Shown piece by piece: positions 1-64,000 of a DNA stretch of 64,000 bases. Source of the DNA: Acholeplasmataceae bacterium (lineage in GTDB: Bacteria > Bacillota_I > Bacilli_A > Acholeplasmatales > Acholeplasmataceae). Position numbers and translations under genes: made by a program. Where the stretch lies: the NCBI GenBank assembly GCA_007692425.1, contig RECG01000013.1, positions 1 to 64,000 on the forward strand. Reading direction: 5' to 3'. Every line of letters starts with the position of its first letter. Within the stretch, counting starts at the first letter, position 1. The notes beneath the pieces are model-generated. The model searched no databases, was not told the origin of the DNA, and saw nothing but the letters and a program-made list of their open reading frames with translations.

Positions 1-3
1 AAT

Positions 4-33
4 AAAAAAAGGCTTGACACAATTGTATCAACC
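4..33 (-). terminator. Rho-independent terminator after tRNA-Leu
   Basis: Read on the minus strand, a hairpin (GGTTGATAC / GTGTCAAGCC with an AATT loop) is followed by seven T. It lies about 15 bases after the CCA end of the tRNA and fits its transcription end. Confidence 0.8.
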
Positions 34-47
34 CTATGCTTTCAATA

Positions 48-136
48 TGGTGCGGACGATGAGACTTGAACTCACACGGCATTATCTCTGCCACATGCCC
101 CTCAAACATGCGTGTCTACCATTCCACCACGTCCGC
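48..136 (-). tRNA. tRNA-Leu (anticodon GAG), CCA encoded
   Basis: The minus strand folds as a class II tRNA. The acceptor stem GCGGACG pairs with CGTCCGC. The anticodon stem CATGT/GCATG encloses the loop TTGAGGG, giving anticodon GAG for Leu codons CUC/CUU. A long variable arm (GGCA..TGCC) and a T arm with GTTCAAGTC are present. Discriminator A and CCA are encoded in the DNA. No clear promoter separates it from the terminator of the upstream fakA gene, so it may be transcribed partly by readthrough. Confidence 0.95.
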
Positions 137-140
137 ATCT

Positions 141-163
141 AAAAAGGTGCGGACACCTTTTTT
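141..163 (-). terminator. Terminator between fakA and tRNA-Leu
   Basis: The minus strand reads AAAAAAGGTGTCCGCACCTTTTT, a short GC hairpin flanked by A and T runs, 17 bases past the fakA stop and just before the tRNA 5' end. Its GTCCGCACC core copies the 3' end of the neighbouring tRNA. Confidence 0.7.
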
Positions 164-180
164 AGCGTGTTTGTTGTTGT

Positions 181-1851
181 TTATTCAACTGCAAAAATAT
201 AGGTGTAGATTTCTTGCTTGCCTTCAATCAGCTCGACTTCCATATCGGGGTTCAGCTTCTTGGCGTGGGCTACGATCTGGTCAAGCTCGTCTTCATCATA
301 ATCAGAACCATAGAAGATGGTCATGATTTCCTTGTCCATGTCCACCATGTCGTCAAGAAGGGCCTGGACGGTTTCAAGACGGGTCGGTGTCGAGACCTTG
401 ATTTCACCACGGGTGATGCCGATGTAATCACCTTTCTTGATGTTGACACCATTGATTTCGGTATCGCGGATGGCATAGGTGACTTCACCGCTGCGCATGT
501 TGTCGATGATTTCGTTCATGGCTTCGACATTGTCGTCGATTTCCTGGGTCGGATCAAAAGCCAGCAGCGAGGCATAGCCGGTGGCGATGCTCTTGGTCTT
601 AAGTACATGAATCGAACGGTCTGGACATAATTCCAAAGTTTGTTCGGCTGACAAAATGATGTTCTTGTTGTTGGGCAGGATGATGACATGATCTGAATTC
701 AGGTCTTCAACTGCCTTGACAAACGCCTCGGTAGAGGGATTCATGGTCTGTCCACCATCGATAATCAAGTCAACACCGAGTTCCTTGAACGCCTCATGGA
801 TGCCTTCACCGGAAGCCACGGCGATGATGGTGTATTTCGATTTCTTTTTCTCGACAACGGGTTGTGTTTGTGTTTGCGGAACATGCTGTGGTGCCGAGTC
901 GCTCATGATGGTGCTATGCTGGACGCGCATGTTTTCGATCTTGACAGTCTGCAAATCACCATACTTTTGGGCGAGTGTCAGCGCAACTCCGGGTTGATTG
1001 GTGTGGACGTGGACCTTGACAAGGTCGTCGTCCGCGACCAAGACGAGCGAGTCGCCCATTTGCTCGAGCGGATCTTTCATATAATTTTCTTTGAATTTTT
1101 CCGGTTTGTGCAGTTTGATGATGAATTCGGTGCAGTAACCAAATTTGATGTCAAAATCACCAAGGTTTTGCGCACCATGATACACATCTTGCGTGGTGGG
1201 GGCGGCCAACTCGGATTCATTGAGAATATTGCCCTCCAAAGCCATGATCATGCCTTCGATGATCTTGATGAAACCTGCACCGCCGCTATCGACAACGCCG
1301 GCCTCCTTCAAGACAGGTAGCAAATCGGGTGTTTTGATCAGGGTTTCCTTGGCTTGCTCGAGATAGACCTTGAGCACGTCTTCCACACTCGATAGATTGG
1401 GTTGTTCACGCAACACTTTCTCAGCAGATTCACGGACGACGGTCAAAATCGTACCTTCGACCGGATCCATGACAGCGCGATACGCCATCTGATAACCGCC
1501 GACAAGCGCTTGGATGAACTCTTCAATGGTGGCGGCGCCATCGTTGATCTTGGCGATTTCGCTGTAGACGCCACGGAAAAACTGGGAAAGAATGACACCT
1601 GAGTTCCCTCTCGCTCCCATGAGTAATCCGCGTGATAGAATTTTTGATATATCAATGATCGATTGTGAATCGACATTATTGACTTCTTTGATACCCGCCA
1701 TCATCGTCATTTGCATGTTCGTGCCGGTGTCGCCGTCGGGGACTGGAAAGACATTTAAGTGATCAATTTCCTTGTGGTTGTTTTTAAGGTTTACTGCGCC
1801 ATTGGTAACCATTTTCTTGAACAAGTTTCCACTGATTGTCCTGTTCGCCAT
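181..1851 (-). CDS. fakA: Fatty acid kinase A / DAK2-domain protein (YloV family)
   Basis: 556 aa, close to the usual FakA length. The N-terminal DhaL-type nucleotide-binding domain (about residues 10-200) shows NVFPVPDGDTGTNM and ARGNSGVILSQFFRG, the Mg-ATP binding motifs of dihydroxyacetone-kinase-like proteins. A middle domain and a DegV-like C-terminal domain follow. In Firmicutes FakA phosphorylates FakB-bound fatty acids so that exogenous fatty acids can enter phospholipids; no fakB is in this window. The ATG start has a GAGGAGG ribosome site. The gene is monocistronic, with a good promoter at 1927-1955 and a terminator before tRNA-Leu. Confidence 0.92.
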   Translation of the reverse strand: MANRTISGNLFKKMVTNGAVNLKNNHKEIDHLNVFPVPDGDTGTNMQMTMMAGIKEVNNVDSQSIIDISKILSRGLLMGARGNSGVILSQFFRGVYSEIAKINDGAATIEEFIQALVGGYQMAYRAVMDPVEGTILTVVRESAEKVLREQPNLSSVEDVLKVYLEQAKETLIKTPDLLPVLKEAGVVDSGGAGFIKIIEGMIMALEGNILNESELAAPTTQDVYHGAQNLGDFDIKFGYCTEFIIKLHKPEKFKENYMKDPLEQMGDSLVLVADDDLVKVHVHTNQPGVALTLAQKYGDLQTVKIENMRVQHSTIMSDSAPQHVPQTQTQPVVEKKKSKYTIIAVASGEGIHEAFKELGVDLIIDGGQTMNPSTEAFVKAVEDLNSDHVIILPNNKNIILSAEQTLELCPDRSIHVLKTKSIATGYASLLAFDPTQEIDDNVEAMNEIIDNMRSGEVTYAIRDTEINGVNIKKGDYIGITRGEIKVSTPTRLETVQALLDDMVDMDKEIMTIFYGSDYDEDELDQIVAHAKKLNPDMEVELIEGKQEIYTYIFAVE

Positions 1852-1926
1852 AAAAGCTCCTCCTCGTATTCATTTGTCGCTTATGTGAATGGGATTGATA
1901 TCGTCATTGGGGTCAAGCACTGTAGT

Positions 1927-1955
1927 AGTATAGCATTGATGAAATCAAAATGCAA
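1927..1955 (-). promoter_or_regulatory. Sigma-A promoter of fakA
   Basis: On the minus strand -35 TTGCAT (1950-1955) and -10 TATACT (1927-1932) are separated by 17 bases, about 75 bases upstream of the fakA start. This is a near-consensus vegetative promoter. Confidence 0.75.
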
Positions 1956-2081
1956 CTATTTTCATACCATATGATTTCATCATAATTATACCATAAAACC
2001 AAAAAATCAATGCATTAGGACACGAACAGGGCTTGTGATCTGACATTCGTGCCTATTTTTTCAGACTTTTGGTGTTTATTG

Positions 2082-2110
2082 TTGCTTTTTGCGTCCATTT
2101 ATGTTAGATT
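2082..2110 (+). promoter_or_regulatory. Probable promoter of rpmB
   Basis: TTGCTT (2082-2087) is 17 bases from TAGATT (2105-2110), with an extended -10 TG one base upstream. The start codon is 27 bases further. The fakA/rpmB divergent gap (about 285 bases) holds these two promoters and nothing else I recognise. Confidence 0.55.
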
Positions 2111-2136
2111 TAGTAGTGCAGTAAGGAGTGAGAACA

Positions 2137-2325
2137 ATGGCAGAATGCTACGTAACCGGTAAAAAGACCCTTTCGGGCAACCGTCGCAGTCATGCGATGA
2201 ACGCGACCCGCCACAAGTGGAAGAGCAACCTTCAGACCATCCGGATCAAGATGGAAGACGGTACCATCAAAAAGGTGAAAGTCTCCGCCCGGGCGCTCAA
2301 AAAGAATAATTTGGAACGCGTTTGA
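2137..2325 (+). CDS. rpmB: 50S ribosomal protein L28
   Basis: 62 aa, the normal length for bacterial L28. It starts [21 protein letters not shown] and is rich in Lys and Arg. The ATG at 2137 is preferred over an upstream in-frame GTG because TAAGGAGTGAG lies just before it. L28 binds 23S rRNA in the large subunit. The cysteines of the zinc-binding L28 form are absent apart from Cys4. The gene stands alone between divergent fakA and the convergent cysteine-synthase-like gene. Confidence 0.97.
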
Positions 2326-2378
2326 AAATAGAAAGGACACGATGCCTTTTTATTTTTTCAATCAATCAATTAATTAAA

Positions 2379-2424
2379 AAAAACCTGAGTTGAAGTCTCT
2401 TGATGAGGCCAAGGTCAGGTTTTT
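2379..2424. terminator. Bidirectional terminator between rpmB and the cysteine-synthase-like gene
   Basis: AAACCTGA (2381-2388) pairs with TCAGGTTT (2415-2422), with an A run before and a T run after, so it can stop transcripts from both convergent genes. Confidence 0.8.
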
Positions 2425-2446
2425 TTTGCGGTCTCGACATGAAATG

Positions 2447-3526
2447 TTAATCGATCTCTAATCTGCTCCGACATAAATTGTATGGATTTTCGCCCAAACA
2501 CAAATCGGCGATGTTGACAACCCTTTCAAAACACAAACCAGTAATGGCTTTGGTCAGGCAACTCTCTTTCAGCGGTTCTTCTTTCATCAAGTCAGTGCTG
2601 AGATATTTTTTGTTATCATCGGGGAAGACGGTGACAACAACACTTTCAGGCGGAAGCAGGTTTTGTGCCTTGACAGCACCAATGAAGTTCGCACCTGAGG
2701 ATATGCCGACACCAAGACCGAGCGTCCTGGCAATGGCTTGTGACATCAGAATGGCATCGCTGTCATCGACATCGATGATGTCATCCAAAGTCTTCAAACA
2801 GACCAAATCAGGGATGAATTCATCTGATATGCCTTCGATGCGGTGTTTTCCCACCTTGCATCCGGTCGATAACGTGGGCGAATTGGCTGGTTCTATGGGA
2901 TACGCTTTGATGTGGGGGAACTGCTCACGCAATCGTGCGCCGACACCCATGATGGTACCACCGGTTCCGACACCTGCGACAAACGCATCAGGACTCACGT
3001 CAAGATAAGCAAGCTGGTCGATGATTTCCACGGCAGTGGTATGATAATGTGCTTCACAATTATGAATGTTTGAAAACTGCGAGGGCAAAAAGGCATGTTC
3101 ATGAGAAGCCGCATAAGCTTCTGCACGTTGAATGGCACCTTTGAAACCACCTTGTTCCTTGCTGACCAAGGTCACTTCCGCACCAAAAGACTTGATGAGA
3201 TTCACCCGTTCAACACTCAGCCAATCCGGCATGAAAATGTTGACGCGATGGCCAAGTGAACGACCGATTGCGGCAAAAGCGATGCCGGTATTGCCACTGG
3301 TCGCTTCGACGATGGTCGATTCAGGTTTTAGGAGACCTTGTTGATGTGCTTCATGAATGATGTACAAAGCCATCCTGTCCTTGATGCTGCCAGTGTAGTT
3401 GTAGTGTTCGTGTTTGACATAAATATGACGAGGCTCATCGTGATAATTAAAACGGATCTTGCTTAATGGTGTACGACCGATCAGTGCACACAAATGTTGA
3501 AAAGCGCACGTGTGGGAGGGTGTCAT
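2447..3526 (-). CDS. PLP-dependent cysteine synthase family protein (CysK/CysM-like)
   Basis: 359 aa of fold type II PLP enzyme. The PLP lysine lies in YTGSIKDRM (about residue 45), the substrate-binding loop is EATSGNTGIA (about 88-97), and the phosphate loop is GVGTGGT (about 187-193). The family makes cysteine from O-acetylserine and sulfide or acts on related beta-replacement substrates. The C-terminal extension of about 50 residues with four cysteines is longer than in plain CysK, so the true substrate is open. It is last in the rlmN-rsgA-rpe-thiN operon, two bases after thiN. AAGGAG precedes the ATG. Confidence 0.8.
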   Translation of the reverse strand: MTPSHTCAFQHLCALIGRTPLSKIRFNYHDEPRHIYVKHEHYNYTGSIKDRMALYIIHEAHQQGLLKPESTIVEATSGNTGIAFAAIGRSLGHRVNIFMPDWLSVERVNLIKSFGAEVTLVSKEQGGFKGAIQRAEAYAASHEHAFLPSQFSNIHNCEAHYHTTAVEIIDQLAYLDVSPDAFVAGVGTGGTIMGVGARLREQFPHIKAYPIEPANSPTLSTGCKVGKHRIEGISDEFIPDLVCLKTLDDIIDVDDSDAILMSQAIARTLGLGVGISSGANFIGAVKAQNLLPPESVVVTVFPDDNKKYLSTDLMKEEPLKESCLTKAITGLCFERVVNIADLCLGENPYNLCRSRLEID

Positions 3527-3527
3527 T

Positions 3528-4175
3528 TCAGCGACTCCTTGAGTGGTGATGCCCTGTCAAAACCGTTGACGGTTCTCCATCTGACATGATGACCAGCACC
3601 CGGCCTTTGTGAATCGTGATGATGCCTTCTTGGGAAGTGATTTCATTGCTGATGCCAAGCGGATCATAGGTTTTGAGATGATAATCATTGAGTTCGTATT
3701 TGAATCCCTTGAGTGAGAGACTGGCTTCCGGGTAGGCAAAGACCGAGACATAACCATCGGAAGACAGGGTCCAGGTCCCTTCTTCAAGCATGAAGATGGT
3801 GCTATGTTCATGTTGCATGATCAGCGTCGGAAAAAGGTCAAACAACAAGATGTGGGCGAAAAAATGTTCAATGCGTTCACCACCGATACCGCCGATCAAG
3901 TATAGTTCATCCGGCTTGAAACGCATGGCTTCCAAGAGCGCTTGATGCGTGTCGGTGACGTCTTTGACCGATTCGAGTCTGACCGTTTTCAACCCATCAA
4001 GCAGGGTCGGGTCGGCAAGCGAATCGAAATCACCGACCGCCAGATCGATCTTGATGTGTTGCTTGTGTATGGCCAGGATGGCCTGATCGACACCGATGAC
4101 GATGTCATCATCATGAAGATCGATGATTCCTTTGATGTCTTCAGGCGTCGGATGGGTGATGACGTAAACGTTCAT
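3528..4175 (-). CDS. thiN: Thiamine pyrophosphokinase
   Basis: 215 aa, the family length. It transfers pyrophosphate from ATP to thiamine to make TPP, in the cytosol. N-terminal signs are GVDQAIL and AVGDFDSL (about residues 48-55). The DTHQALLEAM and YLIGGIGGERIEHFFAHI region carries the conserved catalytic Asp, Gly-Gly and Arg. The start overlaps the rpe stop by four bases, showing translational coupling in the usual Gram-positive rsgA-rpe-thiN order. No TPP riboswitch is seen. Confidence 0.92.
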   Translation of the reverse strand: MNVYVITHPTPEDIKGIIDLHDDDIVIGVDQAILAIHKQHIKIDLAVGDFDSLADPTLLDGLKTVRLESVKDVTDTHQALLEAMRFKPDELYLIGGIGGERIEHFFAHILLFDLFPTLIMQHEHSTIFMLEEGTWTLSSDGYVSVFAYPEASLSLKGFKYELNDYHLKTYDPLGISNEITSQEGIITIHKGRVLVIMSDGEPSTVLTGHHHSRSR

Positions 4176-4804
4176 CCACGCAACCTCCGGATGACCGCTT
4201 TGCGGTCTTTTTGATCAAATAGATAACTGCCAACAACCGCAATATCGACGCCTGCCTCGCGGCAGGCCTTGATCGTCACATCATTGATGCCGCCATCAAC
4301 CTCGATTTGATACATGAGGTTTTTTTCTTTTCTAAGTTTGACCAAGGTGCGTACCTTGTCAAGCATGTCAGGCATGAAGGCTTGACCGCCAAACCCGGGT
4401 TCAACCGTCATCACCAGGACAAGCGCAGCTTCATGAAGCCATGGTTCGAGTGCTGTAACTGGCGTGCCAGGTTTGATTGAAAGTCCGACCCCGATCCCTT
4501 TATCACGAATGGCGGCGATCGTTTTGGCGGTGTCATTGGCTTCGGTGTGAATGGTGATGATGGCCGTGCCAGGCAAGGCGAAACCATCAATCCAATGCAA
4601 GGGGTCGGTGACCATCAAATGGATATCTAATGGCAATGCGGTCCGTCTTCGGATGCTTTCAGCGATCGACGGACCGAAAGAGAGATTGGGCACGAAGTGT
4701 CCATCCATGATGTCAAGATGGATGAAATCAGCGTGATCGATGCTTTCAAGTTCGTGTTTCAAATCGGTGAAATCAGCTGTCAGGACCGAGGGTGCGATTT
4801 TCAT
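4172..4804 (-). CDS. rpe: Ribulose-phosphate 3-epimerase
   Basis: 210 aa TIM barrel. It interconverts ribulose 5-phosphate and xylulose 5-phosphate in the pentose phosphate pathway. It shows KIAPSVLTADF at the start, FIHLDIMDGHFVPNLSFGP (metal-binding His/Asp), VMTVEPGFGGQAF (phosphate-binding loop) and IEVDGGIN. It lies between rsgA and thiN; GGAGG overlaps the rsgA stop, and the stop overlaps the thiN start. Confidence 0.95.
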   Translation of the reverse strand: MKIAPSVLTADFTDLKHELESIDHADFIHLDIMDGHFVPNLSFGPSIAESIRRRTALPLDIHLMVTDPLHWIDGFALPGTAIITIHTEANDTAKTIAAIRDKGIGVGLSIKPGTPVTALEPWLHEAALVLVMTVEPGFGGQAFMPDMLDKVRTLVKLRKEKNLMYQIEVDGGINDVTIKACREAGVDIAVVGSYLFDQKDRKAVIRRLRG

Positions 4805-4817
4805 ATGGCCAAACCTC

Positions 4818-5771
4818 CTAATACTTCGGTTTTTGGTTTTTGATCTCTTCTAAAAACAAGCGATAATGCGCTAGACGCCAAGGCGGGATCTTGCCTTGTT
4901 CGGTCGCTTCCCTGACCGCACAACCAGGCTCATGTTGATGCAGACACTTGTTGCCGAAGCGACACGATGATGACAAGGCGTTGAAATCAGGATAACATTC
5001 TTTCAACATGTCCGGTTCGAAAATACGGAAGTCAATCTTCGAAAAACCGGGGGTGTCGGCGATGTACCCGCCACCAAACTCATATAGTTCGGTATGACGC
5101 GTGGTGTGCTTGCCACGACCGAGTGCATGCGATATCTCCTGGGTCTTGAGTTGCAGTTCGGGCATCAAGGCGTTCAAGAGTGTCGACTTGCCGACGCCGG
5201 TCTGTCCGGCCAAGACCGTAATTTTATCTTTAAAAATGGTCGTCAGGACATCAAAGCCGATCCGTTCCTTGCTGTTGACATAATGGATGTCGTAACCCAT
5301 CGAGACATAATAGGACAAGTCCTCTTTCAACGCCTGCAATGGTTCATCATCAATCAAATCAATCTTCGAGATGACCAGCACCACAGGAAGACGTTCCAGG
5401 TCAAGAATGACCAGGAACTTGTCCAACAAATGAAAACTGAAATCAGGTCTGATGACCGAGAACACGACAAGCACCTGATCGATGTTGGCCACGTCAGGCC
5501 GTTCAAGTTCGTTTTGACGTGGCAGGACCTCGGTGATCTGCACCTGCTCCTGGTCATCATAAAAGACGACATCACCGACCTTGGGACTGATTGTGACCAC
5601 CTTGTTTTCCTTTTTGGTCTTCTTGGTGGTCTGCCGGTTGAAACTGCTGTCCTCATCGATGCGCATGTGTCTGAGTTTGCCTCGTGCCGAGGCAATGAAT
5701 TCTTTTCCAGACGTCAGATCGACCAGTGTATATTGGTTGGAAATCAACTTTTTGACAAAAGCTTTTTTCAA
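4818..5771 (-). CDS. rsgA: Ribosome small subunit-dependent GTPase RsgA (TTG start)
   Basis: 317 aa. It is a circularly permuted GTPase for late 30S maturation. An N-terminal OB domain (about 1-85) precedes the GTPase with G4 VISKID, G1 GQTGVGKSTLLN and G3 DTPGFS. A C-terminal zinc motif follows (CRFGNKCLHQHEPGC). I chose the TTG at 5771 because AGGAGG lies six bases upstream and family homology begins there; the reading frame extends 16 codons further to an ATG that has no ribosome site and lies before rlmN ends. Confidence 0.92.
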   Translation of the reverse strand: MKKAFVKKLISNQYTLVDLTSGKEFIASARGKLRHMRIDEDSSFNRQTTKKTKKENKVVTISPKVGDVVFYDDQEQVQITEVLPRQNELERPDVANIDQVLVVFSVIRPDFSFHLLDKFLVILDLERLPVVLVISKIDLIDDEPLQALKEDLSYYVSMGYDIHYVNSKERIGFDVLTTIFKDKITVLAGQTGVGKSTLLNALMPELQLKTQEISHALGRGKHTTRHTELYEFGGGYIADTPGFSKIDFRIFEPDMLKECYPDFNALSSSCRFGNKCLHQHEPGCAVREATEQGKIPPWRLAHYRLFLEEIKNQKPKY

Positions 5772-5781
5772 GCGGTTCCTC

Positions 5782-6798
5782 CTATAAATGTTGACTTCTG
5801 AGCTGCCCGCAGGCGGCATTGATATCGTGACCCTGCTCCTTGCGCAAGGTGACTTGAATCTTATGTTTCTTCAATGTGTCATAAAAGGCCAACATGGTTG
5901 CTTGCGGTGAGCGCCGGTAGGGGGCCTCGATGACTTCGTTGTAAGGAATCAGGTTAACATAGACATTGAGTCCCTTGAGTTTCTTGACCAGTTCCAAGGC
6001 GACCTCATGGGTGTCATTGACACCGTCAATCAGGATGTATTCGATCGTCACCCGTCGTTTGGTGACCGACAAATAGTATTTGATGGCGCCGATGACCTCG
6101 TCAACCGGATAAACCTTGTTGATTTTCATCAACCGGCTTCTGATCGCATCATTGGGCGCATGCAGGCTGATGGCAAGATTGACCTGAAGACCGACATGTG
6201 CATAGGCTTTGATTTGGGGGACAAGCCCGCTGGTCGACACCGTAATATGTCTGGCACCGATGGCCAGGCCTTTGGGATGATTGATGATGTGTAGAAAAGC
6301 AAGCAAACCATCAAAATTATCAAACGGTTCACCAATGCCCATCACGACGACATAAGCGATCCGCTTACCTGATAGACGTTCCGTTTCCAGCACCTGGGCG
6401 ATGACTTCGCCCGGTGTCAGGTCACGCTTCTTCTTGAGTAGCCCCGAGGCGCAAAAAGAACAGCCGATGTTACATCCCACCTGGGTGGTGACACAAATGC
6501 TGTCGCCATAATGTTGTTTCATCAAGACGGATTCAATCAAATGTCCGTCATGGACACGGTAGAGACATTTGACCGTGCCATCCTGGCTGACATGCTTGAT
6601 CACCAGTTCAAGTGCCTGGATCGTAAAATGCTGTTCCAGCAAACCGATCAGATCGTCAGGCAGGTTGTTCATGGCTTCAAATGTGGTCACTTTCTGCTTG
6701 TAGAGCCAGTTCCAGATCTGGTCTGCCCTGTATGGTTTATGTTGGTGGGTCTGTAAAAAAGACACCAACGCTTCATGAGTCAAATCATAGATGAGCAT
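5782..6798 (-). CDS. rlmN: Dual-specificity rRNA/tRNA adenine-C2 methyltransferase RlmN
   Basis: 338 aa radical SAM enzyme that methylates A2503 of 23S rRNA and A37 of some tRNAs. The iron-sulfur motif CNIGCSFCASG lies near residue 108. GIGEPFDN binds SAM, and the C-terminal AACGQLR holds the methyl-carrying cysteine. The ATG at 6798 follows AAAGGTGATAAC. It heads the operon with rsgA, rpe, thiN and the cysteine-synthase-like gene; a TATAAT box lies about 25 bases upstream of its start. Confidence 0.95.
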   Translation of the reverse strand: MLIYDLTHEALVSFLQTHQHKPYRADQIWNWLYKQKVTTFEAMNNLPDDLIGLLEQHFTIQALELVIKHVSQDGTVKCLYRVHDGHLIESVLMKQHYGDSICVTTQVGCNIGCSFCASGLLKKKRDLTPGEVIAQVLETERLSGKRIAYVVVMGIGEPFDNFDGLLAFLHIINHPKGLAIGARHITVSTSGLVPQIKAYAHVGLQVNLAISLHAPNDAIRSRLMKINKVYPVDEVIGAIKYYLSVTKRRVTIEYILIDGVNDTHEVALELVKKLKGLNVYVNLIPYNEVIEAPYRRSPQATMLAFYDTLKKHKIQVTLRKEQGHDINAACGQLRSQHL

Positions 6799-6846
6799 GT
6801 TATCACCTTTCTAAGCCTTATTATACACGATTTTATGACGGACCAA

Positions 6847-6874
6847 GAAAAAAACCTGATTGCTCAGGTCTTTA
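6847..6874 (-). terminator. Terminator of pheST overlapping the pheT stop
   Basis: ACCTGA-GCAA-TCAGGT followed by seven T on the minus strand, starting three bases after the pheT stop codon. Confidence 0.8.
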
Positions 6875-9229
6875 ACGGCGAATGGTGGCATGATGTGCCG
6901 TGGTGAGCCGGGTCGAGATTTGTGCGATCAGCTTGTCAGCCTCAGCGGCATCCATCGTTTTTGACGCATCATTGAAGACAAGACGGAACGCGATTGATTT
7001 CCGGCCGCTTTCAATGGTCCCGCCCTTGTAGACATCAAAAACGGTCAGACTAACCAGTCTTTTTTTGGCTGTCTGGCGGATTAATGTCATCAGGTCACCA
7101 GCTGCGACATCGTCATCGACCACCACGGCCAGGTCTCGTTCGATATGTGGATAACGGGAAACCGGTTGGTAGGTCAGATCGGCTTGTCGGTCGAGCAAAG
7201 GCTCAAGATGGAGTTCAAACACGACCGTGTTCTTGATGTCAAGACGATTTGCTTCAAGCGGATGGAGTTCGGCAATCCGGCCGATGGTGTGCCCCTCATA
7301 GCGGATGTCAGCCTGCTTGTGAGGATGGAAACGGTCATGTTGAACACCTTTGACATAGTCAACATGGATGCCTAAAGGATCAAGCAGTCGATCAATCAAT
7401 CCTTTCATGAGGAAGAAATCAACATGGATGGCGTCCTTGTTCCAAGGATGGTGATGCCAACGACCGCTGATGGCGGCCCCGATCCAGGTTGATTCGACAT
7501 CTTTGGCAAACAAATGGCCGATTTCAAAGACGGCGACATCGTCGTGTTGCCGGGCCTGGTTGTAACGTACCGCTTCCAACAATCCATGCAACAGACTCTG
7601 TCTGAGTGTTTTCTTGTCTTCACTGAGCGGTGCCAGTACCGAAACCGGTTCACCAAGCTTGCGATAACGATGGACGTCCGAGGGTGCCAACAGACTGTAA
7701 CTGATGATCTCATTCAAGCCGATCGCAGCCAAGTCATGCCTGATGCCGCGCAAACGTTGTTGTCGCGTGGTCAGTCTGCCTGATGCAATGCTTTGCAAGG
7801 GCGTGGTCGGAATATTGTTCAAGCCATGGATGCGGGCGATTTCCTCTAGGACATCGGCATCGATGGTGATATCGTTGCGGTAACTTGGCGGAATGACGCT
7901 GTAATGGTCGCTTTTGATGGTGATGTCATAGTTATAACGACGTAAATAAGAAACGACTTCATCTTCAGTCAGATGAATGCCCAGGGCATCGTATGGATAC
8001 GTCTTCTGAAAGGTGATCTTGGGACGTTTCCGTGCTTCGCGCACCGCCGAAGCAATGCCTTTGTAGACGGTGGCGCCCGTCAGTTCGACCAACAGTTCGG
8101 TTGCCCGTTCCAAGCCCATGATGACCCGTTCTTCATCCACACCGCGTTCGAAACGCAACGATGATTCGCTACGCAGATCGAGCCGCTTGCTGGTCTTCAT
8201 GATCTGTTTCGGGTTGAAACAGGCGGCTTCAAGAATGACTGTGTCCGTCTGTTGATCAATGATGGTGTTTAGCAAACCCATCACGCCACCGATGGCGATT
8301 GGTGTCTTGCCATCGGTGATGACGACATCACCTTTTTCAAGCACGCGTTCTTCTTCGTCGAGACTGGTCACGGTTTCGCCCGCTTTGGCGTCACGGACGA
8401 CAATCGTGTCGGTCTTGACTTTCTTGGCATCAAACATATGTAACGGTGTGCCATATTCCAACAAGACGTAGTTGCTGATGTCAACCACGTTATTGATTGG
8501 TTGGATGCCACACGCCAAGAGCGCGCTTTTGAGCCAAAGGGGTGAATCGGCAATCTTGACATCACGGAAATAACGGGCGTAATAGTGACTGCATCCCTTG
8601 GTTTTGATCTCGACCTTGACCGGATTGTCGGGTCCGTTTTCTTTGATGGTAAACTTAGGCAAACGGATGGACTGGTTGGTCATGGCGGCCACGTCATAGG
8701 CATAACCCAGGACCGATAAGAGATCGGCCCGGTTCGGCGTCAGCCCGAGCGTCATGACAAACCCTTGCTGGCCGATGGCGGGCAGTGCCGGCGCACCGAT
8801 GGTCTGAGGGGTATCAAAGTAAAAGATGCCGCCCCGATATGAAGCCGGAATATCTTCATCATCAAACCCGAGTTCTTCTAATGAGCAGATCATGCCACGT
8901 GATTCGACACCTCTGATCTTGACGGCCTTGATTTCAAAATCACCTGGCAGGACGGTGCCGACCTGGGCGGCGATGACATATTGTCCGGCCGCGACATTGG
9001 CGGCACCGCAGACGATTTGTTCGACACGATCACCCATGTCAACAGTCGTGACAAAAAGTTTATCAGCATTGGGATGCGGTTCACATGTCAGGACATGACC
9101 AATGACAAGTTTGGTCCCCGGATTGACTGGTTCGAATGCTTCGACCTCGATGATCTTCTGGTTGGTCAGGGACACGATGTCATCGGGCACCGCGATCCAT
9201 TGACGAAGCATGCTTTCAAGGATTTTCAT
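6872..9229 (-). CDS. pheT: Phenylalanyl-tRNA synthetase beta subunit
   Basis: 785 aa, typical for bacterial PheT. In order: an N-terminal tRNA-binding EMAP-like domain (about 40-150, with VCGAANV and [10 protein letters not shown]), the B3/B4 editing domain (about 210-370), the B5 domain, a catalytic-like core, and a C-terminal FDX-ACB domain ([13 protein letters not shown]). With PheS it forms the alpha2-beta2 enzyme that charges tRNA-Phe. The start overlaps the pheS stop by four bases. It is controlled by the T-box at 10264-10485. Confidence 0.97.
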
Positions 9230-10245
9230 GATTGACCGCCTCCTTTGAACTGATTGAGGAAACGCAGATCGTGCGTATAAAAGTGACGGATGTCATCAAT
9301 GTGGTACTTCAACATGGCAATCCGTTCGACGCCTACACCGAAGGCGAAACCTTGGAAAGTCGCAGGATCGTATCCACCCATGCGAAGGACATTCGGATGG
9401 ACACGTCCGGCGCCAAGAATTTCGATGTAGCCGGTGCTGCCATCCTTTTTGACATAGGAGACATCGACCTCGACACTCGGTTCGGTAAACGGAAAATAAG
9501 AAGGCCTGAGACGGATGTCTCGATCGGGACCGAACAAGTGCCTGGCCATGGTCAGCAAGGCATCTTTGAGATGGCCGAATGTGACATGACGGTCAATGAC
9601 CAGTCCTTCGATCTGCATGAACTGATGGCTGTGGGTCGGATCGTCATCATCGCGCCGATAAGTCTTCCCAGGACAAATGATTTTAAGCGGTTGTCCGGAT
9701 TTGGCAAGCATGGCACGGGCCTGGACGGGAGAGGTGTGGGTGCGCAACAACATCGTCTCATCGGTATAAAAAGTGTCCTGCATGGCACGTGCGGGATGAT
9801 CCTTGTCAAGATTCATCATTTCAAAGTTATAGTGGTCGTTTTCAAGTTCGGGGCCTTCAGCCACCTCGTAACCCAGACCGACAAACAAGTCTTCGACATC
9901 TTCAATCACCTGGTTGAGAGGATGGATCGCACCTTGGTAAAAACGATATCCCGGCAAGGTGACATCAATCTTTTCCTGGTCCAGGCGGGCGAGCAAAGCC
10001 TCATTTTCCAAAGCCTGTTTTTGATCATACAGTGCCTTTTCAATCGCCATTTTCAATGTGTTAACCGCCTGGCCGAAAGCAGGACGATCTTCGGCAGGCA
10101 GGTCACGCAGTTGGGTCATCAACTGGCTGACCTGGCCTTTTTTGCTCAAATAACGTAATCTGAGCGTTTCGACATCTTCGAGTGTCTTGGCCTGGTCAAT
10201 GGCAGCCTGACTTTCTTTTTCGAGTGTTTTCAGTGCATCTTTCAT
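9226..10245 (-). CDS. pheS: Phenylalanyl-tRNA synthetase alpha subunit
   Basis: 339 aa. An N-terminal coiled-coil (about 1-90) is followed by the class II catalytic core with motif 2 ([20 protein letters not shown]) and motif 3 ([16 protein letters not shown]). The ATG at 10245 is chosen because AAAAAGGAGAGGACTGCC precedes it; a longer frame reaches back into the T-box terminator. It is translationally coupled to pheT. Confidence 0.97.
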
Positions 10246-10263
10246 GGCAGTCCTCTCCTTTTT

Positions 10264-10485
10264 CCAAAAAAACAAAGCGTCCTTGGCAAAACATGCCTAA
10301 GGACGCAATTTATACGCGGTACCACCTTAGTTCTGGAATCTTCCAGCCCTCGATTTTCCTTAACGCGGAATGACGGATGGGATTAGCATCTCTCCAAGAT
10401 GAATTCACCGAAAACATCCAGGCATGACTCGCACCATTGTCATGCTCTCTTGACAGGATGGGTGACGGTTACTTGTTCTTGTCAG
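10264..10485 (-). ncRNA. T-box leader (Phe specifier) of pheST
   Basis: On the minus strand the leader has a stem I region with GAACAAGTAACC and AGAGAGCATG. The specifier loop GTGAATTCATC carries the Phe codon TTC at 10403-10401. The conserved T-box GGTGGTACCGCG lies at 10326-10315. A terminator follows (GCGTCCTTAGGC...GCCAAGGACGC, 10306-10277, then a T run). Uncharged tRNA-Phe should stabilise the antiterminator and switch pheST on. The leader begins within about 10 bases of the upstream gene's stop, so its promoter must lie inside that gene. Confidence 0.93.
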
Positions 10486-10492
10486 CGATTTG

Positions 10493-11218
10493 TTATCTTC
10501 TGTTAAAGGCCGACAAAATGATAATCAGCCGCAGGATTTCAATATAAATCCAGATGATGGTGACCATCAAACCGACGGAAACCATCCATTCATAACGTTT
10601 ATCCGCACCACTTTCGACAATCATCTGGGCCCGGTCGAAATCAAGGGTGAGCATCAAGGCACCGAAGATGATCAGGAAAACACTGATGCCGATGGCGAGT
10701 TCATAACTGACGATTGGAAAAGTGAAACCGAAAATGGACAAGAGTCCGAACAGGATAAAAAACAACAGGATGGCCAGCAGGATGCTGATCATGACACGTC
10801 TGAAACGTGGCGTGACACGAATGGTCCGGCTCGAGTAGAGAAAGAGCATGACGGTGAAAATCGACGCGGTGGCGATGATGGCTGTCAGGGCCGCACCAGG
10901 CACGAATGCCTCGGCAATCACCGTGACGAAACCGAGAATCACCCCTTCGGCCGCGGCAAACACGATTGAAAAGGGCAGGGCCAGACGGACACTGCGGGTG
11001 GCAATCATGATGGATATCAATGCGACGATGAACGCACCGATCAACATGGCACCGATCGTCTCCATGGTCGCCGTGGTCAACGCATAATAACCGCTGATGG
11101 CGGCGATGATAAACAAAAACATTGTTTTGACGATGATGCCGCGATAACTGGCGGCCTCCGAAACGACATAACTGTCGCTGCGTTCAATGGTACTGAATAC
11201 CGGATTGGAACTACGCAT
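10493..11218 (-). CDS. BAX inhibitor-1/YccA family membrane protein
   Basis: 241 aa, almost wholly hydrophobic, with about seven membrane segments between residues 30 and 235 and a charged loop around 130-140. It matches bacterial Bax inhibitor-1-like (YbhL/YccA) proteins in length and layout; some family members conduct calcium or regulate membrane proteases, but the role here is unknown. AAGGAGTGAGG precedes the ATG. Its own promoter overlaps the polC stop. It may share readthrough with pheST. Confidence 0.82.
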   Translation of the reverse strand: MRSSNPVFSTIERSDSYVVSEAASYRGIIVKTMFLFIIAAISGYYALTTATMETIGAMLIGAFIVALISIMIATRSVRLALPFSIVFAAAEGVILGFVTVIAEAFVPGAALTAIIATASIFTVMLFLYSSRTIRVTPRFRRVMISILLAILLFFILFGLLSIFGFTFPIVSYELAIGISVFLIIFGALMLTLDFDRAQMIVESGADKRYEWMVSVGLMVTIIWIYIEILRLIIILSAFNRR

Positions 11219-11244
11219 TTACCTCACTCCTTCTTACAAGGAAT

Positions 11245-11273
11245 ATTATACTCATTTCAGGAAGAAAGTGCAA
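11245..11273 (-). promoter_or_regulatory. Promoter of the BAX inhibitor-like gene
   Basis: TTGCAC (11268-11273) and TATAAT (11245-11250) on the minus strand, spacing 17. The -35 box lies inside the last codons of polC. Confidence 0.75.
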
Positions 11274-14200
11274 ACAAACCGGCGTCAATCACATGATTTT
11301 CCGATTTTAAATCCTTGAAGGCGCCGTAGCCTTCAAGTTTCTCGAACAAAGTCTTGTTGATCCGGGTGCGGTCCTTGACATCGTCACGACTCGAAAACGG
11401 CTTTTCCTCACGCTTTGAAACAATGTCGAGTGCAACCGATTCACCCAGACCGTCAATGGTTGTAAAGGGCATGCGAAGGCCCTTTTCTTCCATGACGAAG
11501 GTCGTGGCGGCAGATTGGTTGATGTCCACAGGCAGAAACTGATACCCCCGCTTGGTCATCTCCAAGGCGACACCGAGGGTGACGATCAGGTTTTCATCCT
11601 TGACCTTGAGATTATACTGGCCTTCATAACTCCTTAATTTGTTGCGCATGGCATTGGCACCGGCCAACATGATGTCATAATCAAATTGCACGGCACGCTT
11701 GGAAAAGAACGCACTGTAAAACAACAAGGGTTTGTAGACCTTGAACCAGGCGATGCGCATCGCCATGATGACATAAGCGGTGGCGTGTGCCTTGGGAAAC
11801 ATGTACTTGATCTGACTGGCTGACCAGATATACCAGTCGGGAATGCCGTTCATCCGCATCTCGCGTTCATATTCAAGCCATTTGGCCTTGTCCTTGCTCG
11901 GCCGTCCGCGTCGGACGAATTCCATGATGTCGAACGCCCTGATTGGTTCCATGCCCCTTTGCGAGAGTTGGACCATGATATCATCACGGCAGGCGATGAT
12001 ATCATTAAAATCGATTTGCCCGTAATCGGGGTGATTGTTCAGCAGGGCCTGTGCGTTCTTGAGCCAGACATCAGTCCCATGAGAAAGACCGGAGACCTTG
12101 ACCAGGCCGGCGAACGTGTCCGGTTTGACATCCATCAACATCTGCCTCGTGAAAGGTGTGCCAAACTCAGGAATGCCATACGAGGCCACCGAACTCAAGA
12201 CATCGGCAGATGAGACCCCAATCACGTCGGTTTCCGAAAACAATTTGTATACCCGGGGATCATCCAAAGGAATGTCTTGTGCGGACGTGAAAGGAAACTC
12301 ATCAGGATAAGCGGTCACATGATCCATGAGGAATTTGATCATGGTGGGATCGTCATGACCGAGAATATCAAGTTTCAAAAGATTATTTTCAAAAGAGTGA
12401 TAGTCGAAATGGGTCGTTTTCCAGTCAGCTGCGATGTCATCCGCCGGATACTGGATCGGTGTCACATCAAAGATGCTGACTGATTTGGGCACGACGACAA
12501 TGCCGCCCGGATGTTGTCCCGTCGAACGCTTGACGCCTTCGATTTTTTTGGCCAGTCTTTCGATTTGGGCGTTTCTGACTTCGATATGCTTGTCCTCAAG
12601 ATAGCCTTTGACATAACCGAAAGCATTGCGTTCGGCCACGGTCTGGATGGTGCCGGCCCTGAAGGTGTGATCTTTCCCAAGCAACTCCCGGACATAGGCG
12701 TGCGCGATAGCCTGGTAGTCACCGGAAAAGTTGAGGTCGATGTCCGGGACCTTGTCGCCATCGAAACCCAGGAATGTTTCAAAGGGAATGTCGTGCCCAT
12801 CCTTGTAAAGACGGCTGCCACATACAGGACAATCCATGTTTGGCAGGTCGTAACCGGCCTGGATGCCCTTGAAATATGGCTGAAATGCTTTTTGCTCGGT
12901 CGTGATGCCATACTGAAGCACTTCTTCATCTGTCAGAGGAAAGACAGTGAAATCACCTTTAGGGCATCGATAATGAGGTCGCAGGGGATTGACTTCCGTG
13001 ATGTCCAGCAAGGTGGCGACCAACGAAGACCCCACCGAACCACGTGATCCGACCAGATAGCCTTCCTGCAGGGATTTTTTCACCAACAGGTGAGAGATGT
13101 AATAAATCGGAGCGAACTCGTTTTCAATAATGTTCTTCAGTTCGCGTTGCACCCGTTCCGCCACAAATGGATGTGGCTCATTACCATAGAGACGGCTGGT
13201 GTTTTCCATGACCAGACGGCGGACTTCTTCCGCGATGCTGTCAATGCCCAGCAGATCCTTGAAGGCATCGTCCGGCAAGGAATACAGCTGATTTGGAAAA
13301 GCTTGGACTCTTTCAATCTTGCTGTTGAGCAGCTGGGTGTTCTTGACCACGATTTCCTGGGCAAGTTCCTTGCCGAGAAAGGCCATGCTTTTCAACATGT
13401 CTTCGGTGGTCAGGAAATACTGTTCAGGCATGGTGTCGTAACTGTATAAATCATGAATCCCACCGCCGACCAATGGTGTCCGGATATAGATCTCGCGGTA
13501 TAGCACATCGTTCTTTTCAAGATAATGAACATCACCCGACGCAATGATGATTTTGCCGGCTTCCTTGGTGAAACGGACGATTTTTGTCAAGACGGCTTCG
13601 ATCGTTTCGCTGGCAAAAGCACCGAGGTCCTGATGAAGGTGCAAGTAGGCTTGAGGCGGTTGGATTTCAACATAATCATAATAAGCAATCGCCTGACGAA
13701 GGGCTTCTTCATCCTGATTCAAGGCAATTTCGAAGATGTTGCCGTTGTAGCAACCGCTCCCCACCAGCAAGCCTTCGCGATGCTGTTCGAGCACGCTTTT
13801 GAGCGTGCGGGGACCATGGTAATAATGATCGGTCAGCGCATCACTGATGACGCGGAAAAGATTTTTGTAACCCGTTTGGTTTTGCACCAGCACATTGACA
13901 TGATAAGGCATGGCATGCTTCCAGGCTTCCTTGACATCAATGGCTTGGTTGATATCATTGAATGTCTTGATGTTCTTTTGGATCAGGTCGTGCATCATTG
14001 AAAGCCAGATCTGACCGGTCGCATGCGCGTCATCTTCAGCCCTGTGGTGTTGTTCAAGCTTGACTTTGAAACGTTTCGACACGGCTTTCAGATTGAAGCG
14101 CTTCAAATCATGATGATAAAAATAGCGGGCCAGGTTCAAGGTGTCGATGACCAGTGAATCATCGAAAGCCAGGTCGAGTCTTTTGGCATTTTCGCGAATG

Positions 14201-15726
14201 AAGCCGACGTCAAAAAGTGCATTGTGGGCGACCAGCACCGCATCTTTGGCAAATGCCAAAAAACCGGGCAGGACATCGTCGATTGGCGGGGCGTCTTTCA
14301 ACATGTCATCGGTGATTTCCGTCAGTTCGGTCGTGAAATGAGACAAGTTCTCACCCGGATTGACAAAAGCCTGGTAACGCTCGACCACGGCACCGCCGGT
14401 GATTTTGACGGCACCAATCTCGATGATTTTGTCACGGGTGCTGGAAAGCCCGGTGGTTTCAATGTCGAAAACAACATAGACGGCATCCTTGAGTGCCAAG
14501 GAGACATCTGCATCCGATGTGATGCGGAACCGGGTCTCATCAACGAAATCGAGTTCGACACCATAGATTGGCTTGATGGGTTTGCCACGGGTCGCCTTGT
14601 CGATATCGGGATAGGCATAGAGACCGTTGTGGTCGGTAAATGCAATGGCTTCATGACCCCATTTCAGGGCTTGTTCGACATAGGTCTCGACATCGGTGAC
14701 CCCGTCCATGTTTGACATTTTGGTATGAACATGAAACTCGATACGTTTTTCGCGCGCCTTGTCAAGCCGTTCTTCTTTCGTGCTTTTTTCCAAATAATCG
14801 ATATGACGGGCGAAAAGGACGACATCTTTTTGAAAGGTGTCGAAAGTGGCGTTGCCTTTCACCTGGACGAAGTCGCCCTCGTTCAGTCCATAAGCGAAAT
14901 CCTTTTGGGCATCGCTGTTCAAGAAACGTTTGACCACGATGGCATCATCGTCGTCGCCCAGCACGAACGTCAACAAATCAGTCTTGGACAGACGACGGAC
15001 ATCAAGTTTGCTGATGATGCCTTCAACCAAAAAATGACTGTCGCCTTTTTCATTCATGTATTTGTCAAGCCTGTACTGATCGACAGGAATTTCGGCAATC
15101 GAAACCGCCTGAGGACTGCTTTTTTTCGCAAACACACCACGCTTGTTCTCTTGCCTCTTGGTTTGTTTGATGACTGCCTGCTGTTCATGAATCATTTTGG
15201 CTTGCTCATCAATCGATGACGCGATCATCTTGCTGAGCGGCGTCAGGTCCTGCTCGACGGAAAGTGAAAACTTGACGGTAAAACCAAGTGAGGTGAAGAA
15301 AGTCTTGAGCGTGTCAAAGGTCTCTTGGACATACGTGCTGTCCTGATCGACGGCAATCACGTATGTATCGTTTTCATAACGGGCCTTGAAATTCTTGAGG
15401 ACGTTGAAACTGGCTTTTTCCTTGCTCAAGATGAAAACAGCATATTCCCAATAGCCCATGGCATGCCTGTCAAAACCGGAGGCATCACGGTAATGGATCG
15501 CCAGTTCGACTTTGGCGACTTTTTTGGGTATCGTGAAATAGCTTTTCAGCGTTTGGATGAACGGGGTGAGCACATCAGGTTCGACCACCTCTTGCAAGGT
15601 GATGTCAAACAACCATGCTTGACGGATGGGGTCGATCAGGACATGATTCAACAATGCTGCTTGCAGCACGGGTGACGTGAATTTGGATTGTTCGAGAAAC
15701 AAGCTGAATTTGTCTTTGGTCATCAT
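11257..15726 (-). CDS. polC: DNA polymerase III PolC-type
   Basis: 1489 aa, somewhat longer than B. subtilis PolC. In order: an N-terminal domain, an OB fold (about 225-320), a PHP domain start (FHVHTKMSNMDG, about 332), an inserted DEDD proofreading exonuclease (VVFDIETTG, about 420-580), the rest of PHP (about 600-830), the polymerase core (GSRGSVGSSLVATLL; zinc ligands CPVCG; PDIDLNFSGD with catalytic Asp), and a C-terminal fingers/tail region. It is the replicative polymerase of low-GC Gram-positives. Start: GGGGAGTCCA lies before two adjacent ATG codons (15726 or 15723); the DUF1189 stop overlaps them. Confidence 0.97.
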   Translation of the reverse strand: MMTKDKFSLFLEQSKFTSPVLQAALLNHVLIDPIRQAWLFDITLQEVVEPDVLTPFIQTLKSYFTIPKKVAKVELAIHYRDASGFDRHAMGYWEYAVFILSKEKASFNVLKNFKARYENDTYVIAVDQDSTYVQETFDTLKTFFTSLGFTVKFSLSVEQDLTPLSKMIASSIDEQAKMIHEQQAVIKQTKRQENKRGVFAKKSSPQAVSIAEIPVDQYRLDKYMNEKGDSHFLVEGIISKLDVRRLSKTDLLTFVLGDDDDAIVVKRFLNSDAQKDFAYGLNEGDFVQVKGNATFDTFQKDVVLFARHIDYLEKSTKEERLDKAREKRIEFHVHTKMSNMDGVTDVETYVEQALKWGHEAIAFTDHNGLYAYPDIDKATRGKPIKPIYGVELDFVDETRFRITSDADVSLALKDAVYVVFDIETTGLSSTRDKIIEIGAVKITGGAVVERYQAFVNPGENLSHFTTELTEITDDMLKDAPPIDDVLPGFLAFAKDAVLVAHNALFDVGFIRENAKRLDLAFDDSLVIDTLNLARYFYHHDLKRFNLKAVSKRFKVKLEQHHRAEDDAHATGQIWLSMMHDLIQKNIKTFNDINQAIDVKEAWKHAMPYHVNVLVQNQTGYKNLFRVISDALTDHYYHGPRTLKSVLEQHREGLLVGSGCYNGNIFEIALNQDEEALRQAIAYYDYVEIQPPQAYLHLHQDLGAFASETIEAVLTKIVRFTKEAGKIIIASGDVHYLEKNDVLYREIYIRTPLVGGGIHDLYSYDTMPEQYFLTTEDMLKSMAFLGKELAQEIVVKNTQLLNSKIERVQAFPNQLYSLPDDAFKDLLGIDSIAEEVRRLVMENTSRLYGNEPHPFVAERVQRELKNIIENEFAPIYYISHLLVKKSLQEGYLVGSRGSVGSSLVATLLDITEVNPLRPHYRCPKGDFTVFPLTDEEVLQYGITTEQKAFQPYFKGIQAGYDLPNMDCPVCGSRLYKDGHDIPFETFLGFDGDKVPDIDLNFSGDYQAIAHAYVRELLGKDHTFRAGTIQTVAERNAFGYVKGYLEDKHIEVRNAQIERLAKKIEGVKRSTGQHPGGIVVVPKSVSIFDVTPIQYPADDIAADWKTTHFDYHSFENNLLKLDILGHDDPTMIKFLMDHVTAYPDEFPFTSAQDIPLDDPRVYKLFSETDVIGVSSADVLSSVASYGIPEFGTPFTRQMLMDVKPDTFAGLVKVSGLSHGTDVWLKNAQALLNNHPDYGQIDFNDIIACRDDIMVQLSQRGMEPIRAFDIMEFVRRGRPSKDKAKWLEYEREMRMNGIPDWYIWSASQIKYMFPKAHATAYVIMAMRIAWFKVYKPLLFYSAFFSKRAVQFDYDIMLAGANAMRNKLRSYEGQYNLKVKDENLIVTLGVALEMTKRGYQFLPVDINQSAATTFVMEEKGLRMPFTTIDGLGESVALDIVSKREEKPFSSRDDVKDRTRINKTLFEKLEGYGAFKDLKSENHVIDAGLFALSS

Positions 15727-16496
15727 TGGACTCCCCTGGGTAATGTTTGAATGCTACGAAAAGTCCAGACATGATACATATACACCACCAGCAGATTAAG
15801 AAAACTCAATGCTTGCAGACTGAAAAGGATCAATAACAATTGTAGAAAGACGTGGCAGGAGGTCAGGTAGATTGAAAGTTTGAAGCGATAGTTGTAGGGG
15901 AGTTGCACCCGGTAGACGAACAGCATCATCAAAATCGACATCAGGAACGCCATCAACAGGTAATCCACCAAACCGGCCAGATAGGTGATGTTGAAATCGA
16001 TGAACACCAGGATGGGCTGCGCTTCGATAAACGTTTGGACTACCAGCGACAAATGGCTGGTATCAGCGGTCGACATGCTTGAAAAATCATGTTGCGTCAA
16101 ACCAAGGTCGATGTAAGTATTGCGTGCCATCTCCACATTTGCGGCATACAAGACCAGATGTTCCGGTTCGAAGACAAGTGAGAATGATGAAAACATGGAG
16201 GGTGGATGACCCATGTGCAAGGTAAAATGATCAAAACGGGCCAAGGCCGCTTCCTGGTAGGTCAGCAAGCCGTCTTCTATGACGGCATTCATGCGAAAAT
16301 CCGTCTTGATCGCCTCGTTCATTTTGACATAACGGTCAAAGCTCATGCCCGGTGAGACGAGCAGGGACAAGACAAGTGGCAACAATAAAAAAAGCGGGAC
16401 AAAAAGCAGGTGACGGATCACCTTTCCCCACGAATCCTTGATGAAATAGATTGTCAGCTTGGGTCTGGTCAGACTCGTTCTGATCCGTTCAAACAT
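15723..16496 (-). CDS. DUF1189 family membrane protein, upstream of polC
   Basis: 257 aa. One membrane segment near residues 30-50, an extracytoplasmic region of about 110 residues, then three or four membrane segments (about 165-250), the DUF1189 plan. The family is best known near maltodextrin genes (MalA of pneumococcus, YvdJ of Bacillus), but its function is not settled. I start at the ATG at 16496, eight bases after GAGGAG, not six codons upstream. The stop overlaps the polC start. A second DUF1189 gene lies at 48854-49663 in the starch locus. Confidence 0.65.
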   Translation of the reverse strand: MFERIRTSLTRPKLTIYFIKDSWGKVIRHLLFVPLFLLLPLVLSLLVSPGMSFDRYVKMNEAIKTDFRMNAVIEDGLLTYQEAALARFDHFTLHMGHPPSMFSSFSLVFEPEHLVLYAANVEMARNTYIDLGLTQHDFSSMSTADTSHLSLVVQTFIEAQPILVFIDFNITYLAGLVDYLLMAFLMSILMMLFVYRVQLPYNYRFKLSIYLTSCHVFLQLLLILFSLQALSFLNLLVVYMYHVWTFRSIQTLPRGVQ

Positions 16497-16541
16497 GATG
16501 TCAGCTCCTCGCACTTTATTATAACATAATAAAAGCCGATG

Positions 16542-16550
16542 TGCTAAAAT
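16542..16550 (+). promoter_or_regulatory. Extended -10 promoter of the radical SAM gene
   Basis: TG-C-TAAAAT at 16542-16550 with no obvious -35. It places the transcript start near 16557, so the upstream in-frame ATG at 16549 cannot be the start. Facing it on the other strand, TG-T-TATAAT serves the DUF1189-polC operon. Confidence 0.5.
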
Positions 16551-16566
16551 GAAAGTGGTGAAAAAG

Positions 16567-17502
16567 ATGACCTTGATGACCCCGGAAAAACATTATCATA
16601 CCTTACACAACCATTTCCTTCAGACCTATGGCACGAAGGTGTTTAAGATCGCCCTCAATGGCGGATTTTCCTGTCCGAACATCGATGGCACGGTGGCTTT
16701 CGGGGGTTGCACGTTCTGCTCGTCATTGGGCAGTGGTGATTTCGCCGGAAATAAAAACGAACCCCTTTCCGCCCAGTTTGAAAAAGTCAGGACTGTCATG
16801 ATGCAAAAATGGCCGGAAGGCAAATATATCGTCTACTTCCAGGCCAATACCAACACCCACGGACCGCTTGAAAGATTGCGTGCATTGTATGAAGAAGCCA
16901 TCTCGCTTCATCCCGATATTGTCAAAATCAGCATCGCCACCCGTCCTGATGCATTGCCTGACGATGTGCTTGATTATCTGTCCGACCTCAACCGGCGCAT
17001 GCCGGTCCAGGTCGAACTGGGTCTCCAGACCATCCACGAGGAAACGGCCCGACTGGTCAACAGAGGGCACGACCTGGCTTGTTTTGACAACGCCGTCAAG
17101 AAGCTTCATGCACGTGGCATCGAGGTGGTTGTCCATATCATCAACGGTTTGCCCGGTGAAACGAAAACGATGATGATCGAGACCGCCAGGCATGTCAACC
17201 GACTGCCGATCCAAGGCATCAAAATTCATATGTTACATATCATGAAACATACTGTCATGGGCATGGCTTACGAACAAGCGCCCTGGCCATTACCCGACTT
17301 GGAGACCTATGTTGACATCACCATTGAACAGTTGCGTTGGCTCAACCCTGATATCATCATTCACAGGTTGACCGGGGATGCCCCCGGTCCGTTGTTGATC
17401 GCGCCGGATTGGACACGCAAAAAATTCGTCGTCACCAATGAAATCGACAAAAAAATGCGCAGACTTGATGCCTGGCAGGGAGATTATCATGAAACCACAT
17501 GA
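16567..17502 (+). CDS. TIGR01212 family radical SAM protein (YtqA-like)
   Basis: 311 aa from the ATG at 16567, preceded by GTGGTGA. It has the family signature GFSCPNIDGTVAFGGCTFCS, whose cysteines hold the 4Fe-4S cluster, followed by a radical SAM barrel (YFQANTNTHGP, IATRPDALPDDVLDYL, VELGLQTIHEETARLVNRGH). The family is close to Elp3/MiaB-type radical SAM proteins, but its reaction is not established. It overlaps the methyltransferase gene by 14 bases; the pairing with an mnmM-like gene suggests a role in tRNA wobble modification (inference). Confidence 0.88.
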   Translation: MTLMTPEKHYHTLHNHFLQTYGTKVFKIALNGGFSCPNIDGTVAFGGCTFCSSLGSGDFAGNKNEPLSAQFEKVRTVMMQKWPEGKYIVYFQANTNTHGPLERLRALYEEAISLHPDIVKISIATRPDALPDDVLDYLSDLNRRMPVQVELGLQTIHEETARLVNRGHDLACFDNAVKKLHARGIEVVVHIINGLPGETKTMMIETARHVNRLPIQGIKIHMLHIMKHTVMGMAYEQAPWPLPDLETYVDITIEQLRWLNPDIIIHRLTGDAPGPLLIAPDWTRKKFVVTNEIDKKMRRLDAWQGDYHETT

Positions 17503-18055
17503 CCTGCTTGATGTCGCCCATCTCTTGGTCGGCCACCATCTCACAAAGCACGATGTCGTCGTTGACATGACCGCCGGCAACGGTCATGACACGGTCTTTC
17601 TGGCCCGTCATGCCGGGCATGTGCTGGCATACGATATCCAACCGCAGGCCATTGAACAGACACGTCTTCACCTGGCACGCGAAGCGCTTGACAATGTGAC
17701 CTTGATCCAAGACAGTCACGTCAACATCAAGGACCATGTCGGCCCCTTCAAAGGGTTCGTCTTCAATCTCGGTTATCTGCCGGGGGGCGACAAAACGATC
17801 ACGACACGAACCGACACCACCATTCAAGCCATCAAGACAGCCTTGTCACTTTTGGCTGTTGACGGATTCATGCTGGTTGTCTGCTATCCCGGTCATCCCG
17901 AGGGTGAACGCGAAGCCAGGGCCGTGGATGACATCATGGCACGTCTTGATCATGCCCATTATCATGTCATCAAGACCCATTTGCCCAATACCCGTTCACC
18001 CTCACCATACTTCTATTTTCTGACATCTTCATCTGCCAAAAAAAAAGACGAATGA
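17489..18055 (+). CDS. mnmM: Class I SAM methyltransferase, MnmM/YtqB family
   Basis: 188 aa, the family length. SAM-binding motif I is VVDMTAGNGHDTVFLAR (about 24-40); a later NLGYLPGG is the family's motif IV. YtqB-type proteins were identified as MnmM, which methylates the 5-aminomethyl-2-thiouridine of tRNA wobble U34. The ATG at 17489 has GGGAGATTATC before it and lies inside the end of the radical SAM gene. The transcript ends at a hairpin. Confidence 0.85.
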   Translation: MKPHDLLDVAHLLVGHHLTKHDVVVDMTAGNGHDTVFLARHAGHVLAYDIQPQAIEQTRLHLAREALDNVTLIQDSHVNIKDHVGPFKGFVFNLGYLPGGDKTITTRTDTTIQAIKTALSLLAVDGFMLVVCYPGHPEGEREARAVDDIMARLDHAHYHVIKTHLPNTRSPSPYFYFLTSSSAKKKDE

Positions 18056-18076
18056 CGGGGGGCATTCGTCTTTTCG
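18036..18076. terminator. Terminator between convergent mnmM and the RsgI-like lipoprotein gene
   Basis: AAAAGACGAATG pairs with CATTCGTCTTTT around an ACGGGGGG loop. The T run is longest on the minus strand (nine), so it is strongest for the sigma-factor module. Confidence 0.8.
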
Positions 18077-18099
18077 ATCATGATGATCATGTCACAGAC

Positions 18100-19056
18100 T
18101 CATGGTCTTGGACGACCATGCTGGAAATCGTTGATGCGGTCTTGCATCTCCTGACGTCTTTGTTCCATCTCATCGAGGAAATCTTCAACATCCTGGCGAT
18201 GGGCTTCAATCCGTTGCTGGCGCATGCCATGCATTTCAAGTCTCAAGGCCTCGGATTGTGCCAAAAACTCATCACGCAGATTTCCTAGTGCATCAAGTAA
18301 GTCGGCACGCAGGTCCGCAAGCTCGGCCAGGATCGCGGGTTGGTCTTCCGGTTCCGCTGTTTCAAGTTGTTCAAGCAGTGCTTGAATCAAATCTTGGTAT
18401 TCGGCCAGGACGGCATCTCTTTCAGCCAGGAACTGGTCACGCAGGGCATGTGCCACTGCTTTGTGTTCGGTGGCACGGGTGCGTAAAATGGCATTGAGTT
18501 CGTCAACCGTCATGTCAAGTGCCTCTTCCAAGGAAATCTCATCATCCATTTCGGTCACCTGGCGGGCCAAAAACAGGAACCCGGGGGTGACGCCATATGA
18601 TTCGGCTTCAGCGACAAAATCAGGAACAAAGCCCTTGTCTTCCGCCCGGCCCATCATGGCGCGGTTCATGAACGCCTGGTTGATGATCGCCTTGACACGT
18701 TCACGGATGATGTTACCGAGTTCCGCCTGTTCGGCAATGGATGTCACCGCGATGGTGACTTCTTCGGCATCGACATCGATAAAGCCCAGATTGATGGCTT
18801 CTGTGATGATCAGGTCGATGGCGTCATCAAGATCCATGCCGACCAGATCCAAGCCCAGCAAGAGCATTTCAGCATCCTCGTTGAGCGGATTGGCATAAAT
18901 GACCTTTTCACGCGGTGTGACCACGAGTTCGATGCTTGGATTGATATCGAGCGTCACATAGGCATCATGTGCAGACACCTCATCGGTGCAGGCCACCAAG
19001 GCCACGATAGCACTGAATAGCACCATCAGTGTTAAAACAATTTTAAATGATTTCAT
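18100..19056 (-). CDS. Lipoprotein with RsgI-like extracytoplasmic domain
   Basis: 318 aa. Lipoprotein signal ending LVAC (Cys23). Residues about 30-110 (YVTLDINPSIELVV, KVIYANPLNEDAEMLL, AINLGFIDVDAEEVTIAV) match the middle domain of RsgI-type anti-sigma-I factors. The rest is acidic and helical with likely coiled coil (about 200-310), ending HGRPRP. The start is set by AGGAGG 10 bases upstream of 19056; the frame runs 21 codons further without a ribosome site. It is third in a module with an ECF sigma factor and an anti-sigma candidate, so a cell-surface sensing role is likely but inferred. Confidence 0.7.
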   Translation of the reverse strand: MKSFKIVLTLMVLFSAIVALVACTDEVSAHDAYVTLDINPSIELVVTPREKVIYANPLNEDAEMLLLGLDLVGMDLDDAIDLIITEAINLGFIDVDAEEVTIAVTSIAEQAELGNIIRERVKAIINQAFMNRAMMGRAEDKGFVPDFVAEAESYGVTPGFLFLARQVTEMDDEISLEEALDMTVDELNAILRTRATEHKAVAHALRDQFLAERDAVLAEYQDLIQALLEQLETAEPEDQPAILAELADLRADLLDALGNLRDEFLAQSEALRLEMHGMRQQRIEAHRQDVEDFLDEMEQRRQEMQDRINDFQHGRPRP

Positions 19057-19115
19057 GTGATGTTTCCTCCTATTCACTTCATATACAGGTTTGCATTCAT
19101 TTTTATTGGCGAATC

Positions 19116-20207
19116 TCATAAATTGATCGGTAGATGTTCACGCGGCAACCCCGGTGGATCGATCCTTCCCCGGCCGCGTTCGATGATGATTTCGGGCAAG
19201 CCTTGGGGACGGATGGCGAAGCGATAAGCAGCATCGCTGCCCGGATCGGTGATCAGTTCGATTCTAATGTTGCCGGTCTCACGGTCACCGTTGCGTAAAA
19301 TGGCATAATGCACCTGCAACAACGGCTGATCGTTGTCGGCACCCGAGGTGAAACGGTAGGTGCCACGGCCAAGACCGGTTTCAAGATGAAGGAAAATCTC
19401 ACGCGTGTCTTGATCGACCACATGTTTCAAATAGAGCGACTGGATGATGTTCCCTTGCCTGGTAATCGAGATGTTTTCAATCGTGTCGCCGTCTTCTTCT
19501 TGGTGGGTGACATCGATGCGGTTGTCGTCATCGATGATCAAGCCAATGTGCAGGACGTAACGATCCATGACCCATCTGCTTTGTCCTTCGATGGCGAACA
19601 AGCGGTCATTGATCGACAGTTCACCCGAAAGCGTGAACTCATCTGGCATGTCACCGTCAGGCAGACGATTGAACCTGATGTCATATTGTGTTGCCTCATC
19701 GAGCAGGGAGTTGCTGGCAAAACGGATATGATGGGAAAAGTCATGTGTGTCATCGGGTTCGATACGGGTCCTCATCAAGTCGGCCGGCGTGCCAAAAATC
19801 CGCTCTATCAGTTCAAGATAAATCAATAAGTGTTCAATTTCATGTTCGACCAAGCTGTCTGCCTCGTTGTGTTCGAGCCGGTTGTTGATAGACAACGCTT
19901 CGGCAAACGCATGATCAGCCAGTGTCACAGCCGAGAAAGCACTCATGACAATGGCTTCATCAACGTTCTGGAATGTCGGCGAAGTGTCTTGACCAGGATA
20001 AAACAACACCAGAAACAAGGTGATTACGGCAGCCAGGAGTCCAAGTGAAAGGATTGGTTTCATGCGTAAACGCGGTCGTGGCAACATGACCGGAGCGGCA
20101 GGATGAGGTTGTTGCCGGTGGCGGGCAAGAATGTCTTTCGACAAATCCTTGATGACGACATCATCGGCCTTGTTTTGAATCAGTTGGATCAGGTCTTTTC
20201 TTTTCAC
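19116..20207 (-). CDS. Putative membrane anti-sigma factor
   Basis: 363 aa. A short cytosolic N-terminus (about 1-48), one membrane segment (about 49-68, ILSLGLLAAVITLFLVLFY) and a large outside domain of about 295 residues rich in charged beta-strand-like sequence. It overlaps the sigma gene by four bases, the usual sigma/anti-sigma arrangement. The cytosolic part has no HxxxCxxC zinc motif. I do not recognise the outer domain. The role is assigned from position and topology, not from sequence family. Confidence 0.6.
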   Translation of the reverse strand: MKRKDLIQLIQNKADDVVIKDLSKDILARHRQQPHPAAPVMLPRPRLRMKPILSLGLLAAVITLFLVLFYPGQDTSPTFQNVDEAIVMSAFSAVTLADHAFAEALSINNRLEHNEADSLVEHEIEHLLIYLELIERIFGTPADLMRTRIEPDDTHDFSHHIRFASNSLLDEATQYDIRFNRLPDGDMPDEFTLSGELSINDRLFAIEGQSRWVMDRYVLHIGLIIDDDNRIDVTHQEEDGDTIENISITRQGNIIQSLYLKHVVDQDTREIFLHLETGLGRGTYRFTSGADNDQPLLQVHYAILRNGDRETGNIRIELITDPGSDAAYRFAIRPQGLPEIIIERGRGRIDPPGLPREHLPINL

Positions 20208-20722
20208 AGGTACTCACCTACCTTTCCTTTCAAGGTCTTGATGGCCTTGTTGTATTTCCATAAGACGGTGCCCAGGGGCTTGTCGACAATGACGGCGATC
20301 TCTCTGAACTTGAGTTCGTTGATGACATGCAAGATGACGATTTCTTTGGCGTCGTCATCAAGCAGGTCAAGGATTTTGAAAACTTCTTGATCATCAGGTT
20401 CCGGTTCAGGTCTCAGGTCAGGCATCTGATCCATCAAATCGTCGCCGTAGACCTCGCGTTTGCGTCGGTTATACATGTCAAGCGCCAGATTTCTGGCAAT
20501 CATTGACAAGTAAGCGACGACATTGCCGTTTTCATCCACCTTGTCGATGTTTGACAAAAATTTCATATAGGTTTCCTGCATGATATCTTCTATCAGGTTT
20601 TCATCGCGGATGATGCCGGCAACGGCATAAAAGACCGCCTTTTTGGTCGCGTCATAAAAGATGTCGAATTGGCGTTGGTCTTGCACCTTCAGTTGTTTGA
20701 CAATCTCCTTGATCTGATGCAT
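20204..20722 (-). CDS. ECF-type RNA polymerase sigma factor
   Basis: 172 aa. Region 2 (about 20-90: DENLIEDIMQETYMKFLSNI, AYLSMIARNLALDMYNRRKRE) binds polymerase core and the -10. Region 4 (about 115-170: LDDDAKEIVILHVINELKFREIAVIVDKPLGTVLWKYNKAIKTLKG) is the -35-binding helix-turn-helix. A TATAAT box lies about 20 bases before the start. The gene heads a module with a membrane anti-sigma candidate and an RsgI-like lipoprotein. Confidence 0.9.
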   Translation of the reverse strand: MHQIKEIVKQLKVQDQRQFDIFYDATKKAVFYAVAGIIRDENLIEDIMQETYMKFLSNIDKVDENGNVVAYLSMIARNLALDMYNRRKREVYGDDLMDQMPDLRPEPEPDDQEVFKILDLLDDDAKEIVILHVINELKFREIAVIVDKPLGTVLWKYNKAIKTLKGKVGEYL

Positions 20723-20814
20723 AAGTTCCCCGTTTCATCCATTATACGGATGGGATGTCGGTTTTATTGGTGTTTTACCGAATGATTCGTTTAATCATGA
20801 CATTGACTGGTAAT

Positions 20815-20846
20815 AAAACATGCCCGCACATAGGCACGCGGGCATG
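20815..20846 (-). terminator. Terminator of leuS
   Basis: CATGCCCGC..GCGGGCATG then TTTTATT on the minus strand, 12 bases past the leuS stop. Confidence 0.8.
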
Positions 20847-20857
20847 GGAAACAATCT

Positions 20858-23269
20858 TTAAGAGATGACAATGTTGACCAGCTTGTCGGGAATGACAATG
20901 ACTTTTCGGACGGTCAACCCCGCAGTGTGTTTTTTTACATTGTCGTGGTCAAGCGCCATCTTCTTGATGCTTTCCTGGTCAAGACCGCGGCTGATGGTCA
21001 ACCGGGCTCTTAACTTCCCGTTGACCTGGATGACAAGTTCAACATCATCTTCCAAGGTATGCTGCTCGTCATAAGCGGGCCATTCGGCATAAATGAGTTC
21101 CTCATGTTGCTTGAGGATGGTCTGGTTGATTTCTTCTGTGAGATGCGGACAGATCGGATTCAGCAGTTTGAGAAACCCGCGGGCTTGCTCTTTACCAATG
21201 GTCTGTTGTTTGTAGACTTCGTTGACAAAAATCATCATTTGGCTGATGGCGGTATTGAATGCCAGTTTGTCATAGTCTTCGGTGACTTTCTTGACCGTCT
21301 TGTGATAGACTGTCCGCAACCCTGCGACTTCCTGGTTTTCGACAGGGAACTCAAACATGCGCCAGACACGGTCAAGAAAACGTTTGGCGCCATTCAGACT
21401 ATCGGTCGACCAAGGCTTGTCGACCTCGAGCGGTCCCATGAACATTTCAAACAACCTGAGCGCATCGGCACCATGGGTCTCGAAGACATCATCAGGATTG
21501 ACGACATTGCCGCGTGATTTGCTCATGCGGGTGTTGTCGCTGCCGAGGATCATGCCCTGGTTGAACAAGCGGGTGAACGGTTCGGTGACGGACACAAGTC
21601 CGAGATCGTGAAGGAACTTGGTCCAGAAGCGGGCGTAAAGCAAATGGCCGACGGCATGTTCGGTACCACCGATATAGAGATCGACAGGCAACCATCGGTC
21701 CAGGCGTTTCTTGGCTTCCGGACTATCGAGCGGAATCATGCCCAGATGGCTTTTCAAGATATAACCAATGAAATACCAGGAACTGCCTGCCAGTTGCGGC
21801 ATGGTGTTGGTGTCGCGACGCCCTTTGAATCCTTTGTAATCGACATGAAGCCATTCATGGGCATTGGCCAAGGGACTTTCGCCCGTCCCGCTGGGACGGA
21901 TGTTTTTCAAGATGGGCAGTTCAAGCGGAAGGTCGTCATCATCCAGCAGGTGGATGTTGTCATCCTCATCGAAGATGACCGGAAATGGCTCACCCCAGTA
22001 ACGTTGTCTGGAAAAGACCCAGTCGCGTAACTTGTACGTACTATGGGCATAACCTTGTTTGGTTTGCACGAGATGGGCGATGATTCTGGCGATGGCTTCT
22101 TCGTTGTTCATGCCATCGATGATGCCGCTGTTATAATGGGTGCCATCACCGACAAACGCACCTTCGGCGTCACCTTTGATGACTTCGATGATGTCCAAGC
22201 CATGCCATTGGGCGAATTCGAAATCACGCTCGTCATGGGCGGGCACCGCCATGACGGCACCGGTGCCATAATGGGGGAGCACATAATCGGCGATCCAGAT
22301 TGGAACACGTTTGTCATTCAAAGGATTGATGGCATAGGCCCCGGTAAAGACACCTGTCTTGCTTTTATCCATCGCCCGGTCCATGTCGGTTTTTTGCTTG
22401 GTGGCTTCAATGTAGGCTTTGACCTGGTCAAGTTCATCTTCAGAGGTGATGTGAAGCACGAGCGGATGTTCAGGTGCCAGCACGCAATAAGTCGCGCCAT
22501 AAATTGTGTCCGGACGGGTGGTGAAAACGTCGAATGATTCGGCCGACTGGGCGACCTTGAAGGTCATCATCGCGCCGTCGCTCTTACCAATCCAGTTACG
22601 TTGCATGTCTTTCAGATGCTCGGGCCAGTCTAGGAGATCAAGGTCTTCCAAGAGCCGGTCGGCATAAGCTGTGATTCTGAGCACCCATTGACGCATGGCT
22701 TTTTTGATGACCGGATACTGGCCTCTTTCCGAGACCATACGTCCGTCAACCATCTCGATCTCATCATTGGCCAGAACGGTTCCCAGGCCTTCACACCAGT
22801 TGACTTCGACGTCTTTCAAGACGGCCAGATCGTGTTCATACATTTTTTTGAAAATCCATTGGGTCCATTTGAAATAGGCGGGATCGGCGGTCGCGAACTC
22901 GCGGTCCCAGTCAATGCCTTTGCCGGATTCGATGATTTGTCGTTTGAAATTCTTGATGTTTTCATAGGTGAACGTGCGGGGATCCTTACCGGTGGAAAGC
23001 GCGTATTGTTCAGCGGGCAGGCCAAAAGCATCCCATCCCATCGGATGAAGAACGTTATAGCCTTGCATGCGTTTGTAACGGTTGATGATGTCGGTGGCGG
23101 TGTAACCTTCGATATGACCGACATGCAAGCCTTGGGCGCTCGGATAAGGAAACATGTCAAGGACATAATATTTGTCTTTGATTTTGTCTTCTTGTGTCTT
23201 GAACAGTTTTTCCTCAAACCAATGCGTTTGCCATTTTTTCTCAATCCGCTTGTAATCGTAATGTTTCAT
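20858..23269 (-). CDS. leuS: Leucyl-tRNA synthetase
   Basis: 803 aa class I synthetase. HIGH-type motif [17 protein letters not shown] (about 39-55), a CP1 editing domain (about 220-400, with [12 protein letters not shown]), the KMSKS motif (MSKSRGN, about 555-570) and an anticodon-binding tail. The ATG at 23269 is chosen for GAGGGATCATC; the frame extends 19 codons into the promoter. It has its own promoter and no T-box, unlike pheST. Confidence 0.97.
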
Positions 23270-23297
23270 GATGATCCCTCGTTTCGATATCTCCTTT

Positions 23298-23326
23298 ATT
23301 ATAGAGCAAAAAACCGCATTTTTCAA
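23298..23326 (-). promoter_or_regulatory. Promoter of leuS
   Basis: TTGAAA (23321-23326) and TATAAT (23298-23303) on the minus strand with spacing 17, directly after the acpP terminator. Confidence 0.75.
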
Positions 23327-23328
23327 AT

Positions 23329-23355
23329 AAAAAAGGGGTTTTTGAACCCCTTTTG
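23329..23355 (-). terminator. Terminator of acpP
   Basis: AAAAGGGGTTC AAA AACCCCTTTTTT on the minus strand, five bases after the acpP stop. Confidence 0.85.
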
Positions 23356-23359
23356 GCGA

Positions 23360-23587
23360 TTATTGCAGCGCTTCGATGTACTTGACCAGATCCCCGACGG
23401 TCTTGATGCCTTGTGCTTCTTCGTCGCTGACCTGGATACTGAAGGCATCTTCAATGTTCATGATCAGTTCAACCGCATCAATGGAATCGGCGCCGAGGTC
23501 TTCGGCAAGACGGGCTTCCATGGTGACTTTTTCTTCCGGGACATTCAGTTCTTCGACAATCATTGCTTTGACACGTTCAAATACCAT
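23360..23587 (-). CDS. acpP: Acyl carrier protein
   Basis: 75 aa, very acidic. The phosphopantetheine attachment serine lies in EDLGADSIDAVELIM (about residue 36). It carries acyl chains in fatty acid and phospholipid synthesis. AAGGAGGAG precedes the ATG. It is monocistronic with a near-perfect promoter; no fab gene is adjacent. Confidence 0.95.
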   Translation of the reverse strand: MVFERVKAMIVEELNVPEEKVTMEARLAEDLGADSIDAVELIMNIEDAFSIQVSDEEAQGIKTVGDLVKYIEALQ

Positions 23588-23616
23588 GTTCTTCTCCTCC
23601 TTGATTTAACGAAAGT

Positions 23617-23645
23617 AGTATAAGTGATTTTTTGTGATTTGTCAA
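23617..23645 (-). promoter_or_regulatory. Promoter of acpP, overlapping the GH5 stop codon
   Basis: TTGACA (23640-23645) and TATACT (23617-23622), spacing 17, on the minus strand. The TGA of the GH5 gene lies inside the -35 box. Confidence 0.85.
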
Positions 23646-24685
23646 TTGTTTACGCCATTTTTTTGAACTTCAAAGTGTTTCTGTGTATCAGCGGGCATGA
23701 TGCCTGCTTCGACCAGCCTTCGGAAATCCCATCGGACATGCGAATCACGCGCGATTTTATAACTCCAGAAATAATGACCATGCGCATGTTGATAGGCATA
23801 CAGCTGCAAAGCCATGAGAAGCCTGTCATGCAAGGCCTCGTCAAAAGGCACTTCTTTTTGCATCGTGTCATAACGGATGCCAAGCGACCATTCACCGATG
23901 ATCAAGGGGACGATTGACGCCAGTTCCCTGATCAGGGGTAGACGCTTTTTCAAGACGACATTGATATGATCTTGAAAACTTCCCTTTATCAAACCTTCAT
24001 CAAAGCAATGGTAAGGGTGAATGTCGAACATGACATTGTGCAACTGGTTTTGGGTGAAGAATGGTTTCCAGATCGGTAGATCCGCCCGAAACGCATCATG
24101 AAACACCACGGTGATATCGGTGTGTCTCCTGATGGCCTGGTAAGCCTTGAAATAGAAATCGATGATGATGGCATCATCAATCGACCGGTGTGGCTCGTTC
24201 AACACCTGGATGCCGGACAAGGCGGGTTCATCTTTGAAAGTCTTGGCGATGAAAGCCAGGCGTTCGATGGTCAGATTGATGTTGGCTTGGTCAAGATGCC
24301 AGGTCATGACGCCTTCGATGCCGCCGTTGTCAAACCCGTTTTGACAACCTGGCGCGGTATGCAGGTCTAACAAGACCTTGATGCCGGTTTCATGGGCAAG
24401 TTTCATGGCTTGTTTGATGAACGGTAGTGGATTGATGTAAGGGGCATCATCACAAAGCCACCAAGGGATCGGCAAGCGGACATGATGGATGCCGATGGAA
24501 GCCAAATATTGAAAATCGGCTTTCGTGATGAAGGTTTCCCAATGGTTTTTCAATGCTTTGGCAGGATCGGAATGGAGGGTGACAAAACCGGTCTCGTCGC
24601 GGGTATCAAGCCCTTTGAACAGATCAGGGGTCATCCATGATTCCAAGACGAACCAGCCCCCGAGATTGACGCCTTTTATGGTCAT
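23642..24685 (-). CDS. Glycoside hydrolase family 5 enzyme (exo-beta-glucanase-like)
   Basis: 347 aa, catalytic domain only, no signal peptide, so cytosolic. KGVNLGGWFVLESWM near the start resembles fungal-type exo-1,3-beta-glucanases. The acid/base Glu is in QVLNEPH (about 166) and the nucleophile Glu in IIGEWSLG (about 261); DIHPYH fits the conserved His-Tyr. GH5 cleaves beta-glycosidic bonds, which is odd at the end of an alpha-glucan operon. It overlaps malQ by four bases. The exact substrate is unknown. Confidence 0.8.
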   Translation of the reverse strand: MTIKGVNLGGWFVLESWMTPDLFKGLDTRDETGFVTLHSDPAKALKNHWETFITKADFQYLASIGIHHVRLPIPWWLCDDAPYINPLPFIKQAMKLAHETGIKVLLDLHTAPGCQNGFDNGGIEGVMTWHLDQANINLTIERLAFIAKTFKDEPALSGIQVLNEPHRSIDDAIIIDFYFKAYQAIRRHTDITVVFHDAFRADLPIWKPFFTQNQLHNVMFDIHPYHCFDEGLIKGSFQDHINVVLKKRLPLIRELASIVPLIIGEWSLGIRYDTMQKEVPFDEALHDRLLMALQLYAYQHAHGHYFWSYKIARDSHVRWDFRRLVEAGIMPADTQKHFEVQKNGVNN

Positions 24686-26187
24686 GGTTTATTTGTCTCC
24701 TTCGTGTTGGTATCACGCCCGTTGGCGCGTCCGTAAAGGGTGGTAAGATGCTTGATCTTGCGACTTGTCGCGGTGTTGAAATCGGATTTCAAGGTCCGCC
24801 ACCGCCAGTTGTCGCCCAAGGTTGAAGGCATGTTCATCCTGGCTTCGTCGCCCAGATTCAAATAATCCTGCATCGGAATGATGGCGGTTTCCGAGACACT
24901 GAGCAAGGTCGCTTTGATCAAACTGACGACCGGATCACTGTCGCCGGCATGATTGATATAATCATAACAATACTTGCGGTCTTTCTGCGACAGATGCTTG
25001 AACCAGCTTTTCGTCGTATGGTTGTCATGCGTCCCGGTATAGACGATGGTATGCTTGTCATAGTGGTGCGGCAAATAATCACTTTCTTCGCGTGAATCAA
25101 AAGCGAACTGCAAGAGTTTCATGCCGGGAAAACCTGTCTCTTTGAGCAACTTTCTGACATCGGGTGTGATGACACCAAGATCTTCAGCGATGATGTTGAC
25201 ATGGCCAAGGCTCTGCTTGATGACTTCGAACACACGGATGCCAGGTCCTGTTTCCCATGTCCCCTCCTTGGCGGTTTTCGCGCGATAGGGAATGGAAAAA
25301 TAGTGTTGGAAACCGATGAAGTGATCAATTCTGATCCAATCATAAAGCATCATCGAAGCACGGACCCTGTCCACCCACCAGGCAAAGTCGTCTTTTGCCA
25401 TGGTATCCCAGTCATAGAGCGGATTGCCCCATAACTGTCCGTCTTTGGAAAAGCTGTCAGGCGGAACGCCTGCCACATGACGAGGCTGTCTTTTCTCATC
25501 AAGATCGAACAAGGTCGGATTGGCCCAGACATCACTTGAGTCATAGGAGACATAGATCGGCATGTCACCGATGATCTCGATATGGTTTTTGTTGGCGTAA
25601 GCTTTCAATGCCAGCCATTGCGTATAAGCCTTATATTGCAGGAAACGGTAAAAACCGATATCTTCAGCGAGTCTTTCATGCGCCTGTTTGAGCGCGGAGG
25701 CCTCACGCATGCGGAGCGCATGCGGCCATGCTTGCCAGGAAGCGCCGTCGTGTTCACCTTTGATGGCCATGAAAAGGGCATAGTCATCCAACCATGTTCG
25801 GTGATCATGGTAGAAGGTCACATATCCGGAATCCTGGTCATCAAAACGCTTGAAGGCATGACGAAGCACGTCGAAACGCTCTTCATAGAGTTTATGATAA
25901 TCGACAGCACGCGGATTGGCGAAGGTTGCTGTAATTTCCTGCTTCTTCAACAGGCCTTCCTTGACCAGGAGATCAAGGTCGATGAAATAGGGATTGTTGG
26001 CAAAGGCCGAAAAAGTCTGATACGGTGAGTCGCCGTATGACGTGGGGCCAAGGGGTAATATTTGCCAGAAACTTTGTTTGTTGCGAATCAAGAAATCAAC
26101 AAAATCATAGGCGGCCTTGCCAAAACTGCCGATGCCATATGGCCCGGGCAGGCTGGAGATATGGAGCAGGATGCCGGCTTTTCTCAT
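24682..26187 (-). CDS. malQ: 4-alpha-glucanotransferase (amylomaltase, GH77)
   Basis: 501 aa, usual for bacterial MalQ. It moves maltodextrin segments between chains in the cytosol and releases glucose. Motifs are KQSFWQILPLGPT near the N-terminus, WIRIDHFIGFQHYFSIP (nucleophile Asp), IIAEDLG (acid/base Glu) and VYTGTHDNHTT (His-Asp). No signal peptide. It is translationally coupled by four-base overlaps to the GH13 alpha-glucosidase upstream and the GH5 gene downstream. Confidence 0.95.
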   Translation of the reverse strand: MRKAGILLHISSLPGPYGIGSFGKAAYDFVDFLIRNKQSFWQILPLGPTSYGDSPYQTFSAFANNPYFIDLDLLVKEGLLKKQEITATFANPRAVDYHKLYEERFDVLRHAFKRFDDQDSGYVTFYHDHRTWLDDYALFMAIKGEHDGASWQAWPHALRMREASALKQAHERLAEDIGFYRFLQYKAYTQWLALKAYANKNHIEIIGDMPIYVSYDSSDVWANPTLFDLDEKRQPRHVAGVPPDSFSKDGQLWGNPLYDWDTMAKDDFAWWVDRVRASMMLYDWIRIDHFIGFQHYFSIPYRAKTAKEGTWETGPGIRVFEVIKQSLGHVNIIAEDLGVITPDVRKLLKETGFPGMKLLQFAFDSREESDYLPHHYDKHTIVYTGTHDNHTTKSWFKHLSQKDRKYCYDYINHAGDSDPVVSLIKATLLSVSETAIIPMQDYLNLGDEARMNMPSTLGDNWRWRTLKSDFNTATSRKIKHLTTLYGRANGRDTNTKETNKP

Positions 26188-27884
26188 GTGTGTGCCTCCG
26201 TTTTGAACACGATGGATTCGTAAGGTCTCAAATACAAGGTCTGGTGCCGGATGTCGACATCAGGATAATTTTGAATGATTACCGCGGTGACACGATCGGC
26301 GGGCAGCCGCCAGATCACGTGCTCGGCTGTGAAATTGTTGACCACCAGGAGCTGGTCATGGTCGTGGTGACGCTTGTAGACATACAAGGACGGGTGCGCA
26401 ACATCGATCATCTCGAACGTGCCATGGATGATGACATCCCGCAGGTCACTTGTCAAACGCAACTGGATCAGTTTCCGATAATGATGCCAGATGGAGTCCT
26501 GGTCTTGCATCTGGTCGGCGATATTGATGAGATCATGATTGGGTGTGACATCGATCCATGGTCTGACGGTTGAAAATCCGGCATGCCTTGTATCGTCCCA
26601 ATGAACCGGTGTCCGGGGATGATCACGTGAAGTCATCACCACTTTTTTGATGATATATGCAAGATCGGCATCAGGGTGTTTGCGCATCAACTCATGATAA
26701 TGGTTGATGCTGGCGATATCGCGAAAATCCTGCAGGTTCTCAAAAGGATGGTTGATCATGCCGATTTCTTCGCCTTGGTAGATGAAAGGCGTGCCCCGCA
26801 TCATGTGAAGCGCGGTTGCAAGCATCTTGCCTGAGGCTTTGAAATGTGCCCGCGAGCCATAGTGGCTCATCAACCGGGGTTGGTCGTGGTTCAACCAGTT
26901 CAAGGGCAGCCAGCCTTGACCCTTGAAGGCTTCCTGCCATTGCGCAAACACTTGTTTCAAACGGATGACATCCGTTTTCAAGTCTTTGGGGTCATCAATC
27001 GACCAAAGGTTGTTGCACCAGTTGTGGTCGAAGTTGAAGACCATGGACAATGCCTTGGCATCGAATGAAGCGTAGCGAAGTCCTTCTTCAATGCTCGCTT
27101 CACCACCGGTTTCACCGATGGTCAGACAGTCGTAAGGTTCAAAAACTTCGTTATGAAGCCAACGCACATGATCATGAACCTTGGGCAGGTTGGAAAACTT
27201 CTTCCAATCAAGCACATAACGGTCATCCGTCAAAGTCGAATCGACAAAGGCGTCTCGTTGCAGGTGCGAGACCGCATCGATGCGGAATCCATCCACACCC
27301 AGGTCAAGCCACCACTTGGCGACATCGGCCATGGCCTGCCTGACCTCTGGGTTCTCCCAGTTCAGGTCCGGCATCTTGTCGGAAAAAATCTTCATGTAAT
27401 AACTGTCTGTCTGCGGGTCATGCCGCCAGCAGCTGCCACCGAAAAAGGAAGCCCAGTTGGTCGGTTCAATCTTTTTTCCGTGCTTGATGCGTCCTTCGTG
27501 CCAAATATAGAAATCACGATAAGGATTGTCTTTCGACTTACGGGATTCGATGAACCAGGGGTGCTCGTCCGATGTATGGTTGAGGACAAGATCGAGAATG
27601 ACGCGGATGCCGAGTTGATGTGCTTCCCTGATGATGGCTTTGATATGCTCTATATCACCGAAGATATCAGCAACCTTGAAAAAGTCGCGCACATCATAAC
27701 CGTTGTCATCCATCGGCGAATCATAAAATGGGCAGATCCAGATGAGATTGACACCTAGTTCATGAAGATAACCCAGTTTCGACAAAATGCCCGGCAAATC
27801 ACCGATACCGTCATGGTTGGCATCAAAAAAGCTTTTCGGATAAATTTGATAGCCAACGCTTTCCATCCACCATTTTTTCATCAT
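26184..27884 (-). CDS. GH13 alpha-glucosidase (oligo-1,6-glucosidase type)
   Basis: 566 aa from the ATG at 27884 (AAGGAGCGTCGTC upstream; ATG-ATG, so 27881 is possible). It starts MMKKWWMESVGYQIYPKSFFDANHDGIGDL, typical of GH13 subfamily 31 enzymes. The nucleophile is in DGFRIDAVSH, the acid/base in TIGETGG, and the transition-state pair in NHDQPR. It is cytosolic and probably splits glucose from maltose or isomaltose-type oligosaccharides; specificity cannot be read with certainty. It is first gene of an operon with malQ and GH5, divergent from the neopullulanase gene. Confidence 0.88.
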   Translation of the reverse strand: MMKKWWMESVGYQIYPKSFFDANHDGIGDLPGILSKLGYLHELGVNLIWICPFYDSPMDDNGYDVRDFFKVADIFGDIEHIKAIIREAHQLGIRVILDLVLNHTSDEHPWFIESRKSKDNPYRDFYIWHEGRIKHGKKIEPTNWASFFGGSCWRHDPQTDSYYMKIFSDKMPDLNWENPEVRQAMADVAKWWLDLGVDGFRIDAVSHLQRDAFVDSTLTDDRYVLDWKKFSNLPKVHDHVRWLHNEVFEPYDCLTIGETGGEASIEEGLRYASFDAKALSMVFNFDHNWCNNLWSIDDPKDLKTDVIRLKQVFAQWQEAFKGQGWLPLNWLNHDQPRLMSHYGSRAHFKASGKMLATALHMMRGTPFIYQGEEIGMINHPFENLQDFRDIASINHYHELMRKHPDADLAYIIKKVVMTSRDHPRTPVHWDDTRHAGFSTVRPWIDVTPNHDLINIADQMQDQDSIWHHYRKLIQLRLTSDLRDVIIHGTFEMIDVAHPSLYVYKRHHDHDQLLVVNNFTAEHVIWRLPADRVTAVIIQNYPDVDIRHQTLYLRPYESIVFKTEAHT

Positions 27885-27909
27885 GACGACGCTCCTTGCA
27901 TCACTCATC

Positions 27910-27938
27910 ATTGTATCATATCGATGATATGATGGAAA
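27910..27938 (-). promoter_or_regulatory. Promoter of the alpha-glucosidase operon with an inverted repeat as spacer
   Basis: -35 TTTCCA (27933-27938) and extended -10 TG-A-TACAAT (27910-27915 for the hexamer), spacing 17, minus strand. The whole spacer (27916-27932) is the inverted repeat TCATATC-N3-GATATGA, a likely operator. Confidence 0.65.
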
Positions 27939-27941
27939 TGA

Positions 27942-27955
27942 TGTTAGCGGTTTCA
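27942..27955. promoter_or_regulatory. LacI-type (cre/MalR-like) operator candidate between the divergent glucosidase genes
   Basis: TGTTAGCGGTTTCA matches the cre consensus TGWAANCGNTNWCA at all but one position. It sits just upstream of the -35 for the alpha-glucosidase operon and 25 bases upstream of the -10 for the neopullulanase-lacI operon, so one site could control both. The lacI gene two genes downstream is a natural partner; CcpA is the alternative. Confidence 0.6.
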
Positions 27956-27976
27956 TATTTTGCAAAATCAGTCGTG

Positions 27977-27985
27977 TGATATAAT
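27977..27985 (+). promoter_or_regulatory. Extended -10 promoter of the neopullulanase-lacI operon
   Basis: TG-A-TATAAT at 27977-27985. The transcript start would fall near 27992, leaving an untranslated leader of only about nine bases. Confidence 0.6.
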
Positions 27986-28000
27986 GTCTATGGTGATGAC

Positions 28001-29800
28001 ATGAACAGACAAGCACTTTGGCATGAAGCCAAATCAGCATTCAGTTATGCATATGATGAAGACACCCTTCATCTGGTCTTGAGAACAGGTAAAAACGACC
28101 TTGATCGCGTGGTCCTTGTCCACGGCGATCCTTTTGACTGGTTTGATGGTGACAAGGGTGAACCCAAGTGGCGACATCAAAGCGAGACGATGACCAAACG
28201 TTATCAGACCCGGTGGTTTGATTTTTACTTTCTGGCCATCAAACCGCCTTATCTGCGCACCAAATATGCGTTCTTGCTTGAAAAAGACAATCAGACATAT
28301 GTCTACGGCGCCAAACAGCTCCGGTCACTTGATGAGCCTGAAGCGCTCTATGCCCATTATGACCTGAGCGAGTTCTTCAACTTTCCTTATCTCAACCATG
28401 AAGACCTGCATCATACACCTGCCTGGGTCAAGGAGACGGTCTGGTATCAGATTTTCACCGACCGTTTTTATCGTGTCGGACCCGAAGGTAAACTCAAATG
28501 GGGCACTTTGCCTGTCGCCAACCACCAGCTCTATGGCGGGAATTTGAAGGGCGTGACGGAAAAGCTTCCTTATTTGCATGACCTGGGGATCAACGGCATT
28601 TATTTCACGCCTTTGTTCAAAGCACCCACCGCGCACAAATACGACACGACCGATTATTTTCAGATTGATCCCCAATTCGGTTCTAACGACGACTTCAAAC
28701 ATTTAGTCGAAGAGGCCCATCGACTAGGCATCAAAGTCATGCTGGACGGCGTGTTTAATCATGCCGGATTCGACCATCCTTATTTCCAGGACGTCATCGC
28801 CAACGGGGCTGACAGCCCTTATGCCGGCTGTTTTTTCATCGATCGTCACCCGGTCGTCAGTTTTCCTTTGGACAAACAAGGCAGACCAGCCAGGCACCAC
28901 AGCCGCGCGCTTCCCTTCAAAACGTTTGCGTTCACCCCGCATATGCCCAAATGGAACACGGCCGATCCGCTGGCCGAAAAGCATCTGCTCGACTGCATCA
29001 CCTACTGGATTGAACAGTATGATATCGATGGTTGGCGACTCGATGTCTCAAACGAAATCAGCCATGATTTCTTAAGACAGGTCAAGAAAGCCAGCCGCAA
29101 AGCCAAGCCCGACACGTTCATTCTCGGTGAGAACTGGGATGCCGCCATGCCCTGGCTGCAGGGTGATCAGTTGGATTCGGTCATGAATTATGACCTGGCC
29201 TATCCGCTTTGGCGATATTTTGAACAACTCATTGATTTGGAAACATTCAAGGACATGGTGACGACTTATCTCGCCATGACACCGAAAAACGTCATGGCCA
29301 ACATGTTCAACCTGGTCGGTTGTCATGACACGATTCGCATCAAACGCCGTTTCAAGGATGATGCAAGACGGGTGCGTCTGGCTTATCTGTTCATGTTTTT
29401 GTCAGCCGGTGCACCGAACATCTATTATGGTGATGAAGTCGGTTTGACCGGTGATCAGGATCCCGACAACCGTCGTTGCATGCCTTGGGAGGCGTCCGCT
29501 CAAGATCTTGATTTCAAAGCCTTTGTCAAAGAACTCATCAGATTGCGTCAAACCCATGCTTCTTTCAGAGACAGTGATGTCCGTTTCATCGATGCCGATG
29601 TCCTGGTGTTTAAAAAACAGGCCGACCATGATCGCATCCTCGTCATCATGAATGTTGGCAAGGCCTGCCGGACGACCTTGCCGAAGGCGGTCCATGGCAC
29701 CTATGTCGACTTGTTCAATCGACAAACCATTGTACTTGATGATACAATAAAGTTGGCTGATTACCAATATCTTGTCTTGCAAAAGGAGGATGCCTCATGA
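28001..29800 (+). CDS. Neopullulanase / cyclomaltodextrinase / maltogenic amylase (GH13_20)
   Basis: 599 aa. An N-terminal CBM34-like domain (about 1-125; AYDEDTLHLVLRTGKNDLDRV) is the family hallmark and usually mediates dimers. The (beta/alpha)8 barrel has GWRLDVSNE (nucleophile Asp), ILGENWD (acid/base Glu) and VGCHDT (His-Asp). It is cytosolic, with no signal peptide, and probably cleaves cyclodextrins, pullulan or maltodextrins that have been imported. It overlaps the lacI-type gene by four bases. The leader before the ATG is very short. Confidence 0.9.
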   Translation: MNRQALWHEAKSAFSYAYDEDTLHLVLRTGKNDLDRVVLVHGDPFDWFDGDKGEPKWRHQSETMTKRYQTRWFDFYFLAIKPPYLRTKYAFLLEKDNQTYVYGAKQLRSLDEPEALYAHYDLSEFFNFPYLNHEDLHHTPAWVKETVWYQIFTDRFYRVGPEGKLKWGTLPVANHQLYGGNLKGVTEKLPYLHDLGINGIYFTPLFKAPTAHKYDTTDYFQIDPQFGSNDDFKHLVEEAHRLGIKVMLDGVFNHAGFDHPYFQDVIANGADSPYAGCFFIDRHPVVSFPLDKQGRPARHHSRALPFKTFAFTPHMPKWNTADPLAEKHLLDCITYWIEQYDIDGWRLDVSNEISHDFLRQVKKASRKAKPDTFILGENWDAAMPWLQGDQLDSVMNYDLAYPLWRYFEQLIDLETFKDMVTTYLAMTPKNVMANMFNLVGCHDTIRIKRRFKDDARRVRLAYLFMFLSAGAPNIYYGDEVGLTGDQDPDNRRCMPWEASAQDLDFKAFVKELIRLRQTHASFRDSDVRFIDADVLVFKKQADHDRILVIMNVGKACRTTLPKAVHGTYVDLFNRQTIVLDDTIKLADYQYLVLQKEDAS

Positions 29801-30768
29801 AACCGACCATTCGTGATGTCGCCAAAAAGGCGAACGTCAGCGTGTCAACCGTCTCCCGTGTCATCAACCAAAAAGGTTATGTCCATGAGGAAACCAAGGA
29901 TCTTGTTAACAAGACCATTGAGGAACTGGGCTTCATACCCAATCAACTGGCGCGCAGCCTGACGAGCCGGAGTTCACGTATCATCGGCGTCATCGTCCCG
30001 CATATCGGACCGTCTTTTTATGGCGACCTGCTGGAAGGCATCGAATCCCAGGCATCCGCCTACGGATACAAGATCATGTTTTGCCATACCCAGGATGACC
30101 CCGTCAGGGAACTTGAGTACTTGAAGTTCTTCGAACAATACAACATCGAAGGGCTGATCATTGCCTCGAACTTCTCGAACCGGGACAAACTGGCCGACCT
30201 TGAGATTCCTTTGATTACCGTGGATCATATTTTGGATGAAAACATTCCTTCCATCACTTCTGACAACGTCAAAGGGGGCGGCTTGGCGGCGCAGCGATTG
30301 ATTAAAGGGGGCGCGAAGCATATCCTTGTTTTCCGCGGTCCTTCGTTTTTGTTGACCACCATGGAACGGACGATCGGCTTTTTGACCGAGTTGAAGAAAC
30401 ACAAGCTCTATGCCGATATCTTCGACTTGGACCTGATCAGCCCGGACGCCGGGCTGATTGAGGAAATTCTGACCAACAACCCTCAGGTCGACAGCATTTT
30501 TGCGTTTTCTGACACCTTGGCGCTGGTCATCTTGAACACCTTGAAGAAACTGGGTCGGCGCGTGCCTGAAGATGTCCAGTTGATTGGTTACGACAACACA
30601 CCGTTTTGTGAGTGGACGACACCGTCGATCACGACCATCCACCAGTCAATCAATTTCATGGGCAAGCAATCGTTTATCAATCTGACCCGTCTGATCCGGG
30701 ATGTCGAACTTGAAGCGCTACATGACATCATCGATGTCCATCTGGTCGAACGTGATTCAACCAAGTAA
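29797..30768 (+). CDS. LacI family transcriptional regulator (MalR-like)
   Basis: 323 aa. The N-terminal LacI helix-turn-helix (TIRDVAKKANVSVSTVSRVINQKGYV, 4-29) and hinge helix are followed by a periplasmic-binding-protein-like effector domain (about 62-320). Coupled to the neopullulanase gene, it most likely senses a maltodextrin and controls the glucan genes. Candidate operators are at 27942, 45823, 45851 and 51698. A CcpA-type role cannot be excluded from sequence alone. Confidence 0.88.
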   Translation: MKPTIRDVAKKANVSVSTVSRVINQKGYVHEETKDLVNKTIEELGFIPNQLARSLTSRSSRIIGVIVPHIGPSFYGDLLEGIESQASAYGYKIMFCHTQDDPVRELEYLKFFEQYNIEGLIIASNFSNRDKLADLEIPLITVDHILDENIPSITSDNVKGGGLAAQRLIKGGAKHILVFRGPSFLLTTMERTIGFLTELKKHKLYADIFDLDLISPDAGLIEEILTNNPQVDSIFAFSDTLALVILNTLKKLGRRVPEDVQLIGYDNTPFCEWTTPSITTIHQSINFMGKQSFINLTRLIRDVELEALHDIIDVHLVERDSTK

Positions 30769-30788
30769 CCCTTGTTTCACACACATGC

Positions 30789-30821
30789 ATGAAAAACCGC
30801 CAAATTCGATTGGCGGTTTTT
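30789..30821. terminator. Terminator between lacI-type gene and EFR1 gene
   Basis: AAAAACCGCCAA-ATTCGA-TTGGCGGTTTTT, symmetrical, with A and T runs; serves both convergent genes. Confidence 0.85.
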
Positions 30822-31632
30822 ATTCAAGATGATGACGGCTGACATCACGGATGTCGAAGTCTGGTGTGGGACCCTGATAAGGTCTGATGACAGTTGTCCG
30901 TTTGGCGAAATGGATGGCTTGGACAGGACAGTGATTGACACAGCGGTAACAAAGATAACATTGATCAGCTGCTTTTGCATGTTCATCGACCATGGTGAGA
31001 TTACCGCTGGGACAAAGGTCGACACACAGGCTGCAGCCGATGCAAGTCTGATCGATGATCAAAGCCCCTTTGGAGACCTCCCGGCCACGCCTGAAGGGAA
31101 TGCGCTGAACAAGTCCTAGCAACAAGGAAAAAATGGTTTCTCCTTTGCGGATCCGTTTGTCTGCCAAAATGGCGGATGCAAAGCGTCTGGTCTTGCGGAC
31201 GACCTTGCGGGTCAAGCGGTCCGGTTTCATCGGTTTCACCCAACGGACAATCCGGTAATCGGTGATGTTGTTCGGCATGTTGACATGTGCCAGTTGGCGG
31301 ACGATGAAACCTTTTTTGCGTAGTGCTTTCGCGCCGAGGGCGGCACCGTCACCGGAATACATCATCTGCGTGCAATAGACAAAGGCTCGCTTATCTTGAT
31401 GTCTATCAAGGTTTTCAATCAAGGTCATGACCGGCTCTGGAAAATCGGATCCATAGATGGGATAACCCAGGCCGATGATGTCGGCACTTTCGATGGCGGC
31501 ATGTGCATCCGTCAAGGCTTCGATGCTGAGTACGTCACATGACGCACCTTGTGCTTGAAAAGCCTGTTGAAGATGACTGGCGACAAACCAGGTATTGCCT
31601 GTTCCTGAAAACTGGAAGATGACAATCTTCAT
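30820..31632 (-). CDS. EFR1-type flavodoxin-ferredoxin fusion protein
   Basis: 270 aa. The N-terminal flavodoxin-like domain (about 1-160) has the FMN loop FSGTGNT (8-14). Two 4Fe-4S clusters follow: CIGCSLCVDLCP (about 196-207) and CYLCYRCVNHCP (about 226-237). It is expected to be a cytosolic electron carrier; no partner is identified. It lies 60 bases after glgB on the same strand, so it may be read from the glycogen operon or from a weak promoter in that gap. Confidence 0.88.
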   Translation of the reverse strand: MKIVIFQFSGTGNTWFVASHLQQAFQAQGASCDVLSIEALTDAHAAIESADIIGLGYPIYGSDFPEPVMTLIENLDRHQDKRAFVYCTQMMYSGDGAALGAKALRKKGFIVRQLAHVNMPNNITDYRIVRWVKPMKPDRLTRKVVRKTRRFASAILADKRIRKGETIFSLLLGLVQRIPFRRGREVSKGALIIDQTCIGCSLCVDLCPSGNLTMVDEHAKAADQCYLCYRCVNHCPVQAIHFAKRTTVIRPYQGPTPDFDIRDVSRHHLE

Positions 31633-31692
31633 CAGCCGCTCCTTTCATATCATCATGCAAAGTCAGTCAAGGGTAGTTCATGTTGTTTTCGA

Positions 31693-33546
31693 CTACTTGT
31701 TTCCTTGATAGCAAAGGATCAAGCCCGCCAATGGTCCCAGCTTGACCTTGAGATGTTGATCATGCTGTTGACGTTTTTCAGCGATCGTTTCAAGCGGGAC
31801 GCCATTGTATTGTCCGCTACCGAAATAAATGGTTTTGTCGGAGTTCAATATTTCTTCATACGCACCTGGATACGGGACGCCGATGTCATAAGTCTGATGG
31901 ACATTAGGCGTCATGTTCAAGACCACGACCAAGGTCTCTTTGTCGCTTTCACGGCAATAGGCAAAGACACTCTGATTGGCGTCATCGACAACCGACCATT
32001 GAAAGGTGCGGGGGTGGTGGTCATCACGGAAAAGGGCATCGTGATGCCGATATACACCGGCAAGGTCTTTAAAGAAACGATTGGCCTGCTGATGGGCCGG
32101 ATAGTCAAACAAATGCCAGTCCAATTCCGATTCAAAAGCCCATTCACTGAATGAGGCGAACTCTTGACCCATGAATAAGAGCTTCTTGCCGGGATGGGTC
32201 ATCCATAGTGTCAGGAGAAGGCGCCATTGGGCCAGTTTCTGGAAATAGTCACCGGGCATCTTGTTGACCAGGCTGCCTTTCATGTGGACGACTTCGTCGT
32301 GTGAGAAGGGTAAGATGAATTGTTCGTTGAACGCATACACCAGACCGAAAGTGATCTTGTCATGATGGTATTTGCGATGGAGTGGATCTTCCTTGAAATA
32401 TTTAAGGACATCATTCATGAATCCCATGTTCCATTTATAGTTGAACCCGACGCCACCGTCGCTGATCGGATGGGTGACCTGGGGGTAGTCGGTTGAATCT
32501 TCAGCCATGAACAGCACCCGGTCATCCTTGCCAAACAGATGGTAGGACAGCTGACGCAGGAAGTTGATGGCCTCATGATTGACACCGACACTGCGGTCGC
32601 CCAGATAATAGATCAGGTTGGAAACAGCATCAATGCGATAGCCGTCGACATGAAAGACATCCATCCAGAATGTCAGCGCTGACAGCATGAAGCTGCGGGC
32701 GATGCCCTTGCCGAAATCAAGATTGTTGGTGCCCCATGTGACATTCTCGCGACGATGCTGGTCGTCAAACTCATAGAGCGGCGTGCCATCAAAATAGGAT
32801 AGGCCGTGGGCATCCTTGCAGATGTGTCCGAGCACCCAGTCCATGATGATGCCGATGCCTTCAGCATGCATGCGGTCGATAAAGTACATCAAATCTTTGG
32901 GAACACCATACCTTGAGGTGGCGGCGAAATAACCTGTGCCCTGATAACCCCACGATGCATCGAGCGGATACTCATAGACCGGCATGAGTTCGACATGGGT
33001 GAAACCCTGGTCCTTGACATAGGCGATCAGTTCATCGACGATCTCGTTGTATGTTTTGAAAGCACCGTACTTGTGACGCCATGAGCCGAGATGGACCTCA
33101 TAGATGAGCATCGGTTCTTGGTAAACTTTCTGCTTCTTTTCAAACCAAGGCTGATCACGCCACTCATAGTGATCGATGTCATAGACCTTGGATGCGGTCC
33201 CTGGACGCTCTTCGGCAAAAAAAGCAAACGGATCGGCCTTGTACAGCACCGTTCCGGCATGGGTGTGGATTTCGTATTTGTAGGTCGTCCATTCCAGATT
33301 CTCGGGGATGATGATCCGCCAGACGCCCTGATGGTGAATCTTGGTCAGGACATGCCTCCAACCTTCGTAGTTGTTATGGCTGGAAATAAGACGGACTTCC
33401 TTGGCATTCGGGGCATAAACGGTAAAACGCGTGGCAACAATCACGCCCGCTTCATCTTTGATCAGATGGGCGCCCAGCCACGTATGGAGATGGTCGGAGC
33501 GGCCAAGTAAAAAATCATTGACCTCATGATCGCTCACATATTGCAT
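31693..33546 (-). CDS. glgB: 1,4-alpha-glucan branching enzyme (GH13_9)
   Basis: 617 aa from the ATG at 33546 (GGAAGTGAACGG upstream). An N-terminal CBM48 domain (about 20-115), then the barrel with VDGYRIDAVSN (nucleophile), LFMAEDST (acid/base) and PFSHDEVVH (His-Asp). It introduces alpha-1,6 branches in glycogen. It is last of the glgP-GH13-pulA-glgB operon, four bases after pulA. No glgA or glgC is in the window, so the source of its linear chains is open. Confidence 0.95.
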   Translation of the reverse strand: MQYVSDHEVNDFLLGRSDHLHTWLGAHLIKDEAGVIVATRFTVYAPNAKEVRLISSHNNYEGWRHVLTKIHHQGVWRIIIPENLEWTTYKYEIHTHAGTVLYKADPFAFFAEERPGTASKVYDIDHYEWRDQPWFEKKQKVYQEPMLIYEVHLGSWRHKYGAFKTYNEIVDELIAYVKDQGFTHVELMPVYEYPLDASWGYQGTGYFAATSRYGVPKDLMYFIDRMHAEGIGIIMDWVLGHICKDAHGLSYFDGTPLYEFDDQHRRENVTWGTNNLDFGKGIARSFMLSALTFWMDVFHVDGYRIDAVSNLIYYLGDRSVGVNHEAINFLRQLSYHLFGKDDRVLFMAEDSTDYPQVTHPISDGGVGFNYKWNMGFMNDVLKYFKEDPLHRKYHHDKITFGLVYAFNEQFILPFSHDEVVHMKGSLVNKMPGDYFQKLAQWRLLLTLWMTHPGKKLLFMGQEFASFSEWAFESELDWHLFDYPAHQQANRFFKDLAGVYRHHDALFRDDHHPRTFQWSVVDDANQSVFAYCRESDKETLVVVLNMTPNVHQTYDIGVPYPGAYEEILNSDKTIYFGSGQYNGVPLETIAEKRQQHDQHLKVKLGPLAGLILCYQGNK

Positions 33547-33550
33547 CCGT

Positions 33551-35521
33551 TCACTTCCGTCCTTTGATGATCTGGATGATGTAGACACCCGGTTGGTCGA
33601 CGATGAGGACATTGTCTTCGACCAACGCTTTTTGTGAGGCGAAGATCAGACGTCCTTGGTCCAGGGCGATCCGCTCCAGGCCTTGACCGGGTTTAAGATG
33701 ATGGATTAAGATCTCTCTGCCGTTTTCAAGCGTGTAGCACAGGTTATCACCTTGGCGTTCGATGGTCGCTTTTTGGGCGTAATCCGTTTGATGATAGACC
33801 TTGTGTGCTTTTCTGATACGCAATAGTTGTTTGAGTTTCTTGACAGCCGGATCCTTTGGTTTCCAGTGAATCTGATTGATGGCATCGGGGCTGTCATAAC
33901 TGTTCTCGACGCCTTTCTTGCTGCGGTAGACCTCTTGGCCGGCGTGATAAAAAGGGATGCCTTGGGCGATGGCGATGAGATGATTGGCAAAATCTTGACA
34001 TGTTTTGAACGTAGGGTTTTCATAACCACAACCTAGAAGCATTTTATCATAAAAGGTCAGATTATCGTGACATTCCACGTAATTGATGCTTTGCCCCGGG
34101 GATGTGAACAAGTTCGGAGAGCCGAGTAGCGACTGCATCGCAGCATGCGAAAGATGGCGGTTACCCATCGCATAACCCAGACCAGGGCCATGCAGCTCAC
34201 CCTTGATTGCGTGCCGAAAATGATCGTTGAAAAAAGCATAACCGGGCATTTGTGCCTGGTTGGCCATGTTGCTGCGCTGACGATACGGCACTTCGGTCTG
34301 CATGTTCCATCCTTCGCCATACAACATGATGGTAGGGTTGACGTCACGCAAGCGGGTTTCGATCATGGTCATGGTCTCAAGGTCCATCAGACCCATCAGG
34401 TCGAAACGGAACCCGTCGATCTGGAAGCGGTGGACCCAATGCAAGAGATTATCGATGATCAGGCGACGGACCATGTAACGCCTGGTTTCGATGTCGTTGC
34501 CGCAAAACGAGGCATCCGTCATCTTGTGTCGGGCATCATGCCGGTAGAAATAGCCGGGGACAAGATGATCATAAGGAAAGGTCCTGAACTGGTAGACATG
34601 GTTGAAGACGACATCCATATTGATGCCCAGACCGATGCGATGCGCCTCGTTGATGACGGTTTTGAAACTGTTGATGCGGGCATACGGGTCATCCGGATCA
34701 GCGCTGTACCAGCCTTCGACCGAGAAAAAACGACTCGGGTTGTAACCCCAGTTGTAAAGGGCCGTCTTGTCATGGTCATCGACACCTTCAAAATCAAAGA
34801 CGGGCAGGAGTTGCAGATGAGTCATGCCGAGTTTCTTGACATACGACAAGACGGATCCGCCTAAAAGACCGCTCTTTTCGACCAGGCCTTCGAACAGGCC
34901 TTTTGAAGGCACGTCAAGGTTGATCGAAAGGTCACGGACATGTCCCTCATAGATGACGGCATCGACATGACGTTTGATACGGGCAGGACCAGGTGTGACC
35001 GGAAAGGTTTTGTTCCAGTCGATGACATAGGTCCGGTTGTCGTGACCGCTGGCATCCGCATAGGGATCCGTGACATCACGGTACGTGTCAACCAATCGGA
35101 CACGGTAGTGATAAGGTTTGCCTTCATGGTCTCCTTGAATGGCTGTTTTCCATACCGGCTTCTCATAGGTCATATCATGTTCAACACCATCAAGGACCAC
35201 CTTGACGTCCTTGGCGACGGGTGTAAACAAGGTGAATGTCGTCTTGTTCTTCTCATATTGACAACCCAAGGGGCCGTCATAACGAAACATGGTATCGAAA
35301 GCGGTTGTCAAGGTGATGATGCCGATTTCGAGGGGATAAGATTGATGATTGATGACAATCTGGTCATCGAGATGCAACCGGATTGGCACCTTTGTGCTGA
35401 AAAACTGGTTGAACTCTTCATTTTTCAACCAGTTGACTTCATTGTTTTCCAATTGAATGTCGTGAATGTAGACATCACTTTCGATCCGGATCAGTTGAAA
35501 ACCATCAATAAAGGCCCTCAT
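33551..35521 (-). CDS. pulA: Type I pullulanase, cytosolic (GH13_14)
   Basis: 656 aa, no signal peptide and no CBM41. An N-terminal domain and a CBM48-like domain (about 90-170) precede the barrel, which carries the pullulanase signature YNWGYNPSRFF (about 256). DGFRFDLMG holds the nucleophile, MLYGEGWNM the acid/base, and VECHDNLTF the His-Asp. It cuts alpha-1,6 branches of imported or stored glucan, complementing phosphorylase. It overlaps the GH13 gene by four bases and is followed by glgB. Confidence 0.94.
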   Translation of the reverse strand: MRAFIDGFQLIRIESDVYIHDIQLENNEVNWLKNEEFNQFFSTKVPIRLHLDDQIVINHQSYPLEIGIITLTTAFDTMFRYDGPLGCQYEKNKTTFTLFTPVAKDVKVVLDGVEHDMTYEKPVWKTAIQGDHEGKPYHYRVRLVDTYRDVTDPYADASGHDNRTYVIDWNKTFPVTPGPARIKRHVDAVIYEGHVRDLSINLDVPSKGLFEGLVEKSGLLGGSVLSYVKKLGMTHLQLLPVFDFEGVDDHDKTALYNWGYNPSRFFSVEGWYSADPDDPYARINSFKTVINEAHRIGLGINMDVVFNHVYQFRTFPYDHLVPGYFYRHDARHKMTDASFCGNDIETRRYMVRRLIIDNLLHWVHRFQIDGFRFDLMGLMDLETMTMIETRLRDVNPTIMLYGEGWNMQTEVPYRQRSNMANQAQMPGYAFFNDHFRHAIKGELHGPGLGYAMGNRHLSHAAMQSLLGSPNLFTSPGQSINYVECHDNLTFYDKMLLGCGYENPTFKTCQDFANHLIAIAQGIPFYHAGQEVYRSKKGVENSYDSPDAINQIHWKPKDPAVKKLKQLLRIRKAHKVYHQTDYAQKATIERQGDNLCYTLENGREILIHHLKPGQGLERIALDQGRLIFASQKALVEDNVLIVDQPGVYIIQIIKGRK

Positions 35522-36810
35522 ATGCGTTGACTCCGGTCGGTATCGATGATGATTGGTTCATGGCCGGGCTTGATCTTGCCCGCTTCAACATTGATCGTCT
35601 GATCATTGATGATGTTGACATAGGCGCCGTCTGCCAGTGGCACGTCAACATCTTTTTTGTTTTCAAGATTGAAAATACCGACCAAAAACTGCTGCGCATC
35701 GGTATATGACAAGACCGCGGCATCCTCGGCATGATGCATGGCATAGTTGCCATGCACGAAAATGGGCATCTTCTTGATGCGGGCCAGTCTGGTAATCAAA
35801 GGTTCGATCGATTGGTCGGGCTGCCAAGGCACGGGGTCATACTCAAAAAGGTCAGGTCTTGTCTTGATGGCATGCTCTTGCCCGGCATACAGCAAGACCG
35901 GTCCCTTGATGAAAAAATTGAGGGCGGTCATTTGAATCAAATGGGCATGGTCACGGACACGGCTGCGCAAGCGTTCTTGATCGTGGTTTTCAAAACTTCT
36001 GAGCTTGACATAGTTTTTGGGATACACGACTTCCTGCCTGAAGATTTCTTCAAGCCATCTGGAAAGTTGTTTGCCGTTGTTGAGATAAGCGACCATGAAA
36101 TCAAAGATGTCATAATCGTAGCAAATATCAAAGACATCATACATGGTGCTGTCACTTTCACAATCAAAGCCCATGTCACGCAAATATTTGATGAAACTGA
36201 ATTGAACGGACTCGGTCAACCAGATCAAGCCCGGTTTGACGGCATCAACCTTTTGACGGGCCTCATGCCAGAAATCAATCGGCAGGAGCGGGGCGACATC
36301 ACAGCGAAAACCATCAACCATGCCGGCCCAGTAGACCAAGACGTCGATCAGATAATCCCAGACGAGTCGTTGGCGGAAATCAAGATCGGTGATATCACTC
36401 CATTCACCGACACGATTGGCAAATCCGCCTTGTTCATCCTTGACATACCATTCGGGATGTGTTTTGACCAGCACGGCATCACGGGCGGTATGGTTGAAGA
36501 CGATGTCGATCATCACTTTCATGTCGCGCTTGTGGGCTTCCGTCACCAGACGCTTGAAGTCATCAAGCGTGCCGTAATCCTCATGGATGGCATAATAGTC
36601 GACAATCGAGTAGGGACTGCCGACCGAGCCTTTGCGTGCTTGCTTGCCGATGGGATGAACCGGCAACAAATAAAGGACATCGACACCCATGGCACGCATG
36701 CGGTCGAAATCCTTGATGACACCGTTAAAATCACGGCTGGGACTGTGCTGTCTGGGAAACACCTGATAAAAGAGGGTGGACCTCAAATGAGTGTCTGTTT
36801 GTCTGGCCAT
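35518..36810 (-). CDS. GH13 alpha-amylase family protein, cytosolic, specificity unclear
   Basis: 430 aa, a compact barrel. It begins with TLFYQVFPRQHSPSRDFNGVIKDFDRMRAMGVDVLYLLPV. The nucleophile is in DGFRCDVAP, the acid/base in WLTESVQ and the His-Asp in FENHDQER, so it should be active. No signal peptide and no carbohydrate-binding module. It lies between glgP and pulA, which points to maltodextrin or glycogen trimming, but I cannot name its substrate. The start at 36810 is chosen for AGGAGTGTTGATC. Confidence 0.8.
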   Translation of the reverse strand: MARQTDTHLRSTLFYQVFPRQHSPSRDFNGVIKDFDRMRAMGVDVLYLLPVHPIGKQARKGSVGSPYSIVDYYAIHEDYGTLDDFKRLVTEAHKRDMKVMIDIVFNHTARDAVLVKTHPEWYVKDEQGGFANRVGEWSDITDLDFRQRLVWDYLIDVLVYWAGMVDGFRCDVAPLLPIDFWHEARQKVDAVKPGLIWLTESVQFSFIKYLRDMGFDCESDSTMYDVFDICYDYDIFDFMVAYLNNGKQLSRWLEEIFRQEVVYPKNYVKLRSFENHDQERLRSRVRDHAHLIQMTALNFFIKGPVLLYAGQEHAIKTRPDLFEYDPVPWQPDQSIEPLITRLARIKKMPIFVHGNYAMHHAEDAAVLSYTDAQQFLVGIFNLENKKDVDVPLADGAYVNIINDQTINVEAGKIKPGHEPIIIDTDRSQRI

Positions 36811-36825
36811 GATCAACACTCCTTT

Positions 36826-39204
36826 TTAAAACTTGATGGGTTTGAGTTTCCAAATGTCCTTGTTGTACTGAACCATGGTGCGGTCGGAAGTGAAAAACCC
36901 CGACTTGGCAATGTTGATAATCATTTTACGGCGCCAACCGCTCGTATCCTTGTAGGCTTCATTGGCGGCCTGATGTGCATCGACATACGCACCGAAATCC
37001 TGCATCACCAGGAAATAATCACTGTTGAGCAGGGCATTGAGGATGTAATCGAAATGCAAGGGGTTCGGGTGCATGGTGCGAATGAAGGCGAAGACGTCTT
37101 GCAGGCGCGCATCATGGTCGAAGATTTCCTGGGGTCGGTAACCGTTGTTGCGATAAAAGGCAGTCACTTCTTCGGCCGACAGACCGAAGATGAAGGCGTT
37201 GTCGATGCCGGCTTCCCTGACGATTTCAACGTTGGCACCGTCCATCGTGCCGATCGTGATGGCACCATTCATCATGAACTTCATGTTGCCGGTACCACTT
37301 GCTTCCTTGCTGGCGGTTGAAATCTGCTCGGACAAATCGGCGGCCGGCATGATGTATTCGGCATAGGAGACGTTATAATTGCGGACAAAGACGACTTTCA
37401 ACAATGATTTGGTCTCGACATCTTGATTGATGATGGCGGCAGCCGTGTCAATCAGTTCGATGATGGCTTTCGCCATGTGATAGCTAGGGGCGGCCTTGGC
37501 ACCGAAAATAAAACTATGTGGGACATAATGCTTCTTGAATTCCGGATCTTGCTTCAAACGCCTATAGACATAAATGATATGCAGGATGTTCATGAGCTGA
37601 CGCTTGTATTCATGCAGGCGTTTGACCTGGATGTCAAACATGCTCTCAACGTCAAGCTTGATGCCTTGATCATGATAAATCCGTTCGGCCAAGGCTTGCT
37701 TTTTGGCCTTTTTGACCTGGAAGACCGCATCCTGGATCTTGGCATCATCCGCATAAGCGGCAAACGCTTCAAGTTTGGTCAGATCCTTGCGCCAATCGGA
37801 TCCGATGGTCTGATCCAGCAGTTCACACAATGGCTGGTTGGTATGAAAGAGCCAGCGACGATGGGTGATGCCGTTGGTTTTGTTGTTGAATTTGTCAGGA
37901 TAAAGCGTGTAGAAGTCTTTCATCTCGATTGTTTTCAAGATGTTGGTATGGAGTTCCGCCACACCATTGACCGAAAAGGAGCCATAAATCGAGATGTGGG
38001 CCATGCGGACATGGTGCTGACCGATCAGACCCATCAAATAAACTTGTTCCTTGTTGAAACGGCCGTCAGCTTCCAGCATGTGCCGGAAACGTCTGTTCAT
38101 CTCGAGCAGAATTTCATAAATGCGTGGCAGCAGATTTCGAAAAATACCGATGTTCCATTTTTCCAACGCTTCGGATAAAATCGTATGGTTGGTAAAGGCA
38201 CAGGTTCGGGTCGTGATGTCCCAGGCTTCTTCGTAACCGAGATGTTCCTCATCCATCAGAATGCGCATCATTTCTGGAATGACCAAGGTCGGATGGGTGT
38301 CGTTGAGCTGGAAGACAAACGCATCCGGAAATGCCTGCCAATCCTTGCCGGTGGCCTTGAAGGCATGGAAGGCGGATTTGACACCAGCAGCGGAAAAGAG
38401 ATATTGTTGTTGCAGTCTTAATGTTTTGCCCTTTTCTTTTGAGTCATCAGGATAAAGAACATCGGAAATGGCGCGCACCATCTGTAAATAATCCTCATCC
38501 TGGTGTTGATGCAGGTCGCTTGGTTCGGTCGACCACAACCTCAGCGTGTTGACGACCTGATGATGGTCACCAATGATCTTGACATCATAAGGCACGGCCT
38601 TGATCCATAGCGGATTAATCAGTTTGGTATCTTCGACATACCCAAAGAAAGGGATGTCAATCGCTTCATCGGGTTTTTTGGTTTCCCAGATGAACGGTTC
38701 TTCAAGCCAGGGATCGGGCAGTTCAACCTGTTTGTGATCTTTGATTTCCTGTTTGAAAAAGCCACGTTGATATCGCAGACTGTTGCCATATAGTGGTAAG
38801 CCCAGTGAAGCGGCTGAATCCAGGAAACAGGCACCAAGACGGCCTAAGCCACCATTGCCGAGACCGGCATCGGTCTCACTCTGCTCAACCTCGTGAAGAT
38901 CAATATGCAAATCGTCAAAAGCAGCTTTGACGACTTCATAATGGCCACTGTTCATCAGGTTGTTGGTAATCAAACGGCCCATGAGGAATTCCATCGAGAA
39001 ATAGATGGCCTTCTTTAGTTCATGGTCCGTGATGAACTGTTCTGTCTTTTGTTGTTTCTTATCGAAATGTTGGTCCAAAAGCTCAGCCAGAATCGTGTAG
39101 CGTTGATAGACGGTCGACTCTTCCAGATCGATTTGGAAGCGTTGTTCTAGCCGACTTAAAAACGCACCTTTAAATGTGTCTTTGTTGAGAAAAATATGTT
39201 GCAT
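36826..39204 (-). CDS. glgP: Glycogen/maltodextrin phosphorylase (GT35)
   Basis: 792 aa, normal for the family. It releases glucose 1-phosphate from non-reducing ends using phosphate and PLP. N-terminal DAGLGNGGLGRLGACFLDS and the PLP lysine motif SKEASGTGNMKFMMNGA (about 650) are intact. It is first gene of the glgP-GH13-pulA-glgB operon. A TTATCAT-N3-ATGATAA inverted repeat overlaps its -10 region. Confidence 0.96.
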   Translation of the reverse strand: MQHIFLNKDTFKGAFLSRLEQRFQIDLEESTVYQRYTILAELLDQHFDKKQQKTEQFITDHELKKAIYFSMEFLMGRLITNNLMNSGHYEVVKAAFDDLHIDLHEVEQSETDAGLGNGGLGRLGACFLDSAASLGLPLYGNSLRYQRGFFKQEIKDHKQVELPDPWLEEPFIWETKKPDEAIDIPFFGYVEDTKLINPLWIKAVPYDVKIIGDHHQVVNTLRLWSTEPSDLHQHQDEDYLQMVRAISDVLYPDDSKEKGKTLRLQQQYLFSAAGVKSAFHAFKATGKDWQAFPDAFVFQLNDTHPTLVIPEMMRILMDEEHLGYEEAWDITTRTCAFTNHTILSEALEKWNIGIFRNLLPRIYEILLEMNRRFRHMLEADGRFNKEQVYLMGLIGQHHVRMAHISIYGSFSVNGVAELHTNILKTIEMKDFYTLYPDKFNNKTNGITHRRWLFHTNQPLCELLDQTIGSDWRKDLTKLEAFAAYADDAKIQDAVFQVKKAKKQALAERIYHDQGIKLDVESMFDIQVKRLHEYKRQLMNILHIIYVYRRLKQDPEFKKHYVPHSFIFGAKAAPSYHMAKAIIELIDTAAAIINQDVETKSLLKVVFVRNYNVSYAEYIMPAADLSEQISTASKEASGTGNMKFMMNGAITIGTMDGANVEIVREAGIDNAFIFGLSAEEVTAFYRNNGYRPQEIFDHDARLQDVFAFIRTMHPNPLHFDYILNALLNSDYFLVMQDFGAYVDAHQAANEAYKDTSGWRRKMIINIAKSGFFTSDRTMVQYNKDIWKLKPIKF

Positions 39205-39237
39205 GTGCGGGCTCCTTTGCTTGTTGTCATTGTCTAT

Positions 39238-39257
39238 ATTTTATCATAAAATGATAA
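39238..39257 (-). promoter_or_regulatory. Promoter/operator region of the glgP operon
   Basis: Extended -10 TG-A-TAAAAT (hexamer 39238-39243). The inverted repeat TTATCAT-N3-ATGATAA (39241-39257) overlaps it and could bind a dimeric regulator. The -35 is poor. Confidence 0.45.
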
Positions 39258-39286
39258 AAAAACTGTTGGAATAAGACAGGTTTCAC

Positions 39287-39315
39287 ATCAAAAAAGGGTG
39301 AATAATCACCCTTTT
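39287..39315 (-). terminator. Terminator of the malEFG operon overlapping the malG stop
   Basis: AAAAGGGTGA-TTAT-TCACCCTTTTTT on the minus strand; the TGA stop of malG is inside the left arm. Confidence 0.8.
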
Positions 39316-40472
39316 GTCGCACCAGCCATGATGCCTTCAATCAAATACCGCTGGAAAAGCATGTAAAGGATGGTGATGGGCACACCGACCAGGATTGCGC
39401 CGGCGGCGAAAGCCGAGTAATGCAAATAGTTCATATCGTTGATGAGTCGGAAGAGACCGACAGCCAAGGTCCATTGCTTGGTAACATCATAACCGACGGG
39501 TGCATCAGGTGGATAATAGTTCAACAAATAGCCAGGCAACATATAATCCATCCAGGGTCCCATGAACATGGAGACGGCGACAAATGTCAAGATGGGGACG
39601 GACAAAGGCAGGATGATACGCCAGAAAATTTGGAACTTGTTCGCACCATCGATCATGGCGGATTCGTCAAGATCTTTGGGGATTTGTGATAAAAAGCCTT
39701 TGATCAGCCATAAGTTGCCAGGGATGGAGCCACCGATATAGAGAATGCTCAACGCCCTGGGTTGACCGAGCAGGCCGAACTTCCAGAACAGCACGTACAT
39801 GGCGATCAATCCCATGAAAGAGGGAAAGGCCTGGAGCACGAGGATGGTCAGGAGTCCGGCGCGCTTGCCTTTGAAGCTGAAACGGGCAAACACGTAAGCA
39901 GCGCCGGTGATCAGCACGGTGCCGACCAACATATTGATGAGTGCGATGCTGAGTGTGTTCCAATACCACAAGCCAAAGCCGGTTTCTTCAAACAGGTAGT
40001 TGAAGGCCTGCAGGTTGGGTCTCTCAGGCCAGATCTGGTTGGGAATGGCACTTTGGATGTTGGAAAAAGCCAGACCGAAAATATAGACAATCGGGACGAT
40101 GACAATGGTGGCAATCAAGATGATCTCACCATAAATCAGGAGACGTCCGATGAACATGCGCGGTTTGAAGACAGCCACGATACCCATGCGGGACACGTTG
40201 CGCAACTTGGGTTTCATCATGTAATTGAAATAACCCAGAATGAGCAGGCTGAGTCCCAGTATGGCTGCCACCACGATGTGGAAGAACGACAGTTCCCAGA
40301 TGATCGTGATAATGATGGCATACAGGACACCGATAATCGGGGCAAGCCCGATCAAACCTGGCTCGATGCCTTCATAGCCTTTTTTACCGGCGTAATCAAC
40401 CAATGTGCTTTGATTGACGAAAACGACCAACAGGACGATGAAAATGATGAAAAGCGTCAAGAATAATGGCAT
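39306..40472 (-). CDS. malG: Maltodextrin ABC transporter permease MalG
   Basis: 388 aa, about 100 longer than E. coli MalG because of extra N-terminal membrane segments (about 1-90). The core has six segments. The ATPase-docking EAA loop reads ESAMIDGANKFQIFWRIILPL (about 290). It pairs with MalF. The ATG at 40472 has GGAGGACTGAGACC and lies four bases after malF. The ATPase (MalK/MsmX type) is not in the window. Confidence 0.9.
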   Translation of the reverse strand: MPLFLTLFIIFIVLLVVFVNQSTLVDYAGKKGYEGIEPGLIGLAPIIGVLYAIIITIIWELSFFHIVVAAILGLSLLILGYFNYMMKPKLRNVSRMGIVAVFKPRMFIGRLLIYGEIILIATIVIVPIVYIFGLAFSNIQSAIPNQIWPERPNLQAFNYLFEETGFGLWYWNTLSIALINMLVGTVLITGAAYVFARFSFKGKRAGLLTILVLQAFPSFMGLIAMYVLFWKFGLLGQPRALSILYIGGSIPGNLWLIKGFLSQIPKDLDESAMIDGANKFQIFWRIILPLSVPILTFVAVSMFMGPWMDYMLPGYLLNYYPPDAPVGYDVTKQWTLAVGLFRLINDMNYLHYSAFAAGAILVGVPITILYMLFQRYLIEGIMAGATKG

Positions 40473-40476
40473 GGTC

Positions 40477-42822
40477 TCAGTCCTCCTGGAAAGCTCTTGT
40501 CTTCGACAGGTTCCATGCGGTGATTGAACCAACGAACAAGAAAATCAAGACGGAGAACACCGACGCCATGTTGAAGATCGATTCCTCGACCGTCAACTTG
40601 TACATCCAGGAAATCAGGATATCGGTATCACCGGCGAAACCTCTGGCATAGTGGCCCGCGTTAGGCCCCCCGCCCGTAATAAAGTAAATGACCCCGAAGT
40701 TGTTGAAATTCCCGGAGAAGGTCATGATTAAAATCGGTGCTGTCGAATAAAGGACGAGCGGCATCGTGATACTCCAGATTTTTTGCCACTTACTGGCACC
40801 ATCAATATCCGCCGCTTCATAAAGGGTTTTGTCGATGGCGGTCATGACACCGGTCATGAGTGCCATGAAGTAGGGGAAACCAAGCCAGATGTTGACCACG
40901 ATCAACGTGGTTCTGACAAAGGTCGGATTAAACGGATTGGTAAACCACTGGATGTTGTCATGACCCAGATAGAGCATCCGTGCCCATCCGGTCAGTTCGC
41001 TGATTGGCTGCCCTAACACGCCCCAGTTCATCAAAATGTCATAGACACCCAAGTCACGCAGGAATGAGTTGATAAAGCCAAACTCATTGAACATGACCGA
41101 GAATACCATCTGTGAAAGCAAGGCTGGCATCGCCCATGGCAAAATCAAGACGGTCCGCCACAGTTTGCGGAACACGACGCGCTCGCTGTTGAGAATGAGG
41201 GCTTGGAAGAACCCACCGAAAAAGACCGTGAAGGTCGAAAAGATCGCCCAGATGATGGTCCATCCTAGAACGCGCCAGAAGGCACGTCCGAACGATGCAC
41301 CAAGGCCTGTCTCGAAATTAAACAAGGCGATGAAGTTGCGTAAACCGACCCAGTTAAAGGTATCCATCATCGACTCATTACCGGAAATGTTGGTAAATGA
41401 GATGACGAAACCGAAGGTGATCGGCATGATAGAGATGAAGGCGAGCACGAACAAGGCAGGTGAAAGAATGATGTATTCAAAACTGTTTTCGTAGACCGTT
41501 TTAAAGTAATCGACATCCTTCAAGACAATGCCTTTCTGGCGTTTCAGTTCTGCGACCTTGTAGGCATCGCTGATTGACCAATACATGAAAATAAAGAAGA
41601 AAAACGACATGATGACACCGATCAGGCCCTCAAGTAACAGAATGGTTGAAATATGGCCTTGCAAAGGCACGGATTCAGAAACATTGAAACCGCCGATCGA
41701 GTACATGCTGAACTGACCACCCAATGTGCCAGCCAAGGCGTGCTCCACAGCCATATGCCCGGTGAAGTTGACCTTTTGTGCGACACCAAGGGTGACCACT
41801 GACCAATAACTCCTAAGGAAGAAACCGGCCTGGTCATAAAAGAAATTGTTATAATTCGTCAGGAAACTTTCTTTGATATCGGGATTCAGTTCGAAATAGA
41901 CCTTCAACATCAACCGTGTATAGTCACGGTTGCCATAACGGTTCCATGGTTGTGAATACGTGTAAAACATGGATTGTCTGAACTGTCGGGTAAATGGTGT
42001 CTCCTGATACTGGAGACGGATGGAGTTGTAGATCAATCCGGGTTGAAAATACTCGTAAATCATGCCATCGGCACGATATAAGGGGCCGATGACATCAACA
42101 CGGATCGGCGAGGAAAGACTGACAATTTCTTCTGTCAACAGATTGACATAACGGTTGAGGCCGGCATCGACGACAAGTAGGTAGTTGATGCCTTGTGAGC
42201 GAAAAATTTGATTTGATTTGACAAAAGTTGTCATACCATCGATCGAGGTGCGGATATTGTCTTCATTCAACACCCCTGTCAACATGGTGGTTTCGACATA
42301 TTCTTTTTTAATGCTTCCGTCTGCCCTTGTCACATTTCTTTCCAAGTAGAAAAGCCCTTCATCGTCTCGATAAAGGGTTCCTCTGCGAATCAGATGCGCC
42401 ATCTCAAGATGTTCAAGGTCTTCAGGTAGAAATGTTTGCGGAACAACGGTTAACGTGGTATACGAAATCGGATTGTTGTCTTTCAGATCCTGGGCCAGGA
42501 AAGCCAAAAAAGCCTCTTCGGTCACGGCCTCATAGTCACCGATTGAATCAACAAAATCTTCAAAGGGCTGATAGGGCTCGTTATTGAACAGGTAATCAGG
42601 AATGAAGGCGAGTTGATACCAACTGTCACCAAAGTCATTGCCAGGCAGTTTGTCATACGCATGCGTCTCTTCAAAATAACTGCTGGTGACCAGCTCCGTA
42701 CCAACGAAACCGACAAAAACAATAAAAAAGAACAGGGCTTTAAGAAATTGCTTGTTAAGCAGTTGTCCCAATCCCCAGATGAATGCTGAAGCGATGGCTT
42801 TAAGATAACTGAGTGCTTTCAT
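40477..42822 (-). CDS. malF: Maltodextrin ABC transporter permease MalF with very large extracytoplasmic insert
   Basis: 781 aa, against about 430-515 for usual MalF. The first membrane segment (about 28-46) is followed by about 355 residues predicted outside the membrane (about 47-400), then segments from about 403 on. The EAA loop is EAADIDGASKWQKIWSITMPL (about 665). The ATG at 42822 follows TTGGAGGCATC. It lies between malE and malG in one operon. The insert might be a docking or capture domain for MalE or glucan; this is inference. Confidence 0.87.
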   Translation of the reverse strand: MKALSYLKAIASAFIWGLGQLLNKQFLKALFFFIVFVGFVGTELVTSSYFEETHAYDKLPGNDFGDSWYQLAFIPDYLFNNEPYQPFEDFVDSIGDYEAVTEEAFLAFLAQDLKDNNPISYTTLTVVPQTFLPEDLEHLEMAHLIRRGTLYRDDEGLFYLERNVTRADGSIKKEYVETTMLTGVLNEDNIRTSIDGMTTFVKSNQIFRSQGINYLLVVDAGLNRYVNLLTEEIVSLSSPIRVDVIGPLYRADGMIYEYFQPGLIYNSIRLQYQETPFTRQFRQSMFYTYSQPWNRYGNRDYTRLMLKVYFELNPDIKESFLTNYNNFFYDQAGFFLRSYWSVVTLGVAQKVNFTGHMAVEHALAGTLGGQFSMYSIGGFNVSESVPLQGHISTILLLEGLIGVIMSFFFFIFMYWSISDAYKVAELKRQKGIVLKDVDYFKTVYENSFEYIILSPALFVLAFISIMPITFGFVISFTNISGNESMMDTFNWVGLRNFIALFNFETGLGASFGRAFWRVLGWTIIWAIFSTFTVFFGGFFQALILNSERVVFRKLWRTVLILPWAMPALLSQMVFSVMFNEFGFINSFLRDLGVYDILMNWGVLGQPISELTGWARMLYLGHDNIQWFTNPFNPTFVRTTLIVVNIWLGFPYFMALMTGVMTAIDKTLYEAADIDGASKWQKIWSITMPLVLYSTAPILIMTFSGNFNNFGVIYFITGGGPNAGHYARGFAGDTDILISWMYKLTVEESIFNMASVFSVLIFLFVGSITAWNLSKTRAFQED

Positions 42823-42843
42823 GATGCCTCCAAGACAAACTAA

Positions 42844-42877
42844 ATGAGGGCGGCAAAGCAAAGTTTGCCGCCTTCAT
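42844..42877 (-). repeat. Hairpin between malE and malF
   Basis: A 13-base stem (TGAAGGCGGCAAA / TTTGCCGCCCTCA, one mismatch) in the 91-base gap. No T run follows, so it is more likely an RNA-stabilising or partly attenuating element that favours malE over malFG than a full terminator. Confidence 0.6.
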
Positions 42878-42913
42878 CTCTAGTTTGACAAGCATTGATG
42901 CAAACTGATGGAA

Positions 42914-44278
42914 TCAGCCTGCAAGTCCTACACGAGCACGATAAGAGTTTTCAGCGGTCACCACGGCGACAGCTGGATCGATCTGGTTGTTCCAAACATC
43001 AACAATCATGGTTTCGCCAGGTCCCCAGTAATAGGTGACTTGGGGAATGGTCGGCATCGGAACCGAAGTTTCCAATTGGACCGCCATTTGCATCAAGAGT
43101 TGATCTTCGTTGACACCAGCGATGTTGTCAAGCAGGTCAGCATGGAGTGCTGGCAACTTGCCTTGATACTCATACATCAATTCCATGGCGATGTCTGAAT
43201 TCAAGAACTCGACAAACTTGATGGCATCTTCTGTATTCTTGGAGTACTTGTAGACTGCGGCCATCATCGCACCGGCAAAGGTACGGGTTGGCGTATCGAC
43301 GCCGTCAACATTGATGGATGGCATGGGTGCCACTTGATAGTTGACACCGGCATTACGATAGGCCTGATGGTTCCAAGGTCCACCGATGATGTAAGGAATT
43401 CGTCCGGCTTCAAAGTTTGCACCGGCACCGACAGAGTTGTGTGCGCCTGTGCCTGTGACACGCGGCTTAAGTTGTGTGACCATCCAAGTCAATGCGTCTT
43501 CAGCATTTTCAAAACCAACAGCACTTGGATCATTGAGTTCGGGACCGAACGGGAAGAAGCCAAACGCTGAGTAAAACGGTTGCATGAAGTAGCTGTCAGC
43601 CCAATGGCTTGATGTGCCGAGATAGTAAAGTGATCTTTGGGCATTGGTCAACGGCTGTCCGTCTTCAATGGTTGCATTCCAAACGTCGGCAGCGGCCAGC
43701 AAGTCTTCGAAAGTGGTTGCTGGTGTGTCAATCAGGTCGGTATTGTAGAACAAACCGATGGATTCAATCGACATCGGTACCGCATACAGTCTTTCGACTG
43801 CATTCGGACTGTTGGGGTCGAAGGAACGATTGACTTCGTCATAGTAGACGCTGGCAATGCTCAAGCCCAGTTCATGAGCGCGTGGTGCCAAAAGATTGGC
43901 TGTCGCGGTCGGAAGGGGCAAGATGAGGTCTTCAAGAATGGCCTGAGCCAAATGGTCATGCGGGAACTGGAAGACATCGGCACCGTTACCTGAAGGACCA
44001 AAGGTCTTCAAGAGTTCACGGGCATCGACACTTCCCATGTGTTGATGCTCAACCACGATGTTGGGATAGACTTTATTGAACTCGGCAATAACGGCTTGCA
44101 TGTATTCACCTCGTTCATCGTCAATCCAAACTCTGATTCTGCTTCTTTGTACAAAAGTTTCGCTAAAGTCGATACGCTCACCGAGGTTTTGCGGATCATC
44201 TGCCGGGTCGCCACCTGCACATGCAAACAGTGTCAGGGCACCAAACAGAACAACAACAGTTAATAGTAATTTTTTCAT
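42914..44278 (-). CDS. malE: Maltodextrin-binding lipoprotein MalE
   Basis: 454 aa. Lipoprotein signal MKKLLLTVVVLFGALTLFAC with Cys20. A family 1 solute-binding fold follows (RIRVWIDDERGEYMQAVIAEFNKVYPNIVVEHQHMG; PYIIGGPWNHQAY). It binds sugar outside the membrane for MalFG. Maltodextrin is inferred from the operon context and fold. It sits 15 bases after the secreted CBM41-like gene and ends before a stabilising hairpin. Confidence 0.9.
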   Translation of the reverse strand: MKKLLLTVVVLFGALTLFACAGGDPADDPQNLGERIDFSETFVQRSRIRVWIDDERGEYMQAVIAEFNKVYPNIVVEHQHMGSVDARELLKTFGPSGNGADVFQFPHDHLAQAILEDLILPLPTATANLLAPRAHELGLSIASVYYDEVNRSFDPNSPNAVERLYAVPMSIESIGLFYNTDLIDTPATTFEDLLAAADVWNATIEDGQPLTNAQRSLYYLGTSSHWADSYFMQPFYSAFGFFPFGPELNDPSAVGFENAEDALTWMVTQLKPRVTGTGAHNSVGAGANFEAGRIPYIIGGPWNHQAYRNAGVNYQVAPMPSINVDGVDTPTRTFAGAMMAAVYKYSKNTEDAIKFVEFLNSDIAMELMYEYQGKLPALHADLLDNIAGVNEDQLLMQMAVQLETSVPMPTIPQVTYYWGPGETMIVDVWNNQIDPAVAVVTAENSYRARVGLAG

Positions 44279-44293
44279 GTGTCCGCCTCCTTA

Positions 44294-45745
44294 TCAGTTT
44301 CTCACGACTCTGAAGATAAATGTTTCTTCGGTCACATTGCCCCATCTATCTTCAACGCGTAGCATAATGGTGTAATCACCCTCTGTTCTCGTGTCGAGAA
44401 CGGAATATTCGCCTGTTGGTACAAATACAAATGGTGTCAGGTCGCCGTCGCGGTTGTCATCAACGCGGAAACGTGGGAACAGGTTTTGGTTGAATGGTTG
44501 TCCCCAAGGTACTTCGATGATGCGTTCTGCGGCTGGTCTGCCGACAATACCGGTGGGCGAGATGAATGTCAGGACTGGTGCGGCTCTATCAAGATCCAAG
44601 GTGATGGAAGCTTCCAGATTGTTTTCTTCCAGGCCAAGATCGAAGAACACGGCATAATCCTTGGTGTTGTCAAGCTCGCTGCCATCGGCCAAAATGATGA
44701 CAAATGCGTTCAACGTGGTGTTGGTGGTCGCAAAGTCGACGCGTTCGATGACCAATGGTGCACCATAGACGCCTTCAGCAAGAATTTCACGAATTTCAAA
44801 CCATCCTTCGATGGTTGCACGTGCTTCAACCTTGTCTTCAGCATCCGGATAAGGTGATGCGACCGGAACACCAGTTGCCACGATCACGGTGTTCGGATCG
44901 ACGGCATAGGTACCTGACATGTTGTCAAGGTTGAAAGGAAGCAGGTTGAATGAGAAAGCGGCATCCGCGAACAAGGCAGGATCGGTGTAAACGTTGTTGT
45001 TATGTTCAACACCGTCACCGGCATTGACGACATATACAATGTCAACCTTTCCATCCTGATGATCGGTGAAGAAGCCGGAATCGGGCTTAAGGTCACCAGT
45101 CTTCTTGGTATCATTATCACCAGCATAAATCAGGAAGCCTGCCCAATCTTCTTCAGCATGAAGCATGAAGCCCAGCACAGGAACGCCACCCGGTGATTTA
45201 CCAGCAGTAGTAAAAACATCCGAAGGTTGACCCCATTCAGAGCCATATCCTACCCAGCCCCATCCATGTATGCCCAATTCTTCTTCATAAGAACCTGCTG
45301 GGTCAAAATAGATGACCAGTGCATTGAACATGTCTGGATCCGCAACGAAATATTGTGGATCATCAGTCTTTGTCTGAGCACCTTCAAATACATAAACATG
45401 AACGGTCTTCCCGGCGATGATGACATCATCAGAAAGTTCGACGTTTTCTGTCATCTTCATGTCCCAATTAGGACCGTCCCCTTCCCAGTAAACGCCAATG
45501 AAGCCGATACTGGTGCCAACTGGTACATCGTTATATTCAAAGTATGCACCAAAATCATCTGTGCCATCTGCCCTTTTACCAAAGACATTTTCATGTCCCC
45601 AGGCCCATGACCCAAGATCATCATATTCTCCATCCCATAGTTGGAAATGGATGACCACATTACCGGTTTCATTTGCAAATGAATGAATGCCAAAGCTAAT
45701 CAAAGCAAATGCCACCAACATCATGGCCACTAATACTTTTTTCAT
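44294..45745 (-). CDS. Secreted non-catalytic CBM41-like starch-binding protein
   Basis: 483 aa. A cleavable signal peptide (about 1-24, ending HSFA) without a lipobox. A CBM41/pullulanase-associated domain follows (about 25-125; NVVIHFQLWDGEYDDLGSWAWG). A second similar unit (about 135-260; NALVIYFDPAGSY..GWGWVGYGSEWG) is next, then a beta-rich linker domain (about 275-395) and an Ig-like DUF5011-type end (about 395-483). No GH13 domain, LPxTG or C-terminal membrane segment is seen. It is first gene of the operon with malEFG, divergent from the CBM41 pullulanase. A glucan-capturing role is inferred. Confidence 0.75.
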   Translation of the reverse strand: MKKVLVAMMLVAFALISFGIHSFANETGNVVIHFQLWDGEYDDLGSWAWGHENVFGKRADGTDDFGAYFEYNDVPVGTSIGFIGVYWEGDGPNWDMKMTENVELSDDVIIAGKTVHVYVFEGAQTKTDDPQYFVADPDMFNALVIYFDPAGSYEEELGIHGWGWVGYGSEWGQPSDVFTTAGKSPGGVPVLGFMLHAEEDWAGFLIYAGDNDTKKTGDLKPDSGFFTDHQDGKVDIVYVVNAGDGVEHNNNVYTDPALFADAAFSFNLLPFNLDNMSGTYAVDPNTVIVATGVPVASPYPDAEDKVEARATIEGWFEIREILAEGVYGAPLVIERVDFATTNTTLNAFVIILADGSELDNTKDYAVFFDLGLEENNLEASITLDLDRAAPVLTFISPTGIVGRPAAERIIEVPWGQPFNQNLFPRFRVDDNRDGDLTPFVFVPTGEYSVLDTRTEGDYTIMLRVEDRWGNVTEETFIFRVVRN

Positions 45746-45798
45746 TGTATTCCTCCTTTTTTGATTGTGAAAAGAATGCTGCCATTCTTAGCAGTATC

Positions 45799-45836
45799 AT
45801 CTTATCACATAAATGTGAAGAATGTAAACGCTTTAG
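45799..45836 (-). promoter_or_regulatory. Promoter and cre-like site of the CBM41-malEFG operon
   Basis: -35 TTTACA (45823-45828), 18 spacer, extended -10 TG-A-TAAGAT (45799-45804). The -35 is part of CTAAAGCGTTTACA (45836-45823), which matches cre except at its first two bases, so a LacI-family protein would block polymerase here. Confidence 0.6.
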
Positions 45837-45850
45837 CACTTTGGTGAATG

Positions 45851-45864
45851 TGCAACCGTTTCCC
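45851..45864. promoter_or_regulatory. Second LacI-type operator candidate in the malE/pullulanase gap
   Basis: TGCAACCGTTTCCC agrees with the cre consensus except for its last base and one W position. It lies 28 bases from the neighbouring cre-like site (start to start), between the two divergent promoters. Confidence 0.45.
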
Positions 45865-45908
45865 TTTTGAAATCGCTATCATTTCAGGGGAAAAGGACGT
45901 GTCTTTCA

Positions 45909-45917
45909 TGATAAGAT
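45909..45917 (+). promoter_or_regulatory. Extended -10 promoter of the surface pullulanase
   Basis: TG-A-TAAGAT at 45909-45917, the same -10 as the divergent operon. The inverted repeat TGAAAT-N7-ATTTCA (45868-45886) lies just upstream. Confidence 0.5.
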
Positions 45918-45940
45918 TGATAGCGAGGAGGTAATGATAC

Positions 45941-48808
45941 ATGAAAAAACTAATCGTTGCATGTTTAATGCTGTTTTCCATGATTGGATTCGGCATGACC
46001 GTGCAGGCTCAGACCCTGCCGGATACATTGATTGTGCATTATTATCGGTATGATGGAAACTACACGGGTTTCAATATGTGGATTTGGGAACATGAACCGA
46101 CCGCCAGGGGTGGCATCCAGCATAATTTTGATGTCGCCAATGTCGGTGATCAAGGCGTATTTTATGCAGTCGACCTATCGACAGACTATCCGACAGCCAC
46201 GAAGGTTGGCATCATCATCAAGCAAGGTGGATGGGATGGTTATCGTGAAATCGGTGGCGACCGTTTCATCGACTTGAATGAAATCGAAGTCATCGGTGGT
46301 GTCGCGAACGCCTATTTTGTCGAGCAGGACATCCGGATCGGCTTGTCGCAAGCTGATTTGGACAATGGCATCCCGGATTATAGCAACCGAATCCTGACCG
46401 TTTTCTTCGATACGCAGAAGCGAATTCGTCCCAATTTGACGGCCATGCCTGTCGATGAGGATGTAAACTACTGGGTTTATGAGAACGGTATCGAGATCCA
46501 GTCCGGCCAAGTCACCGGTCTGACACCGGCCATCACCGTGACCGATGGTGTCGACATCAGCAAGACCTATGAACTGGAAATTGAATTTGAAGACGGTCTT
46601 GACCGCAAGACAGTCTCCATGCAAAACTTGTATGACACGGCCGAATTTGAAGCGCTCTATACCTATACAGGCACGCTTGGTGTCAGTTTCGAAGAGGATG
46701 AGACTGTGTTCCGTTTGTGGGCGCCTTTGAGCGAAAAGGTTGAACTCAACCTTTACCATCAAGGCCATCCCACATATGATGAGAACGGTGTGGCAAGCGC
46801 TGATCATTCGCCCTATTTGATCGAGGATATGTACCGGATTGAAAACGGCGCTTGGGAAGCCAGGTTGACCGGTGATCACACCTTCAAGTACTACACATTC
46901 TCCGTCACCAACAACAGCATCACCTACGAGGTCACCGATCCTTATGCCTATTCGACCGGCGCCAATGGTCTGCGTGCCATGATTGTTGATTTCAGCACGC
47001 TCAATCCTGATGGTTGGACCTACGGGACACGGCCGGACACGATTGAACGGCTGACGGATTATATCGTCTATGAATTGCATGTGCGCGACCTGACGTCCCA
47101 CAGTTCATGGAACGGCACCGAAAGTTATCGTGGCAAGTTCCTCGGTCTGACCGAACGGGGCACGACCTTTACCGGATCCAACGGTGTCACGGTGACCACC
47201 GGTCTTGATCATTTGATCGAACTCGGTGTCAATGCCGTCCAGTTGTTGCCTATCTTCGATTTCGGCTTTGTCGATGAGGTCGAAGTGGCCTTGAATCCGA
47301 GTTACCTGAACGTTTTCAACTGGGGCTACATGCCTTACCATTTCAACACGCTTGAAGGCTCTTATGCGACCAATCCTTTTGACGGACGGGTGCGCATCGA
47401 GGAGTTTAAAGAGGTGGTCATGGCCTTCCATGAAAACGACATCCGCATCATCATGGACGTCGTCTATAACCATACTGGTCCCTCGGCAGATTCCAACTTC
47501 CACCGGATCGTCCCCGGCTATTATCACCGCATGACAGCGACCGGTGGCTTCTCCAATGGTTCAGGTACCGGCAATGAAACCGCATCGGAACGTTCGATGA
47601 TGCGCAAGTTCATGCTTGATTCGATCGAGTTTTGGGCGACCGAATACAATTTATCCGGTTTCCGCTTCGACCTGATGGAACTTCATGATGTCGACACCAT
47701 GAACCAGATTCAAGCCTTGTTGGAAGACATCGATCCCACCATCATCGTCTATGGCGAACCGTGGATGGGTGGGACGAGTCCGTTGGCGATGGACATCCGG
47801 GCCGGCAAGGACAATCTTTACAAGATGAACAATGTCGGTGCCTTCAACGACGTCACCCGCGATGCCGTCAAAGGTTCGGTCTTCACAGCCAGCGAACGTG
47901 GCTGGGTCCAAGGCATCACGAATGACCCCGGACGTCTCAGCCATACATATCAAGGGATTCGTTACGGTGTCGTCGGCGGCATCAACTATCCTGGCAACAC
48001 GACGAATGCCTGGCATCTCAATCCGAACCAGACCATCAACTACGTGACCGCGCATGACAACCACACCTTGAATGACAAATTGCGCATCACGGGTATCACC
48101 AATGTCAACACCCGCAAGGCGATGCAGATTCAATCGAACGCCATTGTCCTGACCTCGCAGGGCATTCCTTTCCTGCATGCCGGTGTCGACTTCATGCGTT
48201 CGAAACCCAATCCGGTCGGACGGACAGTGAAACCAGACGAGCATCTTGTCCAAGGTTTCATCGGCAACTCGTATGAATCGCCTGATGCCGTCAACCAACT
48301 CCGTTGGGACCAAAAAGCCTTGCATCATGATGTCTTTGAATATTACAAAGCCTTGATTGCCATCAGAAAGGCTTACACCCATTTCCGGATGGATTCGGCT
48401 GATGATATTTTGGCAAGACTGACCTTCCTTGACACGGATGCCGGACATCAAGCGGTTGCTTACCGGATTACTGGTCTTGAAGGTGAACCCGAAATCATCG
48501 TGGTCCATAGTGGTTCACCAAGCAGCGGTTTGACATTTGTCGCACTTGAGGCAGGCAAGGAATACATGGTCCTGACCAATTCCATTGAAGCCAACCCCGA
48601 GGGTATCGAAGTCATCAGTGACATGTTGTTCGTCCCTGCCAACACCACGATGATCCTGGTCGAGGTGGTTGAAGCACCGGTCATACCTGATGACCCGCAA
48701 CCCACCTCAAACACCGGCTTGATCATCGCCATTGGTGCTTCTGTCCTGGTGGTCGGTGGGGGTGGCGTAGCCGCCTTCGTGTTGATTCGAAGAAGAAAAC
48801 TGGTTTAA
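45941..48808 (+). CDS. Membrane-anchored extracellular pullulanase with CBM41
   Basis: 955 aa. Signal peptide (about 1-25, VQA-QT). CBM41 (about 28-130; LIVHYYRYDGNYTGFNMWIWE). A beta-sandwich linker (about 145-230), a CBM48-like region (about 240-340), and a GH13_14 barrel with FNWGYMPYHF, GFRFDLMEL (nucleophile), VYGEPWMGG (acid/base) and TAHDNHTL (His-Asp). The C-terminus has a membrane helix (about 918-948) then RRRKLV. It should debranch starch or glycogen at the cell surface. The tail TSNTG-helix-RRRK looks like a sortase signal that lacks the LPx part. AGGAGG precedes the ATG. Confidence 0.93.
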   Translation: MKKLIVACLMLFSMIGFGMTVQAQTLPDTLIVHYYRYDGNYTGFNMWIWEHEPTARGGIQHNFDVANVGDQGVFYAVDLSTDYPTATKVGIIIKQGGWDGYREIGGDRFIDLNEIEVIGGVANAYFVEQDIRIGLSQADLDNGIPDYSNRILTVFFDTQKRIRPNLTAMPVDEDVNYWVYENGIEIQSGQVTGLTPAITVTDGVDISKTYELEIEFEDGLDRKTVSMQNLYDTAEFEALYTYTGTLGVSFEEDETVFRLWAPLSEKVELNLYHQGHPTYDENGVASADHSPYLIEDMYRIENGAWEARLTGDHTFKYYTFSVTNNSITYEVTDPYAYSTGANGLRAMIVDFSTLNPDGWTYGTRPDTIERLTDYIVYELHVRDLTSHSSWNGTESYRGKFLGLTERGTTFTGSNGVTVTTGLDHLIELGVNAVQLLPIFDFGFVDEVEVALNPSYLNVFNWGYMPYHFNTLEGSYATNPFDGRVRIEEFKEVVMAFHENDIRIIMDVVYNHTGPSADSNFHRIVPGYYHRMTATGGFSNGSGTGNETASERSMMRKFMLDSIEFWATEYNLSGFRFDLMELHDVDTMNQIQALLEDIDPTIIVYGEPWMGGTSPLAMDIRAGKDNLYKMNNVGAFNDVTRDAVKGSVFTASERGWVQGITNDPGRLSHTYQGIRYGVVGGINYPGNTTNAWHLNPNQTINYVTAHDNHTLNDKLRITGITNVNTRKAMQIQSNAIVLTSQGIPFLHAGVDFMRSKPNPVGRTVKPDEHLVQGFIGNSYESPDAVNQLRWDQKALHHDVFEYYKALIAIRKAYTHFRMDSADDILARLTFLDTDAGHQAVAYRITGLEGEPEIIVVHSGSPSSGLTFVALEAGKEYMVLTNSIEANPEGIEVISDMLFVPANTTMILVEVVEAPVIPDDPQPTSNTGLIIAIGASVLVVGGGGVAAFVLIRRRKLV

Positions 48809-48822
48809 TTGATTCAATCAAG

Positions 48823-48853
48823 CAAAAGGGACGCCAATTGGCATCCCTTTTTT
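48823..48853. terminator. Terminator between pullulanase and DUF1189 genes
   Basis: AAAAGGGACGCC-AATT-GGCATCCCTTTTTTT on the plus strand; the reverse also forms a hairpin with four T. Confidence 0.85.
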
Positions 48854-49663
48854 TCATGCGTATGTTTTTCTGCCGTAGATCAACATCACCAACATCGTGA
48901 TGAGGCCCATGCCAAGCTGGAAGATGACTGGTGCGAAGGCAGGGCTGAAGAAACCGATGAAGAAACTGGCGACAGCCGGCAAGGTCATGATGAAGATCAC
49001 AAGCTTGATTGACTGGGTGAAGGTCATGAACGTGGAATAACCGAACCTGAACAGTTGCATCACAATCGCCAGCAACAAGACAAACAAGGTATTGGTCAGC
49101 AGACTGACAATCGTGTTGACCAGGACGGTATAAATGACGATATAGGGGCCGAAGGTGGCTTCGATGCCCTCCCCCAAGGCGATAAAGGCATCAGCCCTGT
49201 CCTGCCCTGTCATGAAGTTGATCGAGGTGAAATCGACCACGTCATCAAAACCGGTATAGCCGACGCCGAACATCGTCGCGTCATGGCCATTGGTGTAGAT
49301 GATGATGTCTTCTTTCAACAAGACCTGGTGTTGGCTGGCATCGACGTCATCTTCCTGGTAATTGAAGATATAGGTCAAGCCACGATGGGTATAGACAAAT
49401 GCCTCATCGGTGTCACACACCAGTTTGGAAGCCCTGATCTGGCAACTGTCGGGCAAGACCCAGTCAGGCGTCTCCACCCTGAAACTTTCCGTGATGAAAT
49501 CAAGCCGCCAGCCTTGTTCGCGTACGATCAGGTAATTCAACGGAAAAGCGCTGATCATCACCAGGATGAAGAAGTAAATCAACACCTTGCCGAAAGCTTC
49601 GTCAAGCCGTGTGAAGAGCTTGGCATATTCGAATGAATAGCGGAAATACCGGACCAGAAACAT
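48854..49663 (-). CDS. DUF1189 family membrane protein in the amylase operon
   Basis: 269 aa. One membrane segment near 28-48, an extracytoplasmic domain (about 50-175), and three or four membrane segments (about 175-262). This is the plan of MalA/YvdJ proteins, which accompany maltodextrin genes in Firmicutes but have no settled function. Its start abuts the amylase stop. It shares topology with the protein at 15723-16496. Confidence 0.72.
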   Translation of the reverse strand: MFLVRYFRYSFEYAKLFTRLDEAFGKVLIYFFILVMISAFPLNYLIVREQGWRLDFITESFRVETPDWVLPDSCQIRASKLVCDTDEAFVYTHRGLTYIFNYQEDDVDASQHQVLLKEDIIIYTNGHDATMFGVGYTGFDDVVDFTSINFMTGQDRADAFIALGEGIEATFGPYIVIYTVLVNTIVSLLTNTLFVLLLAIVMQLFRFGYSTFMTFTQSIKLVIFIMTLPAVASFFIGFFSPAFAPVIFQLGMGLITMLVMLIYGRKTYA

Positions 49664-51204
49664 CAGGTGTAATCTCCGATCAAATCAGGATCGATCTCAA
49701 GGATGACGCTTGCGTATGGGGCAAGGCTCAAACTGCCATACAGGATGGACAGGTATGGCAGGTCGATGACCTGGTTGAGGGGTGAGATGTTATGGATGAC
49801 CAGGACGGCCTGGTTGATGTGTTCATGTTGGAAATGACGGATGAAACCTTGGATGTTCGAGGTGTTGCCGTTAAACGGTTCGAAACTGTTGCCATACATG
49901 AGGGCGGGATGTGCCCTGCGCAACGCGATGAAGGTCTTGTAGACATGAATCATTGATTCCGGATCATCGAGCTGTTGGATGAGATTGGGTGTCTCCAGGT
50001 TCTGGGTGTCAGGAAACCACCAGGTTTCTTTAGTGGGGTCACCCCATAGGAACGGGGTTCTTCTGAATTCGTCATAAGCCTTGCCATAACCGGGGACCTG
50101 CACACCATCTTGGCTGTAATCACGGTAACCTTTCATGGCCAGTTCCTCACCGTAGTAGATGAATGGCGAACCCGGCAAGGTCAACAGGAAACGGGTGGCC
50201 AGCTTCATCTTGTCGAAACCCTCATGATCCAAGAAGCCGCCGGTCGACGCCAACCGGTCGAGATCGTGATTCACCAGGAAGGGCGAATCCACGAAATCGG
50301 GATTGATGTCACGGATTTCCTCATAAAGCCGGCGCAGGTTGCTGACCAGCAAAAAGCGGCTGTTGCCTCTGCCGATCTTGTCCCAGATGTTGGAAGCGGC
50401 GACAAAATTGAACAATGAGTCCGACCCGATGTAATAGTCGGCATAGGTGACATAACTGTAATCAAACACTTCTGACACGATGAAACTGTCGGGATGGTTG
50501 GCCTTGATATGATGATTGAGTTCAAAGATGAACAAGGCGTTTTTCAAGATCACACCCGTCGTGCCGGGCTTGTCAAAGAAATGCTTGGCGGCATCCAGCC
50601 TGAAACCATGGACACCCATGTCGAGATAAAAATCCATGATGTCCTTGATTTCCTGGACGACCACGGGGTTGGCGAGGTTGAGGTCTTTCATGCCCCCGAC
50701 AAAACTTTCATAGGCACTGGTCGGCGATGTCCAGACATAATAATCACGGTAGGGACTGCTGGTGCCGCTCCGGGCGGAGACATACCAGGGATGCTGGTCG
50801 GAGGTATGATTGATGACCAGGTCGATGACGATCTTGATGCCGCGGTCGGCCGCCTCATCGATCAACCGTTGGAAATCAACCATGGTGCCGTAATCAGGAT
50901 TGATGCCATAGTAATCGGTGACATCATAACCGTGATAGGACGGCGAAGGATTGACGGGCAACAGCCATAAGGCCGTGACACCAAGATCCACGAGATAATC
51001 GAGATTCTCGGTGATGCCGTTCAAGTCACCGATGCCGTTACCGGTCGTATCGGCAAAGGATCTGACAAAAATCTGGTAATAAATATCGTTTTGAGGATAA
51101 ATCGCCCGCAGATCAATGACGGGATCCTGGTCATCGGTCGGGCGGCAGGCCGCCAGCATGATGACCAATGACAAGATGAGGATGATCAGTTTGGTTTTTT
51201 TCAT
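49663..51204 (-). CDS. Extracellular lipoprotein alpha-amylase (GH13)
   Basis: 513 aa. Lipoprotein signal MKKTKLIILILSLVIMLAAC (Cys20) anchors it outside the membrane. The barrel starts IYYQIFVRSFADTTGNGIGDLNGI. The nucleophile is in HGFRLDAAKH, the acid/base in IVSEVFDY and the His-Asp in VNHDLDR. It should hydrolyse starch to maltodextrins for MalE. No carbohydrate-binding module is present, so substrate capture may depend on the CBM41 proteins. It overlaps the RDD gene by four bases and is followed by DUF1189. Confidence 0.92.
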   Translation of the reverse strand: MKKTKLIILILSLVIMLAACRPTDDQDPVIDLRAIYPQNDIYYQIFVRSFADTTGNGIGDLNGITENLDYLVDLGVTALWLLPVNPSPSYHGYDVTDYYGINPDYGTMVDFQRLIDEAADRGIKIVIDLVINHTSDQHPWYVSARSGTSSPYRDYYVWTSPTSAYESFVGGMKDLNLANPVVVQEIKDIMDFYLDMGVHGFRLDAAKHFFDKPGTTGVILKNALFIFELNHHIKANHPDSFIVSEVFDYSYVTYADYYIGSDSLFNFVAASNIWDKIGRGNSRFLLVSNLRRLYEEIRDINPDFVDSPFLVNHDLDRLASTGGFLDHEGFDKMKLATRFLLTLPGSPFIYYGEELAMKGYRDYSQDGVQVPGYGKAYDEFRRTPFLWGDPTKETWWFPDTQNLETPNLIQQLDDPESMIHVYKTFIALRRAHPALMYGNSFEPFNGNTSNIQGFIRHFQHEHINQAVLVIHNISPLNQVIDLPYLSILYGSLSLAPYASVILEIDPDLIGDYT

Positions 51205-51647
51205 TCGAAGCCCCGCTTTCTCATCGATTCACCTCTGCCGAGGAAGTTGTCTTTGCCTTGCGGACCTTCCAAATCGATGACTTTGGTTTTGAATAGATAA
51301 TCATGAATGGTCTGGCTCGACTTGTCCGAGAGGACAAAGAAGGCGATGACCAGATACAAACCGAAGGTGCCGATGCTGGCTCCGAGCTTGAAGATGTCAC
51401 GCAAGAGGATGCGGATCAAACCGGCCGGACTGCCATCAGCATTGACGATTTTGATTTTTTGGATGCGTTTGCCGAAGGTCTGTCCGTTGGCGATGAAGTA
51501 AGGCAGGATGTATAGACCGAAAAAAGCGACGCCAAACACGATATAAGACCAAATTTGGCCCAATGGCAGCGTCAACAACGTGAATAGTGCGACACCCGAG
51601 GTGTCGATGGCAAAGGCCCTGACACGTTTTTCAAAAGATGGAACCAT
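51201..51647 (-). CDS. RDD family membrane protein
   Basis: 148 aa. RDD signature near the start (FEKRVRAFAIDTSGVALF), two or three membrane segments (about 15-60 and 90-112), and the usual GQTFGKRIQKIKIVNADG loop. The function of most RDD proteins is unknown; some are ion antiporters. It heads the operon RDD-amylase-DUF1189. AGGGTTGTCAGCGT before the ATG is a weak ribosome site. Confidence 0.82.
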   Translation of the reverse strand: MVPSFEKRVRAFAIDTSGVALFTLLTLPLGQIWSYIVFGVAFFGLYILPYFIANGQTFGKRIQKIKIVNADGSPAGLIRILLRDIFKLGASIGTFGLYLVIAFFVLSDKSSQTIHDYLFKTKVIDLEGPQGKDNFLGRGESMRKRGFE

Positions 51648-51680
51648 ACGCTGACAACCCTCATTTCATGAATCAACATC

Positions 51681-51715
51681 ATTATATCATAGTGAAATTG
51701 CGAAACCGGTCGCAT
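51681..51715 (-). promoter_or_regulatory. Promoter of the RDD-amylase operon with a LacI-type operator
   Basis: Extended -10 TG-A-TATAAT (51681-51686). The expected -35 region is covered by the palindrome-like TTGCGAAACCGGTCGCAT (51698-51715), which shares GAAACCG with the site at 27942. Binding would occlude the promoter. Confidence 0.5.
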
Positions 51716-51727
51716 TCACTTTCAGTG

Positions 51728-51752
51728 ATGAAAAAAGGGCTTGGCCCTTGTT
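51728..51752 (-). terminator. Terminator of the 5'-nucleotidase gene
   Basis: AAGGGC-CAA-GCCCTTTTTT on the minus strand, right after the stop codon. Confidence 0.75.
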
Positions 51753-53780
51753 TCATGTTTCATAGCGATAGGCTTTTTCATCTTTGATCAAGAACCGGTC
51801 GATCCAGATGGGCACATGAAGCACAATCGGTGTCGACAAATAGAAATGGGTGTATCCGGCATCACGTTGATTTTCAAGGGCAGCGATGAACAAGTCACGC
51901 ATGAAGATGCCGGTATCTTCACTATCGATACCATGGATGAAGACACCCGCGGGATAATCAAAGACAAAATCATTGGTGGCGACTTTGTAATAAGTGTCAT
52001 CTTCGAAGATGACGCCAGGGCGGATGTCATGATTCTGATAAAAGTTCTGAGTCAGCAGGTCTTTGATGGTCGCGCCGCTCAGATAGGTCGTTTTGATGCG
52101 ATTGTCAAAAGGAAAGACCTGGTGAACCGTGTTCAGTGAGATGCCTGCGCCGTTGCTGATGCTGATACGGGTGCCACCGTAATTATGAAAGGCGATGTCA
52201 CTGTCTGAACTCAGACGGATCAACTTGGCCATATACACGGTCAGATCCCCTCTTGACAGCGATTGACCGGCGATTAGAATGGGTTCGAAAATCGGTTTGC
52301 CTAAAGAGGCTTCGACTGCTTCAATGATGTCGTCAAGCCGTGTTTCAATGACGGGGTGGGCGATATTGAGGCGTGCTTCATTGCCGCCATTCAGGTTTTG
52401 GGCCAAATAGCCTGTCACCATGCCATCCAGGTTCAAGTCAAGTCTGAGATGGCCGACAGCGGATCCGTATCCGCCTGATTGCATGATCGGCATGTTGACG
52501 CCGCTGCGACTATGAAACTGTACATAGGTCTGATGGCTGTGGCCGTTGAAGACGGCATCGACACGCTGGTTGCCGGTCAGATTGCCGACCGCCTGGTTGA
52601 AACTGCCATCCGCGCCATGGATGGCCACTAAGACGACCTGAACATCTTCTGTCATGCGCAGATGTTCGGCATAATGCTCGACGACCGGAACAGGATTGCC
52701 GAATTCGTAATCCCTGACCATCGCGTCAGCGATGCTTGATTCCAATCCGTAACCCATCAGGCCGATGATACCGATGCGGACACCGGCTCTTTCAATGACG
52801 GTGTACGGTTCAATGAAATCAGGGATGGTGGTCGTACCTTTGAAATAAACATTGGCACCTAGAAGGGGGAATTGTGCCTGCGTCCCTTCATAAGCAGGAT
52901 TGAAATAACGCGTCACCTGTTCAAGGCCCCAGTCAAACTCATGGTTGCCGATGACGAACGCATCATGATGCATCATATTCAACAGGTCGATGACGGATTC
53001 GCCATGAAAATGGTTGGAGAGCAAGGTGCCTTGCAACATGTCACCACCCGAGATGAACAAGGTGTTGTCTGGTTTCTGGTCAAAGGCATCGAGGATCAGA
53101 TTGCCGATTCTGGCTACGCCCATGCGATTGCCTTCTTCCATGATGAAACCGTGAAGGTCGTTGAGATAATAAATGTCGAGATGATCAATGCCCACCAAGG
53201 GCTCGATGACGGTCACCGAGATGGTGACGACGGCTTGGCCGCCGGTGGTGTTGCTGACGGTCATGGTGACCGGATAGGTTCCAGGAGTCTCATAATCCAC
53301 CGCGCTGTCATCAAGGATGATCAGGTCGGTCAAATAGCCTTCGTTGGCATCAAAGGCGACAACGCCGGCAAGGTAATCAGGTGGCGCCTGACCAATGACA
53401 TGTGTATGATTGGTCGCACCGAGAATGACAGGCGGGGACGTGGTCCCGCCACTACTTTCAATGACGATGACGTTGACGGTCTTGGTGACCGTATTGCCGT
53501 CACTGTCAGTGACACGATATACCAACGGATAAACACCGGCTGTCTCATAATCGACATCTGAGTCGTCGATGATGATCGCATCGGTCAAATCACCATCTGT
53601 CAGGTCATAAGCGCTGACGCCTTCGCGGTAATCCGGTAAAGGATCACCGATAAAATAGGTGATATCCCCGGTCCCGCTGATGTTTGGTGGCACGTGCTTG
53701 CGCGGGTCATCTCGATCCTGGCAAGCCGCCAAGACAAGGATGAAGGTGATCAATAAGATAATGGATGTCAATTTCTTCAT
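51753..53780 (-). CDS. 5'-nucleotidase / 2',3'-cyclic phosphodiesterase lipoprotein with two Ig-like domains
   Basis: 675 aa. Lipoprotein signal MKKLTSIILLITFILVLAAC (Cys20). Two DUF5011-like Ig repeats (about 28-105 and 112-190; both with DGDLTD/EGYLTD-type and VDYETAGVYPLVY/VDYETPGTYPVTM blocks). A calcineurin-like metallophosphatase follows (about 197-430; NDLHGF, SGGDMLQG, GNHEFDWG, VLVAIHG, NGHSH), then a 5'-nucleotidase C-terminal domain (about 480-650). It should strip phosphate from nucleotides at the surface. The ATG at 53780 is chosen for AGGAAG; the frame runs 34 codons further. Confidence 0.9.
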   Translation of the reverse strand: MKKLTSIILLITFILVLAACQDRDDPRKHVPPNISGTGDITYFIGDPLPDYREGVSAYDLTDGDLTDAIIIDDSDVDYETAGVYPLVYRVTDSDGNTVTKTVNVIVIESSGGTTSPPVILGATNHTHVIGQAPPDYLAGVVAFDANEGYLTDLIILDDSAVDYETPGTYPVTMTVSNTTGGQAVVTISVTVIEPLVGIDHLDIYYLNDLHGFIMEEGNRMGVARIGNLILDAFDQKPDNTLFISGGDMLQGTLLSNHFHGESVIDLLNMMHHDAFVIGNHEFDWGLEQVTRYFNPAYEGTQAQFPLLGANVYFKGTTTIPDFIEPYTVIERAGVRIGIIGLMGYGLESSIADAMVRDYEFGNPVPVVEHYAEHLRMTEDVQVVLVAIHGADGSFNQAVGNLTGNQRVDAVFNGHSHQTYVQFHSRSGVNMPIMQSGGYGSAVGHLRLDLNLDGMVTGYLAQNLNGGNEARLNIAHPVIETRLDDIIEAVEASLGKPIFEPILIAGQSLSRGDLTVYMAKLIRLSSDSDIAFHNYGGTRISISNGAGISLNTVHQVFPFDNRIKTTYLSGATIKDLLTQNFYQNHDIRPGVIFEDDTYYKVATNDFVFDYPAGVFIHGIDSEDTGIFMRDLFIAALENQRDAGYTHFYLSTPIVLHVPIWIDRFLIKDEKAYRYET

Positions 53781-53872
53781 GTTCAAACTTCCTTTCCATG
53801 CAAAAGCCATTATATCATACCGGTAGGAATGTTCCAACACATATTGTGTTATAATGGTTTTTGAGGTATGGA

Positions 53873-54445
53873 ATGATGTCAAGCAAACACTCGCTTTCAG
53901 CCCTGTTCACGACCTTTTTGAAAATCGGTGCCCTGACCTTTGGCGGTGGGTATGCGATGATGCCTGTCATGCGTCGTGAAGTGGTCGATAAAAAAGGTTG
54001 GGCCAATGATGACGATATCTTGAAAATCCTGGTGATTTCGGAAACGACACCAGGTGTTTTGGCCGTCAATTCGGCGACGTTCATCGGCTACAAGATTGCC
54101 GGATTCAAAGGGAGTGTCGCCGCCACGCTCGGCGTGGTGCTGCCTTCGTTTGTCTTGATTGCCTTGATCTCCCTTTTCATCCTTCAGTTCAAGTCTTTGA
54201 CATGGGTCAACTATGCGTTCATGGGACTCAAGGGGGGCGTGGCGGTCCTGATTTTCAGAGCTGGTCTGCGGATTGCCAGGCGGATCAAGCGGACCTGGTT
54301 TGCATTGATCTTGTTCGGACTGGCGTTTTTGATCGCTCTTTTCACCTCGGTCAGCGTCATCTATATCCTGATTGCCGGTGGCCTGATCGGCCTGATTCGT
54401 GGTTATATCCTATATATCAAGGAGGCGAAGCAACATGTGGCTTGA
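53873..54445 (+). CDS. Chromate transporter family protein, N-terminal-type half
   Basis: 190 aa, one CHR domain. FLKIGALTFGGGYAMMPVMRREVV and SETTPGVLAVNSATFIGYKIAG are the family's conserved blocks, with about five membrane segments. Short CHR proteins occur in tandem pairs that together equal a long ChrA. Substrate may be chromate/sulfate or another anion. An extended -10 TG-T-TATAAT lies about 20 bases upstream. It overlaps the second half gene by 11 bases. Confidence 0.88.
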   Translation: MMSSKHSLSALFTTFLKIGALTFGGGYAMMPVMRREVVDKKGWANDDDILKILVISETTPGVLAVNSATFIGYKIAGFKGSVAATLGVVLPSFVLIALISLFILQFKSLTWVNYAFMGLKGGVAVLIFRAGLRIARRIKRTWFALILFGLAFLIALFTSVSVIYILIAGGLIGLIRGYILYIKEAKQHVA

Positions 54446-55019
54446 ATTGCTGACCCTCTTTTGGATCTTTTTCAAGATTGGTCTGTTTACCTTTGGCGGC
54501 GGTTATGCGATGATTCCGTTGATCAAGGACGAGGTCGTAGGCAGGGGTTATCTTGATTATGACCTGATGGTCGATTTCATCGCCATCAGCGAATCGACAC
54601 CGGGCCCGATCGCAGTCAACATGGCGACGTTTGTCGGCATGAGCCAATACGGTCTGCTTGGTGCGGTTTTTACGACGTTTGGCGTCGTTCTCCCTTCCTT
54701 CATCATCATATCCTTGGTGGCCAGGTTTGGGACAAGGATGCTCGACTCAGAAGGGTTCAAGCATGCTTTCCTGGGACTTCGTCCGGTGGTCATCGCCTTG
54801 ATTTTGAGTGTGTCTGTGACGCTGATGACGCGGACCTTTCTGCCCAACATCCGTTTTGCCGAAAGGCTGTTTGACACCAGTGTCTTTGACTGGCGCGGCG
54901 TGGCGGTCATTCTGCTGGTCGGTGGCACTGCCTTCTTTTATCGAAAACTCTCGCCCATCCAGCTGATTGTGCTATCAGCGTTGCTAGGCATCATCATCTA
55001 CGGTCTCATCCCGTCTTAG
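54435..55019 (+). CDS. Chromate transporter family protein, second half
   Basis: 194 aa. It repeats the CHR blocks (FFKIGLFTFGGGYAMIPLIKDEVV; SESTPGPIAVNMATFVGM) with about five membrane segments. AAGGAGGCGAAGCAAC lies before the ATG at 54435, inside the end of the first half gene. It is the partner of the preceding protein. Confidence 0.88.
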   Translation: MWLELLTLFWIFFKIGLFTFGGGYAMIPLIKDEVVGRGYLDYDLMVDFIAISESTPGPIAVNMATFVGMSQYGLLGAVFTTFGVVLPSFIIISLVARFGTRMLDSEGFKHAFLGLRPVVIALILSVSVTLMTRTFLPNIRFAERLFDTSVFDWRGVAVILLVGGTAFFYRKLSPIQLIVLSALLGIIIYGLIPS

Positions 55020-55029
55020 GAGGACATCC

Positions 55030-55773
55030 ATGAAAGATTTGTCGTGGCTTAAACATGAACTGATCGCCCATCGCGGCTTGCATACGATTGATGGCCAGGT
55101 TCCCGAAAATTCACTGGCGGCCTTCCAAAAAGCGATGGATGCGGGCTATGCCATCGAACTGGATGTCAACGTGTTGAAAGATGGCACCGTGCTGGCCTTT
55201 CACGATCCGTCTTTTGAGCGGCTTTGTCGTGACAAACGCCTGCTTCGTGAAGTCGATTATGAGGACATGCAAGATCTCTATCTTCTCGCAAGTGATGAAC
55301 GTCCGCCCCGGCTTGAAGATGTCGTCCGGTTGGTGGCTGGCAAGGTGCCCTTGTTGATCGAACTCAAGCCATTCGGCGATGTGCTCTTGATGGCCGAGAA
55401 TGTCATGCGCATCATGAAGGACTATCCGGGCACATTTGCCATCTTCTCGTTTCACCCCAAAATTGTCGGTTGGTTCAAAAAACATCATCCTGATGTCATC
55501 AGAGGTCAGATATCAGAAAGTTTTGCCTTTGATCCCCGCTTGAGCCGTGTCTATCGGCATTTGCTCAGATCGATGTTTTTCAACCGTTTCACCAAACCGG
55601 ACTTTGTCAGTTACAGCATTCGTGACTTGCCAAACCGTTATCTTGACAAAGCCAAGAAGAAAGGGTTGACCGTTATCAGTTTCGCCGCTCAGACACAGGC
55701 TGAATTTGATTTTGTAAAAACCCATTATGACAATGTCGTGTTTGAATTTTTCAAGCCTGTGTATCAACGTTGA
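55030..55773 (+). CDS. Glycerophosphodiester phosphodiesterase
   Basis: 247 aa TIM-barrel enzyme that releases glycerol 3-phosphate from glycerophosphodiesters. The catalytic block is LIAHRGLH, with PENSLAAFQKAMDAGYAIELDVNVLKDGTVLAFHD giving the metal-binding Glu/Asp and second His. No signal peptide. AGGAGGACATCC precedes the ATG, 10 bases after the transporter gene, so it is the third gene of that operon. Confidence 0.93.
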   Translation: MKDLSWLKHELIAHRGLHTIDGQVPENSLAAFQKAMDAGYAIELDVNVLKDGTVLAFHDPSFERLCRDKRLLREVDYEDMQDLYLLASDERPPRLEDVVRLVAGKVPLLIELKPFGDVLLMAENVMRIMKDYPGTFAIFSFHPKIVGWFKKHHPDVIRGQISESFAFDPRLSRVYRHLLRSMFFNRFTKPDFVSYSIRDLPNRYLDKAKKKGLTVISFAAQTQAEFDFVKTHYDNVVFEFFKPVYQR

Positions 55774-55791
55774 TTCAACATGATGATCATT

Positions 55792-55826
55792 AAAAAACCG
55801 CCTGTCATCAACAAGACAGGCGGTTT
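55792..55826. terminator. Terminator between GDPD and MFS genes
   Basis: AAAAAACCGCCTGTC..GACAGGCGGTTTT; symmetrical enough to serve both convergent genes. Confidence 0.85.
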
Positions 55827-55849
55827 TGCTTATAATTAACAATCAAGGG

Positions 55850-57166
55850 TCAATCCACATCAAAGGCATCAAGGCCTTTTTTGATTTCTTTGACGACATC
55901 CTTATTCTCCTTGACGAAAAAGAAGGTGACAAACGCGATGACGACCAAGACCAACGCATACGGAAACAAGACTGTAAACGAGGCCATCGCCCGGATGAAC
56001 GCACCGGCGACAATCGGAGTAAACGATTGGGCCAGCATCGAGCTGGTGTAATAGTAACCGGTGTAGCGGCCGACGTTGTCTTTATGGGACATTTCGACAA
56101 TCATCGGATAAGAGTTGACGTTGATGAAGGCCCAACCGACACCAATGACGGAAATACCACCGAAGAAAAGGGCGTTTGGTTCATGCAACAACATCGTAGC
56201 GAACAGTCCTAGACCCATCAAGGCAAGGCCACCGATGACCGAAAACTTGCGTCCTAGTCTTGATGCAAGCAAGCCGGCCGGAATAAACGTGATCATCGCT
56301 GACAAGACCAAGATGATGGTAATGGTGCCGGCAATGTCAATCCGACCCAGCACCGTGTCCGTATAGGAACTGATGAACGTTTCAATCGAGTTGAAGGCTG
56401 AAAACCAAAGAAAAACCGCAAACAAGATTAAGAACATGTTGATTTTGTCAGAGCGGCTGAGTGGTACGTTTTCACCAATCTCGCCCAAGGCGGTGCTATA
56501 CGCTTCGCCGATGACCATGTCTTCCTTGGTTTCTTCGACCAGTTTGTTTTCCTTGATTTTGATAAATAACAACAACATGGCAACCAACATCACACCGCTG
56601 ACAATCAAAAAGGGCATGACACTGAGGATGGGATCATCAATCGATTCACCGAAGATAATCACCAGTCCGCCCCCAATGATGGCACCGACATAACCAATCA
56701 GGTTGATGATGCCGTTTGCCTTGGAACGTAATGGCTTGGGTGTGACATCAGGCATCAAGGAAACAGCGGGGTTGCGATAGATGTTCATGATAATCAACAC
56801 CATCAACATCATGATGATGACGCCGACCAGGCTGTTTAAAATATAGGCGACGGCGATCAGGGGAAAGATCAAGGCGGCCACAAACATGCCCACGACGATA
56901 TAGGGGATTCTTCTGCCGAAACGGGTCTTGGTGCGGTCTGATAGAATACCGAAGATGGGCAACATGAACAAAGCGAAGAAATTGTCCAGGGCCATGATGA
57001 ATCCGACCAGAGGTGCGCTCTCAGGATCAATCTCACCCGTACTGCTTAGCAACCTGCCCAAGAAGATAGGTGCATAGGTGTTATAGATCTGCCACAACAT
57101 CAAAATGGAAAAAAAGCCAAAACCGATAAAGAATGTACTGCGATAATTCAATTTCAGTTCTTTCAT
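55850..57166 (-). CDS. MFS transporter, GPH/SLC45-like sugar type
   Basis: 438 aa with 12 likely membrane segments. Between segments 2 and 3 it has DNFFALFMLPIFGILSDRTKTRFGRRIPYIVVG, the D-x-R-x-GRR-P block of glycoside-pentoside-hexuronide and SLC45-like transporters. Substrate is not readable; a disaccharide or other glycoside is likely. AAAGGAGCGCGTC precedes the ATG. It is alone, with an extended -10 TG-C-TATAAT about 40 bases upstream. Confidence 0.85.
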   Translation of the reverse strand: MKELKLNYRSTFFIGFGFFSILMLWQIYNTYAPIFLGRLLSSTGEIDPESAPLVGFIMALDNFFALFMLPIFGILSDRTKTRFGRRIPYIVVGMFVAALIFPLIAVAYILNSLVGVIIMMLMVLIIMNIYRNPAVSLMPDVTPKPLRSKANGIINLIGYVGAIIGGGLVIIFGESIDDPILSVMPFLIVSGVMLVAMLLLFIKIKENKLVEETKEDMVIGEAYSTALGEIGENVPLSRSDKINMFLILFAVFLWFSAFNSIETFISSYTDTVLGRIDIAGTITIILVLSAMITFIPAGLLASRLGRKFSVIGGLALMGLGLFATMLLHEPNALFFGGISVIGVGWAFINVNSYPMIVEMSHKDNVGRYTGYYYTSSMLAQSFTPIVAGAFIRAMASFTVLFPYALVLVVIAFVTFFFVKENKDVVKEIKKGLDAFDVD

Positions 57167-57288
57167 GACGCGCTCCTTTTAGAGAAGTTTGTGTGATTGT
57201 CATTATTATAGCATGATTAACCTGAGGATGGCGATGACATTTTACCGACCTTTGATGAAAACCTTTTTCAGTGCTTGAGGACATGACA

Positions 57289-57327
57289 TGAAAAAAGGTC
57301 CGTCGGCAACGCCGATCGGACCTTGGG
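57289..57327 (-). terminator. Terminator of the 2-oxoacid oxidoreductase operon
   Basis: AAGGTCCG-ATCGGCGTTGCCGA-CGGACCTTTTTT on the minus strand, just past the gamma-subunit stop. Confidence 0.85.
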
Positions 57328-57331
57328 CGAT

Positions 57332-57871
57332 TCAATCTTTCAATGCTTCCCTGCCGCGTCGCATGGCTTCCTGGTTGATTTTGAGCATGTGTTGCTTGCG
57401 CGCCCCGAGGAAATACGTCAAGGCATCGAGGATGACATCTTCTCGGAAAATGCCGACGGTTTCAAGATAAGCACCCAGCATGACCATATTGGCGACCTGC
57501 GGTGTGTCAAGCGCACCGGCGATGTCGTTCATGGGGATGCCATGACAGTTGACACCTTCGACTTGCACGTCTCGTTTGATCAAAGACGAGTTATAAAACA
57601 GATTGCCTTCCGGATTGACGCGCTCACCGAACTTGTTCAACGACGGTTCATTGAAAACCAGCAGATCATCTGACAATTTAAAGACAGGTGAATGGATGGG
57701 TGAGTCGCTGATGGTGATGGCACAATTCGCTGTGCCGCCGCGGGTCTCGGGACCATAGGTCGGCACCCAGAGACTGTAGAGTCCCTGTCGGGTGGCCGCA
57801 TGGGCCAGAAGCTGGCCTGTCAGCATGACACCTTGACCGCCGAACCCGGAAATCCTGATCGTCCTGATCAT
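57332..57871 (-). CDS. 2-oxoacid:ferredoxin oxidoreductase, gamma subunit
   Basis: 179 aa. IRISGFGGQGVMLTGQLLAHAA (about 4-25) and VPTYGPETRGGTANCAI are the signature of the gamma subunit of KOR/VOR/POR enzymes. It completes the delta-alpha-beta-gamma complex that turns 2-oxoacids and CoA into acyl-CoA with ferredoxin reduction. The ATG at 57871 overlaps the beta stop by four bases. Confidence 0.92.
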   Translation of the reverse strand: MIRTIRISGFGGQGVMLTGQLLAHAATRQGLYSLWVPTYGPETRGGTANCAITISDSPIHSPVFKLSDDLLVFNEPSLNKFGERVNPEGNLFYNSSLIKRDVQVEGVNCHGIPMNDIAGALDTPQVANMVMLGAYLETVGIFREDVILDALTYFLGARKQHMLKINQEAMRRGREALKD

Positions 57872-58608
57872 GGTTTCATCACGTCCTTGAAGACACCGGG
57901 CGGGAAAATCGGTTCCATGTTGGATTTGACCCATTCCATCGATTCACGCGGTTTCATGCCCCAGTTGACCGGGCAGGTGGATAAGATTTCAATCATGGTG
58001 AAACCACGTTTTTCGACTTGATAAGTGAAAGCTTTTTTAATGGCTTTTTTGACTTTCAGGGCCTGGGCCGGACTGGTCAGCGAGACACGTTCGAGATAGG
58101 CGACGCCTTCGATGCTTGAAAACATTTCACAAACCTTGAGCGGATGACCATGTTCGAGAATATGGCGGCCATCCTGGGAAGTGGAGGTTTTTTGATCAAT
58201 CAACGTGGTCGGCGCCATTTGGCCGCCGGTCATGCCGTAGATGGCATTGTTGACAAAGATGACGGTGATGTGTTCACCCCGGTTGGCGGCGTGGATCGTT
58301 TCGGCGATGCCAATCGACGCCAGATCACCATCACCTTGGTAGGTAAAGACAATGCTATCTGGTAACACCCTTTTGACACCGGTGGCCAGTGCACAGGCAC
58401 GGCCGTGGGGGGCTTGTTGCATGTCACAGTTGAAATACTCATAACTAAACACGGAACAGCCGACCGAGGCAATGCCGATGGCCTTGCCGAGAAGGCCTAA
58501 TTCTTCCATGACTTCAGCGGTGATCTTATGGACGATACCGTGGGTGCAACCTGGGCAATAATGGGTCTGGATGTCGGTCAATCCTTTGGTGCGTTGATAT
58601 TCAGGCAT
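57868..58608 (-). CDS. 2-oxoacid:ferredoxin oxidoreductase, beta subunit (TPP-binding)
   Basis: 246 aa. The N-terminal CPGCTHG motif and later single cysteines bind an iron-sulfur cluster. TPP binding is shown by GDGDLASIG..NNAIYGMTGGQ (about 96-132). Genes are in the order ferredoxin, alpha, beta, gamma. With leucine/valine dehydrogenase first in the operon, branched-chain 2-oxoacids are the probable substrates. Confidence 0.93.
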   Translation of the reverse strand: MPEYQRTKGLTDIQTHYCPGCTHGIVHKITAEVMEELGLLGKAIGIASVGCSVFSYEYFNCDMQQAPHGRACALATGVKRVLPDSIVFTYQGDGDLASIGIAETIHAANRGEHITVIFVNNAIYGMTGGQMAPTTLIDQKTSTSQDGRHILEHGHPLKVCEMFSSIEGVAYLERVSLTSPAQALKVKKAIKKAFTYQVEKRGFTMIEILSTCPVNWGMKPRESMEWVKSNMEPIFPPGVFKDVMKP

Positions 58609-59676
58609 TTAGTCCACCATCCTTTCCTGAAAACTCATGACGGCTTCAACCAACTCTTCTGGTTCAGGAACGACGCCACCCGAACGGCCATAGAAAGCGA
58701 GTGGAAAACGGCCCTTGTTGGCGATTCTCACATCATCAAGCATTTGTCCCATGCTCATTTCAAAAACGATGATGCCTTTACATGAGGACGGTATTTTGTC
58801 AAATGCCTTTTTGGGATAAGGCCATAGTGAGATGGGGCGGATCATGCCGGTTTTGATGCCGTTCGCATTCAACATCTGCAAGGAAGAACGGGCGATGCGG
58901 GCGGCTGTCCCATAAGCGACAACCACATATTCGGCATCCTCGACATCAATCGTTTCAACCAAGGTTTCCTGATTGATGATGGTTTGATATTTGCGTTGCA
59001 GTTTTTGATTATGCGCTTCTAACTCAGGTGGATCGAGATGGACACTGTTGATGACATTTCTGCCTGGATGATGATCGGTACCGGTTGTTGCATAAGACTT
59101 GGGATCGATCTTTCTTTTCTTGACAGGCATGTCGATATCAATCGATTCCATCATCTGGCCGATCAGTCCATCGGCCAAAAGCATGACAGGATTGCGATAC
59201 GTATCGGCAATCTCAAATGCTTCTTTCATCAGGTCGACCGCTTCTTGTAATGTCTCTGGCGCTAAAACGACCACTTGATAATCGCCATTGCCACCGCCCC
59301 GGGTTGCCTGGAAATAGTCGGCTTGCGAGGGCGCGATGCCACCCAGTCCCGGTCCACCGCGCATGATCGAGACGATCACGCATGGCAGTTCGGAACCACA
59401 TAAATAACTGATGCCTTCCTGCTTGAGGGCGATGCCGACCGATGAGGATGATGTCATGACCCGTTTGCCGGCAGCGGCGGCACCATATACCATGTTGATG
59501 GCAGCCACTTCCGATTCGGCCTGCAAAAACACCTTGCCATGTTCAGGCATCATTCTTGACAAGTATTCAGGAATTTCATTCTGAGGGGTGATCGGGTAAC
59601 CGAAGAAGGCGTCTGCGCCCGCCTTGATGGCGGCCAGCGCGATGGCTTCATTACCCTTCATGAGAATTTTAGCCAC
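58609..59676 (-). CDS. 2-oxoacid:ferredoxin oxidoreductase, alpha subunit (GTG start)
   Basis: 355 aa. AAIKAGADAFFGYPITPQNEIPEYL at the N-terminus and QAESEVAAINMVYGAAAAGKRVMTSSSSVG are the pyrimidine-domain blocks of the alpha subunit. The GTG at 59676 is chosen because GGAGGTGTTGGAAC precedes it; it overlaps the ferredoxin gene end by eight bases. An in-frame ATG lies five codons later without a ribosome site. Confidence 0.92.
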   Translation of the reverse strand: MAKILMKGNEAIALAAIKAGADAFFGYPITPQNEIPEYLSRMMPEHGKVFLQAESEVAAINMVYGAAAAGKRVMTSSSSVGIALKQEGISYLCGSELPCVIVSIMRGGPGLGGIAPSQADYFQATRGGGNGDYQVVVLAPETLQEAVDLMKEAFEIADTYRNPVMLLADGLIGQMMESIDIDMPVKKRKIDPKSYATTGTDHHPGRNVINSVHLDPPELEAHNQKLQRKYQTIINQETLVETIDVEDAEYVVVAYGTAARIARSSLQMLNANGIKTGMIRPISLWPYPKKAFDKIPSSCKGIIVFEMSMGQMLDDVRIANKGRFPLAFYGRSGGVVPEPEELVEAVMSFQERMVD

Positions 59677-59893
59677 GTTCCAACACCTCCACCGTGATGA
59701 CAGAATCAGGACAGATGATCGCGCATTGCGCACAGGCGATGCACTTGTCCATATCACTGACTTTGATTAAATAGTATCCGGATCGGTTGATCCGTTCCTT
59801 GTCGAGAGAAAGGATGTTGACCGGACAGAAACCGACACATAATTCACAGCCTTTGCAGGCTTCATCGTTGAAAGTCAATTTTCCCTTTTTCAA
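59669..59893 (-). CDS. 2-oxoacid:ferredoxin oxidoreductase, ferredoxin-like delta subunit (TTG start)
   Basis: 74 aa. Two 4Fe-4S motifs, CKGCELCVGFCP (about 14-25) and CIACAQCAIICP (about 53-64). It carries electrons from the complex to ferredoxin. No ATG lies close in frame; the TTG at 59893, 12 bases after AAAGGA, fits the length of the family. The start is therefore less sure than the gene. Confidence 0.88.
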   Translation of the reverse strand: MKKGKLTFNDEACKGCELCVGFCPVNILSLDKERINRSGYYLIKVSDMDKCIACAQCAIICPDSVITVEVLERG

Positions 59894-59912
59894 AAACTCA
59901 TCATTCCTTTCT

Positions 59913-60992
59913 TTACCGTTTGATGTAGTTGTCTTGCAGACGGTTGATGGTTTCAATACGGTTCTTGGCAAAGACCTTGGCGGCAAGCTGGGTATGGATG
60001 TTTTCCTTATCGGCAATCTTGTAGATTTCCAGCAAGCGGTCATAAATCTTTTCAATGTCGCGGGTCGCATGCCCTTTGTTGTATTCCTTGAGTTCATGAT
60101 ACACGTTGATCAGACCACCGGCATTGATGACGAAATCGGGTGCATACAGGATGTCCTTGTCTTTCAGGACGTCACCGTGGATATCTTCGTCAAACAGCAC
60201 ATTGTTGGCCGTCCCGGCGACGATGGTCGCCTTGAGTTTGGGAATGGTCTCGTCATTGATGGTCGCGCCAAGCGCACAGGGGCAGAAGACATCGACATCG
60301 GCTGCGTAGATGTCATCAGGTTTGACAAAGGTGACTTCCGGATGCTCCTTCTTCATGCGGGCGATATGCTTGTCATTGATTTCTGAGAAATAGATCTTCT
60401 TCGCATTCGCGCCGATCAAATACTTGATCAGGTAATAACCGGTCTGGCCGGCGCCTTGGACGGCAAACGTATATTTCGAAATGTCTTCATCATTGAATTT
60501 GAAACGCAATGAGGCGCGGATGCCGTGGAAGCATCCCAAAGCCGTCATCGGTGAAGGGTTGCCTGATTTGCCTTCAAGCCCGACAACATGGTCGGTTTCC
60601 ATCTTGACATAGTCCATGTCACCAGTGCTGGTATTGACATCTTCGGCCGTGATGTAACGGCCGTTCAAGCTTTGGACATAACGTCCGAGCGCACGGAAAT
60701 AGGCTTCGTTTTTGACTTTGGTCGCGTCACCGATCAGGACCGATTTGCCACCACCGAGGTTCAAGCCGGCCGCTGCGGCCTTGTACGTCATCCCACGGGC
60801 GAGTCTGAGGCAGTCAAGGACAGCATCATCTTCCGATTCATAGTTCCACAATCTGGTTCCACCAAGGGCTGGACCAAGTGTGGTGTTGTGAATGCATGTA
60901 ATGCCTTTCAATCCTGTGGTCTTGTCGTGAAAGTAGACGACCTGTTCGTAACGATGCTTCTCCATGTAATCAAAAACTTTGAATTTACTCAT
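59913..60992 (-). CDS. Leucine/valine dehydrogenase (Glu/Leu/Phe/Val family)
   Basis: 359 aa. It oxidatively deaminates branched-chain amino acids to 2-oxoacids with NAD. Substrate-binding block is MTYKAAAAGLNLGGGKSVLIGD (catalytic Lys), then RYITAEDVNTSTGDMD, and the NAD-binding VQGAGQTGYYLIKYL (about 176-190). It starts the operon with the four oxidoreductase subunits. AAAGGAGAAAAAC precedes the ATG at 60992. A cre-like site covers the transcript start. Confidence 0.92.
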   Translation of the reverse strand: MSKFKVFDYMEKHRYEQVVYFHDKTTGLKGITCIHNTTLGPALGGTRLWNYESEDDAVLDCLRLARGMTYKAAAAGLNLGGGKSVLIGDATKVKNEAYFRALGRYVQSLNGRYITAEDVNTSTGDMDYVKMETDHVVGLEGKSGNPSPMTALGCFHGIRASLRFKFNDEDISKYTFAVQGAGQTGYYLIKYLIGANAKKIYFSEINDKHIARMKKEHPEVTFVKPDDIYAADVDVFCPCALGATINDETIPKLKATIVAGTANNVLFDEDIHGDVLKDKDILYAPDFVINAGGLINVYHELKEYNKGHATRDIEKIYDRLLEIYKIADKENIHTQLAAKVFAKNRIETINRLQDNYIKR

Positions 60993-61013
60993 GTTTTTCT
61001 CCTTTGTCAATTT

Positions 61014-61041
61014 TAAAAGCGCTTACAACATGATTATAACA
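61014..61041 (-). promoter_or_regulatory. Promoter and cre-like site of the branched-chain dehydrogenase operon
   Basis: Extended -10 TG-T-TATAAT (hexamer 61033-61038). TGTAAGCGCTTTTA (61027-61014), one base off the cre consensus, covers the predicted transcript start, a common position for CcpA repression. Confidence 0.6.
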
Positions 61042-61055
61042 TATTAGTCCAGCGT

Positions 61056-61077
61056 TTTATATGATAAATCATATAAA
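61056..61077. repeat. 10-bp inverted repeat upstream of the dehydrogenase promoter
   Basis: TTTATATGAT-AA-ATCATATAAA, perfect 10-base arms around two bases, just upstream of the -35 region. It looks like a binding site for a dimeric regulator of amino-acid catabolism, but no regulator is adjacent. Confidence 0.5.
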
Positions 61078-61110
61078 TTTATCGAGGTTCAAAGTTGGGA
61101 TGGACGTCCG

Positions 61111-61137
61111 AAAAAAAGAAAGCGATTTGCTTTCTTT
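61111..61137 (-). terminator. Terminator of the CAT-family gene
   Basis: AAAGAAAGC-AAAT-CGCTTTCTTTTTTT on the minus strand, overlapping the stop codon. Confidence 0.8.
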
Positions 61138-61762
61138 AAAGACGGTTCAAAGCTTGTTGAAGGCGCTCAAGAAAATGGCCGACCTGGTAGCCGTCGACGA
61201 ACGCATGGTGGACTTCGAGGGCGAAAGGCATGGTCCAGATACCGTCTCTTTCAGTGGCTTTGCCCCAGACGATGCGAGGGATGGCATCCTTGTTGTTTAA
61301 CATGTGCGCATGCGTGACCTGGGTGAAGGCATACCAAGGCACGGTGGTGATATAGACGAGGTCCTGCCGACTTTCCTTGGCCATGTCGATGAATTGTTCA
61401 CCCTGGGCAGTGGAGGCATCCCTGGCATGACCGATAAAGGTCTCCAGATCATCATGATGATCAACGGTGACAATTTTGAAGTTTTCCGTGCCTGCGATCA
61501 AATCGGTGAAGGACGGATGGACCTTGTCCATGAGGTAGGCATCACCATCGACGAAGCGGCAACGCATCGCTTCCATGTCGTTCATGACACGCATCATGAC
61601 ATGCATGAAAGCAAAATAAAACGGATGCCCCTTGGTTTTGATGAAGGCTTTGAAACGGGTGATGTCCAAAGTGACCGTCAAGTGGTAGGTCGGCACATCG
61701 AAATCCTTGTAAAACAAATACTGCTGTTTGCGTGACCATGTGTCAATGTTGATTTTCTGCAT
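61136..61762 (-). CDS. Chloramphenicol acetyltransferase-family acyltransferase (CatA-like)
   Basis: 208 aa. The catalytic block FALEVHHAFVDGYQVGHFLERLQ near the C-terminus has the HxxxDG motif of type A CATs. The TWSRKQQYLFYKDFDVPTY N-terminus and HPFYFAFMHVMMRVMND block also match the family. It acetylates or acylates a small molecule; chloramphenicol is not certain, since many genome-encoded members have other substrates. AAAGGAGGAACCC precedes the ATG at 61762, inside the end of the hydrolase gene. Confidence 0.85.
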   Translation of the reverse strand: MQKINIDTWSRKQQYLFYKDFDVPTYHLTVTLDITRFKAFIKTKGHPFYFAFMHVMMRVMNDMEAMRCRFVDGDAYLMDKVHPSFTDLIAGTENFKIVTVDHHDDLETFIGHARDASTAQGEQFIDMAKESRQDLVYITTVPWYAFTQVTHAHMLNNKDAIPRIVWGKATERDGIWTMPFALEVHHAFVDGYQVGHFLERLQQALNRL

Positions 61763-62678
61763 GGGTTCCTCCTTTGAGAAAGGCAATCCGTTTTTGTGTC
61801 AGGTCCTTAACCAGATCACTGAGGAAACAACCATCATAACCGTGAACGGAGCGCTTTGTATGGTGTGTCTCGACACTGATGCCGAATGAGCGGAGTCGCT
61901 CGGCGTAAGCGATGCCTTCGTCACGAAGACAGTCATATTCGGCAGTTTCCAGATAGGCGGGCGGCAAATCATGCAAATCCGCCAGGATCGGCGAGGCGTA
62001 AGGCAGCATGCCGTGGTCGCCGTTTTTCAGATAAAGGGCCCACATGTCGCTGTTGAGATGCCTGTTCCAGACCGGCGTGTCGTCATAGTCTTTGACCGAA
62101 CGGGTCTGTTGCCGGACATCAATGACCGGGTAAATCATCATTTGTCTGGTGATGACGGGGCCTTTTCTGTCCCGGGACAACAAGGTCATGACAGTGGCGA
62201 GATTGCCACCGGCGGAATCGCCGGCCACCATGATGTCGGTGATGCCGAGTGTCTGCTTGTTGGCTTCCAGCCAGCAAAGTGCTTGATAGCAATCTTCCAT
62301 GGCGGTCGGAAAAGGGTGTTCGGGTGTCAGGCGGTAATGGACATACAGGGCTTTGAATCCGGTGCCTTGCATCAAATTCGTAATCAATTTGAGATGAATG
62401 GGCGTGCCTTCGATTTGAAAACCGCCCCCATGCAGATAAAAGATGCAGGGCGCAGGTTGATCCTGATTTTTAAACGTGTATAGTTTGACTTTGACACGTC
62501 CGTCTTGATCGCCTTTGATGTGATAGGTTTTGGTTGTGATATTGATGCGGGGCGTGGTTAAAAACATCGTCACCTTCATCAAACCGTTGACCAGGCGACG
62601 GCGACGATCGGAGTAGGATGTGAAACGTAGTGGTTTAAGCATGCGCAGCTGTGGATCGATGTCGTATGCCTTCTTCAT
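61743..62678 (-). CDS. Alpha/beta hydrolase, hormone-sensitive-lipase type esterase
   Basis: 311 aa. The oxyanion motif HGGGFQIEG (about 84-92) and nucleophile GDSAGGN (about 156-162) are those of HSL-type esterases; an Asp in AEYDCLRDEG (about 250) and a late His (about 280) complete the triad. No signal peptide. It sits between msrB and the CAT-family gene on one transcript. GAGGAGCGAC precedes the ATG. Substrate unknown. Confidence 0.9.
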   Translation of the reverse strand: MKKAYDIDPQLRMLKPLRFTSYSDRRRRLVNGLMKVTMFLTTPRINITTKTYHIKGDQDGRVKVKLYTFKNQDQPAPCIFYLHGGGFQIEGTPIHLKLITNLMQGTGFKALYVHYRLTPEHPFPTAMEDCYQALCWLEANKQTLGITDIMVAGDSAGGNLATVMTLLSRDRKGPVITRQMMIYPVIDVRQQTRSVKDYDDTPVWNRHLNSDMWALYLKNGDHGMLPYASPILADLHDLPPAYLETAEYDCLRDEGIAYAERLRSFGISVETHHTKRSVHGYDGCFLSDLVKDLTQKRIAFLKGGTHAENQH

Positions 62679-62696
62679 GTCGCTCCTCGTGACGGG

Positions 62697-63131
62697 TTAA
62701 GATTCGAACAGTTTCAGATAGTCGGCGTAGCCTTCTTTTTCCAGATCTTTGACGGGAATGAAGCGCAAAGCGGCGGAATTGATACAATAACGCAGTCCGC
62801 CGAGTGTTTCGGGTCCGTCGTCGAATACATGACCGAGATGACTGTCCGCCTGCTTGCTTCTGACTTCGGTGCGGACCATGCCGTGTGTACGATCCTTTTT
62901 TTCTTCAATCGCCTGTAATGGCTTGGCAAAACTGGGCCAGCCACAACCACTGTCAAACTTGTCGAGACTGGAAAACAACGGTTCGCCGGAGACGACATCG
63001 ACATAAAGTCCATCTTCTTTGTGATCCCAATAAGGGTTGGCAAAGGGCGGTTCGGTGCCATTCTCCTGTGTCACGTGATACTGGATGGCAGTCAGTTTTT
63101 GTTTCAATAATGTCTTATCTGTTTTTTTCAT
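62697..63131 (-). CDS. msrB: Peptide-methionine (R)-S-oxide reductase
   Basis: 144 aa. [12 protein letters not shown] and the catalytic cysteine in [11 protein letters not shown] (about 120) identify MsrB, which repairs R-methionine sulfoxide with thioredoxin. The two CxxC zinc pairs of the metal form are missing (GEPLF replaces CGxxLF), so this is the zinc-free form. GAGGGATCAAC precedes the ATG. Confidence 0.95.
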
Positions 63132-63171
63132 GTTGATCCCTCTTTCTCGTGTATGGTGCGATAGGGTCTGG

Positions 63172-64000
63172 TCAATCGCGACGAATGACGGTTTTGTTGC
63201 CTGGCAGGGTAATCATCAACGCGGGGTCGAGGTCACTTCTGCCAATCGTGAAATCGGAGGTCAGGATCTGGGCCCCGCTGGCCAATGCGTCATCGAAACG
63301 TTGTTGATTGAAAACCAGTCCTGAATCAATGCGGGTGCGAACGATGAAACCTTCGTCGACAAGATTGCCGATGGCTTCGATATCAACGCTGTTATGAACG
63401 ACAAAGGCAGCGTGATCGTCGCTGGTGCCGCTGGCATGGACACCGGGAAACATCGCTTGGCTCATCAGGCTGGGGTCCAGGTCCACATAGGGTTGGGTGG
63501 GTCGCCCGGGATGCAAGACGATGATGACCTTGCCCAACAGCGAATGGACGGACGGCCAGCCGTCGTTCTGGATGGTCTCACGCAAGGAAGTCACGTTGCC
63601 ATCAAAAAGATCTGAAGGGCGGAACAGGTGTTGCCCCAAGACATCTTCAAGCAAGAGATCCAGGGCAAGCAGTTCGTCCGTACCGATGTTCTCCAACAAG
63701 GGGTCCAGGACCATCCAGTCATATTTGATCTCGAATAGAATGATGATTGGAATATGGTCAGGATGATGTTCAGAGAATAGTCTTAGTTCCTGCAAGGCCG
63801 GTTCCAAAACAGGGGCGATGCCACTGTTGTCAACCAGGGGCACATGCGTGATTTCAAACTGGCCGTTGCGCAGACGCACATCCCATTCCATGCTGCGGAT
63901 GCCGTTTTCAAACTGGGCGGTCAACGTCTGGTAGCCATATCGTAGTGAACGGGCTTCATCAAAATTCTCGCCCAATCCGACAAAGAGTCTCCCTAGGGCG
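63172..64000 (-). CDS. Ca2+-dependent PI-PLC-like phosphodiesterase, N-terminus cut by window edge
   Basis: Partial: 275 codons are visible and the frame stays open to base 64000. Visible blocks are [15 protein letters not shown] and ITHVPLVDN (second catalytic His region), [23 protein letters not shown], and a late LTSDF, as in bacterial Ca2+-dependent phosphatidylinositol-specific phospholipase C (PI-PLC X-type barrel). The first catalytic His and any signal peptide lie beyond the edge. It lies 40 bases before msrB on the same strand. Confidence 0.75.

Follow-up and report, generated by a model that had tools for sequence, protein, structure and literature searches.

A cluster of three adjacent genes in a wall-less member of the Acholeplasmataceae probably constitutes an autoregulated operon for an ECF sigma factor and a membrane anti-sigma factor, with a SEAL-domain lipoprotein as its main linked target. 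What is new is a conserved ECF-type promoter predicted before both the sigma factor gene and the lipoprotein gene, which suggests that the sigma factor may turn on both. The operon, its conservation, the SEAL fold with its cleavage motif and the promoter motif shared by the two genes are established here by computation. The literature searched, which consisted mainly of openly accessible papers, does not describe a system of this kind, and the portion of a mapped-promoter study of Mollicutes (PMC5138195) that was covered contains no mention of ECF.

Organization and conservation of the three-gene cluster

The window, i.e., the whole stretch of 64,000 nucleotides that was analysed, belongs to a 1.45-Mb genome in 29 contigs, whose family is, judging from its named relatives, the Acholeplasmataceae of the class Mollicutes. 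Its minus strand carries, in this order, the gene for the ECF sigma factor (20204..20722, 172 aa, an open reading frame supported by profile matches), the gene for a 363-aa membrane protein that is our anti-sigma candidate (19116..20207, with a GTG start and a 4-nt overlap with the sigma factor stop), and the gene for the SEAL-domain lipoprotein (18100..19056, 318 aa). A terminator-like hairpin (20846-20819, minus strand) lies between the cluster and an upstream leuS-like gene. The placement of the three frames on the minus strand in the first-pass annotation was confirmed, and only the lipoprotein start, which had been put at 19119, needed correction to the ATG at 19056 on the evidence of homologues and an AGGAGG ribosome-binding site.

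The same annotation had proposed a search for this gene order elsewhere, and relatives do have it: of the 30 family loci inspected, 29 have the genes for the sigma factor, the anti-sigma protein and the lipoprotein side by side, and in the remaining one (L017) a contig end falls inside the anti-sigma gene. Such adjacency is far beyond chance. Among the 88 Acholeplasmataceae genomes of our family set, the RsgI_M profile PF23750 is present in 34, and 33 of these also have a strong match (>200 bits) to the module anti-sigma protein, the 34th (G040) having only a SEAL protein of another type; none of the 88 has an anti-sigma match above 200 bits without RsgI_M. Moreover, a single group of the phylogenetic tree (support 100/95) holds the sigma factors of 28 module loci. 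In identity to the window copy, the lipoprotein (35-54%) is better conserved than the anti-sigma protein (21-28%).

The sigma factor and the membrane anti-sigma candidate

The 172-aa protein matches Sigma70_r2 (1.9e-11) and, above the cut-off, the sigma70-ECF family TIGR02937 (1.1e-17, 64.2 bits versus 42.9), and its match to Sigma70_r4_2 (1.4e-5, 25.0 bits) is slightly below the curated cut-off of 25.7. These matches bear out the earlier assignment of the protein to the ECF type, with regions 2 and 4, rather than to SigI. It is the sole ECF-type protein among the three Sigma70_r2 matches in the genome, the other two being an rpoD-like 430-aa frame and a SigH-like gene. The latter, on C20, was considered as a possible second ECF gene and rejected because of its neighbours, which we take from their sequences to be an rlmB-like gene, secE, nusG and rplK, a setting that points to SigH.

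The 363-aa protein is a candidate anti-sigma factor by virtue of gene order and predicted topology, and we infer that it binds the sigma factor. According to its AlphaFold model (mean pLDDT 81.5, pTM 0.70), it would comprise a 48-residue basic cytosolic head that contains two short helices, then a single membrane-spanning helix and, outside, a large beta domain. The predicted transmembrane helix (residues 51-69, 20001..20057, minus strand) is a helix in the model and is hydrophobic in sequence; the beta-rich outer domain spans residues 147-345 of the model (19173..19769, minus strand). No Pfam or NCBIfam family matches the protein above cut-off, head included, and no anti-sigma domain was recognised. 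The outer domain, which had been described as unrecognised, indeed has no PDB match at E<=0.001 in Foldseek. Structure comparison by VIA gave only Z scores below 8, with a weak resemblance to calycin-like barrels (CpeS, Z 7.8; FABPs, Z 5-6), which is a hint from a predicted structure and falls below the trust level. A PDB sequence search with the anti-sigma profile returned chance-level matches only, and the viral contigs searched contain no relative of the protein. We also considered whether its head is homologous to those of clostridial one-piece SEAL anti-sigma proteins, but none of the matches was significant and the idea was dropped.

A SEAL domain on a separate lipoprotein

The lipoprotein has a lipobox in its signal peptide, ALVA followed by C23 (18988..18990, minus strand), a cysteine that is invariant in all 20 rows of alignment A1. 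Residues 32-161 (18574..18963, minus strand) form the RsgI_M/SEAL domain, by both profile and fold: the protein matches PF23750 with an E-value of 1.1e-24 (88 bits versus a cut-off of 25.3), and its AlphaFold model (mean pLDDT 88.9) retrieves 10 PDB chains at E<=0.001, all of them RsgI periplasmic (SEAL) domains, with 8t9n as the best (E 3.8e-7). The resemblance to RsgI, which had been put forward from the sequence as one of the points on which that interpretation would stand or fall, is thereby upheld, and the identification of a true RsgI/SEAL fold on a separate lipoprotein is firm. In the model, a small helical part follows the SEAL domain and then long helices, residues 184-313 (18118..18507, minus strand) making up a long helical, coiled-coil-like tail.

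In the profile alignment, Pro40 corresponds to residue 1 of the solved cleaved RsgI chains, and we infer from this alignment that the lipoprotein cleaves itself at the bond between Asn39 and Pro40 within DINPS (18937..18942, minus strand). Both residues are invariant in the 27 rows of alignment A4, and the NPS motif is kept in 32 of 33 homologous family ORFs. The exception (L038, in G033) has lost the NPS self-cleavage motif and retains the lipobox and its position in the module, and another of the 33 homologues (L049) is devoid of the lipobox cysteine; thus, neither feature is absolutely required.

Several other features of the family are worth recording. Most lipoprotein homologues have Arg-Pro at the C-terminal end (window 18103-18120), despite variable tail length: it occurs in 24 of the 32 homologue rows printed, plus the lone copy L002. 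In strain zrk7 (L099:5989-6988), whose genome is complete, the lipoprotein frame is represented by two overlapping ORFs, reflecting either a frameshift or a sequencing error. Four genomes (G029, at L162:1019-3391, and G028, G035 and G046) encode a frame of 784-791 aa with three tandem SEAL domains, each frame giving three RsgI_M matches; the L162 frame starts with a lipobox and has upstream of it the promoter motif described below.

A conserved promoter motif and the predicted regulon

Two copies of a putative ECF-type promoter are found in the cluster, both on the minus strand. The one predicted for the sigma factor gene (20742..20770) consists of a -35 element CCAATAA (20764-20770), a 16-nt spacer and a -10 element GTATAA (20742-20747), and that predicted for the lipoprotein gene (19081..19109) of CCAATAA (19103-19109), the same spacing and GTATAT (19081-19086), located after the stop codon of the anti-sigma gene and before the ATG of the lipoprotein gene. 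When the strict pattern CCAATAA-N16-GTAT was sought within 150 nt of gene starts, it was present before the sigma factor gene in 27 of 28 loci (the exception being L087), where an autoregulatory promoter is accordingly predicted, before the anti-sigma gene in none of 28, and before the lipoprotein gene in 24 of 29, the other five being one base off with GTAC for GTAT; mono-shuffle controls of these counts gave at most 1. The 16-nt spacing is fixed, and in 25 of the 27 sigma factor sites the distance from GTA to ATG is 22-26 nt. Considering that the spacer sequence varies while the two elements and their distance are kept, the motif appears to be under selection. Use of these promoters by the sigma factor encoded in the cluster is predicted from such conservation.

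A family scan with a sharper form, CCAATAAA-N15-GTATAT, yielded 69 sites in 36 of the 88 genomes, compared with 3 for the reversed pattern, and showed the motif to be almost absent from genomes without the module. In the genome of the window itself, the motif is not enriched when up to one mismatch is allowed (7 sites versus 7 for the reversed control); the argument draws on where the sites lie and on how well they are conserved in relatives. Four of these seven sites precede, at a fitting distance, the sigma factor gene, the lipoprotein gene, a lone SEAL lipoprotein gene on C16, and rsmD.

Targets of the 69 family sites were tallied by position and downstream frames; for the subtilases, the DUF2202 proteins and a 170-aa membrane protein, one member each was submitted to Pfam and the others were grouped by eye. 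Forty-eight sites lie before sigma factor genes (20), module lipoproteins (23), other SEAL lipoproteins (3) and second-module lipoproteins (2), and the rest before subtilases (5), DUF2202 proteins (4), the 170-aa membrane protein (4) and rsmD (1), or before no clear target (7). The subtilases downstream of the motif are secreted, and in the genome of the window a subtilase gene that shares a contig with the cluster starts 57 nt after a copy of the motif whose spacer measures 15 nt. The seven sites not accepted as having clear targets comprise one at a decayed-looking gene in G006, one each in G011 and G024 with no gene in place, one in G086 inside an open frame, and three in G038 (L218, C78 and C82) at or near contig ends. 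Downstream of the G006 site (L206, G006:C33:7221) come a ribosome-binding site and a start codon, but the frame does not stay open; this genome lacks the module, and the site looks like the remnant of a decayed target gene. The lone SEAL lipoprotein gene of the window's genome (G000:C16:48744-49139; L002, L168) has the module promoter upstream and no neighbouring sigma or anti-sigma gene.

Since the module lipoprotein gene has its own copy of the promoter and the same promoter is found at unlinked SEAL lipoproteins, the lipoprotein is first of all a predicted target, or output, of the sigma factor encoded beside it, and this claim is better supported than that of a sensor.

Related modules and known systems

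The premise of the first-pass annotation that the RsgI middle domain occurs only within anti-SigI proteins proved too narrow. In seven loci of Clostridia/Erysipelotrichia type (L107, L109, L110, L112, L113, L114 and L117), an ECF sigma factor adjoins, as in the window, a SEAL membrane protein; however, SEAL is there part of a one-piece anti-sigma protein, and the sigma factors group apart from those of Acholeplasmataceae. Two further loci outside this family, in Tenericutes bacterium ADurb.BinA124 (L100:3975-7389) and Clostridia bacterium RGIG3902 (L101:3966-7098), resemble the window in clustering an ECF sigma factor, an anti-sigma protein and a SEAL lipoprotein, but their anti-sigma proteins carry SEAL whereas that of the window family carries an unrelated beta domain. 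In L100, the sigma factor and lipoprotein genes have a common promoter-like element, unlike the family motif (28 of 36 positions identical, equalled by 0 of 200 shuffles), and in L101 no shared element was detected between the two genes (157 of 200 shuffles were as good).

In addition, many family genomes contain a second module (L157-L161 and L165), in which a lipoprotein with a beta domain and an acidic tail is followed by a sigma factor and an anti-sigma protein with the same beta domain. This domain is that of the window-type anti-sigma protein, the sigma factor is close to that of the first module, and the first gene is preceded by the same promoter motif in L157, L161 and L165. Together with L100 and L101, the second module indicates that a lipoprotein beside an ECF sigma/anti-sigma pair is a recurrent arrangement, in which its domain is either SEAL or beta.

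With the SigI/RsgI systems of B. subtilis and Clostridium thermocellum, the window module shares a sigma/anti-sigma operon and a SEAL-type extracellular domain, with the Asn-Pro motif and fold, just outside the membrane, and an M50 protease is encoded in the genome here as well. It differs in that the sigma factor is of ECF type (regions 2 and 4), not SigI, and in that SEAL is not part of the anti-sigma protein but of a distinct lipoprotein, whose gene is preceded by a sigma-type promoter of its own. SigW/RsiW and SigV/RsiV are pairs of an ECF sigma factor and a membrane anti-sigma factor, and the SigW consensus has a GTA-type -10, a 16-nt spacer and a -35 of TGAAAC. The window module is similar to these pairs in its operon, its one-helix anti-sigma candidate with a short cytosolic head, its predicted autoregulation, the GTA-type -10 and the 16-nt spacer; in contrast, its -35 is CCAATAA, its anti-sigma candidate belongs to no recognised anti-sigma domain family, and it has a linked SEAL lipoprotein as predicted target.

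Proposed working and alternative explanations

We propose that, at rest, the 363-aa protein would use its short cytosolic head to keep the sigma factor at the membrane, and that a surface or membrane signal on the outer part would expose this protein to proteolysis; an RseP-type M50 protease is encoded in the genome. The freed sigma factor would then transcribe from CCAATAA-N16-GTAT promoters, with its own operon, the adjacent lipoprotein, the unlinked SEAL lipoprotein, probably the secreted subtilase, and others as targets. The lipoprotein would be lipid-anchored at C23 and its SEAL domain would cut itself between N39 and P40, the two pieces staying joined by beta-sheet until the body and the coiled-coil tail are shed by force or unfolding.

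How the lipoprotein relates to the signal may be explained in different ways. It has a good, though less than even, chance of being only an effector of a surface-stress response, either shed or bracing, while the anti-sigma protein senses alone via its beta domain, perhaps a hydrophobic ligand. The lipoprotein's own promoter, the unlinked paralogues in the predicted regulon and other secreted targets such as the subtilases all agree with this, and so does the weak calycin likeness of the beta domain, although that likeness is below the trust level (Z <8). Taken by itself, however, such a role leaves the constant place of the lipoprotein gene beside the anti-sigma gene unexplained.

Tentatively, the SEAL lipoprotein might instead be the receptor: in its intact form, self-cleaved but still associated, it would bind the anti-sigma protein's outer domain and so shield it, and shedding of the lipoprotein would start proteolysis. 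The tight synteny and co-occurrence of the two genes and the stronger conservation of the lipoprotein argue for it, as does the presence of the same outer domain on lipoprotein and anti-sigma protein in other modules (beta in the second module, SEAL in L100 and L101), which suggests functional pairing. If the lipoprotein is both receptor and sigma factor target, a homeostatic loop would result. On the other hand, a separate lipoprotein promoter and unlinked SEAL lipoproteins with the same motif are the pattern of a plain target. The earlier description of the cluster as a rewired two-protein surface sensor therefore holds in part: the ECF sigma factor, the separate SEAL lipoprotein and the conserved order stand, while the lipoprotein's own copy of the sigma factor promoter, and the presence of that promoter at unlinked SEAL lipoproteins, argue against a pure co-sensor. 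The least certain part of our proposal is feedback from the lipoprotein to the anti-sigma factor, whereby loss or shedding of the lipoprotein would turn the sigma factor on, which we consider conceivable but somewhat doubtful. It is rather unlikely, in our judgement, that the self-cleaving lipoprotein works as a fuse responding to mechanical load or to membrane integrity, whose shedding would relieve the beta domain of the separate anti-sigma protein and free a sigma factor that replaces the lipoprotein.

Finally, it is highly improbable that the motif represents a repressor site or a promoter of the housekeeping type instead of an ECF promoter: being AT-rich, the TGTATATT-like -10 could be taken for a weak housekeeping element, but a search for a sigma-70-type site at both promoter places in the window found none, the motif is missing before the anti-sigma gene and nearly so from module-free genomes, and its fixed spacing and distance to the ATG fit a promoter. 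We retain the autoregulated ECF operon with the SEAL lipoprotein as its main linked target as the preferred explanation.

Implications for wall-less bacteria

Work on SEAL domains has treated them as switches that respond to force and sense plant polymers or the cell wall, a description drawn in part from PMC12203970. Wall transpeptidases were found in none of the 88 family genomes, and neither was the RsgI_N head (PF12791), for which the B. subtilis positive control was detected; SEAL is therefore unlikely to read a peptidoglycan wall in these organisms. Here, SEAL lipoproteins occur in wall-less bacteria, under apparent control of an ECF sigma factor and with a predicted regulon of surface proteins. 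If the lipoprotein did act as a fuse, the SEAL switch would here be divided between two proteins and form a homeostatic loop. In any event, the module offers a simple system in which to study the sensing or other function of a self-cleaving surface domain in cells without a wall, and its promoter could readily be used as a reporter of alternative sigma factor activity in Mollicutes.

Follow-up and report, generated by a model that had tools for sequence, protein, structure and literature searches.

A predicted secreted CBM41 protein at the head of malEFG operons as the probable Gram-positive counterpart to starch-holding surface proteins of gut Bacteroides

What is a protein with starch-binding modules and no enzyme attached to them doing at the head of a sugar importer operon? 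The question is raised by a gene in the window, i.e. the whole stretch of 64,000 nucleotides from an Acholeplasmataceae genome that was analysed, where it lies directly before malE. The best reading, judged from its sequence, is that it encodes a secreted, non-catalytic alpha-glucan-binding protein, an analogue of the surface glycan-binding proteins, and we call it the binder. The gene and its export signal are located as follows:

44294..45745, minus strand: binder gene (CBP gene), 483 aa, ATG start, intact open reading frame, first gene of the malEFG operon
45674..45745, minus strand: type I signal peptide, residues 1-24, without a lipobox Cys (from the sequence; signal peptidase I gene in the genome)

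The protein begins with a type I signal sequence, MKKVLVAMMLVAFALISFGIHSFA^N (called by eye), and A-X-A-like cleavage sites are found both in the binder of the window (SFA^N) and in many of its homologues (A^AGTG). The binder of the window has neither a lipobox, an LPxTG motif nor a C-terminal hydrophobic helix. It has no Pfam or NCBIfam match to a GH13 barrel (GH13 is also missing from the families that its homologues match), no dockerin match and no X25-type module. NCBIfam has no model for it, and unlike MalE it does not have the fold of a solute-binding protein. A preliminary description of this DNA had claimed a signal peptide, a distance of 15 bases to malE, and the absence of a catalytic barrel, lipobox, LPxTG and membrane helix. 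All of this agrees with what we find, the signal peptide as a prediction by eye and the distance as a gap of 15 nt from stop codon to ATG.

The mature protein can be divided into four domains:

45371..45664, minus strand: D1, CBM41, residues 28-125 (PF03714, E 1.9e-8; 2j71/2j72 in Foldseek; W49, W94 and K97 invariant)
44951..45328, minus strand: D2, divergent CBM41-like, residues 140-265 (hhalign of D1 against D2; tandem CBM41 matches in Foldseek)
44630..44950, minus strand: D3, beta-rich, residues 266-372 (AlphaFold model; no assigned family)
44300..44593, minus strand: D4, Ig-like C-terminal domain, residues 385-482 (PF16403 in homologues)

D1 is a genuine CBM41. The Pfam PUD/CBM41 model matches residues 30-124 with 35.5 bits (cut-off 25, E 1.9e-8), and a CBM41 model is matched at E 0.1 or better by 30 of the 31 binder homologues. 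The residues W49, W94 and K97, which from the alignment to 2j71 and from general knowledge we take to be the ligand site, are the same in all 31 homologue rows; position W47 is mostly W or H, with His in about half of the D1 domains. D2 is not recognised by Pfam, and is a divergent CBM41 relative: the profile-profile comparison of D1 and D2 (hhalign) gave an E of about 7e-7. In its site W162 is found in 30 of 31 rows and K214 in every one, but position 211, the equivalent of W94, is W in two rows only and D or N in nearly all others. An AlphaFold model built with 24 homologues (mean pLDDT 86) had as its top Foldseek matches the tandem CBM41 pairs of streptococcal pullulanases, 2j43 and 2j44, over about 260 columns, followed at later ranks by a CBM26 pair, a Klebsiella pullulanase and a Thermotoga CBM41; for 2j72_B and 2j71 the TM-score was 0.61 on target length. 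The fold search that the preliminary description had called for thus returned a CBM41 pair first, and both of the CBM41-like domains it had proposed are borne out, as is its Ig-like end: PF16403 is sub-threshold in the binder of the window (E 0.02) and is matched by 28 of 31 homologues, at best with E 3e-11. Profile-profile comparison gave no support for D3 being a third CBM41, or for D3 and D4 being a duplicated pair.

Many homologues are larger. An extra domain, absent from the binder of the window, is inserted between D3 and D4 in 18 of the 31 aligned homologues; at the family level the proteins that carry it are 600-634 aa long, and the insert has conserved W, EYKW, W and NR motifs. The Pfam matches of the insert are X25 (13 of 18), CBM20 (4 of 18) and AMPK1-CBM (2 of 18), all with weak scores, and its only PDB relative by sequence is one weak match, a chitin-binding protein. 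In two other families, homologues of 800 aa contain the D1-D2 pair twice. What varies within the family is consequently the number of starch-binding modules, which have been gained and duplicated, and this supports a role in binding.

The neighbouring genes and the promoter region are located as follows:

42914..44278, minus strand: malE, a lipoprotein and solute-binding protein of the maltodextrin type, 15 nt downstream of the binder (Pfam/NCBIfam)
40477..42822, minus strand: malF, 781 aa, the long form, in which the model shows a large additional domain at about residues 50-390 (Pfam/NCBIfam, model)
39306..40532, minus strand: malG permease (Pfam/NCBIfam)
45941..48808, plus strand: pulA, type I pullulanase that also carries a CBM41 and ends in a transmembrane anchor (PF03714, CBM48, TIGR02104; C-terminus by sequence)
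45746..45940, no strand: divergent promoter region shared by pulA and the binder operon, containing a -10-like element and three LacI-type operator-like palindromes

The binder is followed by malE, malF, malG, a glycogen phosphorylase gene and a gene for a GH13 enzyme, and pulA is divergent from it at a distance of 195 nt. The operator-like palindromes are situated at about 45823-45836, 45850-45863 and 45868-45881, and the -10-like element at 45799-45807; the third palindrome overlaps the presumed -35 of the binder operon. Since the triplet recurs at nearly constant spacing in most of the pulA/binder intergenic regions of the order, the binder heads the operon and is probably under common regulation with the pullulanase. 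An adhesin or a sensor, whose CBM41 pair would serve in attachment to surfaces that bear glucans and not in nutrition, would fit with D4, as Ig-like modules are frequent in adhesins, but the promoter region in common with pulA and the almost unvarying position ahead of malEFG make this very improbable. Other genes were seen around the cluster as well. A DUF1189 membrane protein (window 48854-49663, minus strand), beside a GH13 lipoprotein, accompanies the cluster in most loci of the class, and in some relatives a small probable lipoprotein ORF (123-130 aa) lies directly downstream of pulA (L042:5921-6292, L048:5883-6275).

A binder homologue is present in 29 of 61 relatives, a count that omits one genome with a pullulanase match only, and none was found in plasmid records. 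The preliminary description had left as a question whether homologues precede malE. In the order they do so directly in 33 of 34 distinct loci (L006 and L057 being one locus), mostly with a gap of 8-14 nt, and in the lone exception the binder is followed by an IS1595-type transposase. At the class level the same order is kept in 17 of 20 further sampled loci, and the three exceptions are orphans, all in one family. These orphan binders (L116:9283-10593, L117:8475-10130, L118:75-1364) are 429-551 aa long, have a C-terminal anchor and are not adjacent to malE; the one in L117 lies near two pullulanases. That the binder has the same operon place across the whole class is the reason why we regard it as probably the Gram-positive counterpart of the starch-holding surface proteins of gut Bacteroides.

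The same set of homologues bears on whether the gene is only the broken or shed N-terminus of a pullulanase, without a function by itself. The neighbouring pulA does begin with a similar signal peptide and a CBM41, with matches of about 26-37% identity. However, the unit D2-D4 is absent from the pullulanase, and pullulanases match the binder profile mainly over its first 125-155 positions. The homologues are free-standing, about 430-840 aa long, none of the full-length ones seen is fused to GH13 (the case that the preliminary description had named as fatal to its reading), and the free form is conserved in place and sequence throughout the class. A tree of the CBM41 domains, unrooted and from a short alignment, also separates binders from pullulanases with support 100/97. 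On the grounds of the free-standing homologues and this tree we reject the broken pullulanase, which we find close to inconceivable. The earlier statement that CBM41 is normally part of pullulanases stands for CBM41 in general, but it has to be modified for this class, where a non-catalytic binder family is widespread.

In the importer, MalF exceeds the usual length by about 300 residues, and in the model the permease core is preceded by a well-folded domain of mixed alpha/beta type near the N-terminus; the Foldseek matches of the model at E 0.001 or better were all maltose/trehalose-type permeases, and none gave the extra domain a known fold. All 29 genomes with a long-type MalF have the binder, and the two sets of 29 genomes are identical, which may simply mean that a single orthologous operon was inherited. 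Apparently large extra parts were also observed in two MalG ORFs of 948-949 aa (L063:5814-8663, L064:10249-13095). Four genomes of the order have no binder, and their pulA stands divergently to a malEFG operon whose MalF is short (480-487 aa); in one of them (G019) the short MalF is split and the genes look broken. All four of these loci have a lipoprotein of 187-191 aa with a TGQFNGW-like start further along the cluster (L119:5622-6197, L120:6056-6628, L121:12673-13245, L067:3524-4087). It has no credible Pfam match, and in the binder loci it has just weak matches, probably to signal peptides. Possibly it is a replacement binder, and the binder with long MalF and the lipoprotein with short MalF may be two solutions of one task; it is an equally simple explanation that each pair is linked by the shared ancestry of its operon type.

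Outside the Acholeplasmataceae-type clade a C-terminal transmembrane segment with a basic tail is present in 22 of 22 homologues (called by hydropathy score, for L108 by eye), whereas none of the 34 rows of the clade has such an anchor and all of them end directly after the Ig-like domain. The host genome has a signal peptidase I gene and, in keeping with a wall-less cell, no penicillin-binding transpeptidase, so that the mature binder should leave the cell without an evident anchor. The presence of the peptidase gene also removes the idea that the signal peptide serves as anchor because signal peptidase I is lacking. A signal sequence that nonetheless stays uncleaved could still hold the protein in the membrane, as the hydrophobic N-terminal helix of about 20 residues and the missing C-terminal anchor would allow, but the A-X-A-like cleavage sites together with the peptidase gene make such an N-terminal anchor quite improbable.

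More weight can be given to a soluble binder that is released into the medium, where it would open or solubilise starch and glycogen for the pullulanase. A lipobox, an LPxTG motif and a C-terminal transmembrane segment are missing from every member of the clade, the genome encodes signal peptidase I and there is no wall to act as a trap. Nevertheless we consider release unlikely, since a free-living cell without a wall would presumably gain little from a diffusible product, relatives anchor their homologue, the gene is tied to the importer and the C-terminal domain is strongly conserved. In the anchor-less clade D4 is the most conserved domain, with 66% mean pairwise identity against 48-52%, and the contrast is weaker or absent in the anchored families: in family f19 D4 likewise comes slightly ahead of the other domains (0.66 versus 0.62 and 0.49), and in family f24 it does not (0.68 versus 0.69-0.70). 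From the sequences, this pattern suggests that D4 has a protein partner. Tentatively, and with some doubt, we propose that the Acholeplasmataceae binder, having no membrane anchor, docks with D4 on the lipoprotein MalE or on the extra domain of the long MalF, which would make a SusCDEF-like capture-and-import complex on a single membrane. To our knowledge such a design is undescribed for ABC sugar importers.

The explanation that we prefer as a whole, and find reasonably probable, is that the CBM41 pair would capture starch or glycogen chains and long maltodextrins beside the wall-less cell, that the co-regulated, membrane-anchored pullulanase would debranch and cut the captured glucans, and that the lipoprotein MalE with MalFG would import the products. 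The binder would be kept at the cell by its C-terminal transmembrane helix in most of the class, and in the Acholeplasmataceae-type clade by protein-protein contact through D4, with MalE or the extra domain of MalF as the likeliest partners. Glucan binding, hand-over to MalE and docking are all steps that we infer. Some points speak against the explanation: in the clade the third Trp of the CBM41 site is gone from D2 and W47 is often His, an anchor-less binder may diffuse away, and for the docking the conservation pattern of D4 is only suggestive. The anchored relatives, the anchor-less members and the short-MalF operons without a binder form a natural comparison for the retention part and for the feeding of the importer.

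CBM41 and non-catalytic starch binders such as SusE/F and Sas20 are already known. What appears to be new is a class-wide CBM41-based family in an importer operon, together with the loss of the anchor in wall-less bacteria; open-access searches on CBM41 and on starch or maltodextrin use in Acholeplasma and Acholeplasmataceae (subscription papers being outside their scope) gave no title or abstract in which the family is described. The binder is most like the tandem CBM41 pairs of streptococcal SpuA/PulA (2j43, 2j44) and the CBM41 of Thermotoga PulA (2j71-2j73), in fold, in the order of the two modules and in W49, W94 and K97 of D1. In comparison with these it lacks the GH13 barrel and the LPxTG motif, its D2 lacks the third Trp, and it has an additional D3 and the Ig-like D4. 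MalE is encoded in the same operon and probably handles the same class of sugars, but is a lipoprotein from a separate gene. Sas20 and Doc22 of the Ruminococcus bromii amylosome are likewise secreted non-catalytic starch binders with several modules outside Bacteroidetes (PMC9112005); they are attached by dockerins to a cohesin scaffold and use other CBM families, whereas the binder has no dockerin match.

The likeness to SusE and SusF, which the preliminary description had put forward in role only, holds in part. Like them, the binder is a non-catalytic protein with starch modules that is encoded with an importer, and the common role would be our proposal. X25 modules are the building blocks of SusE and SusF (PMC9112005), so the comparison gains weight from the X25/CBM20-like insert in about half of the family-level homologues. 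It does not extend to the binder of the window having X25, nor to lipoprotein and outer-membrane features: the binder is no lipoprotein, its lineage has no outer membrane, its main module is CBM41 and not X25, the importer is of the ABC type and not SusCD, and no sequence match was seen. The Sus systems of Bacteroidetes have as their hallmark non-catalytic proteins that hold glycans and are tied to an importer, and a class-wide CBM41 family fixed ahead of malEFG would amount to an independent solution among mostly wall-less bacteria of Gram-positive lineage.
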